A DNA stretch of 64,000 nucleotides from assembly GCA_034509925.1 (NCBI GenBank), contig CM067532.1:4854142-4918141 (forward strand). Direction: 5' to 3'. This DNA is from Hirudinaria manillensis (Eukaryota; Annelida; Clitellata; Hirudinida; Hirudinidae). Below, in pieces: positions 1 to 64,000 of the stretch. Each line of letters opens with the position of its first letter. Position 1 is the first letter of the stretch. The notes below the pieces were generated by a model that saw only the letters and a program-made list of their open reading frames with translations, searched no databases and had not been told where the DNA came from. The position numbers were made by a program, and so were the translations under genes.

Positions 1-8
1 TCTCTCAG

Positions 9-2266
9 ATCAAGTCATTTAGAAAGGACCATTTTGATCAAATAATAGCCAAACATCACCTTCTGAAAACTTCTCGCATATCCTGTCCTGTGGTGTTTGA
101 TCTTGTATGCCCTCCTGACACCCCTAAAACAAAGAAAAGGTATTTATGAGGTTATCCATTTCAAATTGCCTTCAGAGAAGTGGTTACATTCGACCGAGCT
201 TATTTCTTTGTCTGTGGTATGACAAGAATAATAATTTCTGATTGAAAGGTTGTGTGTTATTCTGCTGACCAGCATGGACAAGAGGTTTTCAAGCCACTTG
301 GAAACCTTCAAGAAGTTCTCAGAAGATTATGTGCACAGTGACAGAGTCGAATTTGCATATGTCTTTGAAGAGAAGCAGAGGAGTTTTGTGCAATTGGTAA
401 CTTGGGGGAAGGAGATTTACAATTCTACATCTGATGGACTGAAGGTTGTAAACAACTTTCTGATATTCAAGATAACATTCACTCAAGGATGATTGATGTT
501 TGCTTTTAGGTCATGATAGCATGGCATAAAGATTCGAAAACACTGAATTATGAATTTTTGGAGGATGGTTGGCATAGTTATGGTTCAAATCTTCAGAGGT
601 CCCGAAGGAAGCTGGTTCAACTCCTGGAGTGGCTCCTCAACAGTCCTTCCACTCTTTCAAACATTGTTGAACTGAAAAAAGAAATTGTTAATGAACATAT
701 GAAGGCTGGTTATTTATTATTTAATTTATCATTAATTTAAGTAGTATTTTTAAACATTGTTTTTTTTATAAACTCTTAATTCTAATGTATGCTTTTCAAT
801 TACAGAGTTTGGGGAAGAGAATTGTAATAAGACTATTGGAGTGGTGTGATGGAAGCATCGACTTCCTCTTGGGGTTTGCAGTCCACTTACTTTTGTAAAA
901 AGATAATAAGATAATAATAAGACCAAAAATAATGCATTATTATTATTATTGGTTTAAGTATTCTGCTATTAATAATTTGACTTCACTCTAATTAATAAAG
1001 GTTCTCTAGAATTTTTTTATTCCATACAAATTTAATAATTATTAATTAATTCAACAATTTAATGCAAATTCACATCAAATTTACAAAGGAATTATTTGCC
1101 AAGGTTAAGACACAACACAGTTTAGGCCAAGTTACAATAATTGCATAAATTTTGTTACTAAGGGTCGACAATGCAACTTACCTGATGGCAATGAAATCCA
1201 TTGCATTCATCGTGCTCATTGGGATTGGATTTCGATACTTGGCTGTCAGGGAGGTTCAAATGATTGAAAGAAAGATGGAGGCATCTAAGAACATTAATCA
1301 TCATTCTCCTCCACAGAACATTCAACCTGAGAAGTATGCAAACTCTTATGTACCCAAATCATGAATTTGTATCTGATACAAATATAATTGGTATCTGATG
1401 CATAAAGTTAATAGCTGATCCATAATCAACAGGCCTATAATTTACATCCACATGCTCTGTCCAGAGAATTACAAATCTGTGCTCTTGGACAGCATCCCAA
1501 CTGTTCGACTCATTCTTCTCTTTGTTGACACAGCTTCAAAAGACAGGCTCATTAAATATTTTGGAGCATTTCTTCAGCCCTATGCTAGGTTAATTTATAA
1601 AAAATTAGATCATAATCATATATTGATTTTGATATAATAAGAATAAAGCATTGCTTAAGTGCTACCAAGCATCATTAAGTATTAATCTGAAATTTTTATA
1701 ATTAATGCGACCAACAACATTCATTCAGGTCCAAAGCTTTCAAGTTTGCTTTTGTTAATCTTGACGACTATTTCCCTTGGTATGTCGAGCTATTGGACTC
1801 AACCATGAGGCAGTCGGAGCATTACCAGATGCTCAAAAAAAGTTTTGCAAACATTAACATAAAAAATTGTTTGGGAACTGTCCTGGCCATAAACGGAATG
1901 AAGAAATATTACTTCATGTACCACATAAGTTCGTTCAAGGCATTTCCTCTCAACCTCCAAAAAGAAAGACGGTCGGATGCAGAAAGCGACGAGGGCGAGA
2001 TAGAGGACGTGGCCACCGAAGAGTCCAAGATCGGCTTCCCCAAGAGTTCCGGACTGCTCAAGAGGCGGAACAGGGAACAAGGAAGCGAGGCAAAAAGCCA
2101 TCGGGACAAACAAACCGGCGAGAGTTATAACGCTGCGGACTCTGAAAAGCTTTTCGAGTTTGATCTTCTGAGAGGTCTGGGGATCTGGCTCGAGAAGCTG
2201 TGCCAAGGCAAGCTGAAGAAATTTAGGATCAGCGAATGGCCCAAGGGCATGACTCGCCAGCGTTAG
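9..2266 (+). CDS. DNAJC16: DNAJC16 (ERdj8-like) homologue, 3' part of the gene
   Basis: C-terminal part of a DNAJC16-type J-protein; the J domain and gene start lie left of the window. Phase-consistent exons: 9-139, 249-444, 510-686, 806-894, 1163-1333, 1433-1588 and 1729-2266, giving about 485 residues. The first exons read as the thioredoxin-like lumenal part. A transmembrane segment follows in exon 5 (KSIAFIVLIGIGFRYLAV), then a second fold. Its end (GTVLAINGMKKYYFM, then WLEKLCQGKLKKFRISEWP) aligns with the vertebrate C-terminus (YVLALNGHKKYF, then WMERLLEGSLQRFYIPSWP). In vertebrates it is an ER membrane protein linked to autophagosome size control. A charged Glu/Lys/Arg-rich insert of about 90 residues before the last helix appears expanded here. 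The exon 3/4 junction (donor 687) was chosen by phase and is the least certain. Confidence 0.9.
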
Positions 2267-2769
2267 AAATTGGCGACAAGATGCTGATCAATCCGAAGCA
2301 CTAAAGAATCTCAAATTGATATCTAGTCATTGATTTTATAATATTGACTTTCTGTAGTTGTAGTAAAGAAATTTAAATGTCTTGAAGTTGCTTTCTGTTA
2401 ATACATTTCTTGTTTAATGTAACCTGTAATGAAATCAATGAGATGTTGCAGAAAAAAAAATTTTTTATTCTCTCTGGAGTTTATTCTCTTTGCAAACAAT
2501 CTCCAGGAAATAAAGGGCAAGTGTTAAAAACATTATCAAATATAACCGATCAAAATTGTTTGGCTTCTTAGAAAATATCAAAAAGCTTGTGCAACTTTTA
2601 TCACAAATGGTTTGTGCGTACATCGACTGGGGGTATGGTGGTGTTTCCATCCGCAAAATGAGCTCAACAATACATTCAGCAAAATGCCATCAGAAATAAA
2701 TAATCAGTGACAAGCGATGAAATAATGTCCGAGATTGTCATGGCTTGAGGGGCAAAGTGTTGTCTGGTT
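2267..2769. other. Convergent 3' intergenic spacer
   Basis: About 500 bp between the DNAJC16 stop and the stop of the convergent CDF gene. AT-rich with A and T runs around 2451-2468. I see no further gene. Confidence 0.6.
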
Positions 2770-5700
2770 TCACACGACTTTGTGTTCCATTGTAGGGTGA
2801 TGTTCTATTTCATAATCTATGTGAACGAAGGCCCTTTCCACTTCTTGGAGTTTCTCCAATTTGATTTGAAGCGATTCGCCAATGTCGTGCGCCTCTTGCA
2901 TGGTCATGTTTCTGGGAAGCACGATGTCCACTTCCACAAGAAAGTTGTTTCCAAAGTGGAAAGCCCTGATGGTGTCAATGAAGAGGATTTTTTCATGGTG
3001 GTTCAAAGCAAGCCACGTCAACTTCTTGAGGAAGTCCGGACGAGCAGTGTGTCCGGTCAGCAGCTTGATCTGTTCTGTTCAAAGAAGTTGCTCAGTGAAT
3101 TGATCACAAAAAGCATTTTAATAACTAATCATTCAACCATTAATAAAGTTATAAGGAGATGGATGCCACTCAAACTATTGGTTTAATATAGGAATGTGCA
3201 AACTTTTATAGCTTCTTCTGCTAGAAATTCTGTTCACAAATACATAAACATCCAAATAAAAAGAATATTTTTCAAAGGCTCGGGACCTAACGACTCCCAG
3301 AAATCTTTGAATGAAACTGAAGTAGTGCCTTGTGGCTTGTATGAAAATTGGTAAACACTCTCTAAATTTGTTCGAACGGAGAAATTAACAAACTGAACTG
3401 AGGCTATACTTTTTCAAAAACTGCAAACTCAGTGCTTCCATCAATTAGTTGCTTTTCATAGGATTTATTCCAAAAATGGCACTAAGAACACAATGATAAT
3501 ATAGTTTGTGATAGTAGTATTAGGTGCAGATTATAATGATGATAACAGTGATGCAGATCATAACCTTGTTCCATGACCCTCTTGGAGGGTCGTGATGATG
3601 CAATTTGCCATTGCTGATTGATGATCAACAATGCTGCAGTCATTTTAATTTAGCAAGTAAAAAACTCTCCAATTTTTTCCTATACATCTTACTTATAACT
3701 CTTACTTCTCAGCACTCAAACAAGCAATGAATTTTCTTAGATTCAAAAGGTTTTGCAAGGTCTAAGGTTCAATATTGTTCATGACGTGCCAAATTAGATA
3801 CTTTTATAATAAGAAAACCTCTTATGAGTGTGTACAGCACTCAAGTATAGTGGCTAAATTATAAATGCAACTTTTATTAAATTATTCATTAAGTTCAGGC
3901 AAAAGCCTCAGAAGAATTTTGCAATGTGTACTTCACCCTAATAATACATTAATGAAATCTAGAAATGCCAGACAACTTTGTGGCAAATTGGGCAGTTGGT
4001 ATAATTGCCTGAGCAAGGGTACATGCAAGGGCACATGAAATAAGCATGTCATACATGGGACCAATTATCAACATGAAAGATTATACAGAATTCTTAATAG
4101 GTCTCAAGAGAGTTGGCAAAATTAATACATAACTAGTGCAACAAGTAAAAATCAAATAATTACTTACCATTGCCAGTCCTATACCAGCTGATGATAATGT
4201 AAATGCTAATCAGAATGGCACCAATCGGGTCCGCATACTTCCAGTATTTGAAAGCTTAAAAACAATAAAACGAAATTCAGATAAAAACTTAGAGCTAGCA
4301 ATACCAGTTAAATGCCAATACATACCAATGAATCCACAGGCTAGAGCAGCAGAATTGGATAAGACATCGTTCCTGTGGTCCTGGGCAAGGGCCATCGTTG
4401 AAGGTGCAGGATATCTCCTACACAGGAGGTACAAAATGAACTTCAAAACTGGAAATTGCAGAAATTAACAGGAGTCACACTATATACAAGTGTATATGCT
4501 ACACAGCAAACATGCAAGTATGTGATAAATTATACTAAAATCTTGGAGTAATATAAGTGGTTTATGCTTTTCTATGCCATGTTTCAGTTTATGTGCAATG
4601 CATATTGTGCATTTTTAAAATATTTAACTATTATTTAATTAAGCAATCATAACTGAATGATGTTTTCATTTGCCAAGTGATTGACATATTAAATGGATTA
4701 AATATTACTGAATTTCAAAATGCAAATTTAAAGAAAAAACAAGCAATAATTCAAAGAAGAAATTAACGGTCGGACCTATCGTAGACACGCAGATGAGTGT
4801 GGTGTCTAGCTCAAAGACGGGTCCCTCTCCACCCCCTACTTCAATCAACTCAGCCATTTCTTTGATTGACAAGCAAAAGACAGCTGATTTGTTCTGCAGA
4901 GTGGAATTTTGAAGATCAAACCTTACATAACCGACGATCGTCTCTACGGACTGCTGGATCATGGCTACCGAAGCCAGAGACATGATGACCGACAACACGA
5001 CGATTGCCACGGGTTCGAGTCTCGTCCTTCCTAAAATGGAGACTCGAGTCAGATTGAATCTCATGGTTAGAACCATTTTATGATCATTTTATCTCCTATA
5101 AAACAGGTGAATTCTAACTTAAGTGCTTTTATATGCACCTGGATTCTTATTAAAGTTCTTTGCAAAGACAATGAAATACGTTCCAACCATTTTCACCACA
5201 AAAACAAGTTGTTAAACAATTGCAAACTTTGAGTTTCTGCATTCAACAGTCAACTCAATCTATTAATTACAGTTGCTGTAACAGTAATTACCACAGGACC
5301 CCGTGATCGCATGCAAGCAATTTTACATTCGATACAATTTAACAATTAGCATCTTAACATCATCCGAAAACACTCCGAAGTTCCAAAGGAATCGTTTACA
5401 ACGCATTACCCTGGGGATAAAGATAAGGATCCCTCTTTTTGATGGCACGACCGCTCCACCACATGAGAGCTCCTGAGACGAGATCAACCATGCTATCTAT
5501 CACAGAGGTTATCACAGACAAAGACTTGGAAAGAAAGGCCGCAACAGATTTAGACGTAAGGAGAAGCTGAAAATATCGCAAACGAGGATGTGAAGACATT
5601 CATTTACAAATAAGGAATAACAAAAGCCCTTTAGAAGTATAAATAGTTACCGATAATAAAATTAAATTTATGATTTAATCATGCACGTGCTAAAATTGCT

Positions 5701-6867
5701 TCGTTTGATATAATGTTCTATTCTTACCATCATTATTGCATAATTTCCAACAAATGAAAGTTTTGATCGTTTGTAACAGAAAGAAATCTTGATGATCTTA
5801 CCATTGCCATGTGTAGAATATACTACGATTGGTTCAAGTATTCATGGAACTTACGAGATTAACTGCAAAAGACAGCTTTGCCAGGACCGAGATCATCCTT
5901 GACTGATGTAAAGAGTCGTTTTCTTCATTGAACTTGTCTTGCTTAAAATCTTCGAATGTTGTAATAAGAAGATCCTGTTCCTTGTAGTAGCTCCTAATAA
6001 TATCGCAATCGCATCAGAAATCACATTCACAGAATCACATTCTGTTATATAAATAAATTCTATTTGGAGAATAAAATCTATTTGGTTCAAATTCAACAAA
6101 TAATTTATCGACCTGATCTTTTTCGATAACTTCTTATCTTCTGCTCTTTCTCCTCTTCTCCGAGAAGTGAACGAGTTCATGTCCAACTGCCAGCCCTTGT
6201 CATCTGAATCTGAATAAAAAGAATTTAATTGTTTAGAAAATTCTACAATAAAGTAGTTGCAATTCCCTTTAACAAATCCTTTGTGTGCATTTGGCATAAT
6301 TTCAAATAAATAATAAATAATTATAATATTTGAGCTTTTGGCCATCAATCTAAAAATGTAAATTTGTCGAATTCAATAACAACCTAAGCTGACAGGATTA
6401 AGGAACTCGGATTCCCTGGGCACAATTTCTTCAACTCGAACGGAATGATTCTGTCTTTTGCCAAACATTTGGAGAGATTTCCAGCTCTGCAAAGAAACTC
6501 TACTTGAGCAATTGTTGATTATTGGGATTGCTACTAAGCATTGCACCCTTAGCTTTAATTATCCATGACATTGCTTAAGTAATAGGTTTAATAACCTCAA
6601 CAAAATATCAATAAATTTTAAAGTAGACCCACAACAGAAATTCAAATGTAAAGTGTTTAGATATTGCAACACTTCATTTAGCAATACCAATCGATATAAT
6701 GAACTGATAACAGTAACGATGCAACTGCAAAAGGTTAGAAAATAAACACACAAATACATAGAACCGCTTACAATGTTCGTTTCCGAAGCTGAAAGATTAA
6801 AATCAGATTTAGTTTTTCGCTGAAGCGAATTTCTTTCTGTTAAGCTAATATTATTATTACTCTCCAT
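2770..6867 (-). CDS. MTP-type cation diffusion facilitator (putative Mn/Zn transporter), complete
   Basis: Nine exons on the minus strand, in transcription order: 6867-6772, 6486-6384, 6209-6113, 5993-5855, 5566-5410, 5030-4776, 4448-4326, 4254-4168 and 3074-2770. All junctions are in phase and give 453 residues. It resembles plant/fungal metal tolerance proteins of the MTP8-11 class. Visible features: a charged cytosolic N-terminus; a YYKEQ motif before TM1; the [15 protein letters not shown] helix (TM2, metal-site Asp at the D-x3-D spacing); [13 protein letters not shown] (TM5 metal-binding HxxxD); [20 protein letters not shown] (TM6); and a cytosolic C-terminal domain with [26 protein letters not shown] and [13 protein letters not shown] proteins export divalent metals against protons; Mn or Zn specificity is inferred from class only. 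The SLC30 genes that vertebrates use for this role are more distant. The start is the ATG at 6867, just before a Ser/Thr/Asn-rich tail. Confidence 0.95.
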
Positions 6868-8866
6868 CACAAAATAAAAATATTAATGCAATCTTCAGAT
6901 CATTTCAAAGCTCCTAATCAGTGATTATGTAGAAATTACGAACTGCAACGAAGTTTGAGAAACTATTCTCAACAAATAAACTCCAACGAGCAGAACATGC
7001 GAGAGCCGCCCAGAATATAAACAGACTACAGAACAAAATACCTCGGTTGGTTTAAGTGTTATTAGCCGAAGCTATTGACAAACATATTTAGTTTATTCAC
7101 ATTATGTCATGGTTCTGGACCGCCATAAATCAAACTTTGCTTATAAATTAATATTATTTGTGCTATACTTGTCTTTCAATTACACATTTTGAAATCACTC
7201 AAGGGAAATAAAATGGGACCTAAACAGGGTTAACAAAATATTTGACACCACCAATACTAGCATTAATTCCGTGCCAATGGTGTTTTTCCGATGTCACTTT
7301 TGAAAACCAATTACATGAATTTTAAAAGAATTTGTCAAATTACAAAATGTACTTTATTTGCAAATTTGCAGATCTAGACTTCTTTCGCGGGCCAGGGAAA
7401 TGTATGTAAATATTCAATTTAAAGATTACATCTGCTTCGAGGGTCGCCAGGCCTAAAAAGTTGCGATCTATTCACATCACGAATATAATTCTGCTATAAG
7501 GTTGTGACAAGTAGACAAGTAACAAGAACCAGTTTTGTCTAGTTAGTTATCACATATACATTTGCTCAAAGTTTCAAATGAATGTTTTTGTATAAAGCGG
7601 CATAGTTTTAAAAGGTCTTTTGCCAGATTTGATAGCTTCAAACAAAAAAGAAGATTTAAAAAAAATTATGATTAATATGTTATTTGTGTCACCACCGTTA
7701 AAAAGAATTTCTGTTTGAACTTGCGTATGGCAAGAACAAAGACTGGTGAATAGACTAAAGATTATAGCCTAGTTAAATTTATCACTTTATAGAACAAATC
7801 TTTATAAGTAACATAGATTTGAAGAGCAAAACTTGGTCTTTATGAAAGCTGACAATATTCACGCCTAAAACCATAATGTTCAAGTGATCAAATCATCCAC
7901 TTGCGACTCAAGGAAAGGGGGAGTTGCAGAAGAAATCTTCAAATTTACCATTTATGAATTTCTCTCCACCTCTTACATCCTCTAGAATTGGCTTCATCAT
8001 GGTGGCATTCAGTAGGCTTATCGCCTGGCAGTACTGCTTTCAAGTACTTGGTGCTCACGTACAAAATACAAGTAAGATTGTTACTCATTAAAAGTACAGT
8101 AGCTACCCAACAAAACTTTAAATACCAGCACTCCTGGCTCAAATACCAGTACCCCGCATTACAAGTCTGACATTAAATGTCGGACCTAGAGCGACTAGGG
8201 AGACTCGGGGTAAACGAATTAAAATACTTAATTTAGAGGTTAAATATACTTCTTCCTGGTTGCCGGGCACGAACAAATTTGTGTCAAGAGGGGGAAGGGC
8301 ACAATCATAATATTAATGCAATGTTCTTGTTGAACTTTGTGATTTTAAAGGAGATTGACTCAGAAAATGCCGGGGATAGACTTCATAGGCTTAGTCTTTG
8401 ATTATTATTGATTTCCATTATATATCTAGTGAATTTTAATTCCTCTCATAGGAAACAAAATTTAATTGAAAGCTATTTATTTGAACTTTTAAGAAATAAA
8501 TTTAAAAATGAGTTCACCTAGTTCAAACAAAGTTCTTAGTAATTCTCCCTCAAGATGTCTGGATGAAACATTGCTTCTCCCATTGTCTGACGTAATAGCT
8601 TAATTATTATTATTATTTTTATTATTTAAAAATAGTTTATTTAGCTCACCCACTTTAAACAGCTCCCGTAATTGCACTATGGTTTTTCAAATTAATTTTA
8701 CGGTTAAACATGCAACTTTTATGAACTGATAATTTAGTGACTAAGTTTGTGTCAAATTTAATAATATTAACGGTTTTTGTTAAACAGACTGTCAGTCAAT
8801 AGTAAACTACAATTACCCACTTTGTGTTCCGGGTTCTAGAAATCAACTTTTGGTGCCGAATGCTCC
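6868..8866. other. Divergent intergenic region
   Basis: About 2 kb between the start of the minus-strand CDF gene and the plus-strand multi-pass protein. No convincing coding exon seen. 8019-8165 is rich in TACTTGAAGTAC-like half repeats, and a related motif recurs near 28070-28130; both may be degenerate transposon sequence. Confidence 0.4.
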
Positions 8867-11602
8867 ATGACGACCGCAGACCTTGCATGGGATTACACGG
8901 CCGATGAGGGGTCGCCTCTTCTGAGTGGTGGTGCTTCTGAGTTGCGCATGTATTTCATTTAATTATCTATTTATCGGAGTTTAAATTGTTTTACTTGATT
9001 ATGTTAAAGACGCGATAATTAGATTTAGCGAGAAAATTTTAAATAACACTAACTGATTTTCAGATCCGAAAGGAAATGTATCCTTACTCACAGACAAGTT
9101 TTGCATCTTTTAAATAATCTCCAGGAAGTTTCACAAATTCTGAATGATGGGAACAGAAGAAATTCGGTAGTTTTGCCAAGGCAGACTCAGCAAGCAGAAG
9201 AAAGTAATCTATCGGCAGGAGGCATTTTGTCTTCCACTTTGGGAAACATTTACAGACGTTACATATTGCACAAATTAAAAGTCACATATCTCTTCATCTT
9301 GCTCAATTTATTACTGGTACACTTGTTATCTGCAATAATAATTTAAAACTTGGATTTTTCAGTCCAAAACCTCTGTGTTTGACAATAAGTAGTTGATATT
9401 TATTAATAAATGAGAAATTATTAGGGAAACAGTTATTACAAAATAAATATTAATAAATATTAAATATTAATAAATATTTTTGCATTGTTTTGAATTTCTT
9501 TATGTCAAAAATTATTAAATCGTTCCCCTTGTTTAACATTTGGCAGATACTGTCATTGCTGGTGGATTCCTTAATCGACATTTCAAGTTACCCACATGTC
9601 AGACTCAGTGACTTTATACATTTCATGCTTTTATTTGACTCATGTTGCTATTTTTTAATATTTCTATTGCTAAGGTACCCTACACGTCCATTGTCATCAG
9701 CTGTATTGCCTCATTGGGTCTTGCTCTGATCTATTGTGAGTAAACATTTTCAGAATGAAGATGAGCTACTTACCTTTGTTTAACTACAGTCATCCAAATA
9801 TGGAAATTTGTAAATGGAGAAGGATTACTGGTGATGCATCTGATGTTATCTTATGTGACCACCTGCTTCTTGTTTGCCTCCCTGTACACCGCATCACCTT
9901 GCTCTCAGGTTAGACAAATTTGTTATCAAATTTTGTCATTTCTTATTTCATCTTATTTCCTGCTTCATTACTATTGTTGTCATGAATAAAAGGATTTCAT
10001 TTTTATTTGTGAGTAAACTATAAACAGTTTAAATTAATTTTTCTAAATGTTGCTCTTGACAGACTTAGAGTTCTGAATTATTTCCAAATCGTCTTTGCAA
10101 TAACTCAACAGAATTATTATTTATCTTTCTATTAAACAAAGTGCAAAGTAAAACATAATATAATCAAAAGGACTGCCATCTTATGGAAAGCAACCAACAT
10201 AAAAAAATTATTGATCTTTTTTTTAACAAATTATTGACAAAGAGGCACATCTTATTTAAGCAGGAATAGACAGGTAGAAGCTAAAATTTGGGAAAGTTGA
10301 TTTGAATAATTAGGTATTTAAAGAAGAACAGCAATATTGTGCAGCTGATTAATAATTTATGAGCAGCATTAACCCATGGCAGTCTCCAATTTTGGATTGA
10401 GAACATTTTAGCAGGCAACCCATAGACTCACCTGGATTAAATCTTGCCTCTAAAATCAGACATTCTGTTTATTTTTAAAAAATCACATCCCTTCTTGTTC
10501 CTGCCTCTCACATCTGAAGGTGTCAGTTTCAAGAACATCAGGTTCTGAAGTACCTTTATAACATTAAATATTTTAATTAACTTAATAAAATAATTGACAA
10601 ATTGTTAGAATAAGCAAAAAATAAGCTTTTGTTTGAATGATTTCGTAAAGGTTTTGTTTCAGATGAAAGAGACTCGATTGCACATTTTGAACTTTTTCAA
10701 TAACTTCCAAGTATCTCTGAGTGTCCTTACTTTATCATGTAAGTCATCTCTCTTTGATTTTAAAACAAATTAGGTTTCATCATGTTTCAATTTTATTTTT
10801 AAGATTACGGACAGCTACAATTTCATTGCTGGAACTCTCTTGTAGTCATTTCTGTCCAAGTAAATGAATTTTATTCTTACAAAAATTCTTTAGGCGGTTG
10901 ATACTGGCTTGAGATGCGTGAAATTTATTTTTTTGCATAAGTTTTATACCTAGTATATGTTATTTTTATTATTTAACGTGTAAATAAGATTTAATTTAGT
11001 TTTTTTAAATCACAGAGTGCCTATAAAGTCTGGACACGGTATAATTAGATAACTTTGCAAAATACAGGAGTAGTTTCATTGGGATGAAATTCATATTAAA
11101 AATCCTATTTAAACATAAAGTTGTATTTTTATCTATGGTTTCAGACTTTATGGATATCCTGTAGTTAACTTTGATGTCATTAATTGTTGACCTATTTTTC
11201 ATTGTTAAACCACTTTTCTGAATTATTAATGAATTAATTTGTAAATATTAACAACTATAATTTTTATTAATAGACTTCTTATCATCAGCAACAATTAGAA
11301 CTTAAATATTTAATTTACTATTTGTTCTACAGATGGTAGTTTCTTACTGTCATTTCATACTGATGTTGTTGACACTTCTCAAAAGAATGACTCCAATACA
11401 AAAAAGGCAGAATTGTGACAACCCTCCCCAAATCATTGAAGATCCCCTAGCAATCAACCAAGTGCCATTTGATGACACTGCAAGTTATACGTTCAACCAG
11501 AACGTCAGTCTGTACGGATCGACCGATCTCCTGGGTCGGGATTTCGAGAGAACAGCTGCTCATTCCTGTCCTCCCAGTGTCTGCGAAGTGTCCGTCAGCT
11601 AA
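8867..11602 (+). CDS. Unidentified multi-pass membrane protein
   Basis: Exons that splice in phase: about 8867 to 8900-8930 (ATG at 8867, donor uncertain), 9064-9316, 9675-9735, 9790-9908, 10663-10738, 10804-10859 and 11333-11602, about 300 residues. The hydrophilic N-terminus runs into a basic stretch (YRRYILHKLK). About four to five hydrophobic segments follow: VTYLFILLNLLLVPYTSIVI, SCIASLGLALIYF, LLVMHLMLSYVTTCFLFASL, a weaker one around VSLSVLTLSYY, and VVSYCHFILMLLTLLKRM. The cytosolic tail is polar, about 70 residues, with Cys-Pro-Pro near the end. I cannot place it in a family. The YRRY-hydrophobic start faintly recalls adenylyl-cyclase N-terminal regions, but there is no catalytic domain. 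Its 10860-11332 intron holds a small MITE. The first coding exon is the weakest part: reading frame 2 of the second exon requires a donor in phase 2, such as the GT at 8910. Confidence 0.6.
11013..11161. mobile_element. 149-bp MITE with about 22-bp terminal inverted repeats
   Basis: The left end (11013) starts CAGAGTGCCTATAAAGTCTG. The reverse complement of the right end (11161) starts CAGGATATCCATAAAGTCTG, so about 16 of 20 terminal bases agree. The interior has no coding capacity. No clean target-site duplication was found. It lies inside the last intron of the multi-pass protein gene. This is a non-autonomous DNA transposon relic of undetermined superfamily. Confidence 0.65.
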
Positions 11603-12530
11603 AGTGCCTTCGACGTTTGTTTTCGCCAGAGTCCGACACGCCGACTTCTGCACGGGCTTCCGATCTCGAGCGACTGTAAAACATTCCGACGAGTTTTCAT
11701 ACTTTTTATCCTCGTTTTGAAGATTGTTTTTGCAAACACTACTTTATTTAAGTTTACATTATTAGTTATTTTAGAAGAATAACTTTGGGAAAGGAAGGTC
11801 TGCTTCGAAATGGTTAATAACTACGTGATCTGATCGCATGTTTGGCATGCATATCCAATGGAATGACATTAAAACTTAGATAATGCTGCATTCCTCTGAA
11901 TGCTACTGATTCCTTTTCAAAACTCATTTATGAGTTCTCAGAGAGAGAATGAAATTTTGTTGGAAATGAAGTTTTTTTGGTGAGGGCACGATTCTTCAAC
12001 TTATGTACAGAATTCAATTGAGAATCTATCTGAACCACATCAACACAAAGTTTGGCTCAACAATATTGTTTTTGACATCTGACTCATTGGATAATCTTGC
12101 TGAATCAAGCTCATTGTCTTTTACATAATGTCTATGTATCTTGAAAATGACATCTTTTTCTGATTCCTCTGCTTCTAATGTTCTAAAATGTAGTTGCAAG
12201 TGGTTGTTTATTGTCTCAATTTCATTAGCTCTAACATTGGCCACTTAATCTTATACTTGAACATTGCCAGCTGTCAAAACCCAGTTTTCATGTTCACTTC
12301 TACCAAACGTTTGATGGTTCTCTTTGTTACGTGGTATATGAATTTTCAATTTGAATGTGTTGAAAATTGATTTATATTTTCTAGTCATTCATCTTGACAT
12401 TAAGTTCGACTGAAAGTCAGTTTGTCTGGTGAGGCAAATTATTGATTCGACTTAAAGTTTCTGTTTATATCAGTTCTACTTTTGTCTGAAACTAAATTGA
12501 TGGACAGGGTCAGGGCAAGTCGGAGAAGTA

Positions 12531-13345
12531 CAGACTGGTCCGGAAGCGGCTAATTGGCCTTTGTGTACAAATAGAGGGAGGCGGAGCTTGCGCAAACTCC
12601 GATGTGAATTGCTTACTATTGTGGACCCGGGACTTTCGCCAATAATATGGAAATTACATGGGTGATATTTGATGACTTTTGCCAACAACTTTTGAATAGG
12701 AAGTATTTGAAGAAGGTAGAAACATGGATAAAAGCATGGATGGCAGCAATGCTAAACTTCGCTCCTCTACGAAAAAGCTTATGCTACAGTTTATGGATTC
12801 GACAGTTTGAAAAAATCTTTTCCTTCCTGTTTTATTTAGGTTCTTTTTCTGTAAATAATTATTGATCTCGATAGTTTCGATCGATAATAAACTTAAAATA
12901 TTGCACTAACAAACCTACTTAAGTACCCCATTATTGGGTTATCCAACAACACTTTCAAGGTCATTTGTGAAGTGAAGATGTTGTCTTGGAATGTATTTTT
13001 TTTAGTGGAATTAGATATAATAATAACGTGGAAGGCCAAACCAGATCTACAATCAAATGAATAAAATAAAAGCGGTCAATTTTTTTAAGTGTATCTTACA
13101 TTCATCTTGATCAATTTCGCTTATGATTTAGTACCAGGGTAACATTCAACATCAAATGGATATAGAACCTGTTGGTAACTATTTCACTGATGCAGATGTT
13201 CAATACGATAAGTACACAATGTAATATTTCCAAATTATATAAGCAGTAAATATAAACAATCCACTTAGCCAATTACAGCGCAGTTTGCCTAAACTCCGCC
13301 TCCTGTCTCTACTTGTGTACACGAAGAGCAATTACGCGGCCCCTG
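12531..13345. mobile_element. About 815-bp inverted-repeat element (long-TIR MITE)
   Basis: The segments 12531-12615 and 13268-13345 are imperfect inverted copies. They share, in order, CAG at the tip, TAATTG, GTGTACA, TAGAG, AGGCGGAG and GCAAACT. The roughly 650-bp interior is AT-rich, with no transposase-like reading frame. The long subterminal inverted repeats with CAG/CTG ends suggest a non-autonomous DNA transposon. The arms have diverged, so it is old. No target duplication could be recognised by eye. Confidence 0.6.
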
Positions 13346-14270
13346 TTTTAAAAGGGTTCTAAAAATCAGAAAGAAAGCATTTAAATTAAATTGTTGAAAA
13401 TTTTATTTCTATAACTTAGATTTGCCAAACAATGCATGAAAAGTATTAAGATAAAATTATTAAATGGGTATGTATAGATAGATAACAGTAATACGAAATG
13501 TTCTGACCTTCCTAAAATGAAAATTTGAAGGGCAAAGGGATCTCAAGCTTGATAGGAGCCCTTGGGAAGACCGAAGAAGTTTTCCATTGGAGGGGGGAAT
13601 TCCGCACGGATATATCGGATATCTTTTGTCCTTCTCACTAAAAACATGAGGGGCAAGGTTCAGACGGGAGTCACGCTTCATCCAATCACGGTGAGTATAT
13701 ACTATAAATACTGTAAGTGTATATGTGACGTTTTAACGTGACGTTCGAAGATTCTGCTATCTCAGAATTGTCGTTACAATCTGAACGGCAAACTCTGCAA
13801 TGTCTCAGCCAGCCGTTCGTACATGTTTCATTTGATGACAAAACTCGTTATCCAATGGCTGTTCAAAATTGAACTTTAGTAGGTTTATAATTAGTTCTAT
13901 AATTTTGATCCATAGATTTCCAACGCCTAGTATTTGTAAATTTCCATTTTTAATGTGTGGACTGATAAATTTCAAAAGGAAGACCTATAGGGGGAATTTA
14001 TGAACCAATATATGAAGCAGCTGACGATTAGATATTGAATGCAGTTGCAGCTATGTGGACAATTGTGGTTGTAATTCCTTGCACTCAAAAATTATCCTCA
14101 ACTCCTTATAAATACAACAATCACGATTGAAATAACGGAATGTACGATAAACATATAAATAAATAAATGATATTAAATTAGTTTACTTAAAGGTGATCAG
14201 TAACTTGTTAGACGGTCGTCAAAAGCGTAACCGAAATATTATAAAGCAAAAGCGACGATAGGAGGATAAA
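13346..14270. other. Intergenic DNA without recognised gene
   Basis: AT-rich spacer. A short open stretch on the minus strand at 13681-13460 shows no family resemblance and no bordering splice signals that I can support. Confidence 0.4.
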
Positions 14271-15459
14271 TCAAGCTTCTGCATGTCTGAACTCCTTGAC
14301 CTTATTAACAGGAACCAGGAGGGAAAATTCCTCTTCGGAATCGTCTGCTGCGCAAACCAAATGTTTCTCCTCATCTTCGCTGATTTCTGACAATTTCTTT
14401 TTCCTGGAACTTCTTTTGAGATCACTGGTTAAACAAGAATCTCCTTTTAGAAAACCGGATTCTCTGTGATTTGTTGGACCCATGAGTTTAGTCGATGCAA
14501 CCACTTCCATTAGAGTGTGTCTACGATTTTGTAGTTTTCTACCACAGATTTTATGCTTCACTATGGTTAATAAGTTAAAGTGAATTAGTGCAATTCTTAA
14601 AACGACATTAGTTAAACCCACTTTTGTTTTTCGATCCAAAATAGAGAAAAATGGCGAGAAAGAGCAACAGGAGAAGCGTTGCCATCATGGCATACGAAAG
14701 AATTGATTCTTGGTCGTGATCTTCCAGTATTTCTTCATAGAATGTTTTCTTAATAATCAATCCATGGAGGGTTCGTATTTCAGTGAATGTTTTTCTGCGC
14801 GGACTTGAAGTTGTCGAAATCACAGGAAATGGATCTTGTTGTAAATCTACGTACACATAGAAAAGTGCTTGAGCTCTTTCTGAAATACTTCGTAGCAACG
14901 ATATTCAAATTTATTATTTCAATTTGTGTTTGGAAGAAACACTGGTTTTAATACTACTGAAACAATTATAATAAAGCAAAACACTAGCAATAGAAAGGTG
15001 TAAGCAAATCAGTTTTTTTTTATTTTTCACAAAAAAGCTGTTCTTTTTTACCTTTACGGGTTACCACTTTGGAAATTAAATTCTGTTTTGAACTGGTCTT
15101 CGCGGTTGTTGCTGCCACTTCTTTATCTAAAATTTCGGCGGTCTTTGTTTCTGGCTGAAAATCGGAATCCATGACTCACGTTTGTTCCACCTGTTTAGAA
15201 AATAACAAATGCTCACGAGGCGTTTGCTCGTTGAAAATTGTGCAACATCAGAGGAAGTGGAAAGTGTAGTTAAAAGTTGTTTTTTGTTTCTTGGAAGGAA
15301 TTCATGCCTGGACGACATGTTATTCTTTAACTTTTGATACTTGGACCTGATTATCCAATTCATTGGAGGAGCATCGTAATGAGGGTATTCCAATGCTTCA
15401 TCGTCGTATCCTGTTTGCACATATTGCAAAGTGAATTCCAACAACAATAACAACAACAA
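14271..15459 (-). CDS. Orphan single-pass (type I-like) membrane protein, 5' end incomplete
   Basis: Four exons splice in phase, in transcription order: about 15459-15180, 15126-15052, 14879-14622 and 14560-14271. The first begins with a hydrophobic leader (LLLLLLLEFTLQYVQTG, signal-peptide-like) that lacks an in-frame ATG, so a further 5' exon is expected. A polar ectodomain of about 170 residues follows, with few cysteines and many Ser/Thr/Lys. Next come an acidic juxtamembrane stretch (FYEEILEDHDQES), one transmembrane helix (ILSYAMMATLLLLLFLAIFL), a basic stop-transfer region, and a cytosolic tail of about 95 residues with a polybasic RSSRKKK and acidic ISEDEEK and DDSEEEF patches. No known domain recognised. 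The topology is inferred from hydrophobicity only. Confidence 0.55.
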
Positions 15460-16799
15460 TGGATGAGGGAATAAGCCTTGGAATGCAATTGAGTGAGTAA
15501 TTGTAATTTAATTATCCTCCGATTATCTCGACAATCTTTAATACGTCTAAAGACGGTTATCAACCAACTGTTGGTGGTTTCTATCTAGGTCAAATTTTTA
15601 CTATGTGGACTGATACATTTCAAAATAATTTGAGTTAAAGATCCAGGTAGCCATGGTGACTAAACGTAACCTAGAATAAATAAATAAATAGGCCTAAATA
15701 GGTAAACATTAACTAAAATAAAGGAGTGCTTTTAGCACAGACCCCGGCCTTCAAAAACCACCAAAATAATTGCTAATGGCAACAGGATTATTGTCTTAAA
15801 TACAAGATGTACAATGTTTAATCTTTTGTAAGAACTTTTACAAGAAAATAAGTTTCGATGAAAGTTTTCTTTCCTTCGTTCTCGATAGATTGACAATCGA
15901 TTGAGGCTCTTATCCGAAAAAATATTATTTGTGAATTTGATATAATAAACATTTAACTATTAAATAATTTAATTAAGTTTTCAAGTTCTACGTTATTATC
16001 AACCTTGTCGGGATGTATCAACAATTGCATCTAAAATGATCTATTATTCTGGCCTAAGCCTTTTGGCTCTGTCGCAGTTATTTAACAAAATTTGAAAATG
16101 ACATTATTGATCTGAATTCAGTCTGAAGATTAGCTCTTAATAATTTGAGTTAAATGTAAAAATAATGTATCAAAACAAGTGAACCACGCCTACTTTCCCA
16201 TGTTTTCACTCCACGCGGGGAGTTGTACCCGATGGGACCATTGTCCCCGTAGGCACCCACGTGTTTCTTGTAAATTCTCGCCAAAGTTTGCCTCCAGCTG
16301 GTTGTTGATAGTAAAATTCCACTCCACATGGGATTCTTAAAATTAAAAAATTTCTTAAAAAGATCTTTGTGTCAATTTTTTCACCATTTTTCTACAAAGG
16401 AAAATTTTATGGAAGTTTATGGTCTCATCAGTTGCCTTTTTTATTTGAAAGACAACTATAAAATTATAAATAGAAATATTCTAATCATTAAACTGATGAA
16501 TTAAAACCACAAGAGTTTACAAAGGAGGTGTAAAGACCAAAAGACATCTCGAGATTTTGGTTAAAAACTTACTGAAATTGGTTCGCGAGTTTGCAGATAA
16601 TCAGCATTGCTAAACTTGAAGTAGTCGAGCAAAAATGTTCTTTCAAAAATAAGGTTTGAATTAATTTTAAAAACAATCGAAGAAAAAATGCTTATTGTGA
16701 CTAAGTTAGCAATATAATTGATTTACGAAGCAAATGACTTACAAGAGCAAATCGATGGCCAGCATCAAATTCGTCTTCATCGCAATCAGGGTATTGCAC

Positions 16800-17028
16800 C
16801 TCTTTAAAAAAGACAGCGTTGAAACAACTGCAACACTAGGCCATAGAATGTAATTAATTTGACTAAATCCAACAACTACAAGCAATAGTGCAATGATGGA
16901 GAGAGCCCTGAATATCAACGTCAAATCTCCAATACATCTCCAATCAACAGATTGTTGGAGACAGCAGCAGCTCAGCACCAAATGTACGTTGTTCCATTCA
17001 CAAATTCCATTTGACACAATGTTCCAGG
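16800..17028 (-). CDS. Exon of a claudin/PMP22-like tetraspan protein (partial)
   Basis: This exon is bounded by an acceptor (TTTTGTTAG before 17028) and a donor (GTGCAA after 16800). It reads a Trp/Cys-containing extracellular stretch (WNIVSNGICEWNN ... CCCLQQSVDWRC), then DLTLIFRALSIIALLLVVVG and a further hydrophobic segment. The cysteines before a ...RALxxxALLL... helix recall the first loop and second helix of claudin/PMP22 proteins. A plausible 5' exon starts at an ATG at 17391 (minus strand); downstream exons were not resolved (16555-16640 is a weak candidate). The family assignment is tentative. Confidence 0.4.
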
Positions 17029-17563
17029 CTAACAAAACAATGTTGACATATCACTAATCATAATTACCACCTAATTATCCTCTCTCCCATTTGCTCATTT
17101 TCTTTCAGTTTTATGTACAACGAATGATTAGCCAACTTGATACACTTAGTAACTAACTTTGAACATGCAAGTTTAAAACAACAAATAATGAGAAATAAAA
17201 ATCTTGGCTCGAATTGGAAGTGGCCATTCTTTCAATAAGCTCATTAATATTCCTTTCGAGCCTCCGTAGATAATTTGTTCGAAGCTTCGGCTCCAAGGAA
17301 GCAGCAACAAGCAGCAGCTCGTGCACATTCCGGTTTTAAACGAACAACAAATTGCTGTTTTGTGTGTAAAGTTTGCTGTTTCTTTCGACATAAAGTCTCA
17401 ATTTTCGAAGAGGTACGTGAACTTGCTGTGATTACTTTTTGTTAGTTTCCTTTCATTTCAGATTAAATAACGTTTATTTTAAGCTGATAATGTTGCGGAC
17501 TTTATGATCTTACGATGACGCAAAATCTTATCACTCCTAAGGATATTTAGCTAGACGGAAAGC

Positions 17564-19360
17564 ATGAACGACGAGGCTTGTTCAAGTTCTGTCACAGTTC
17601 CTTGGTTCGTCTGTGACGAAGAATTCATAAAAGTGATTAAAAAAATTTCGTCTCACGTTGAAACACTCAATTGTTCCAATTGCATCAACCTCACGCAAGA
17701 AGCTTTTCTACAACTTTCAAGAGAAGAGACAGTTTTTCCGAAACTGAAGCATCTAATTGTTCCCGAGAACTCTCCTTATCCAGATCTCGTATATGAATGT
17801 CTGTCTTTCATGACCCCGTCTCTTGAACAACTGACCAACGTAAGGCAGAACATCCACAATACTTGCGACCAATTGAAATGTCTCTCCTACTTCAAGAAGT
17901 CAAGCATCAAAATCTTGCAGGACAACCCAGTTTCCTGCTACGGCAGAATTTCGAATCAAAATGAAAAACAAAAGCGTCAGAAATGGGAGCAAGACTTAGC
18001 AAAGATCGCAATTAGTTGCCAAAAGATCGAATCTTACAAATGCTGTGGAGGGCGTGGTTATTTAGATGATAAATCGCTTGAGAGACTATCAGTTTTGATG
18101 CCAGGATTGGTAGATCTTGAACTACGAAGGTGCTCGGTATCAGACGAAGGCTTCAACAAATTTTTTACTTACAACAAGTCTAACAAAATCAAGCGAATAG
18201 TTCTTGATGATGCTGGACAGGAAATAACAGACAAATGCCTCAAGATCATATCAGAAAACTGTCCGCTATTATCCAGTCTGGCTTTGTTAAGATTAGAAAA
18301 AGTTACGAAATACGGAATCGAAAACGTAATCAAAGCTTTCCCTAACTTGCAGGAGCTAGAGTTGGGTGTTGGAGCAACAAAAGGGTCGGAAGACCAAAGA
18401 TGTTGTCTCGATGAATCCGTCCTGTTGACGATTGGTGATCATTGCAGTCAAATGGGCGTTTTGAAGCTACATTCATTCGACTTGTCTTTCAAAAACATCT
18501 CTAAGTCTGTGTCAAGTCCAGAATTATTTTTGAATTTAAAGTGTCTTTCATTTCATGATTGTCAGCTGATTGGTTCACTCTCGATGGTTGAATTTTTGGC
18601 CCAACTCCCTTGTCTGTCAGAACTTTCCTTCATAGATTGCAGATCCTTAGCACCAGAAACACTTGTTAACTTGATTGTCAAATTGACTGCTTTGGAACGT
18701 CTGACATTGTTCTGTCAGAACAAATCATTTTATTCGGATGTCGCACCAATTGCGAAAGACGCTTACACGATGCTCACCTCAGAAAATGGCGGTAGGTTCA
18801 AATTGAGCGGCATAGAGCATTTAACTGTTCAAGGAGTGTCTGGACAGTTTCTCAGATTGCTCACTGCTCTCTGCTCACGCGTTGTTACTCTGGATTTTCG
18901 TCTAAAGATGTTGCCCAAAATAAAGGGTTCCTGCCTTATGGATTGTTTGGATCTCGTGGAAGCTTTGAGTCCTTGCGAATCTCTCAACGTCCTTGAAATC
19001 ACTTCGTCTGGTAGTTCGGGTCTACCGAGGCCCAAATTATCGCAGGAATTCTTCAAGACAATTCTCGATCGTTTGCCACGCCTCAGTAAATTGAACGTTG
19101 ATTTCAGCCTCGAGGAAGTGAACAACGAAGCTCTCCTGTCTTTCGTTAGGAATGTCGAAAATCTGAGACATCTAACTTTGAATTTGGCAGGAAGCGACCT
19201 AAACGAGGAGATGTTAAGAAATGCCGTCGAAAAAGAGAGGGAGGGTCGTTTTCTAATCGTAGGCCCTCAGGGTTTAGAAGAACCCTGCCGCTATAGAATA
19301 ATGAAAGCATATTTGCCATCGCCGAAGAAATCTGCCAAGGATGTTGTCGAATGGATCTAA
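17564..19360 (+). CDS. Intronless leucine-rich-repeat protein (AMN1/FBXL-type repeats)
   Basis: Single 598-residue open frame starting at ATG 17564 and ending at TAA 19360. The repeats have the Cys-containing LRR pattern of F-box/LRR proteins and AMN1. Examples are CLKIISENCPLLSSLALLRL, then VIKAFPNLQELELGVG, FLNLKCLSFHDCQL, FLAQLPCLSELSFIDC and ILDRLPRLSKLNVDF. No N-terminal F-box motif is visible, so the usual SCF adaptor role cannot be claimed from sequence. Cysteines are frequent in the first 300 residues. Complete lack of introns in an otherwise intron-rich window suggests origin by retroposition or a naturally intronless family. An AAT-rich stretch and ATAAA lie 100-120 bp after the stop. 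It stands head-to-head with the claudin-like gene. Confidence 0.85.
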   Translation: MNDEACSSSVTVPWFVCDEEFIKVIKKISSHVETLNCSNCINLTQEAFLQLSREETVFPKLKHLIVPENSPYPDLVYECLSFMTPSLEQLTNVRQNIHNTCDQLKCLSYFKKSSIKILQDNPVSCYGRISNQNEKQKRQKWEQDLAKIAISCQKIESYKCCGGRGYLDDKSLERLSVLMPGLVDLELRRCSVSDEGFNKFFTYNKSNKIKRIVLDDAGQEITDKCLKIISENCPLLSSLALLRLEKVTKYGIENVIKAFPNLQELELGVGATKGSEDQRCCLDESVLLTIGDHCSQMGVLKLHSFDLSFKNISKSVSSPELFLNLKCLSFHDCQLIGSLSMVEFLAQLPCLSELSFIDCRSLAPETLVNLIVKLTALERLTLFCQNKSFYSDVAPIAKDAYTMLTSENGGRFKLSGIEHLTVQGVSGQFLRLLTALCSRVVTLDFRLKMLPKIKGSCLMDCLDLVEALSPCESLNVLEITSSGSSGLPRPKLSQEFFKTILDRLPRLSKLNVDFSLEEVNNEALLSFVRNVENLRHLTLNLAGSDLNEEMLRNAVEKEREGRFLIVGPQGLEEPCRYRIMKAYLPSPKKSAKDVVEWI

Positions 19361-21583
19361 CCATTGCCATCTGCCCGCTTCAATTCTTGGTCAGCTTGTT
19401 TTCACTGTGCATAAAACGTTCGAATTGATGTTTGAGCTTGTCCTGCCTTCAATTTAATTGTAGAAATAATAATAATAATAATAAACTTCGTTTTGTAAAT
19501 CCATGTACAAAAAATTTTTAAAGACTTTTCTGACTTAGAACCTGGCAAACCCTCCGAAGGTAAATGCACTAATTTTACTCTTAATAGCAGAAATCAAGTT
19601 CGAGATATGGCTTCAGGTTCGACGTAGGTCCAACTACTACAAAAATTCAAATAAAGACTGCGGGGATTGGTCTTATATCCTTCTATCATCTAAAACTTTA
19701 TAAACAGGCTCGGGTAGTTTCCAAACTGTTACTCAAAAGCCAATTTGACCATCCCTTAAATTCTTTAATACCTTATTAGCCCGGCTTCAATTTTACACCT
19801 GGATTTTAAGTTATTGGCTTATATCAGCAGATCGAGATATCAAAGACTTCACCTGTGTTCAATCAATATTTTAATTTTTACCAACAAAATAAACAAATGT
19901 AATTGACTAGTCTATCGTGTGCCATGGCATCGAGAGTTACGACAAACGTCTACAACGTTTTAATTACAACAACAATTTAGCAACACAACGACAAGAAAAC
20001 AATGGCGAGTGACAGCTTATCAATATCCACGAGTTTGAGATCCAACCTCAAATGAAAGTTTTGAACTTTCGAAAAACATTTCATGGACTTGAGATGGTGA
20101 AAAGTGGACGGGGTGGTGGTTTCGGAATGTGTGGGCATCTGTCCTGGGCGTCTGCAAATAAATGCTATTAAGTCGTCGTACGTTGCAGAATCAAGTATTC
20201 CGCAAAAGACCTGTTGTATACAACGGTACTAAACAACGCACTACAGGAGAAACCATCAAATGTTTACAGCCGTGAGTGCGTTTGGTTGCTGAAAAGCAGA
20301 CTACAGTACCGTATCACTCGGAAACTCCAAACAAGTGAAAGTTGAAAGAAAGTCGAGTTGTTTAACACGATACTACACGATAGCATGTGCTCGGTTTCGA
20401 GTGCACAACTTACTCTGCTGTGATCCAACGTCCCTGTTCGGAACTTCTAGAACTTCTGATCTCAATCGATTTCTCTCTGAAATTAAAATAAAATAAAGTT
20501 ATCACAACATTTGAATTAATAATAATAGCTCACTACATAACTACCTTTCGCCGAAATCCTACCAAATTTAAGTATTTAAAATTAAAAATAATAATAATAA
20601 TGATAATAATAAATGCGGTAATAATAATATCATTTGCAATACAAATAGTAAGGTATCTCTTAGTTCAAAATAAAAAGAATTTCAAAGGATCTGACGTTAC
20701 AAAGCTTTATAACATCACCAATAATAAACGCAGCCAACCGAGAGTATTGCCAAGTAAATCACAAAAATTATTCATTCGCCCGTATTTTAGCGAATTAAAT
20801 TGTAAATGAAATTAATTGTTATTTTTAACTTCTAATCATTCGTTGAACAAAAGCGTCGATTTATAACAAAATTTAAGTTTATTCAATTGATTGATATTCA
20901 CGATATAATTGCTAGTAAAGTTGCGGTTAAAAGTGAAACACACAATTATGTTAAGAATTAGAAAGAGGGAATCGTAAAATTTAAAACTAGTTTTACAAAG
21001 TAATCCAGTAATTTTAAGCAAGGATTTTAAGCATCGTCGTCGTCGTCACCATAGCCGTAAGGCCGTAAGGCTATGATGATGGCGATGATGACGACGATGA
21101 CAACGAATAATTCCCTTTTCAAGTTAAGAATTGTTAAGAATTGGATTCATGATCCATAGAATTTATATAAAAAAAAAGAATTGTAATACTTCAATTTAAG
21201 AGAATCAATCAAAATATTGGTGACTTAAATCGAGTTTAAATAATTTATCCGAGTAATAATATCAATAATCTGGACCTTTCTGTAAAAAAAAACATAAGAA
21301 GACTTTTGGTTGAAATAAAAACAATTTAAAAAATAATTTAATTTAATAACTCTTAAAACGTGAAAGAAGACGATGAGAAGGCAAGTTATAAAATGGTCAT
21401 CAAGCAATAATATTGTATTAATAGTTAAATTATAATACCAGGAAAAGTAATTATGTAGTTATCATAATTACATGATTTATTTAAACTAATTATTATTATT
21501 ATAATTATTATTATTATTATTATTGCATGATATATTTAAACTAATTATTTACGATTTAAGATTTACTAATTAATAATTTGTAA
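19361..21583. other. Intergenic DNA
   Basis: No convincing exon. 21030-21105 holds an imperfect dyad: GTCGTCGTC ... CATAGCC, then GGCTATG ... GACGACGA. Confidence 0.4.
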
Positions 21584-24500
21584 TTAATGTAAAGTCGTTA
21601 TCACATCGTCACTACCTCCCCTTTCCTTCTGGACGTCGTCGGAGGATTTACTGAGTACGGACATCTCTTGTACGTTGGAAGCAACGCTTCTGATGTACTG
21701 AATCAACTCGACACCTTGCATGCTGTGGAATCTGAATATTCCTCGATTTTCCCTGCAAAGACTGAAGATCAACACTTTTCATTGTCATTTGCATTGCTAT
21801 GGCTCATTGAAGCGACAATTCAAAAAAAAGTAATAATAATAATTCCTCTTATTAAATTGTTAATATCGGAATTTGTTTATTTAAAAATTAAATAACTTTT
21901 AAAAACATCTATTAATCATTAATAATCAATAAAAAGCCTTTTTATCTTAGCTTTATCTTCAGTCATAAAGATTTGTCTTCAATTATAATTTAAAAATTAT
22001 TTTATCATTTTATAAAATTCGTAATTTCCAGTCAATGCATGTATTACGCGATCATTAATTATTTGTTTATTAAATTCTATTTAATTTAATTTAATGGTCA
22101 CCTAATTACAGGCATTTGATATTAATTTTAATTCTTAGTGAATGGCAATACAATACATGTACATATGGCTCACGTCCATTGTACGTGCACGTCTCATAAA
22201 ATTGCATGTGCGTGTGAATCGATTTGGGTCTCTCACGGAAGAGCATAAAGCGTTAGTTTAGTAATTACATTGCATATGCATCACTCGAGATAGTTTTTTT
22301 TTTTTAAATTACGTTTCAGATCGACCACCCAAGTCTGCAGTGGGGAGGATATTGGTAGGTAGGAAGACAACATACATAAATTACACTACAATAATAAATT
22401 ACATTATAATAATAAATTACACTACAATAATAAATTACATTATAATAATAAATTACACTACAATAATAAATTACATTATAATAATAAATTACATTATAAT
22501 AATAAATTACATTATAATAATAAATTACATTATAATAATAAATTACATTATAATAATAAATTACATTATAATAATAAATTACACTACAATAATAAATTAC
22601 ATTATAATAATAAATTACACTACAATAATAAATTACATTATAATAATAAATTACATTATAATAATAAATTACATTATAATAATAAATTACATTATAATAA
22701 TAAATTACATTATAATAATAAATTACATTATAATAATAAATTACATTATAATAATAAATTACATTATAATAATAAATTACACTACAATAATAGTCCCAAT
22801 AGTAGGACGATTGCAGTGCTTTGACATTCGGCTCGAAAGTGTAGCATCAAAATGATTGACTAGATGCACAATTTTTTATATGAATATGAAATACGTAAGA
22901 ATTTTTCGTTAATGGTGTAATTAATCACATAATTGCATAATTAATCTGTTAGCTAATTTTTAAATTCTGAATTGAATATGAAATCAAAGAATTGATTAGT
23001 TTTCCCCTAAAATGTAAAGTTTTTGGCACAGATGGAGGAAATGTTTTGTGTCCCAAAATATTTCAAACAATCCAGGCAACCAAAATAATTGGAATTCCAA
23101 AAATATTCTTCTTCAAACATTCATTCGTTCCTCTGGCAATCAATCATTCAATACTTTCAGTTTGTTCGGTCAATACTAGTACGGTCTGAATGAAAATGAA
23201 GCACTTAAACCTTGAAGTCTCCAGAGTGACGAGGCACTCTTTCTTTCCAGGAATATTTTCACTTTTCAACTTCCTCACTTCTTCGACCTTCCAGTGGCAG
23301 ATCTCTTTCCTGGTTCCTTCGCTCCCGTTGGATCCGCCGCTGTCTTCTCCATCGGACTCGTCTCTCAGAGACTCCGGGTAACTCTTGCATCGAACGTTGC
23401 TGTTTTGTCGGCTCACGATTTTCATCAATCCGTTCGGGTTCACGCAGAATAAAAACTGACCGTTCAGCTTCGACACGAGTCTCGGCGAAGTTTCCAATTG
23501 AGAACTGATCACGTCGATGACGAAACACCGAAAATTGGAACCTTGAACGATATTCAATGATGCATTAAACAAATGAAGAATCATCTTTTGTCGTGCAATG
23601 AGTTTTATTCGCTATTCATCAATTCACTACGATTCCAAACACACCTGAAGTTGACTGGTTTGAGGCAAGGAGTGACCTGACCCTTGGTAACGATTGGGAG
23701 TTCTTGCAGGCCTTGTCGGCCAACAACTTGATAGCCATCAGCCATTCTCTCATTTCAAGGTCGGACTTCGCTCCGAAGATGAGGGGAGGTTTGTCATCTC
23801 TTTGTGAAACGATGTAACCGTTGTCATTTCATAATCATTGCAGCGGAAGTTTACTAATAAAACGTCAACCTATGCACGATGAAGGCGTGTGGAAATGTTC
23901 TCGAAGTTCTGTGGACGTCCACGAATTTGACGTTCTTCAGGTCTATGCACCTGTCTTTCAAAGATGCTCTGAATATTCCTAAACTCCTAGTTTCCGTGGA
24001 CGATGCCGACGGAAGGGAAACAGATGTTTTGACAGGAAGCTTCGGTGAAATGTGAAGAGTCGGGGAAAGGTTCCGTTCGATGCCCGGGGCTGCAGGCAGA
24101 ATCTCGAGGACAGTTTCCCCCACGCCTTCCACGTGGCTCCACGAATCCCTCAGCACCAGAAACCGAAGTTGCCAGCTCTTGTAACATTATAAAGCACGTA
24201 ATTTTTGAATTTGGTAAAAATCCATTAAAACAAATTGTTAACTGAATTAATATTAAGTGAGCATTATGTGAATATTATGTGAACGATATTAACCATCATT
24301 CAAACCAATTGTGATGAGAAACAAAATAATTGCTTTGCACTACCGAGAGCAAGACTATCGTCGTCCTATGAGGCTGTTTAATAAGGCAATCATTTTTAAC
24401 GTTCATGACATTATTGATAAGCATCACTTCTACGGTCGTAAAGGTTATAATAATAACCTTTATTACATAATAACAATAATAATAATAATAATAATAAACA

Positions 24501-26031
24501 ATAGATTTGAGAATATTCTCAACAAGTCATGTAAATTAGTCATTTCATTCTGCCCATATCCGCTTTCAAATGGAACAACGTTTTCTCAGCGAAATTTTAA
24601 AATTTATTTTGAAGCAACAACTTAGAACTCAAACTAATTAGTTAATTTAATTAATTAGTTAATTTACATTTAATTCCTGACAAACTAATAACTGAACGCG
24701 AACAAATTTTGATTCTTTAATTCATTTATATGGTGAACTTGTGCTATGAAATTGTTTATGGAATAAGCATTGAATTAGTTGATAGAGGTATAGATGACAC
24801 TTAATATTGTAAATAGCAATTATTAAATACAAGTGCCAATACAAAAACTAGGTTAGATACAAGTGTTGAGACAAATAATATCCCCTCCTAAGGAAATATG
24901 GCTGATAAAACTGATTAAAATGAGTAAAAACCGTGATGAAATTAGGTGGAGGCAGATAGCATAGCATTAGGAATGCTCCAAACATCCAACACAACTGTCA
25001 GATCTTTTCAAACCCCAGTCAAAGATATCGTTGAATCCTGAGGGACTTGAAATTTGAGACGCACAAGAAACGATAGACAGACGGGAGATTGAATAATTAA
25101 TGAAATTAATTCCATTTATGAAATATCAAGGTTTTTCTATTTTAAGATTCAACCATGACCTTCGAAACTTTGTTATCACTCAACATTGTCTTGGAATCGA
25201 GGCTAATCTCAAATCCATTAGAGGAACATTCGAAGGAGGATAAAAAAACCTGGAAAGTGTCGGCTCTGCGTGAGAACACAGAGAGCTTATGAATGAAAGA
25301 GGAATGAATACGTGAATGAATGAGTAAATGAATAAATGAATGAGTGAATGAATGAGTGAGTGAGTGAATGAATAGAGCATGAAAAGCCAAGCGCACGAAT
25401 CAGTTCACCTAAGCACAGAGTTATTATCGGTGCAAGATGTGAAAGATATCATAGACGGTCGTTTGTTTATTGAAACAGGAACGAACACTTTGCAGCACGT
25501 GCGATGTCGGAGATGTCAAGGCATGGCACGCATTTCAACGATTTCAGCAGATCGGGCTCACAACAGACACGAATACGCCGACTGTTGGAATGTTTCCGGT
25601 CATTTCGGTGCTTTTAAGATAAACAAGGTCGCGTTGAGACTTCAAATTTCTTTTATTGTTGTAAATAATGCTCTTGAAGTAGCGAACTATTCTCGACTCT
25701 ATAAAATCATCTTTCAAAATCACTCTAATGCATTTCAGATACTCATTCGAATTTGCAAAAACAAAATAATTCCAGAGTGGCTCTCGCGGTGACGCAATAT
25801 GACATCACCGACGATGTGCAAATAAGCGAAACTCAAGAGAAATTTCCAGGTGAAAGCAATTTACCATTGGGACGAAACGGTAAACAAAGCAATAATATGG
25901 CAATCACCTTGAACTTCATCTTCACAAAATTGAGAGAAACCGATTCCTTGATGTGGAGGCATCCTTTCTTGACGATGTCTGTCTCACTCCAAGAGTCTGT
26001 CAAACACTGATCTTCCTTTGAGGCAGGAAGA
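21584..26031 (-). CDS. DOK/IRS-like adaptor: PH domain plus IRS-type PTB domain (5' end incomplete)
   Basis: Five exons in phase, in transcription order: 26031-25908, 24177-23870, 23799-23645, 23541-23211 and 21752-21584, about 362 residues. The PH domain starts with KKGCLHIKE (first strand) and continues over the splice into FK/SWQLRFLVLRD. It then runs through RCIDLKNVKFVDVH and PHAFIVHR/DDKPPLIFGA to the C-terminal helix LEMREWLMAIKLLADKA. The second fold matches an IRS-type PTB: QFLFCVNPNGLMKIV, ICHWKVEEVRKLK, ECLVTLETSR/ENRGIFRFHS and helix GVELIQYIRSVASNV. PH-PTB proteins are membrane-recruited adaptors that bind phosphotyrosine on activated receptors. The usual long Tyr/Pro-rich tail of DOK proteins is absent; only about 30 residues follow the PTB helix. 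The initiator exon was not found. The 23869-23800 intron is about 70 bp. Confidence 0.8.
22380..22793. repeat. 18-bp minisatellite, 23 tandem copies, two variants
   Basis: Unit AATAATAAATTACATTAT-like, period exactly 18. Copies come in two forms: a common one with CATTATAAT and a variant with CACTACAAT. Counting from the left, variants are at positions 1, 3, 5, 12, 14 and 23; the rest are the common form. It lies within the last intron of the PH-PTB gene and is transcribed on the minus strand. The long open frame over it (repeating I-N-Y-I-I-I) is a by-product of the period being a multiple of three. Confidence 0.95.
25270..25376. repeat. (GAAT/GAGT)n tetranucleotide microsatellite
   Basis: A run of GAATGAAT and GAGTGAGT units inside the first PH-PTB intron. 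It explains the repetitive Ile-His-Ser reading frames on the minus strand. Confidence 0.85.
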
Positions 26032-29000
26032 CTGAATAAAAACATTAAATAAATTAGTTATTATTGTATTCCTTATTATAGTCCAATAATAGTTATTATT
26101 ACACTCCTATTGCCCTATTATTATTAATATTATTATTATTACTTTGGTACCTAATATTTACTTAACGGAGACAAATTTGGTTGTGTTTTAACCCGATTAG
26201 GCCTACTGACATATTTACTATTTATCATCTTCAAGGCGTTCAAAGTTTCTGGTTTAAAATATCGAGAGGAATCATCGATTGAGTGGAATATTTTGAATTC
26301 CGAGCTGCTACTTTCCCATTAAACAACAAATTGGATCATCTTTGGGCTCAAATTATAGGGAGTTTCTTAGTGGTAAACTCGTCGTATGCCTTATTCGATT
26401 TATATTTTATTATTTTAAAAAATTTATTTTGCACGATTGATAAGGAATTAACATATAAGTACTCTGTGACAAGTCTGGAGATGGCATAGACAGACAAATT
26501 AGAACAAAGGCAATCAACGCCTTTGTGCTGCTTCGATGGTCCAATTCCATGTTTACGTTCTGACAATTATCGCCGAGTTCGCCGTTTAAATATAATCGGA
26601 TGTAAATGGCACTCAGACGTTTTTCTAATTCCAATTAAAAGATAACACGCCAAACGATTTTTGTCCAACAAGAAGAATGATCCGACAAATATGAATTCAA
26701 AAATATGTTGCAAAATAGTTGTGGATATATTCGCAGATATAACTCAAAATGCAAACAAAGGAAAATCTTAAAAATGACTCACTTTCTAGACATTTTGAAC
26801 AAGTCCGCAGATATCTTCCTGCCCACCGATGTGGGATTTTCAAAACTATTTGTCTTCTAACAATGTATTTTGAATGGTTTGAAATAAGTTTAAAGAATAA
26901 TAATAATTTATGTCACCAACGTAGATGGCAGCAGCAAGAGAATGTTAATCTCGATAGACCATCGATGAAATGACTCAAAAACTAGGGAGAGAGTTGCTGT
27001 GGAGAACATATAAAGAACCATTACGTGCGTGCCTCACTCAGGCTCTGTGATGAGTTGCTACAACTCTCAGTCCGTGTTGAGGTAAAAAATCAAAGGACTG
27101 TTGCTAGTAACCTGGTGCAGATGACTCTGGTGTCTCCATTTATTTATCTTTGTATGTCATCGTTCGGAAGAAAATCATAAGCTGCTCGAGCGAAAGCCGA
27201 GGTTTTCCATTTTAATAATGATTGCATGACGGAATGGATCGTTGGTTTCGACCCAACGCAGTGCAACGTTGTATGGAAGCAATTTATTTGGTATTTGCAA
27301 CCCGACTAAAAGAGGAATGATTATGTCCTTGTTAGACGTGAGATGAAAGACGGGATTCCGATGAATTCACTTTTAACATTTCAAATTCCATTTATTGGAC
27401 GAAAACTAAAAAAAGTTACTTCTCTTGTATCTCCTCAGATATTTACAAATTTAACCTTAAATTGGTTTTTGTGGGAAATTCCTTCAAAATGGTTGTAGAG
27501 AATTTTTCAGAAATTGAGAAAAGGTCTGCCTGTGGGATTAGCTGTGACAAGGTCCCAGGTTATCAAATGATTTGGCCCAGTTTTAAGCGATCATCACAAG
27601 ATGTACGAATTGAAACGACATTGATTTAATAATTAGCTACGAAGGCGGGATCCGTTAAGAATAAGGGCTCGAAAACGTTGATTATTCGGATGTGTGACCG
27701 AGGAGGACGACTATCTGCGAGGAATCTCGTCGATAATTTGAATTCTCTTTTCGCTCGAAAAGATTGCTTTCATGAAAATTGATGGTAACTGCTGAGTCAC
27801 TGCTGTAATTGGGCATCTATTTGCAGTGTTCGGCTTATAACTAATAATTGCCTTTTTTCAGTCCCCTATGTTAAATAACAAGGAAATTTAGTGAAAAGAT
27901 GTTGTGTTATGCCAATGTTATCCTTTAAATATCGACTTAAATGAAATCCCATCGAAGTACATTTAATACTTTACTTCAAGCCAGTAAAAGGAAAGGTATT
28001 CTTTCCCCCTCATTCACCGGGTGTGTGATATCTTCATGCATCGGTCCAGAAGGGAGACGTGACTACTAGATTTGTAGTACTGGGTATTGGAAGCGGTACT
28101 TGAGCCTCGGGTATTGGTACTTGAAATAGGGATACCGTCTACAAGTCTGGTATCTACACCGAGCAATCCTCAATTTTTTTTGGGAGGCTATCCTCAGAGT
28201 CAAGAGAATGCCAGTCAGACTGAGTCTAAGCGTTTTGCAATTAGAGTTGACAGATGCTTACGGTGCTTCAGCAATTCATGCGGAAAACACATGCCTCGAA
28301 AGGAAGTTCAAGTCATGTCAATGAATTTTGACAGGTTCATGAGGAAACTATCCTCCAGGTTTTCTATAGGGCAAGATGGAAGTGGATATTGAAGGGCAGT
28401 GGGAAAAGCCGGTGACTTAGTCTTTTAACATTTGCCATTGTTGAGTGGGGGGCAATTATAAGTAAGGAGGAAAATTTTGCTTAAATGGAAACTCATTACT
28501 TGACATCAATCAGTGATTTTTTTAATAATATTCTGCTCGCAATCTACTCTTAAATAATAAGAATCGTTTGATGTCTGAGAGAGCTGAGCAACTCACTTTT
28601 TAAAATCAACTTACCATTAGTTAATTATTACTCTGTGTGTTATTACTTTCATAATATCGTATGTTGTTATCATACCAGAATTCTTAAACTTATGGTAATT
28701 TTCGAAATTTATTTTGTAGTAAAGAAAGAGAAATTATGGACTTCCTTTGAGTTTCTTTGACCTCATAAAAAACTGAAATCTTAATTTTACAAGGACCGTT
28801 AAATCATGATCTGATTCAATCCAATAGATTGACACCCATAATCATCACGATATCCGGTAAAAAATTTGCTTAGATTCAGCATACGTAATGAAAGTTGAGA
28901 GTAAAGTGTCGAGTAATCAATTTCGACTCCGAAATGAACCAAAGAATCCAAATGTGTTTATATAACACAACGGATTCGTTGCCAGAAGGCGAGTCAGCAA

Positions 29001-29843
29001 GTTGGAACAATAACATAATGAATGCTCATAGTAAATTCTCGAATTAAATACTAATGCCACAATCCTAAGAATTGACGAGGATTGCGAAGATAGGACATCT
29101 CTTCCGCCTCTCCGATTCAGAACACGCTTCAAGAAATCAAATCATTTTCGATAACTGAACCAAAAAAATTTAATGGGAACCTACGAATATATAGCCTCAT
29201 TTACAAATATTTGCTTAGAAGTATTACATTCCTTACAATGAAAGATGTTAATTTATAAATATCTGCTGCCATAGCAAAGCATTTTCTGAGGTGAACCTAT
29301 TTTATGCAACGAAACAAGCGTAGCACGCAACCACCCGAACAGACTGTCCTTGGCATAAGATTTGATCAGCATGGAAATAATGATGCAATTAGCCTGCGGG
29401 TATAACGAGGTTGTTCGTTATTCTACGCTATTCTATCCCTCTTTTACGTTTGAAGAAAATATTTAAGCCAGAGTAAATTTCACGATGAATAAATACACTA
29501 TCAGGTCAGACACCACTTCGTACCATATTTTCAAAGCATCATGCAACTTACAATCTGAACTTTCACAAACTCAGTATCGATCACACCATATGACTAAAAA
29601 AAACTGCTTCGATGTCAGTTTCATTTTTAATGATTCTGAAAGCACTGAACACTAAAAGAAACACCATTTGTTTGTTTATAATGCAGTTTATCTATTACTG
29701 ACACCTGCACCAACATAAAAAAAACATAATTGTTCAAAGCAAAAGCAACATCTAAAAAGTAATAATGACAAAGTATCGACACTCTTGGAATCATTCAAAT
29801 TCCTGAATGCCCATCACTTTTTGGTAATATTATATTGGACAGG
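26032..29843. other. Intergenic DNA upstream of the PH-PTB gene
   Basis: 3.8 kb with no exon I can defend. The missing 5' exon(s) of the PH-PTB gene are probably here. Open stretches at 26283-26973 and 28087-28392 lack family resemblance. Confidence 0.35.
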
Positions 29844-32800
29844 CTAAACATAAGTTGAAGTGGTATTAATAATTTTCCAATATCTTTGCCTTACAAGGTG
29901 AGCTGCCATCTTTGGTTGTCTTTGTCTTGTAAACAAACCTTTTCTATTTCCCACAACTCTGTTGACCTCTAATGAATAAATTAACCAATTAAGGTTAGTA
30001 AATATACTAAATCAATAATTGGGGGAATGGCAATAACCTTCATTTGTCATAAAATCTGCAAAGTTCCAAACCATTTCACCAGTTAAAAATGAAAATCTAA
30101 TTTCATCGTATACTTTGTGATATTCATTTAAAAATTCACTCTGATATTCTTCTGAGAATGCTTGAGATGGAATCTAAAGAAAAACAATAGCCAGGTATAT
30201 AAAGTGAAGGTATACAAAGTTTATAAAGTGAAAGAGCATAATAATAATGATTATGGTAATAATAATAATAATATATAAAAACATTATCATATTATTATTA
30301 TTAACATCTTAAAATATTATTCATTAGATGTTCTCGAAAAGCTACTCAATAATAATAATTTCACATATAAAAGACAAAATAAAATATTATGAATTAAAAA
30401 TAATATTATTAAAATGCTAACAGTGTGAATCCCATGTACAGTGTCAGCCCCAAATTCTGAGACTATCATGGGCTTGTTGTAAGTCTTGTACCACTCTTCC
30501 AAATTTGGTTTGAGCTTATACCTGATGGTAGCCAGATATCCCATATCATGGTACCAACCATAATATTTATTTATGCACAGCACATCCAGATACTTTGCCT
30601 GCCATAGCAATAAGTAATATTTTTTAATTGTTTACAGACATTTTCAATAAAAAAAGAGTCAACAAACTGCTCGTTCGTTTTTAAGGGCACCGGAAATTGC
30701 CAAAGTAACGAGTCTCGTGGAATCGAGTGATCTCGTCAATTCGCTGACTTTTCTTGAAATGATTGAATCAATGTATTGTAAACTCACATGAAATTGAATA
30801 TATATATATTCCAATAATTAAAAAACATATATATATATATATCCCACATAAAAAAAAATATATATATATGTATATAAATTTATATATATATAATATATAT
30901 ATACCCGAATAAATATATATATTTTTTTATGTGGGATATATATAATCGGCTTCTCATTGGATTTGGACCACAAAGGACCGAAGGTAAGCCTCAGGCAAGT
31001 CGTCCCTGTCCACTCCACCAAAACATGGACTCCAGTGTAAGACCAGGAAAAAGACTCTAGACGACATTCACACCAAAGTGATATAAGAAGTGCTGCAATG
31101 GCGACTCTGACAGTTTTTCGGACGACGGAGCTCTCGCGGAATTTTTCATGAAATGGCGGTGCAAGTATTGTTTGTTTGTCAGAAGTCGTTGTCTGGTTAT
31201 CAGAAGAAAGTATCTGGCAGGGACATCCGCTCGATCAACGGATGCGGCCCAGCCCCCGAGAGCGTCAGGATTCAGGGCCGAAACATTTGTAGAGGGGTCC
31301 ATTCCTATGAAGATCCCTGCCAGAACGCTCGTTCAAGAGTTTCAATCAATCAACACATATAATAGAAATAAACATTTATGTAAATATATTTTCAAATAAT
31401 AAATAAAATAATATGAATAGATAAATAAAATGTAAAATATTAAACACCATGAAAATATCGAATAATATACTGAAATTGATAGGTCATTGCTCATATAGCA
31501 ACCAATGCCAGGAGGACAAGCAAGAACTGACTTGAAGTACTGGTCAGCTTCAGCAGCATCGCTGGCAGGTTCATTGGCAATTGACCACATGATGACTGAA
31601 GCGTGGTTCTTGTCCCTTCCAATAAGTTCTCTCATAACCTCCAAATGGTGATTTAAAGTTTCATCACCGTAGTTTACCTTGCTGATAGAAATTGATACCA
31701 ATTAATTATTAGTTAAAGTAATTAATTATAATTAATTAAATATTAATTAATTAATATTAAATTAAAATATTAATAATTAATTCTAATATTAAAAATAAAT
31801 TGCAAACAAAAAACTTTTTAAAAATTTAAATGCGAACGTTTTCAGGCCGACTGCGGTGCATTCATCGATGATGACAATGCCTTGTTGATCTGCATGGTCC
31901 AAAACTTCTTGGGCATAGGGATAATGTGAAGTTCTAAAGCAGTTGGCTCCGAGCCACTTGAGCAAGTTGAAGTCTCGGGAAATGAGAGGAAGGTCGAGAC
32001 CTTTGCCGCGGACCTAAAAAATTTTTTTTTTAAATTTCAAAAGTGTTTAACAATAAACCAGATTTATGTGCTCTTATAAATTCATTTAAACCTAATTTAT
32101 ATGTATAACAAGTCTGTTTCTCTCACCACATTTTATTGAATTCTTTTGAAATCAAAACAAATGAACTTCAAAGAATTTCAATTTTTTAAAGACTTTTTCT
32201 TATAAATTATTACACAAATATAATTTATATTTACTTTAATAGCATAACATAAATGATACCAACATCAGAATCTTCATGTTTGTTTACTCCCAAGCAATAG
32301 AAAGGCTTGTTGTTTATCAATATTGACTGATTATTGACTCCAATCGTCCTAATTCCGAACGACTGCCTGTACACGTCCTCTCCATAATGAACCTTCGAGT
32401 TTGAATTAGTTTATCATACTCTTTTATAAGTATTCATCAGATGATAAACAACATTTACTTTTTATAAAAATAATTATATTATTTTATTATATTATGTTAT
32501 TATGCAAAGTTGAAAATAATCTAATTTAAAAGTAAGAATAATTTGGAGGAAAGAAATAATTTGACATTTCATCAAATGTTTGTTGACATTTTGTTTATTT
32601 AAAATGTTGCTAAATATTTAAAAATAGGAAAGAGCATAACAAAAATTGATATGCAGTAAGCATAAGTATAATTCTTCACACTGAAGGATATGGCTGATAT
32701 TTTTCATTAGGTTTTTGAGCAAAACATATAAGAACATCCTTATATATTAAGTCAAGAAAGAATTTGTTCCTATTGGAAATGAAAAAGTGAGCCTAAAGTC

Positions 32801-34723
32801 AAACAAAAAATTATTCCCTGCTTTTTATGTTGACTCCTAATTATTTATTTATTAAATAAAATATAAATAAATTATTTATTAAGAATGAAGCAAACTGCAT
32901 ATACAAGAGGAAAAAACCTTAAATGTATACAAGTAGCCAAAGTCTGCAGACATTGTGTAAGGCCACCACAAATGTTGGTCCTGGATGCTCAAAGTGCCAG
33001 TTAATTCTGGACTTTCTGCAACAACTTTACCATCTTTGTCTTCTACTTGAATAAGTACATTCTCTCGTGATTTATCTATTTTCTCATCTAAATTCATTCC
33101 AGAACACTCAAGACAATTTCCCACTTCAACTTGATACTCGATCTTTGCTGAATAAGAAGGAAAACATCTTAATAAATGTATTTACAAAATTAAAGACATA
33201 TTTTCCAAAATAAACCTGCTGAGCCAGCAATAGAAGTTGTTTTGATAGTGATGTCCTTAACGAACTTGAAAGGCGTTGCATACATCCTCACCTGCCTATG
33301 AAGACCAGCATAATTGAAGAAATCAAACATCGTGTATTGCACAAAATATCCGGGAGGGTAACTGACGATTAAAATTTAAATGATTGTCAACACTTCATGG
33401 ATTCAACATCATTTCATCAAAGCAACAAATAGAATGCATCATGATTTGTTAAAATAAAGTTAATTACACACTGAATAACAACTATGATCAACACAAAATT
33501 ATTATGATTAACAGATATAACTTTACAACAAAAACATATAAACATAAACATAAATATAAATAAAAAATTACTTATAAATACATAAAGTCATATAAACAAA
33601 TACACAAATAATTTACATGCACTTAATCTTTTATCACTTGAAATGTTCATTGCATTGGTTCACCTTTCAGCATCTCCAGGATACTGAATGTAACCAGTTG
33701 GAAGGGTGTTGGGAGTCAAAGTGTTGTTGATTGCAATCGTGATTCGATTGATTGAATTGAAGTCAAGGAGGTTGTTGACTTCCGATTCAAATGGAAGATG
33801 ACCACCGCTGTGTGTCATGCACAAGTTTCCATTCACCCACTGTTGTTCAAACAATCATTTATTTACAATGTTAAGTAATTGTTTAAATTTTAAACCAATA
33901 ATAATACCAAATTAAAATCACTGCCTTAGAAACTTTTGCATCGCTTAGATACTGCTTTATACTCAAGAAAAATTGAACTTATTCTTATGTGGAAAGTAAT
34001 TCTAGAAGTTTCAAAATTGTAAATAGGTGACCAAAAATTATAAAATTAAATTCTTCAAACTAAATATAAATCTACAAATATTTTCACTTTTATATTACAT
34101 AATTGAATATAAGACAAATATCTGGAGAAGATGGATAAAACTGACCACAATGGAGTTATAATGTGCACTTTCAACTCTCAATACAATTCTTTTACTGGAC
34201 CAATTGCGATCCACATAGAACATTTTATCATACCAGACCCATCCAACAAACTTTTGCAAACTTTTATCAGTTGTAACATCGTTGAAACTTGAGCATGTTG
34301 GCATTGAAATTACAGGACCTGTCTGTGTAACATATAAAACAAAACATCATCAAAAAAGGCCACTAATCACAGGAGAGCCTCATTTTGTGTAATGGACATT
34401 AATGTACAATGAATGTCATTTCAGCTTTTTCCAAGAAGGCAAACTAGCCTCAAACAGTCTAATGACACTCTGAAAAATTGCATTTTAAACAAATTGCTCT
34501 TATACATTACCCTAACCTCTGTCAACGGTTTCAAATGCCACTTATTTTCAAATCCGGCTTCCCGGTTCGACGAATCATCGGCTCGAAAGTTCCAAAATCC
34601 GTCCAACTCTTGGATTTGTCGGCTCTCAGAAGTTTGCACGGATAAAGAATTAACTAAATTGCACCCAAAAATGCATATAGCAAAAAATTGCCCAACGTAA
34701 TCATTAGACCGCCACGACCTCAT
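29844..34723 (-). CDS. GUSB: Beta-glucuronidase (glycoside hydrolase family 2), complete
   Basis: Twelve exons in transcription order: 34723-34517, 34322-34146, 33839-33664, 33361-33216, 33147-32918, 32392-32264, 32013-31838, 31681-31532, 30743-30668, 30598-30422, 30173-30038 and 29968-29844. All are in phase and give 634 residues (human GUSB 651). It hydrolyses terminal glucuronic acid from glycosaminoglycans in the lysosome. Visible: an N-terminal hydrophobic signal (FFAICIFGC); the sugar-binding domain [19 protein letters not shown] and [12 protein letters not shown]; the immunoglobulin-like domain with HLWWPY; the GH2 signatures [20 protein letters not shown] and [17 protein letters not shown] (Glu of NEP = acid/base); and VSEFGAD (Glu = nucleophile). 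The C-terminus has [12 protein letters not shown] and [12 protein letters not shown]. The start chosen is ATG 34723, before the hydrophobic stretch; two upstream in-frame methionines would leave the signal internal. Confidence 0.97.
30828..30945. repeat. AT-rich inverted repeat (potential hairpin) in a GUSB intron
   Basis: Left arm about 30835-30868 has (AT)n followed by CCCACATAAAAA and then (AT)n. Right arm about 30912-30945 carries the reverse complement, TTTTTTATGTGGG, flanked by AT runs. The spacer is about 45 bp of TA-rich DNA. It may be a degenerate palindromic MITE or a cruciform-prone site. Confidence 0.7.
31021..31345. other. GC-richer island of unknown nature within a GUSB intron
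   Basis: About 320 bp of near-balanced base composition inside an otherwise AT-rich intron, open in one frame on each strand. None of the translations continues the GUSB protein: the flanking exons 31532 and 30743 join in phase without it. It could be a cryptic exon of a nested gene or an inserted element. Not assigned. Confidence 0.4.
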
Positions 34724-37700
34724 TTTAACACATTCAATATCAGCTGACCGACTTCGAGCAACCAGAGCGCGAAGCATTATTAAACAAATCACTAAACAAA
34801 AAAGTTAATTATTAACATTGTTTGTAAATTAAGATCAGCAATATTCATCATATTTTTCACCGAATGTTTAAAATTTTTATTATGAAAGGCCTCTTGGCAG
34901 TTTTTTTTTGAGTAGTTTTATTGATTTTTCTACATTCGAGCCATATCAATAGTTTATTTTATTTTTAAGCTTGATTCTTCATTTTACCGTTTGTCATCCC
35001 TTTAAAAGGACTTGCCATGCGAACAGTTCAGCCCAGTGATTAAAAAAAATGATCACCGAATTGAGCCGGCTGGACTAAGCTCAACTGACTACAACAGTTA
35101 TGCTGGAAGTTAGTTGATAAAAATATTTCATGTGACCTTTCTTTCTCTTTGCTTTTCCAGAAGTTTGCCAGATAAAATCGAGATCGAAGTGATCAAACTA
35201 AGGCTGATTTATTGAGTTAAATGTGCACTTGACATGCGAATCAAAAGATAATGCTTATAGTAGTAACACATTTGTGATTTAATTTGAATTTGTGAGTGCC
35301 AGGTTTTGTGCTTGCACCACAACCTCTCGTGGATGCTTGTGAGCAGGGCCACGACGTCTCGAGACACCGTGTCTTTATCTAGCCTCAAGGCAAAACGTAT
35401 CTAGTCCAGTCTTTGTCTTGGTACGATTAAGTCCCGCTTTAGTCTCGATTAGATTGTTATGAATCAGGACGAGACAAAAATTTTTTAAAACTTTCTTCAT
35501 AATTTTTGTAAGAAAAAAAGTTTTAAGATTTTTAATGTTTTGTTTTTTTTTTTGAATCACTAGTAATTGACAACGAGTTCAACGTACATTTCCTATTCTT
35601 TTCTATGTCGTTAGCTTAATGGAAATAAGAAACAAAAGTCTGTGTTTGCACTGAAATAAATTCAACTTTGTACCTAGTAGCAAATCATTATCCTCAAAGA
35701 AGGTCCGTTGCGATGTGGCATCCATTCTAATTATCTTACGCCTCTTAGAATGACAGGGATTTAATTTGGAAGAGGCAGAGGAGGGCCTATTTTCACTGAC
35801 CCCGCGTGGTTGTTTTCTTCCCCTTTTTGAAAAGACGAAGTGCCATCTGTGCAGAACAAGGGTCCCCATACTTCTGTCCTCGTAGCTATTTTGTGCGGCC
35901 CGCAGCAACTCAAAAAATGTATTATGTGCGGCCCGCCAAATCATCTCGTTTATTTACGTGGTTTACTCGATCCTTACTCAACTAATTTAAGCAATAACGT
36001 TTCTTGAGTTTCTTCATAAAATCCAAATATTTCTAAATAATTGAATTTAAATAATTAATGATACCGTGAACACTTAAGTTTTATAAACTATTTTTAAATA
36101 TATTTGTGATTTATCAACATTTAAATTTTCGTGGAACTCGTACGACTTTGGAATGCAGCTGTCGGAGCCTTAAAGGTTGGGAATTCTTGCTGTATTGACA
36201 TTGTTTATCGAATAACAATTGAGTATTTCATTTTCAACTGATTGCTTAACAGGCCAACGTGAATAAAATCATTTTAAAACTAAATATTTATACTCAGTTA
36301 ATAAAATAATTGGTTAAGAAGGATTTGACACAAGCCGATAGGTTCCAGAGATGTGATTTCACAGAAGACTGAACACGACAAGTACATAAACGGCTGCACT
36401 GTTGACATCGCTATTTTTTTTTACTGGATCTGTTGTTTGCCTTCATGTGGGTGTCGGGGATTGTTTTAAAATAAAATTTAAAAAATATATTTAAAATAAC
36501 ATTTATTTAATTAATTGCTGGCTTTATTAATTCTTCTGACTGATTTCATATTTCTTAGCCTCCTTGTTTTATCCGTTTCTATGTAACAATGTAACAAAGT
36601 CGTAACAACGTTCCAATGATCGTTAACAAAGATACTCCATTTTGTAATAGCGACATAGCATGACACAAGAAAACTTAGATATGGTACCGTATTAACATCA
36701 TATGCATGTCAATTATTCTATTAATATCACAGCTTCCAATATTTCTCAGAAAGAGTTACACCTTATGACATATACAGGAATTGACTCTGTAGCTCCATAT
36801 CTTGACAGTCTGTCAGATTAAAGTTCACCAATTAGAGGGATGTAAATCTCTTACGGCCAACTATTGAACTGAATGATGTCACCAAATTTGTCTGTTTCGC
36901 TTCAGTTTTCTTTTTCAATTCAAACATAATAACAACTCTTTTCATCTAATGAATCCACCTGCGTTGCTGCCAGCCCCGCTAGAAATCAAAAGATGATTAG
37001 GAATAGGCTGGCATTTTGGCCGAATTCATGTGCAAGCTCACGACATTGTTTCAATCATCAAAGACATCTTGAAATAGGTGAAGACGGTGAAAATCAAACA
37101 TGCCAATGAGCTTTGCCTTAATAATTTGACTGTTGATTGTTAGCCAAGCAAGAAATTTAACAAAATGCGGATCGTGTCAGAAGTTCAGCATTGTTGGTAT
37201 TATTAAAATTTGTCAACGTCATTCCCAGCCCGTGGCAGATAGCCCGTAGAAAACTTTGGCTTGTGCTATCTTTTCCCAAGAAACCATAAATGTTTGAAGT
37301 TGCCAAGATTTTAAAATCAAAGTTTGCGCAGGGAGATCAAACGTAGGTTGGGGGAAAGGAGAACATTTTTAGATAATTGATTGATGACCCCATTTGCTTC
37401 TCAGATCAAACATTCACTTAAGAGGCACTGGGTTGGGTGGATAAGTTAAGATTACTTGACATGCCCTCTGAATATGAAGCAGGTGCTACAAAGGAATAAC
37501 AATCTGCTCTCCAATCGGGCAAAGCGGGGTGTTTTGTGGGATAACATTGATTTGTTTGGAGATACACTAGTGACCAGATAATGTGTGAGATATTCATTTA
37601 ATCAAAGACTTGAAATATTTCGGCTCTAACGAGTAAACACCTGCTTGTCATTTCGAGACGATCACAACGCTTGTTTGTCCCGCAAACATGAATCCTAGTC

Positions 37701-38062
37701 CACTTAATGGTGACATCTTTCTGACATCGTTTCTTGTGTTTGTAATTTAAAATTCAACTTTTAATAAATCCTTGAATATGTTTTCTTTTTAATATTTCAA
37801 GAGTGTGTCTCGCTCCCAGAGGAGAGACGTGTGAAATAGAAGATGTTCTGTTCATATATCAGCAGGTTTAAAATATGCTGAATTATTTATGAGCGAAGTT
37901 ATTCTTGGGATAGCCATCTTAACTCCTACCTTTCCATGGTAAAATTTATTTCGAGAAATAACTAACTTTTAAAATGACTCGTAAAAAAATGATAAATATG
38001 TACAAAAACAACGAAAACAGTGAGTGTCGCGAAGTTAGCAGAGAAGAAATAGTTTCTTCACT
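34724..38062. other. Intergenic DNA upstream of GUSB
   Basis: AT-rich, containing the hAT-like MITE described separately. No other supported gene. Confidence 0.4.
35852..36192. mobile_element. About 341-bp hAT-like MITE
   Basis: The left end reads CAGAACAAGGGTCCCCATAC. The reverse complement of the right end reads CAGCAAGAATTCCCAACC. The interior carries two copies of TGTGCGGCCCGC (about 35892 and 35931), and CCTTAAAGGTTGGG lies near the right end. A GCGGCCCGC core with ...GGTTGGG...CTG ends is characteristic of widespread non-autonomous hAT elements in animals. No coding capacity. The target duplication is degraded. Confidence 0.65.
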
Positions 38063-38888
38063 TCATGAAGATATTGCTTCTTCTGGCATCTTTTCGTCCT
38101 GCGGGAGATTGTCAGAATTCGGAGCGGTCTGTTGATTGGTAGCGGCGTAGCAGTCCAAATCGTACTCCTTCCTATCGAACTTGGGACTTTCGTAAATGTG
38201 TTCGACCACCTGCTTCCTAAAACCTTCGAAATCGTTTTCGTGATCCCCTGGCAGTGCAGCTTTGAAGGCTACACCGGATGGAGTGAGGTGCGAATGGAGG
38301 AGGTGGGCGTCTATGGAGGGAGGAATGTTGGGGCATCTCATGTTGTTGAAGGCGTTTCTATGCAGTTGCCAGGTTCTGAAGTAGTCGTTCTCAACGTTCG
38401 AACCGTCAAGAGATGCACCTGTAAATCGAGAAGATCGAGTATTGCGATAGACTACCAACGATAGACGGACGAATGATAAACGAATGAAAGGATGAAAACA
38501 TCGAGAAAGTATGACTCACCTCCTAGAAGATCGAGAGAAAGCGATTTCGGGGTGGCCGATCCGTGCCTGGGGAGTGCCGTTGCATCGCACCTGGTGAGGT
38601 GATACTCTGCCATGCACCGGGGACTGCCACAGACTTGACCTCCGTAGGACTGGACTTGACGCCTTCTTAACGTCCACGAGTCGAGAATGGATTCAATAAT
38701 TCAATCGATGCAATGTCTTAAGTGAATCAATTGTGGTCATCACCTTCTTATGCAGACAATTCCAGCCAAGAATATCATCACTCCAATTATCAGGGCTATG
38801 CCGAGGATGGTTGCAATTGCTATCCCTGTCGTTATCAGAACCATAATGTAATATACAATATAAATATTGGCATTATTGTCGTCGTTGC

Positions 38889-38953
<65 letters not shown>

Positions 38954-39356
38954 TAATAATAACATAATAATAATAAGAGACAAGGTACGAAGAGAACGAT
39001 GTGTCTGAATATGCATATCCGTGCACACATTCATTTGCAAATCCACGTCCATAACCACTCAGACATTCACAGGCATCGCATAATCCCGTGAGCACACGTG
39101 CACACATACACACACACACACACACAAGCACACACACGTGCACACGAGCACACACGACATAGAAGTGTTTCTTTTTGTAGGGAATCGTGCTTTTAATGGG
39201 TTGATGATCGAAAATATACTTTTAAAATCTCAACTCACAACAATAAACAGATGACGATCATAGACGCTCATTCTATTAATGTTGACATTAATTCTGCTGC
39301 GGTGATAAGGCCGGTGGTAATGTTGATGATGACGACGACGACGATGATGGTGATTG

Positions 39357-39389
<33 letters not shown>

Positions 39390-39401
39390 CGACGGTGATT
39401 G

Positions 39402-39440
<39 letters not shown>

Positions 39441-40923
39441 CGACGGTGATTGTGATGATGATGATGATGATGACGATAGAACTCACATTGGGAATCCGTA
39501 AAAACTGACCAGAACAGGGATGCAGAATTTCCTTTTAAAATGGAGTCCAATTAGAACAAATAATAAAACTAATAATATTTGTATTGCCTTCACCGCCAAC
39601 AACAACAACAACGATACAGTTATCGTTGGGATCTTAAATTTCTGTAAGTTGTTTATTTTGTTTCATTATCCGTCCAAGAATGTTTTGTCGAGGGAGGAAA
39701 TAATAGCAAAATAAAATAAAAAATAAAAATAAAGATGGCATATTATTTGCATTTATTCTTAGCGCATCATCATTCGAAGATGGACGCATTCACCAACCTG
39801 ACCAATAGTTCGGTGAGCATTCGTGTATCTCCCCGACCCAAGAATTTGATTGGCACGTGAGTTGGTACTTTTCCTTGGTCCCGTTGCATCCGACGACACT
39901 GACCGCTCCTATTCTTTCCACCCACCTTCCGTTTTCTGCCGGAATGTCAGCGCAGCCCTGAACTGAAAATTTCTTTCACACATTAAGTCGAGGTCTATTC
40001 GTACTACTCGATTAAGAAAGATTTTAAGTCATTACAACTCGATTCGTGACCAAATTGCTCGTCAATTAGTGTGCCTTACGTGTATAAGCGAGTAGAAAGT
40101 ACTTCTTCTTCCTGTTTAAAGTTTGAGAAGATCTTTGGAAGGAACCGGCAACGATCCTCACTTCGATTTTGTTGCCTTCGGAAACGTAGACGTTCTGCTC
40201 TTTTTGTTCGATGCTGCAGATCGTGTTACTCGCTAGAGAAGGCCTGCAATTGAAATTTGTTTTTCCTTTCTTAGATGAGCGAACGAGATAACCCGACGCT
40301 TTTGGACTCACTTTTCTTTCACGATGAGGTAAACGTCGCAGTTCTTTCTCGGAAAAGTCACGTCATGGTCCGAGAAAGCAAAATCGATGAGTTTCAGGTG
40401 AATGGTTTGACCTGACGGAGCTTCCAGTATCCACGGAGATTCAATCGAACCGCAACCCGATTCGTCGGTGACCACGTTGGCAAGGTAACCGGTGGGTTCG
40501 GTCAAGCGCACCAAGGCGTGCTGCCCTGAACATTCGGCCGGCGTCTTGGTTATGACTGAAGAAGTTTAACTCGTTTAGCGTCGAAGAAGCGCTATGTAGG
40601 AGCAAATCAAACCTGAGACGCATGCATACGAAGCCTCGAGAAATCCACGGAGTTCTCGAAGGCAAGAGAGCATTTGACCATCGGGGACGCTGTCAATGAT
40701 GGAGGACACCCTCACTTCGCAAGATCTCCTGCCAGAACACCACAAGTCGAACTGGTTGAGAACATCAATCTCGCAGTTCGAGCTCGAAATTCCAGCACTC
40801 AGACACTTGCTCGGTCTCATTCTTCCATATTTCGCTGAGACCATCACGACCACTTTATCTCTTTCTCTCTCGTCTGCCAAGCAATCGGCCCGAAATGTCT
40901 GCCTTTCGCAATATTCGGCGCTT
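38063..40923 (-). CDS. SUEL-lectin / CUB / sushi single-pass receptor-like protein (5' end incomplete)
   Basis: Seven exons in phase, in transcription order: 40923-40613, 40555-40312, 40243-40080, 39962-39798, 38825-38744, 38665-38520 and 38418-38063, about 489 residues. Exon 1 is a galactose/rhamnose-binding SUEL lectin domain: YCERQTFRADC, VSAKYGRMRPSKC, LWCSGRRSCEVRV and EASYACVS. Exons 2-3 form a CUB-like domain: ECSGQ, TGYLANVV, CGSIESPWILEAPSGQTI, HLKLIDFAF, CDVYLIVKE, NTICSI and KKYFLLAY. Exon 4 is a sushi/CCP module with four cysteines (GCADIPAENGRW ... VGCNGT ... LTCQSNSW ... HECS). Exon 5 is the membrane helix IAIATILGIALIIGVMIFLA followed by IRRRR. The cytosolic tail of about 165 residues is mostly disordered; its end holds Tyr in HIYESP and DLDCYA, possible phosphosites. 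A signal-peptide exon should lie upstream; the ATG at 41542 (RLLLITSGAVFLPPLLCLA) is a candidate. Ligand unknown; the lectin and CUB domains suggest carbohydrate or extracellular protein binding. Confidence 0.85.
38889..38978. repeat. (AAT)n microsatellite
   Basis: About 20 AAT units, then AATAAC variants, in the intron just upstream of the transmembrane exon of the lectin receptor. It produces false poly-Asn and poly-Ile frames. Confidence 0.95.
39100..39150. repeat. (CA)n microsatellite
   Basis: A CACACA run interrupted by GCA and CGTG, within the same intron. Confidence 0.85.
39336..39478. repeat. (GAT)n array with higher-order period
   Basis: Three blocks of GAT repeats, each introduced by GGTGATTGT and closed by GACGAC. 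This indicates amplification of a composite unit as well as slippage of the triplet. Confidence 0.9.
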
Positions 40924-41879
40924 CTGCTTTCTTAAAACAAAAAAAAAACAAAATAAAAACCATTTCAAGGACGAATTTGAAGTAATAACGACTTATTTAT
41001 CGAACGATTCAAGACGATTGAAGACGAAAAAACCTCGAACGGGTTCAAATAAGAGGAGTCGATTTATCATCGGAGGAGTTTATGTGCCAAGACCTCCATA
41101 ATTAATGAGACACATCACTTCCTGGAGGCAATTCCAGGTTGCATTTTCACGTGGAGAACGCGATCGGACGAGTTATTAAATGGCGGGGATTGGAACCGAA
41201 CGAACTCACGGAAATAATGAAGACCGCTTGTTACTATCAATGCATCCGCTGGAAATAAATTTGATCCACGACCGATAAAGTGACACAAGAGGCGGGAAAT
41301 AGAAAATCAATGGCAGACGAGGAAGCTAAGTGGGACAGAAATCGGAGACGAAAGTTTCGGAAGCAAGAACTATTCATCTTCGCGTAGTAACCCGGTATCC
41401 ACTTCGACCTTTTTGACCCCCTTTCGGTGAAAAGTTCGATTTTCATATTTTCCATTTTTGCGAGGCAGAGAAGTGGCGGCAAAAATACTGCGCCGGAAGT
41501 GATTAGGAGCAGACGTGTTTGCCTGCCTCCCAACGGAGGCATGTTTCACGGAAATTACTTGCGACAGTTTCCGATCACGTGACCATAGCTTTGGAGTGGA
41601 ATATTTTCCATGTTTTTGTTTAAAATGTTCTGAATTTAAACATGAAACGCTGCAAATAGTCGCCATTGCCGATTGTTTGTTGTTGCTGTTGGTGGTGTTG
41701 TTGCTGTTGTTGCTGCTAGTGTTTTGGTGATTGAAAATCTGTGAATTAACTTCCGAATATTGTTAATTAAATAACACGTGAGTGATGGCAGTAACAGTTA
41801 AATGGATATTTCAGATGCCAAAGAAGAAATTTCTTCTAATTTTTCACATTTGCTTGATTTTTTGTATTGGCCTTGAACA

Positions 41880-42030
41880 GAGTTGTGTTGTATCGTATTA
41901 TATATTGTTATATAGTATTATATATATTGTTATATCGTATTATATATATTGTTATATATATATATAATATTGTATATATTGTTATATTAATTATATATAC
42001 AATATATTTATACATATTGTTATATTAAAA
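41880..42030. repeat. ATATTGTTATA-type minisatellite
   Basis: Repeats of about 20-25 bp built on TATATATTGTTATAT, with diminishing similarity toward the right. Confidence 0.7.
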
Positions 42031-42427
42031 CATTATTGTTGTTATTGTTGCTGCTTTAATTTGAACTCGATGACATGCTTCAATTTTTGGAAGCAAATTT
42101 CCCGAAGTGATTGTTTTTATTATTATCATATATTATGATGTAATAGATATATAATTATTTATATTTAATAATATTTATTGTTATCATTATTACTATTTAA
42201 ACAATTAAAATTGAGTGAAACCGGAAAAACCATGACCAAGAGCATTAATAATAACATTCTAATTACCTGAAATTATAACTTTTATTACAGAATATTACTT
42301 TCACATTCACTCCTTTCATCGCTTGATAAATACTCAAAATTCAACCAATCAGAACGAATGACATGAGGCAGAAGAATTAGACTGGCGAAGGTGGCAGCAG
42401 CAATACCTCCTTCTATATCCGACCGAC

Positions 42428-42500
42428 CTTCCATCCATCCATCCATCCATCCTTCCACCAATCCATCCTTCAATCCATCCATTCATCCTTCCATCCAGCC
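42428..42500. repeat. (CATC)n tetranucleotide array
   Basis: CATCCATC runs with CTTC and AATC interruptions. Confidence 0.9.
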
Positions 42501-42724
42501 AGCCAGGGTGAACCGCCATCTATCTACATATAAGCTTATCAGGCAGATTTCATTATGTTATCAGCACAACATGGCGATAACTCAGTTCCACTTATCTATT
42601 TTACCGTCCATTCAAATATAAAAACAACAACAATAACAATAATAGCAAAGTATATGTTCGTACTATTTGATAATACATGAATACAATGAATTTAATAATA
42701 TTAATCATTAATTTCGATATATGG

Positions 42725-42727
<3 letters not shown>

Positions 42728-42758
<31 letters not shown>

Positions 42759-42760
42759 TA
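42728..42760. repeat. (AAT)n microsatellite
   Basis: About ten perfect AAT units. Confidence 0.9.
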
Positions 42761-42893
42761 ATTTTAATTCTGATTAATTAAACAATTCATTGTGTTTCCA
42801 AATGTTGCATCTGCTTTGGTTAAACCACTGTGGTGCGTTCGGTGGACATTTCGAATTGTAAACAAGTTCACGGACAAAGCCATTTTGAGTCAT

Positions 42894-42955
42894 CATCAGC
42901 ATCATGATGATAATGATGATAATGATGATGATGACGACGATGATGGTGATGATTC
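42894..42955. repeat. (GAT)n microsatellite
   Basis: Interrupted GAT/AAT units. Confidence 0.85.
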
Positions 42956-43727
42956 TATCATTACTCCATCGTCATGATAACCATAATGACCATCATCATC
43001 CCATCTCAATCGAAACTTCCGCTGGCATTATCGTTGCTAGCAGTAATGTATGCAGTCTGGATAATGTTGCGTTGGAGCTACTTAATCAAGTATTCTAATT
43101 GACTGCCGAACGACGGCAACTCCATCTGTTTTGGATCTGAAACAACAACAACAACCACAACAGCATCAACAACAGGTTTTCTTGCGTCTCTGAGTTGCAG
43201 AAAACCTCGTCTGGAAACTTTGCAAAGTCATTTGATAGCATTTGATATCATTATTTGATAGCGTTTGATAGCGTGATGATTGAAATAATGCAAAGGAAGT
43301 GATAATAGAAATATACGAAAAGTTCTATACAAAGAAATACAGTCATTACTGAGAATAGACCGAGACTTAGAAATAAATGCAACGACAAAGAAGTCGAAAA
43401 ACAAAGAAACGCAAATGAGTGTGGCACGAAACAAAGATTTTAATGACGGAGGAGTTTGAAAATTTTGAAAAGATGCGTCAGAAAATAATGATGTCAGGGC
43501 CGACGGGGATATTTCATTTTGGCGAAATAATTTTCAATCTTTTCATTGATGACCACTCCAGAACATCGTCTAAACTTCAATTCTCCTGCAGTAATTCAAT
43601 CAAATACCAATCGACGATACTCACGACGATAATTAATTATAAAAGATTTAGTAAAAATAAATACGTTGTCGAAGCTTTAAAATATTCGTTTCGTTCCGGT
43701 GATCCAGTTCTTAAGACTTTGCAACAG

Positions 43728-43812
43728 CTCATCATCATCATCATCATCGTCGTTATCATCATCATCATCATCATCGTCGTCGTTATCATCATCATCATCA
43801 TCATCGTCATCT
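43728..43812. repeat. (ATC)n array, two blocks
   Basis: Two ATC blocks, each containing GTCGTTATC or GTCGTCGTTATC; again a composite unit. Confidence 0.9.
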
Positions 43813-43895
43813 CCAGTCAGACACTGGAATTCTTTAGTTGGAGCAGGTGAATGCACGAGAAACTGCTCTTTTCCAGAAAAATTTTCCTCTCCAAC

Positions 43896-43975
43896 AAAAA
43901 CAAGAACAACAACAATAACAACAACAACAACAACAATAACAACAACAACAATAACAAGAAAACAACAAGAAAAAG
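43896..43975. repeat. (AAC)n microsatellite
   Basis: AAC runs interrupted by AATAAC. Confidence 0.9.
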
Positions 43976-44513
43976 AAGAAACAAAACTTCTTTTGTTTCT
44001 GATGCACTTGAAATGATCTGCATTCACGTCTTTCGCATTAAATTTGCATATCAATGCTTTCCGGGAGAACCACATCTCCTTTCCATTGGTAATCAAATCT
44101 CGATCGCTTAAGTTAGCCAATAATTAATGAATTACAATCTAACTAATTTTATTATTTACAATTATCTTTGTTGAAACGTGGAGCAGAGTAGAGTCTCGTT
44201 AAACTTAGAAAACGTTCAGCAAGAACATTTTCAAAGATTTTCGTAATAAAAGGATAAAAATTCCAATATTGAAAAACAAAAACAATAGGCAAATGCAAAA
44301 CGACGTGTTCACTTACCTGAACTGTTGAACGACAGAGCAACAACATTCTGAGATAACTTTAAAAACAACAACAACAGCAACAACGACGACGACGACAGAT
44401 ACATCCACATGTTTCACCACCAACTTACAACAATCTTGCAGCCTTCCTAGGCTTTAACTCACCTATTATATGAGCCGCACCCTCTCAACCCGCTCACGTT
44501 CTCTCCTCCCTTC

Positions 44514-44670
44514 GTCATCATCATCATCATCATCAACTCCCAAGTTCAAAATTACCATCATCGTCATCATCATCATCATCTCCCAAGTTCAAAATTACCA
44601 TCATCGTCATCATCATCATCACCTCCCAAGTTCAAAATTACCATCATCGTCGTCGTCGTCATCACCTCAC
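44514..44670. repeat. (TCA)n with a 3-copy composite repeat of about 44 bp
   Basis: The segment CTCCCAAGTTCAAAATTACC followed by an ATC run occurs three times in tandem (starting near 44537, 44580 and 44624). Confidence 0.9.
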
Positions 44671-46701
44671 CTGTCATCGCTTTGTTCAGTGCTTGAAACT
44701 TCTCCGCGTTTGTGAATTCGAAACCGGAGCGAGTGGCTGATTCAGTTGAATTTGATACACGATCATCATCATAACCACTGCCTTCATCATTATCATCACC
44801 GTCGCCATCATCATCATCACTAAGCAACACATTTCAACTTGTCCTCAATTTAAAATCCAAAAACACCAAATACAAATTATTCCCCACTAATTGCGTCCTA
44901 ATCGTTTAAATAAACAGTTTAAATTCTTCCCAGAAATGTTGAAACCCAACGATTTTTAATATTATTTATTTATTTATTTAAAAAACGTTTTGTCATCGAT
45001 TGTCATGGCAACAGGTAGTACCACAAAACAACCACAGGTGGTTCTCAAACTTCAAGGAGGACTTGGTGATTGAAAAAAAAGGTTTGAAACGAGTCCACAC
45101 GATGAAATCCAATGTAAACACGTGACTGACGGTGGTTTCACGTACGTTTGACGTGGTTCTTGCAACTCTTGCGATAAACAGATGCCTCCCATTCTCTAAA
45201 AAAAAATTATTGCCATTTCTTTGCTCCTTCTACTAAGTTCCTTCCTCCGAAAAACGGATTGACCACGTGACACGAGACGAATGACCTCTGACCCCGCCTC
45301 CGACCATCTTCGTTATGCAGTGGTGAACAATCCCGTGCAGATATTTGCATCCTGAAATTGAATGGCTATTCTTCGGCCCGGAAAATGTGACCGAACACCT
45401 GACTGGAAGTTATGAGTCTCTCCGCAATCGACGAACAACTCCGCCTGGTCGAGAGTAATAAACCATCGATGCGTGACGATTGCGGACAGTAGATCGGTTG
45501 TAACGTTTCACGTCTGCCGTGTAATCAATGAAGCCCATTGAATATTAATGAACCACGACGACCCCAGCTGCCGGAGGTTATGATAATTTTGAGCCAGCTA
45601 AGTAGAAAGGCTTAAATGAGTCCGGTGTTTGTAATGAGCACAAGGAAACCATGAATAATGAATTGCAATCGATAAGAAACCGCGCGGAATTTTTCTTTTT
45701 GGATATTTTAGAAAGCACGTTCCCATCATAAATACCGTGACCCATTTATCAACTGAATGGAACTCTGAAGATTTCGTTCGCAAAAACCCCATTACGTTTT
45801 AATTGCGCAATAAATTGCCTGGATACTATCAAACATGCATGCCAGGTTATTATTTCATGTTATTATTATGCAAAAACAATGCACAATTTATTACCAAAAG
45901 CGTTATTGCAGTATTATATACTCTAGATAATACTGAATAGATTCAAGTAATGACTGAAGAAATGATGAAGGAAGAAATGAATGAATGAATGGAGTGGAAT
46001 TATACGATTCTTCGGTGTTACATCAAGAAATGAGTTCAAAGTTCAAAAGACCTGTAGATTGTGATAACAAACCAAAACATGTCGATAATAACAACAAAAA
46101 ATGTCATAACTATCACCCACAATATATGATTACTTATCTTATTATCACTCCTGTCATTTATTAGCTTTGGGTCAAGCAAAGTCCAATCAGGACGCAACCT
46201 GTTTCGACCTGTTAATGCTAACTAATTAGAACAATAGAGGGTCAAAATAGCCCCCGTGACCCAGAAAAATTTATGTCCGGGGGATAAAAATGTGGATATG
46301 GCAAATTTGATCTACTTTTTCTACAACTGCTAACAATTGAATTGTTATGTTTTATATTTAGGAAGCACTAAAAAGTCTACCGCTTTGCAACGTATTGCTT
46401 CCCGCCACTGAATTTTAACAATTAAATTATTATGAGTTTCAGAAAAAAATGATGCCGAAAATAAAATTTGTTTAAATAGATTTAAAAGAATTAACCACGA
46501 ATTATATGAACTTATTTCTTGATAGGTTGTTACGTAAAGTTGTTACAAGCTGTAAAGGATGCAAAGAAGCGTTGATAATTTTCTGTTTATGCTTAATTTA
46601 GGATGAAATATTTTCACAGAAATCAATAAGTGAAATCAAACCACTCAATACCAATACCAAACCATCAGCCACGCACCATTTCTACCGTCCACCCATCTTC
46701 A

Positions 46702-46717
46702 CCCCCCCCCCCCCCCC
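46702..46717. repeat. C16 homopolymer
   Basis: An uninterrupted run of 16 cytosines in AT-rich DNA; its length is likely unstable or uncertain in assembly. Confidence 0.9.
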
Positions 46718-47928
46718 TTTCGATGCAAAAAAAAATTTAAAGAGCCGCCATTGACACTGGGTTACATTTGGGTTAAAAGTAATTTTCTTTACTTGATCTT
46801 TCGAGGTTGTTAAAGTGACGTCACCCCTGAACTTACGTCGCGTGACTTAAATGATGTCCGCAATGCCCTTAAGAAGTCTCCGTATTCTAACAAGACAACA
46901 AATCTTTTTTTTATAATTTTGTTTTAAAAGTACTGAATGACGATGCTTGTTAATTCTATGTTTAGAGTCCTGAAACAATTTACGTTTCTGCTTTTTTTTT
47001 TGGTCTTGGAATAGACATATCAATTTGGTGAACGAATTCAGTCCACAAATAATGCAGAAGCCCCCATTAAGATTGGCATATCAAAATATTTGCGATTTTG
47101 ACGTGCCCTACAGCAGAAGAATAAGCATAAGCATTTCTGTCAAGCGGCAGATGCAAAATAATTCATATTATAACCTGGACTAGTGGTCAACCAGACTTGA
47201 AAATTTTTATGCAAAACTATTTATGATGACCAAATCTACGATAGAATCCGATCACAAGGTCTCATTAAATGACCTTCCTGCAAGTCAAATAACCTCCAGG
47301 TGAACTTCTTTGAACTGGAAAAGCTAATAAATTAAACTCTGGCTGGAAGAAATGTCTACTTTTGAGAATAAGCCAAAGTTTATAGATTAATTTTAGAAAA
47401 ATGAATTTTCCAGGCCCTCCCTAAACACACCAGCAAGGCTAAACCAACATCTCAATCTTTGGATTATTCCACTGAGAGACATGGGTGCAAAGCAAATCAT
47501 AAAAAAATAGGTAAATTATTGGAACTGAAATTGTTGCATATTAAAATCTCAGCAAATAATTGCACGACATGTGGCCAAAAACAGGTGAGAATGCAACTCA
47601 GTCCTTCAGTTCAGAAGTCAATACATCTTTCGAAGCACCATTAAAACCGCTTTGAACGTACGAACCATTAAAGCACGATTTGCAAATTGTCAAAAGATAT
47701 TGTCAAATTGTATTGAGATTACTGATGTCTGAGAATAAATTAAAATAATTAAGAAATAAATTAAGTCTAAATCAAAGTCACCAGAAAATACCTGACAGGA
47801 CAATTAAATTGTGCAGAAGTGGACACAAAGTAGAAGGAGATGTGACAGGCAATTAAGAGAATTTCGGTAGTAAAATACTCGTCTGCCGAAAATGTCATGC
47901 AAGCGGCAAAAACTAAAATCCGTTGAAA

Positions 47929-49300
47929 TCAGATGCCGGGATAATCGATGTTCATTTCGTGAGGAAGGGCAGATCTCCTCGGATAGAAGGTGTGAGAAAG
48001 AGAATAATTGAGCAGGTTCACCAGGGAACCGGTGTAGACGTCAGCGAAACGTTTGAAACGACTGGAAAAGTAGGTGGCGTTGTGGTAAGTCCGAAAGATG
48101 CTTCCGAACCTGGGATTGAACAGCGCCCTCGTCGCTTTCCTAAACGAAATGGACATTTATGGTTTCAAACAAAACCCATTAACATTTCAAGTCCGCAATT
48201 TATGAACCGGTCCGACCTGACTTCATTCCTCTCTGCTATCCAACCTTCAAGGACCTCCCTCGACTCTGGGTCTTCGAAAACCTGAAAAAAAAAAATGAAC
48301 AAAATTTTGAAAAAGAAAATTAAATATATTAAAAATAGAGATAAAAAAGTTAAAAAAAAAGTTTATTGTTTTGTTTTTCAAACCTGCATTTCATTGATAA
48401 GCTTCTCAAGTGCAGTCAACCAACTGATTGACTTTTTGTATTCATCCGTGTTCATGACCTCTATTTCTTTCTAAACAACAACAACAACAAAATGCTTACA
48501 AACTGCTTCCTTTGTTTTAGAGAAATAAAAATATTAGCATCCAACTTCCAATTCTGGAATGATGGCACCAGTTCTCCAACCCAACTTGAGAGTGGCATCC
48601 TAAATTTTGAAATTAAATGTATTTCAACACAAGTGATGTTGTTGCATTATTGCTATTTTTATTGCTTAAAACATAACATTTTGCAAAATTTTTATGAAAA
48701 TCCTAATCAGCTGATTAGAATTAGATCTTACAGATTGTTTCCCATTTATAATTTCCAACCAAAATTAATTAAATTAACAATAATTAGCCAATAATATCAT
48801 ATAAATTAAAAATTCTCAAATAAAAAACACTGCAGAGATTCATGGCTTCAACTTCCACGGTTTAGTAATAAATAAATAAGATAATAAAATAACGAATTGA
48901 TTATTATTTTAGAAGATATTTTACAAATTGTTATTATGCATGCAATCACAAATCTAAACATTTATAGTTAAATAAATGACAAGAAAAAGCAAATATTAGC
49001 ATCAAATTTATTTAGTATTAACATTAAATTATTATATAAATTAGTTAATATTTACTTCTCCTAAGCTTTGAACGTTTAAATGTTTACGAAATGTTCAAAT
49101 AAAACAACGACTAACAGCGAGGTCCGCATAAACGTGATCCCCGATGTACAGCACGTTGTGACCCGACCATCCGGTCAGATTAATTAATTCATAGAAATTT
49201 CCCTGTAAAAGATCTCCATTAAAAATTTGACATTTATTTATTTATTAATTAAAATTATAAAATAAAAAATTACAATAAGGTACGAGTTGGCTATTTAACA

Positions 49301-49346
<46 letters not shown>

Positions 49347-51796
49347 GATTCACCTACCCCTTGATAAACACAGCCCTTCTCAAAACTGTTCACCTTATTC
49401 CAAGTCAATATCTCTAAGTTATGATCATATTTCCTGAAATGTCTATTTAAACCTCGAAGCATTGAGTCTCAATTCAAAGAGAATTGCAAGCAATTCAAGT
49501 GTTCTACCTCAGAGAATCAGAAAAGAACTTGGGCTTCGAGGCATTCGTGACAACAACGTCAAAGAACTTCATCCAATCGTTGCCCACCAAATAAGACATT
49601 CCTTTGTCACTGCAAGGAGACAATTACTACTTTAAATTTCAAGTTCCATAATTTAAAAATAAAATATTTTTATAAGACCTACAAGAAATTAAATATCTGT
49701 AATAAATATTTATCTGTAATTTATTAACTGTAATTTTTAATAAATAATAAGATTTAATGTTCCCAACTAATCAAAGTGAAACTCACACGAAGCTTATCGA
49801 ACTGTTTGTTATAAGAAACATTTTTTTCCCTGCATTCTGTAGTCGTAACATGAACTTCTTAAGTTTGGAATCCTTGTTCAGATACATTGCTATAAGAAAT
49901 AAAACATATTTAAAATATACATATATAAAATTTTAAATACAAATTCAAACAAATACTTACACAGGTTATCTTGAATAATTTTGTGCAGCGGTCCATTCTT
50001 ATGCAAGGCTCGAATAGCGTGCTGCAAGAATGACATTGACATTGAAAACAAAGTGGAAAAATGTACAAACATTTTGAGTATCAATATGCACAACATATAT
50101 AAATAATTCGGAATAATTAAACTTTCTAACTATTTTTAATAAATATTAAATTAAGTAAACAAATAAATAAATATTGCTTAAAGACTCGACGGTTTGCATG
50201 TCAGTTATATGGATATTTCAGGTCTTATAATGTTTATCAGAACGTGTTCTACTTGAAGCACCAACACACTATTAAATCAATATCACTAAAATTCCAATAA
50301 TAATATTGATAATAAATTATCCTTTCCAACAACAATTCTGTAGCTTATCTTCAATCAAGAACATCTTAGCTGTCAACTTATGATTTCAAATGCAAATAAC
50401 TTCTTTGCCAATAACCATATTTTGCAGACATTTAAAGATCCAAATAAAAGCCAATCAATCACAACACTTTCCCTAACCTGAACATCATAAAATACATTCT
50501 CAGGGTCATAATCAGCTTCTATTCTAAGGAAGAGCTGAAAAACAATTCCTTACAGTTTTAAACATTTTTATAAATAATAGGAATTTTATTCAATAAATAA
50601 TAATAAGAGGAAAATAACAAATAAATAATAACAATAAGAGGAAATGCTCACTTCATTGACGTTGGCATACAACGTCATCTCAGGGATGGAAAACAAATCC
50701 ATCAATTGGTGCATTCTAGCTCCCTGCAAACAAAAGTATGAGTATCACATTTGTATCATTTGTATCACATTTGTATCATTTCTACATGTACCAACTTTGT
50801 AATTTAAGTACATTTCCAATAAATCAACACTTTTGTAATGTAAAAAATGTACTGACTGTTCCATAATATCCACTGAGCATCTCAGAGCTGAGATGGAAGC
50901 CATTGTAAGTCTTAAGAACCTCTTCTACTGGAACTTTTCTCATTCCTCTGAGCAATTAATTATTACAAATTAATAATTATTCTTTATTTAAAACATATTA
51001 TCTTTCCCAGATAATTTCAAAGCGTTCTAACTTGTACACGGAATCATATTGAACGTTGTGGTAGGCATCTATCTTCAGCAGATAACCCTATAAAAACGTG
51101 GCTTAAATCAATGATTGCACATTAATTTGGTACATGCTACAACATTGTACATGCCTTAAGTACATCACAGTGAAGGCCCCTCTCAGCAAAATTAGGATGA
51201 AAATCAAAAGCTGGGTCGAGTATATCTGTTGGATACTTGAAATAAAAGCTCGAAATTTATGACTTTAGGATTATTCAAATCAAATTTATAATAATAATAA
51301 TTTTCACCTTGAATTCAGTCACTAGGATATTTCTTCCCATGTTATAAATGAGTTCATCAAGAGTCTCTTTATACACAGCAACCGTGTAATCATAATCAAA
51401 GCCATAAACATCAATGTCTTTCAGTTTTAATTCGTTATTGGCATATACTGCAGCCGGATCACAGCTTTCTGGAAGAGGCTGATCTATATTAGTTAAATGA
51501 ATGATGGATCAATTACTGGAGCTTTTTAAAGTCGATGGGTTTAGTTTGAGAGTCACATACTAGCACCATAAGCAGTTCAGCGTGCAAAATGTACAAAATG
51601 TCGGTTTCTCACTTTCGAGTAGATATTTGGCACGATTGTATTTTTCATTTAGAAATTCTTTCGGCGATGTATGAAGTTCGGCCGCTTTCCTAGAGTAGGT
51701 CGTTACTGAAATTTTTCTACACAGCTTTCCACTTTTGCAAATTGATATGGACCAGCCTTTTATTGACAGTAAAGAAGTTCTCAAATAAATTGCCAT
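47929..51796 (-). CDS. NT5DC2/3: NT5DC2/NT5DC3-type HAD-family 5'-nucleotidase domain protein, complete
   Basis: Sixteen exons in phase, in transcription order: 51796-51613, 51483-51308, 51235-51155, 51087-51032, 50947-50857, 50723-50652, 50534-50478, 50021-49961, 49889-49787, 49609-49508, 49433-49358, 49202-49116, 48599-48546, 48470-48384, 48281-48217 and 48139-47929. The product is 520 residues, the same range as human NT5DC2/3. The N-terminus is basic and hydroxylated (mitochondrial-presequence-like). HAD motif I is [10 protein letters not shown] (nucleophile and acid Asp), motif [12 protein letters not shown], motif [28 protein letters not shown] and the C-terminal [14 protein letters not shown] and [13 protein letters not shown] are family hallmarks. 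The catalytic aspartates are kept, but the substrate is unknown in this subfamily. Exon 3 ends with a GC donor (AAG/GCATGT at 51155), supported by exact length match to the family. Divergent neighbour: DNAAF11. Confidence 0.95.
49300..49346. repeat. (AATC)n microsatellite in an NT5DC intron
   Basis: About 11 perfect AATC units, ending about a dozen bases before the donor after exon 49433-49358 (minus strand). Confidence 0.9.
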
Positions 51797-53193
51797 TTTG
51801 AATTTTGGAAGAATTTTTAAATTGTTGTCAGCAGTCTGACAAACAAAGGCAGAGCAACCTTTTCTAAAAAGAAAATGTTCAATTTGAGCAAGGGCAGATA
51901 ACAAAGCCAAAAAACCTGGTTACGACATTCACGAGATAAAGGCATAAAAAAGCTAAATAACTTATAGAAGTAGCTAAAAGTAAATGATAATTAACACGAC
52001 CTTAGTGCTCGCTTACTTTATTTCTGCAATCAATAAAGTTTATCTTATCAGTTTAAGAGATTAATTCGTATTTGCATCTTAATATTATAAAAAAAAAGAT
52101 TAGTTACAATTTTATTTAAACAATTTTTTGGGTGAAAACCAATATCTATTGTGAAAATTTAACATTAAAGTAAAATCATGAAGAATTACACATGGCATAA
52201 TTCCTTCCACTATACAATGAGGCTACAAAAGAACTGAAGGTTAAGCCTTTTTTGGCGATAATGCGGACTCTTTACTTTAGCTCGCCTCAAAGTGTGGCGG
52301 TCCTCAAAGAAGAAAGCTATAAATGTTACCATACACTTACAGAATTCCGCAACTGTAACCCAAAAATGTCAAAATTCTAGAGGAAGTTGTCAATCTATAA
52401 TACAGATTTTAAGTTATTGAAGACAAACTGGCGGTCGCCTTGAATCTTGAACCTGAATACTTGGTGATAACATTAATTAATGGATTTGAAGGCTGGAATC
52501 ATTCAAAGATTTGAATAAATGATCTGCTCAATTGGCCACTTTGTCTATTCTCAAATTAAATTATATTCGGCAGTGGCTCAACGGAGGGAAGGTTCTAACC
52601 TCCCAGCACATTAAATATACAAATTACATGATAAAGGTAATTTAGTGCCTTGTTCTAATGTTAATATATGAATTACATTTTTAAATTAAGGTGCTCAATA
52701 AGTCAGAGGTCGGCAAACTCCGTCTAAATATTCTAGTACAGCCTATTGCTCCTTTAACTCTTTGAGCCCAGACCTTTTGAGCAATTTAAGCCCTTTTGAT
52801 TGTGTTCATAAGATAAAATTTTCAAATAAAGCGTAGTAATAAATGTTTGTGCAACCGGTGGCTAGTCATGACGCATTTTTCTTCTACCGGTAAAGATAAC
52901 CAGGGTTCAAAGGAATAATTGTTTATTGCGTCCCGCCTTAGATGTAAAAGATTTTAATTTAACATACGAGAAAAGGAACCACATTGCGACCTTAACAAGT
53001 ATTAATTCTTGCTAACATACCCCGATCATACAAGCACATAATTAAAAAATTGCTTCGAGAAGGCACATTTTTTCAAATCGTTCTGTATTTAGAAACTGAA
53101 CATCAATTAATTGTTTGACTTGATTGGTCTAGGTTCTTTTTGTTTAAAAATAATGCATTTGGTTGCTGTTGGTGATGTTGTTATTTCATTAAC
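51797..53193. other. Shared divergent promoter region
   Basis: 1.4 kb between the NT5DC start codon (minus) and the DNAAF11 start codon (plus). AT-rich. 52702 begins CAGAGGTCGGCAAACTCC, reminiscent of a hAT terminal repeat, but no partner end was found. Confidence 0.4.
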
Positions 53194-56100
53194 ATGGTTC
53201 GAAGTAAGTCTTATGAGTTTTTATGTAACTTTTCTATCTTTTGGCTTTTTGCAGTCCGCTCATTTTGAATTTAAAATTAATTTAAAGTTTAGTTTTAATT
53301 AAGTCGATATATTTGGATTGTAGTTACAGAAGATTTAGTTCGAAAAAGTGCCGAGCATAATGATGGTATTTTATCTACTCTGGAAGAAGTTGCATTGCAC
53401 CAGAGAGATATAGAACGGTTTGATTTCTTTGTTACAAAGCTTCTTCTTTTAAGAGAAATTGTTTAAAATTTATCTAGGATTGAATACCTGTGCAAATGGT
53501 GTCCTGAGCTTAAGATACTTGATCTAACGAGTAATCTTATTTCTCGAATTGGTTAGTCAGAATATGATTAATAAGTTTGAATACTTCATATAAAAAAAAG
53601 TGAAAGATGCAATTGGAAGCTTTTATTTACATCAAATGAATAGTGATTGCGTTACTTTTTCATAAGGAATTTCAGTGATTGTGAATACCTGGGAAATTTT
53701 AACAAACGCTTTTCGTTTTTTGTACCTGTTTTTGATGTTAATGTAGAAGTTAAACTTAAATTGAATAATTTAAAATAAAAAACAATTGCAAAGAAAACCT
53801 TGGGAGATTGAAGAAGCTGGAATATCTTAAACTCGGACTCAATAACATTGAAAGAATAGAGAACTTGGAAGGTGAGGTTAACAAAGTTTAAAATATAAAT
53901 GTTGAAGTTTATCGAATGGCATTTATAATTTCATTAATTTCACGATTGGAGCCTGGATTTACATAAGATTCAAAAATAAATTGAATTCATTTCTTACAGG
54001 TTGTGAATCACTTCAGAAACTCGATTTGACAGTAAATTTCATTGGTGAACTGACAAGTATCGAATGTTTACAAGGCCTAATTAATCTCAGAGAATTGTTA
54101 GGATTTGTATTTTGTCAGCAGACAAAATTTACTTTCATTTACATGTTATTGCAGTGAAATTATAATATTTATGAGAGCATTGAGTATTGCCTGATTAAGT
54201 TTCGACCTAAAGTACTTGAACGTTCTGATGTGAAATTTATGAAAATTATACCCTTTGTTATTTTTGGTTTATATTGGGTTTTTTTGTTACTTTATATGAT
54301 GTTATGTAATAAAGAAATTCTTAAAAATAAAGGAAAATAAAAGACTCCAAAGCATTGATTTTGTTGATTATAACGAAATATAATGTTTACAGATACCTTA
54401 CTGGAAATCCTTGCACTAAATATGAAAATTATAGACCATTTGTTGTCGGAACTTTGTCACAACTTGAGGTTATTCTTGAACTTTAAATTCTGAATTCAAC
54501 TTTTAATTATTTTTTAATGTTTTAATGTTATTTAATTGCACATGTGTATTAGTTCGAAACCAGAAAGAATTGTTTCGAAATGAAATTAGTTCATCACAGC
54601 CATCATCATGTTAAGATTCCAAGCTCTTGTACTTTGTTTCCCTATTTTTAATAGAGTATTTTGTATTTAACATCTATTTATTTTTATTTAATTTTCATTA
54701 ATTATTTTTTCAGAGACTTGATGGACTGGAAATCACAAAATCGGAGAGAATCTTAGCTTTTCAGGTCAGCAGGAGAAGTAAACACACTTTTGGTGTGTCA
54801 CTAATTGTCATTAAATGTCATTAATTATCACTAATTATCACTAATTGTCACTAATTGCCACAAATTGTACACATTTATTATTTCTCTGATTGAAACCAGA
54901 AAGAAGTTTTGAAATCATTTTTTGAATTTAACATAATAAAACAGAATAAAAATTAATTGAATGTTAATTAAATTAATGTTTTGAATTTAACATAATAAAA
55001 CAGAATAAAAATTAATTGAATGTTAATTAACTTAATGTTTTTCATTGAAGGTTTTGTTTCAAATAAGAGATGAAATATTGGAGCAACAAAGGAGGCACTT
55101 CATTATTAGGGTAAGTAAAGACTTAAAAAAGACTTAAAAGACTTAAGTTCTAAACTTATAAGTGAATTAAATAAATAAATAATGAAATAATAATGAAATT
55201 AATTTCTGAATAGGAAAAAGAAAAGTTGAAGGAGAATCGGTTTGTATTTCTGCTGATGGACTTTAACAATGCTTCAATATTTTTTTTTTATAATTCGTTG
55301 ATATGTTTCATTAGAAAGGTTGATGATGATGATGATGATGATGATGCCGACGAGGAAGAAAAGGAAAGAAGGTCATTTAGGATTTTTAAATTAAATTATA
55401 TTTCCTAAATAATACTTAATTAATTAATATTATTATTATTGTTTTAAATTATATTTCCTAAATAATACTTAATTAATTGATATTATTATTATTGTTTTAC
55501 TTTCACAAAATTAGTTTAGTGCTGTCAGTTTGATTTAATAATATTACTTTTTGATGTTAGTTTTATAATTACATTATTTTTTTCAGGTTTTGGAATGAAC
55601 CGACAGAATTTACACCAGAATCAAGAAACAGAATTTATCAACACAAACTGAAAGGAAAGAAAGATAATCTTCAAAAGGAGTATGTAAATAAGTTTGAATT
55701 TAATCAATTTGAAAACAAATCTTGAGTTTTTGAACCTTGAAATGCTTTTGCTTAAGAGTCATAAAAATGAATTTGTCTTTCTAAAGAGAAAACAAATCCA
55801 CTTCCGAAAGAAAATTGGTGACAGCCGACGGCAGGAGACTGAACGTCAACGAACCGAAGTAGACTTTTGAAACTTTTGAACCATGAAATGATTTTCTACT
55901 TCTTCTTAAATTGTTGCAGAGTAAAATTTGAATTGACAGAAGACGAGGAAGGAAAACATTTGGTGCTTGACGTGGCTTTGTTCAAGTATTTATCGAGAAT
56001 TTAATTATCAAAATGAGATAATTAAGAGAGATTTAATATATCTTTATAAATTTAAACATTTGGTTTCATTCTTCAGATATTTGGACACATCCCTGTGCAA

Positions 56101-56797
56101 TGTTGACATTCATCCAACATACATTCAAGTCGTTGTGAGAGATAAAGTTGGTGACATTTTTTTCATTATCTTTTGTTTCTTTTTCCAAAATTTTAAAGCC
56201 ACCCGATGACTTTCAGATGCTACAAATTGCTTTGTCTGAAGAAGTAAATGCAGAACAAAGTGTTGCTCAGAGATCGCAAGCTACTGGAAGATTGTTAATA
56301 ACAATGCCAAAGGTTGGTAACCTCTTACCTGTTTCAATCATCTCCAATAATTATCACTGTCTTGATTGATGGCATTACCTGCAGGTTAATCCACAACTTA
56401 CATATCTTAGTAAATTTGAATTTTTGAAGAAAAGCAAACCTAAGAAAGTTGATGAATCAAGGTCATTTCAGCTTTGTTCTTTTAAATTCTAGAATTAATG
56501 TGCATTAATTATGTTAAATGTCAATAAATAGATTGAAATTATTAATGAAATTATTGATATTGAATTCTAAAGTATTCTTGATTGAGTTCAAATTATTGAA
56601 CGACCGATGGTTTCAGAATTAAGAGGCTCGAAGTTGATCCATCGTGCAGGAGAACTGTTGATCTCAGCATTTGCCAGAAAAGCGTTCCAACTGACAACTT
56701 AAAAAATGGATCAATAAGTTTCAAGTGTTTAAAAGAGAAAGAAAATAGTGAAGGATTTATTGATGATGATGATGTCCCACCACTTGAGTCATTTTAA
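53194..56797 (+). CDS. DNAAF11: DNAAF11 (LRRC6/tilB), dynein axonemal assembly factor, complete
   Basis: Seventeen exons: 53194-53203, 53324-53417, 53478-53551, 53794-53871, 54000-54096, 54393-54468, 54714-54764, 55051-55110, 55214-55239, 55315-55371, 55587-55679, 55787-55858, 55920-55985, 56077-56146, 56199-56312, 56385-56461 and 56617-56797. All are in phase, 431 residues (human 466). A cytoplasmic factor for pre-assembly of ciliary dynein arms. Visible: [14 protein letters not shown] (N-terminal signature); SDS22-like LRRs ([40 protein letters not shown]); an LRR cap [18 protein letters not shown]; a coiled coil; [29 protein letters not shown]; and a CS domain [20 protein letters not shown] ... 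GRLLITMPK. The C-terminus ends DDDVPPL, as in the human protein. The first coding exon is only 10 nt, and exon 10 contains a GAT run coding for poly-Asp. Confidence 0.95.
54799..54868. repeat. 10-bp tandem repeat in a DNAAF11 intron
   Basis: About seven copies of CACTAATTGT/CATTAATTAT directly after exon 7. Confidence 0.85.
54921..55038. repeat. 59-bp near-perfect tandem duplication
   Basis: Copies 54921-54979 and 54980-55038, each beginning TTTTGAATTTAACATAATAA, differ at one base. The second copy ends about 12 bp before exon 8. Confidence 0.95.
55393..55498. repeat. 53-bp near-perfect tandem duplication
   Basis: Copies 55393-55445 and 55446-55498, each beginning AAATTATATTTCCTAAATAA, differ at one base. 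Located in the intron after exon 10. Confidence 0.95.
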
Positions 56798-56877
56798 TGT
56801 GGTCCATGCAAAACCATTTTAAATTATCTATTAATTCTAATCTTGTGATAATACTTATAATATGTATAATAATACTG

Positions 56878-56932
<55 letters not shown>

Positions 56933-58803
56933 TAATAATAATAATAATAATAATAAGTGTAATGAATTAACTGCTAATAAGTTAAATAAACTGCTTGGTT
57001 TGATTCGTGACTTTATTCATTTGAACCTTAGAGAATCCATTTCTATAAATAATGTTTTCTTTAATAAAGTTACAAGCCTTATGTATGTTATATACAATAG
57101 GTATGTTATATATAGTAGTATCGGGCTTTTAATAGGTTAACGTTTATCTTAGCATATTCTCGTGTATTCAAAAACGTGTTTCTGAGAACTTAGGTGTTAT
57201 TTCTAGAATTCGGCCGCTTAATGCAAAAGCTGCCTTTCTGTTATAGTTTTCTCTCGTCTACCTAACATAATATAATATCGGATTTCCTTGAATTGCTAAA
57301 GTGAATCTGGTGTCTTGATTCATTGCCAGATGCTGATATTTGGCATTGATAGCCTTTCACCTGTCTTCACCTTACCCTGTTTTTCATGAAAACATCAGTT
57401 GAAAATCAGTTTTCCTGTTGCTTAAAAGAAGGGGTGTCGTGCCAAGGGATGAAAATCATGGGGGGACTCCAAGTGGATGCTATTTTTGTTGACAGGATGA
57501 GTAAAGTTAGCTGGTGAATATCAACTATTTTTTAAGGTCTTACAAATTACAAGTTCTGTTGGAATACGTTCTTTTTGTGCAAGATGAATATAAATAACTT
57601 ATAAATAAATAACTTAATCCCCAAAATCCATCTGAAAATTGGCAGAAAAATGTGATATAGAATTAATGCGATTTAAAGACATTAAAGTAATTTCAATAGA
57701 TATTGCTAATATAAATTGATAGAAATGGATGGAAATTAATATAAATTATTGATTGAATCTTGGAATAAATTTTAATTTTAATTCCTGGCCGGGCAATTTG
57801 AGGGTTAAAAATTTGTCAATAACTTAGTAAGTATTAATAATTTCGGCGAAGGATTATCTCGTGCAGATTTGTAAATGTGAAGATAAGATGCATACATCAT
57901 ATCAGGTTGCGTAAAGTTTTGAAGATGATAACAAATTTAACCGGTAGATGTCAGCTGAGATCACAAATTTCCAGAAATGAGCAGAATGGAACGTAAAAGT
58001 AGAATTTTGAGACTTGCATTATTTAATACAGATTGATTAACTGGTTAGAAAAATGTAATAACATAATTATATGTCAGATTAATGTGATTAATAGCTATTG
58101 AAAATACCGACTTTGATGTTATACTTGGCAGAATGTTTGGAAACGTTAGCGATGCGTTATAACCCTGGAGTTAGTCACTTGGTTAATTAAGTAATTAAAT
58201 TTATAAACTGCCATACATAAATATTTTTTAAAAAGGACTAGTTAGATAAATCAGAGAAGTTATGCATGGGACAATCAAGTGGCCATATGATACCAGACCT
58301 CAGTTCTGCAGCAATATTTCAGCTCCGATAGTAGCTCACTAAACTGGCTCTGAAACTTATAATCTTCGGATAACACAGAATTTATAAATTAACTTAAACT
58401 GCGTTTTTTTCCATAATATAGATATCCTTGTTTATCTATTTCATGTCTAAAAGATCGTCTTCTTTCCACCAATTTTCACAAAACCAATAAATTTGAAAAC
58501 AAATCGTTAAACTCTGCTTGTGTAATTCTTCCGAATCAACTATTTTTCATTGCGGAATCTAGATCCATCCGTGGAATACTTTAAAATCCTTGATTAATGA
58601 CAATAAAGGATCCAATAAAGTGGTTGAAATAATATTTACATTATCCGTTCCAATGTTTTCCCTTTTGCTCGACTCATAGCCGTTAATTAAGCCAAGATGA
58701 CTCATTACTTGCATGGAAAGCCGTAGTCCCATGTCACTGGCATTCTTTGAAATCACTCTTCCCAAGTCTAATTGGAATGAATTTTCTATGAATTGGTGAG
58801 AAT
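56798..58803. other. Intergenic region with an (AAT)n array at 56876-56956
   Basis: The AAT array lies about 80 bp after the DNAAF11 stop. The rest is AT-rich without a supported gene. Confidence 0.5.
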
Positions 58804-58910
58804 GAAGGAGAGGTTGAAATCGAGAGAGAGGGAGGTCTCGAGGATTTGCATAAATAAGGACGGAAGCTCAACTCACTTGCAGACCTCAGAAGCGACTACA
58901 TAAGGAACAC
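58804..58910 (+). promoter_or_regulatory. Conserved core promoter / 5' UTR of peptide gene A
   Basis: 107 bp that align without gaps to 62982-63088 upstream of gene B. They contain GAGAGAGAG, a TATA-like GCATAAATAAG at about 58848-58858, and an initiator-like CTCAACTCAC about 20-25 bp downstream. Such conservation against diverged flanks, placed the same distance from both start codons, marks it as the functional promoter and transcription start. Confidence 0.75.
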
Positions 58911-59016
58911 AGGTAGGAAAGCCTCGACTTTCTTTAAGCCTTTGAAACTTCAATAAAAAAAGTTAGTTAACGTTTTATTAAAAAATACTATTCGTTTTCA
59001 AGGCAACTCTAGAAAA

Positions 59017-59139
59017 ATGAACAAATTTTTTCGCATCGAATTTTTGGTGGTGGTTGTCCTGATCCTAGCCACCCTTACGATGAACATGGCAGTACAGAGA
59101 AGAGGCGTCAGGAACGACTATTACAAAAGGCACTATAAA
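59017..59139 (+). CDS. Peptide gene A, exon 1: signal peptide and N-terminal propeptide
   Basis: ATG 59017 opens MNKFFRIEF, then a strong hydrophobic core (LVVVVLILATLTM). Predicted cleavage is near NMA, followed by VQRR (dibasic) and GVRNDYYKRHYK. Reading on unspliced would give a 44-residue peptide stopping at 59151. However, AAA/GTTGGT at 59140 is a donor in phase 0, and GTTGGT is also the donor form inferred for DNAAF11 exons 14 and 15 in this window. Spliced to 62508 it yields a 102-residue precursor. The 3' flank after the donor is also conserved with gene B (ATTTTTATTAGTAAC ... TATTAATAGATAAT). Confidence 0.75.
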
Positions 59140-59151
59140 GTTGGTCCATAA

Positions 59152-62100
59152 TTTTTATTAGTAACTGAACTTATTAATAGATAATCGCCAAGGTTTATGA
59201 AAATTTTGGTCGTCAAGCGATTAATAATTTAAAATTGTGTACTCGCACGTTTGCAGTTTGTAAATTCTCATGAATCGCATAAAATATTTAAATTCCAATT
59301 AATAATTACATATTTTTATATATTCATATATAGTTAACACCAGTCTGTGGCGGATTTTAACAAAATCTAACAGATCTTTCATCGTGACATTTGATATATT
59401 GACCATTAAACACCATTGACCTGTTGCATTAAACATTTACTAATTTATTGCTAACCTCTGAATATTAGAAGAAAAATAAAAACTTATTCCTATGTTATTA
59501 AAATATCTTATCGCATCCATTATGAAAATAAAGTGCTTTTTGATTTTCGTTAAAATCTGGTTCCATTTCTGTCGAATATATTTGTGGTCACCACAAAACA
59601 ATTTCATTAATTCCATCAAGTGGAGCAAACAACAACCTGAAAGCACAATAAAAAATCTTTTGTTACAAATTCCGCTTGCTTTTTTCTATCTGTTAAATCT
59701 ATTTGCTAGCGAAATGCATAATATAAAAAACATTAATTAATATTTATTTAACTATATTTTTTTACGAAACATTTAAATTTAAAAAATGCGTTCATTATTA
59801 AATTCATTAAATTAGATGTATTAACGGAATTTAATCTGGACATCAATCACATTGGTGAAGAAATAAATGTAATTTGGAACGTTTAATGTTGAGGTCTTAG
59901 ATATCATATCACGTTAGTTTAGATTAGCTAAATATAATATAATTATAAGTATTATGTTTGGCTGTGTCCACGGCTAATATCCATGATTCTGCCGTGATTA
60001 TGTAATAGACTTTGGGGGGCTTGTCTTACACTTTTCACTCTTCCTGCCTTCGTAGGGAATTCAAGATTCGCTGGTTACCTTGGCGGCCAAACTGGGTATC
60101 GTACCTGGTTTGGAAGGGGATGGCTGCTTTATAATTGGGTTTTATATTTATATTTAATGGTCGGGCTAAGATCCCATCGGAATTCTTTCGGAGTAAAGCT
60201 AGAGTTCTCTCGGAGAAGGGCTGAACGCCCCATTGGGTTAAGTTTTGAAAGGAATTTGTTTTAAATTTCGAAGTAAGACCTAGGTTCGGGGAAGTGCTGT
60301 TTTTTTAACAATGCTTTTTTATGTAGAACATTTTTGTTTTATTTAATCACGCCCCAAAAATTCATTCATACTCAAATGTCAGAATCATGGTTGTTATTCA
60401 GACACAACCATTATGTTTAGTATAATGATTACATTACAAGAAATCATATTACGTATTATTACCAAAAAAATCCATAAATTACGAATTCAAATTGCATTCT
60501 TTGGGACGTCTTTCAAGATTCTGATCAGTTTTAAGATCATTTTCACATGAAAACAACTTTATATGAAAGTATGAAATAATTTCTTATTAAATTCCCAATT
60601 AATTATCTATTTTTGGTCGTCAACTCGAATTCGCCGAATAATTTGTTTGAATCGAAAACAACTTGAAAACGTAGGCTGGAATTACGGTTCGTGACCGAAC
60701 ATCACGATACCATCCTCGAACTGTTGTTTGGTTTGCTATTGTTGAGATCCTTGTAACAGCAATTAACTTTATACATTAGACACGCCAACAATTACCTTCC
60801 AACCTCATGAAAGCGTATTGTTCTCTTGCAACATGCCATTTCGACTTTCATGGGCCACAATAGACGATCAAACATGATTTTAACGGTAATTGAAATTTAA
60901 ACGGTCTTATTTAGATTTAAAAGTTTTCATTTGCTTTGGCTTTTAGAGCATTTAATAGTCATATTACGTTCCTGAAGTTTTTTTGTGGTGGGAATTTGGT
61001 TTCTGTGATGTTAGAGCTCACACTCACCAGCCAAAAGCTTCAAAGGTATTAATTGATGATCTTAAGTGATATGCTAATTGCAGAAGCCAATTTTAGCCGT
61101 TGAGATTAAGCTATAATTAGAAAGTTCTAATTACCAATTAAACCTAATTGTGTTTAAATATCACTCCATACCTCCTTCGGCCTGTTGCCGATTAAGAACT
61201 TAGGAGAATTCTTGAAAATGTTCACCTGATGAGGACTTCAAACGGCATCCACCTACTTAAATTGAATATTATGCCCAATTAGACGCAAAACAATAAATGC
61301 AGTAGCAGTCCATTATTAGTTGATAGGATTTTTCTGCGATCAAATTCAGTCTACAAAGAATCACCTGCAACGAGGGGATTTCATGCAAAAAGTTTACTTT
61401 AGGAATATTTAAATTAGCCATGAAATATTTAGGTTTGAGACGGTATAACTCTTAATGAAGTTCTAAATCATATTTTACATGAAATACATCATTGGTATAC
61501 CAAGAAGATTGTGATTAATTAAACGATTGAAGTATTTATGTACTATCCTACAGATGAAAAATGTAATAAGTAAAGTTTGATAAAAGCACAGCCCACGGAG
61601 AATTGTATTTGAAAACAAAAAGAATTAAAAAAGGAATTACAAACCTGTCGCGTCACTAATTTGTCTGAAATGAAAGCCATTGTTAATGAACTCATAATTA
61701 CTTCATAATTGCTCAAAACATGGTTTCTTCGTCAACATAATCCTACTAATACATTGCATTAACGGATTTTAATTTTTTACAATTTTTAATTAATTAATCT
61801 CGTTATATTTCCAATTAGGCGCATCGCTTTGAAATTCACCTTCCGCGTAGACTGTGTTAATCTGAAAGCATCCGAAATAATTCTCTTTTGCAACAGACAT
61901 ATTCATTCAAAACAATTAAAATTCACTTTTAGTATTAAAATCCTCTTACTTAATTACTAGTAATTTGCTTTTATTTATCCATTACAAACTGCTTTGTGTC
62001 GTAGAGAAAGGCGTAAAGTTTGCAAAACAAGTGAATGTCGGAAAAGTATAGTTACAATAAAGATCTTCATTTTTCATATCTCTCCCTTTCTAATTTCTTT

Positions 62101-62507
62101 TAATCTTTTAAGTATTTTTTGCATTCGGAACAGGCCGTACAAGTAGGTCCTATCGATATAGGCGATCCACCCTGATCTTCGGACGCTTACAACGTGGGCT
62201 TTCCTGACTTAAAGCTGTTGACCTAAAAAGGCCAAAGAGCCTACTTGAGCCGACGTTTACCGTTTCTCAAAGTGTATACTTACGTGTATACATTGACTTC
62301 AATTCAACAATAAGTTGCTTTCACGAATAGCAGACGAACAATGTGAAAATAATTGCTTATCAAAGGAATTTGTGTTATAATTTAATTATGCTACAAAAAT
62401 TATTTTTTGATTTTACTTCAAGTAATTGATTGAGACTGATCGCTGATTTTTCTTAAAGAATACTTGACATCAGAAAATAGAAAATAAAGGAATAAATTTA
62501 ATTTCAG
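59152..62507. other. Intron of peptide gene A (inferred)
   Basis: 3.4 kb, AT-rich. 60000-60300 is a less AT-rich stretch without recognisable coding content. 62150-62260 shares short blocks (GCGATCCACC, ATCTTCGG, GCTTTCCTG) with 63736-63830. Confidence 0.4.
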
Positions 62508-62693
62508 AGATTCGTATACGACCAACCATCGAAAGTCGTCCACAAAAGCGTACCCCAAGAAGAGAACATTCTCGATGAAATTATGGACGATTCTGTCAAC
62601 CAAAAGGCAAAACAAGCAGCTCTTTGGAAAAGGAAAAGCCTGCAGAAACGCGTTCCAATCCAATGCCTCATAAACATTATCGCCTGTTGGTGA
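62508..62693 (+). CDS. Peptide gene A, exon 2: allatostatin-C/somatostatin-like C-terminal peptide
   Basis: Exon without its own ATG, preceded by acceptor TTTAATTTCAG and open in phase 0 from 62508 to TGA 62693 (61 residues). It starts RFVYDQPSK and continues through an acidic spacer (PQEENILDEIMDD). Then come the basic sites LWKRKSLQKR and a 13-residue C-terminal peptide, VPIQCLINIIACW, directly before the stop. Two cysteines six residues apart, Asn at the third loop position, a polar residue before the first Cys and an aromatic C-terminal residue after the second match the allatostatin-C pattern (…QCYFNPISCF). No Gly follows, so the peptide would have a free acid end. Expected: secretion, convertase cleavage after KR and one disulfide. 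Splicing to 59139 is inferred. Confidence 0.65.
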   Translation, partial: RFVYDQPSKVVHKSVPQEENILDEIMDDSVNQKAKQAALWKRKSLQKRVPIQCLINIIACW

Positions 62694-62981
62694 TTAAAAC
62701 ATTATAGATTGCTTTCTGCATTCAGAAGTTAACGATTCAGAAATCGATCACATTTCGTGAAACGTCATATTACAGATTTAGTTTGAATAAACGCGATGTT
62801 ACTTTGTATCTGTAGCAATTCACTGTAAACTGTTCTTTGATCGGTGGTAACGTGACAATAGCCGCTACGCACTTGAGAACGACCTCTCCGATTTTGTCAC
62901 CTCTGATTACTAGTAAAAGATGTATAATTGACACGCAGATGAGATTAATCAAGAGAACTATTATCGATTCACATTTTCTTC

Positions 62982-63088
62982 GAAGGAGAGGTTGAAATCG
63001 AGAGAGAGTAAGGTCTCGAGGATTTGCATAAATAAGGATGGAAGCTCAACTCACTTGCAGTCCTTAGAAGCGACTACATAAAGAACAC
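62982..63088 (+). promoter_or_regulatory. Conserved core promoter / 5' UTR of peptide gene B
   Basis: Gapless partner of 58804-58910, with the same TATA-like GCATAAATAAG, initiator-like CTCAACTCAC and GAAGCGACTACATAA. It begins about 290 bp after the end of gene A's exon 2. Confidence 0.75.
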
Positions 63089-63187
63089 GTTCAAGTGTTA
63101 ACTTTGTTTAAACCTTTGAGAGGTTCGATAGAACAATTAGTGAAATTAAAAAAAATTACGATTCGTTTTAAAGGCAACACCAGAAAA

Positions 63188-63307
63188 ATGAACAAATTTT
63201 TTCGCCTCGAATTGCTGGTTGTAGTTATCTTGATCTTAGCCACCCTTACGATGAACATGGCAGTACAGAAAAGAGCTCTCAGGAACATCCACAAAAATCC
63301 CTATAGA
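63188..63307 (+). CDS. Peptide gene B, exon 1: paralogous signal peptide and propeptide
   Basis: MNKFFRLEL, hydrophobic core (LVVVILILATLTM), NMA, then VQKR (dibasic) and ALRNIHKNPYR. Donor AGA/GTTGGT at 63308 is in the same phase as gene A; unspliced, the frame would stop at 63319. About 65 percent of residues match gene A, and most changes lie after the signal peptide. No second exon is visible in the remaining about 690 bp, so it should lie beyond the window. Confidence 0.7.
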
Positions 63308-63319
63308 GTTGGTACATAA

Positions 63320-64000
63320 TTTTTATTAGTAACAAAAGTTATTAATAGATAATTACTGAGGTAAAAAGAGCTTTCATGTGTACCGTTTCTGTGTGAAATT
63401 TACATCAGAGGTGTGACACACTTTTTTTTTACTCGGGCCATTGCATTAAAATAAGTTATACAGCCGGGTCATTCAGTCGAGATGAAGTACATATTGACAA
63501 AGCTGATTTTTTAAATAATTGCACTTGTTGAATAATAGGACTTTATAACACTGTGTAACATATTTTGAACTCAGGGGAGGTTGGCCCGTAGTTTGGATGC
63601 CCCTGGTGTATACAGTAAAACCTTTAAATTGGGACGCCCAATAGTAGGTAAAATCTGTCCCTAGGGCCCTTTTTTCTAGGAACCGATTTTTACTTTAGTT
63701 TAAGTCTCTTTTGCCAACGAGCAGGCTGCACATAGCGATCCACCGAATGTGATTCAAGTAGGCTTTTCCAACGAGATCTTCGGCACCGGGAGCTTTCCTG
63801 GCTAAAGGCGGACTAGGTTTAACACAGACGCCTGGTAAAAGGGACGGCCTGCCCATAGGGACTCTCTTGGGATGTTGTTTCATCCGATAACGTGACAACT
63901 CATCTAAACTTCTTATGAGCAACTCTTATTCCTTAGAACATCATCACATCTACTAACTCGTCAACCTCTCTTTATTATCTCCTCATTTGCCTGAACTTAT
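63320..64000. other. Start of the gene B intron or flank
   Basis: Contains a repeat-like segment at 63710-63860 related in blocks to 62150-62260 within gene A. No exon recognised up to the window end. Confidence 0.35.

Follow-up and report, generated by a model that had tools for sequence, protein, structure and literature searches.

A tandem gene pair in the leech Hirudinaria manillensis predicted to encode allatostatin-C/somatostatin-type neuropeptide precursors

The locus described here raises the question of whether two short coding stretches, lying 3,368 bases apart in the genome of Hirudinaria manillensis, are the exons of a single neuropeptide precursor gene and, if so, to which hormone family the product belongs. 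Both lie near the end of a 64,000-nucleotide stretch (GenBank assembly GCA_034509925.1, contig CM067532.1, positions 4,854,142 to 4,918,141), hereafter the window. The first-pass annotation had proposed one precursor gene of the allatostatin-C (AstC)/somatostatin type. From the sequence we conclude that there are two genes in tandem, here called A and B, each of which probably (with a probability of roughly 0.86) encodes an AstC/somatostatin-type prepropeptide that would act as a hormone via receptors of that type. As the host is a blood-feeding leech, annelids and molluscs were used as the comparison set.

Gene A lies on the forward strand and begins with a promoter-like region and 5' UTR at positions 58807 to 59016, in which ATTTGCAT at 58844 to 58851, presumably an octamer, leads into ATAAATAA, which we take to be a TATA-like box; transcription would start at around position 58880. 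Coding exon 1 (MNKFFRIEFLVVVVLILATLTMNMAVQRRGVRNDYYKRHYK; 59017 to 59139) runs for 41 codons from the ATG to a GT donor at 59140, and its protein, beginning MNKFFRIEFLVVVVLILATLTMNMAVQ, is predicted to comprise a signal peptide (or anchor) and the start of the propeptide. The hydrophobic stretch at residues 9 to 22 reaches a Kyte-Doolittle maximum of 3.42 over 11 residues, a measure of hydropathy that cannot separate a signal peptide from an anchor. The intron (59140 to 62507; GT...TTTCAG) is in phase 0 and conserved at both ends in gene B, and an intron segment tested as a repeat matched itself alone. Coding exon 2 (62508 to 62693) contains a spacer, the dibasic KR, a predicted mature peptide of 13 residues, VPIQCLINIIACW (62652 to 62690), and a TGA stop codon. 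Joined in phase 0, the two exons give a predicted precursor of 102 amino acids ending in KR-VPIQCLINIIACW-stop. A probable poly(A) signal, AATAAA, was read at 62786 to 62791 both in the sequence and in the alignment with gene B. The exon boundaries, TTTCAG acceptor, phase, and 13-residue peptide given in the first-pass annotation were all found in the sequence where it had placed them, but it was wrong to describe exon 2 as lacking an ATG, since one is present in frame at 62583 to 62585; gene B does not have this codon.

Using genome similarity searches, exactly one more copy each of exon 2 and of the exon 1 region was identified, in the same order and directly downstream of gene A. This second gene, also on the forward strand, had been overlooked when a single precursor gene was proposed, a description that holds for gene A, even though its coding exon 1 (MNKFFRLELLVVVILILATLTMNMAVQKRALRNIHKNPYR; 63188 to 63307) lies inside the window. 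From the sequence and the alignment with gene A, its promoter-like region and 5' UTR were placed at 62985 to 63187, with ATTTGCAT at 63022 to 63029. The 851-base intron (window-equivalent 63308 to 64158) falls within the window from 63308 to 64000, and exon 2, ending KR-DPIQCLINIIACW-TGA, is located just beyond the window end at window-equivalent 64159 to 64344 (C7:4918300-4918485), followed by a probable poly(A) signal, AATAAA, that aligns at window-equivalent 64403 to 64408. The predicted gene B precursor is 101 amino acids long and ends in KR-DPIQCLINIIACW-stop. No third copy was found in genome similarity searches with exon 2, the exon 1 region, or the protein, the fifth match of the protein search, on C8, being at chance level (E 0.49, 27% identity).

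Homology between the two genes falls into two aligned blocks, 58807 to 59185 against 62985 to 63353 and 62366 to 62819 against 64024 to 64436. Identical positions number 167 of 203 in the upstream region and 5' UTR, 101 of 120 in exon 1, 42 of 46 at the intron start, 121 of 135 at the intron end, 170 of 186 in exon 2 (without gaps), and 81 of 92 in the 3' flank, where there are also 34 gap columns. The coding parts differ in length by a single 3-base deletion, with no frameshift, and 12 of the 13 mature residues are identical, the sole difference being Val or Asp at residue 1. The strongest support for the reality of gene A is that, in gene B beside it, the reading frame of both exons, the splice sites, the KR, and these mature residues are all preserved; B also repeats the exon order, intron phase, and splice sites of A, which favors the proposed joining of 59017 to 59139 with 62508 to 62693. 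Since identity in the noncoding flanks (82 to 91%) is about the same as in the exons (84 to 91%), the duplication is a recent one, and conservation on its own is little proof; much of the similarity between A and B simply reflects that event.

The twin genes very probably belong to the AstC/somatostatin family and would thus encode a ring-shaped nerve hormone. Both precursors carry one peptide behind the dibasic KR, with two cysteines six residues apart at the C-terminus; the third residue of the loop between them is Asn, and the second cysteine is followed by an aromatic residue (CLINIIACW, compared to CMFNVVACY in Aplysia). At loop position 2 both have Ile in place of Phe; AstC peptides are recognized by their two cysteines in PMC8514136, which makes the loop Phe usual rather than defining. 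An N-terminal intron in phase 0 follows codon 41 in gene A and codon 40 in gene B, at predicted splice sites; PMC7536072 describes an intron of this phase, placed toward the N-terminus, as a conserved mark shared by SS/ASTC genes, among them that of the scallop. Since the first-pass annotation made no use of this intron, it is the strongest independent argument for the family assignment. Ile before Asn instead of Phe and Trp in place of Phe or Tyr are the unusual features of the leech loop and its end; the aliphatic character of LINIIA is less odd than the first-pass annotation held, the Aplysia loop being MFNVVA.

Among known systems, molluscan AstC is closely similar. Molluscan AstC-like peptides are reported to be 13 to 15 amino acids long, one per precursor, with two conserved cysteines (PMC8514136), and Aplysia AstC, SHYSSMCMFNVVACY, activates its receptor in a manner for which the disulfide matters (PMC8786951). 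The leech genes share with it the single peptide behind a basic site, the C-x6-C arrangement, the Asn at loop position 3, the Ala before the second cysteine, the aromatic C-terminus, and a long intron; both cysteines, Asn, and Ala match, and elsewhere in the core the kind of residue is kept, except for Ile in place of Phe. The leech differs in its Leu-Ile-Asn-Ile-Ile-Ala loop without Phe, its C-terminal Trp rather than Tyr, and its two genes rather than the usual one. Arthropod allatostatins C, CC, and CCC likewise combine C-x6-C with an aromatic residue and are encoded by neighboring duplicated genes, but their copies make differing peptides, whereas the leech mature peptides differ at residue 1 alone, and the leech duplication looks young (dS 0.24). 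Vertebrate somatostatin and cortistatin also have an N-terminal phase-0 intron and a disulfide peptide, but with ten residues between the cysteines and a Phe-Trp-Lys core. CCWamide/agatoxin-like peptides resemble the leech products in their short precursor and C-terminal cysteine peptide with an aromatic end; a CCWamide identity was rejected, as CCWamide has eight cysteines and a C-terminal amide, compared to two cysteines, Trp directly before the stop codon, and no Gly here.

Searching the precursor against 5.8 billion proteins gave no match, though Helobdella proteins were included, and no Pfam family scored above the cutoff, the one match being at chance level (E 0.089). In the same protein database, a neighboring gene of the window matched a Helobdella protein at 55% and another protein at 89% identity. 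The absence of a match for the precursor says little, because gene callers easily miss short two-exon genes. Table 1 of PMC8786951 lists AstC precursors for Hirudo medicinalis and Helobdella robusta, so that a leech AstC is in itself not new; these leech family members are probable orthologs of the genes described here. The strings CLINIIACW, INIIACW, and NIIACW were not found in the paper texts searched, and the words allatostatin and somatostatin were absent from the main text of a leech neuron and a leech central nervous system transcriptome paper. No tandem AstC pair in a leech was found in the parts of the literature searched; the nearest parallel was the bivalve T. granosa, for which two AstC-like genes on one fragment are reported, molluscs nearly always having a single AstC-like gene according to the same source (PMC8514136). 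The twin genes thus add to a known hormone family, with the tandem duplication as the extra.

Genome-wide searches covered the 148.43-Mb H. manillensis assembly. Of 20 contig-end pieces examined, nearly all of them contig starts, 9 contained TTAGGG-type repeats, and no TTAGG arrays were seen. The readable mitochondrial protein genes are all on one strand (part of that contig is masked), in an order that we take to be annelid-like. The repeats and this mitochondrial gene set led us to reject an arthropod origin, which the name allatostatin might have suggested. The pattern C-x2-N-x3-C-W-stop (TAA or TGA) had 16 matches genome-wide, compared to 6 for the reversed pattern, and a dibasic pair was present in the preceding 20 residues in only 2, which were genes A and B. 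A match on C4, CIFNVYYCW, was rejected as a low-complexity repeat. The single match to C-x-F-N-[PA]-[IV]-x-C-F, CNFNPVQCF-stop on C7, was also rejected; the frame is open for approximately 40 codons before it, but there is a single Arg with no basic pair near, and it lies in another frame of a stretch read as transporter-like coding sequence.

Two further AstC-type motif scans covered final codons other than TTT and TAT. Genes A and B alone matched in the first, and the second gave 79 matches compared to 101 for the reversed pattern. Thirty-five of the 79 were open and ended in F, Y, or W, and all 35 were inspected; a basic pair lay within 15 residues in 4 of 34, none of which had a precursor layout. 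The nearest to such a layout, CSFNSLYCFV on C1, appears to lie on the strand opposite another coding exon. With TTT and TAT included, the scans gave 39 matches (30 reversed) and 73 matches (61 reversed), with 84 distinct open matches; 41 of these, selected by their likeness to AstC, were inspected and 43 were left out. A basic pair was found within 20 residues in 4 of 40. CLINVVACF on C3, which lacks a basic pair, was read as lying inside a larger coding exon, and the surroundings of CKINIIACY on C12 are not those of a precursor. At C2:144231 the 181 bases read show RR-QMVKSGLKFFVIL-CFFNLRSCF-stop (RR-x13), open for at least 40 codons and present in a single copy. This could be an AstC-type gene, and could represent the main AstC of this leech, as a gene distinct from A and B, but by our estimate chance alone would give approximately one match of this kind in so large a set. 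None of the 41 inspected matches of the 84 combined a basic pair, the loop, an aromatic end, and a leader, with C2:144231 judged on its 181 bases. Overall, match numbers in these scans were similar to those of the reversed patterns, and the scans are blind to peptides with other loops or ends; within this partial coverage, A and B are the only AstC-type genes that the sequence searches support.

Using human SSTR2 as a query, 123 matches were obtained in the leech genome, as expected for G protein-coupled receptors (GPCRs). PMC7536072 places AstC receptors near the somatostatin and opioid receptors, and three loci, on C4, C1, and C12, are candidate receptors of the somatostatin/opioid type, judged by best PDB match. 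The C4 locus (approximately 9,782.8 to 9,798.1 kb, with exon pieces joined by inference) has SSTR2 as its best PDB match (E 1.1e-57), ahead of SSTR1, SSTR4, and opioid receptors. Against the large protein database, the same locus was 47% identical to a Helobdella GPCR; its later named matches were mostly opioid receptors, and "somatostatin" occurred in no name among the matches listed. The best PDB match of the C1 locus was also SSTR2 (E 4.6e-36), and the best 60 of 179 matches of the C12 locus were all opioid, nociceptin, or somatostatin receptors, with opioid receptors first. The best single SSTR2 match, a locus on C7, was galanin/AstA-like by its best PDB match and was left out of the count. 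Together with the phase-0 intron and the resemblance to Aplysia AstC, these candidate receptors in the same genome favor the family named in the first-pass annotation.

The products might instead be real secreted disulfide neuropeptides of another, perhaps lineage-specific, family that has converged on C-x6-C and an aromatic end. We consider this improbable, though it is the best of the alternatives: no sequence homolog was found, the loop lacks Phe and the end is Trp, and an AstC-like stretch exists elsewhere, on C2; many lineage-specific cysteine peptides are reported in annelids (PMC3890597). Against convergence stand the phase-0 position of the intron, the Asn at loop position 3, the single-copy C-terminal peptide, and the Aplysia-like run of two aliphatic residues and Ala that leads into the second cysteine.

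Across 101 codons, comparison of genes A and B gave a dS of 0.24 and a dN of 0.104. The signal region (dS 0.351, dN 0.052) and the KR with the mature peptide (dS 0.264, dN 0.028) changed little at the amino acid level, the 14 codons that follow the signal region changed freely (dN 0.369, dS 0.321), and the exon 2 spacer was intermediate (dN 0.09, dS 0.146). Substitutions lean toward the synonymous, with a modest excess (Fisher P of 0.013 to 0.040 from rounded counts, depending on rounding and sidedness). A loose propeptide between a tight leader and a tight peptide is the pattern of a hormone precursor, as judged from these small numbers. The slow change of the mature peptide also counts against a salivary or antimicrobial ring peptide directed at prey or microbes with no hormonal role, as do the convertase-type KR, the SS/ASTC intron, and the finding of two copies only. 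Such a peptide would suit a blood-feeding host and a short, hydrophobic, cyclic C-terminus, and tandem duplication is common among salivary and antimicrobial peptide genes; on balance, it is very improbable.

The motif dibasic-x(1-14)-C-x2-N-x3-C-[FWY]-stop occurred once in the real window and twice in total in 400 windows simulated with a first-order Markov model; without the Asn, it occurred once and 34 times, respectively. The gene A motif thus exceeds chance expectation. That the exons are decayed sequence, or open stretches paired by chance, and give rise to no product, as the lack of expression evidence in a genome-only analysis would allow, is scarcely credible given this chance rate and the frame, splice sites, and KR kept across two copies at the observed dS.

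For an AstC/somatostatin-type hormone, the precursors would be made in nerve cells from spliced transcripts of the two genes, and the N-terminus would be removed in the secretory pathway or would anchor the protein there, as the N-terminal hydrophobic stretch of allatostatin CC reportedly does in some insects (PMC4237046). A prohormone convertase would cut after the conserved KR, freeing a 13-residue peptide, VPIQCLINIIACW from gene A or DPIQCLINIIACW from gene B, in which a disulfide ring would join both cysteines and leave the C-terminal Trp free. Once secreted, the peptide would act on target cells, mostly by inhibition, via somatostatin/AstC-type receptors, for which the three loci may be the partners.

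A further, speculative reading, which we think unlikely, is that the leech lineage rebuilt its somatostatin-type hormone, doubling the gene in tandem and giving the peptide a C-terminal Trp and an aliphatic ring that lacks Phe. The Val and Asp peptides may then be split among the three receptors by charge, or by separate expression from the two promoters, including possible hybrids of gene A exon 1 and gene B exon 2; such hybrid transcripts are possible because both junctions are in phase 0. Leeches are classical animals for single-neuron physiology. The twin genes add a case of tandem duplication outside the arthropods and, with two predicted ligands and three candidate receptors named from a single leech, would make somatostatin-type signaling testable in that animal.

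The promoter-like regions of genes A and B, the tandem candidate allatostatin-C (AstC)/somatostatin-type precursor genes, have ATTTGCATAAATAA in common, with the same letters at window positions 58844-58857 (gene A) and 63022-63035 (gene B). An octamer, which we take to be a POU-factor site, and a TATA-like box overlap within it.

Elsewhere in the window, an intronless open frame on the plus strand (17555-19360) encodes a leucine-rich, F-box-like protein of 597 amino acids. Its database matches include an unnamed protein (89% identity) and an F-box protein from Helobdella (55%). On the minus strand, an exon at 31345-31701 belongs to a glycosyl hydrolase family 2 enzyme (Pfam PF02836, E = 5.6e-13), presumably a beta-glucuronidase. 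The same strand has a possible SUEL-type lectin domain exon at 40578-40931, which scored 26.7 bits against a Pfam cut-off of 31.4 bits. The long ATT/AAT-rich tandem array at 22265-22855 is a simple repeat; each of its strands contains long open frames.

In motif scans of the genome, a candidate AstC look-alike, RR-QMVKSGLKFFVIL-CFFNLRSCF-stop, was found on contig C2 (locus L137, 144231-144257, plus strand); it is single copy, in a reading frame open for at least 40 codons. CIFNVYYCW-stop on contig C4 (locus L032, 6261303-6261332, minus strand) was rejected as a chance look-alike produced by a low-complexity repeat, and this case calls for care when neuropeptides are searched for by motif alone.
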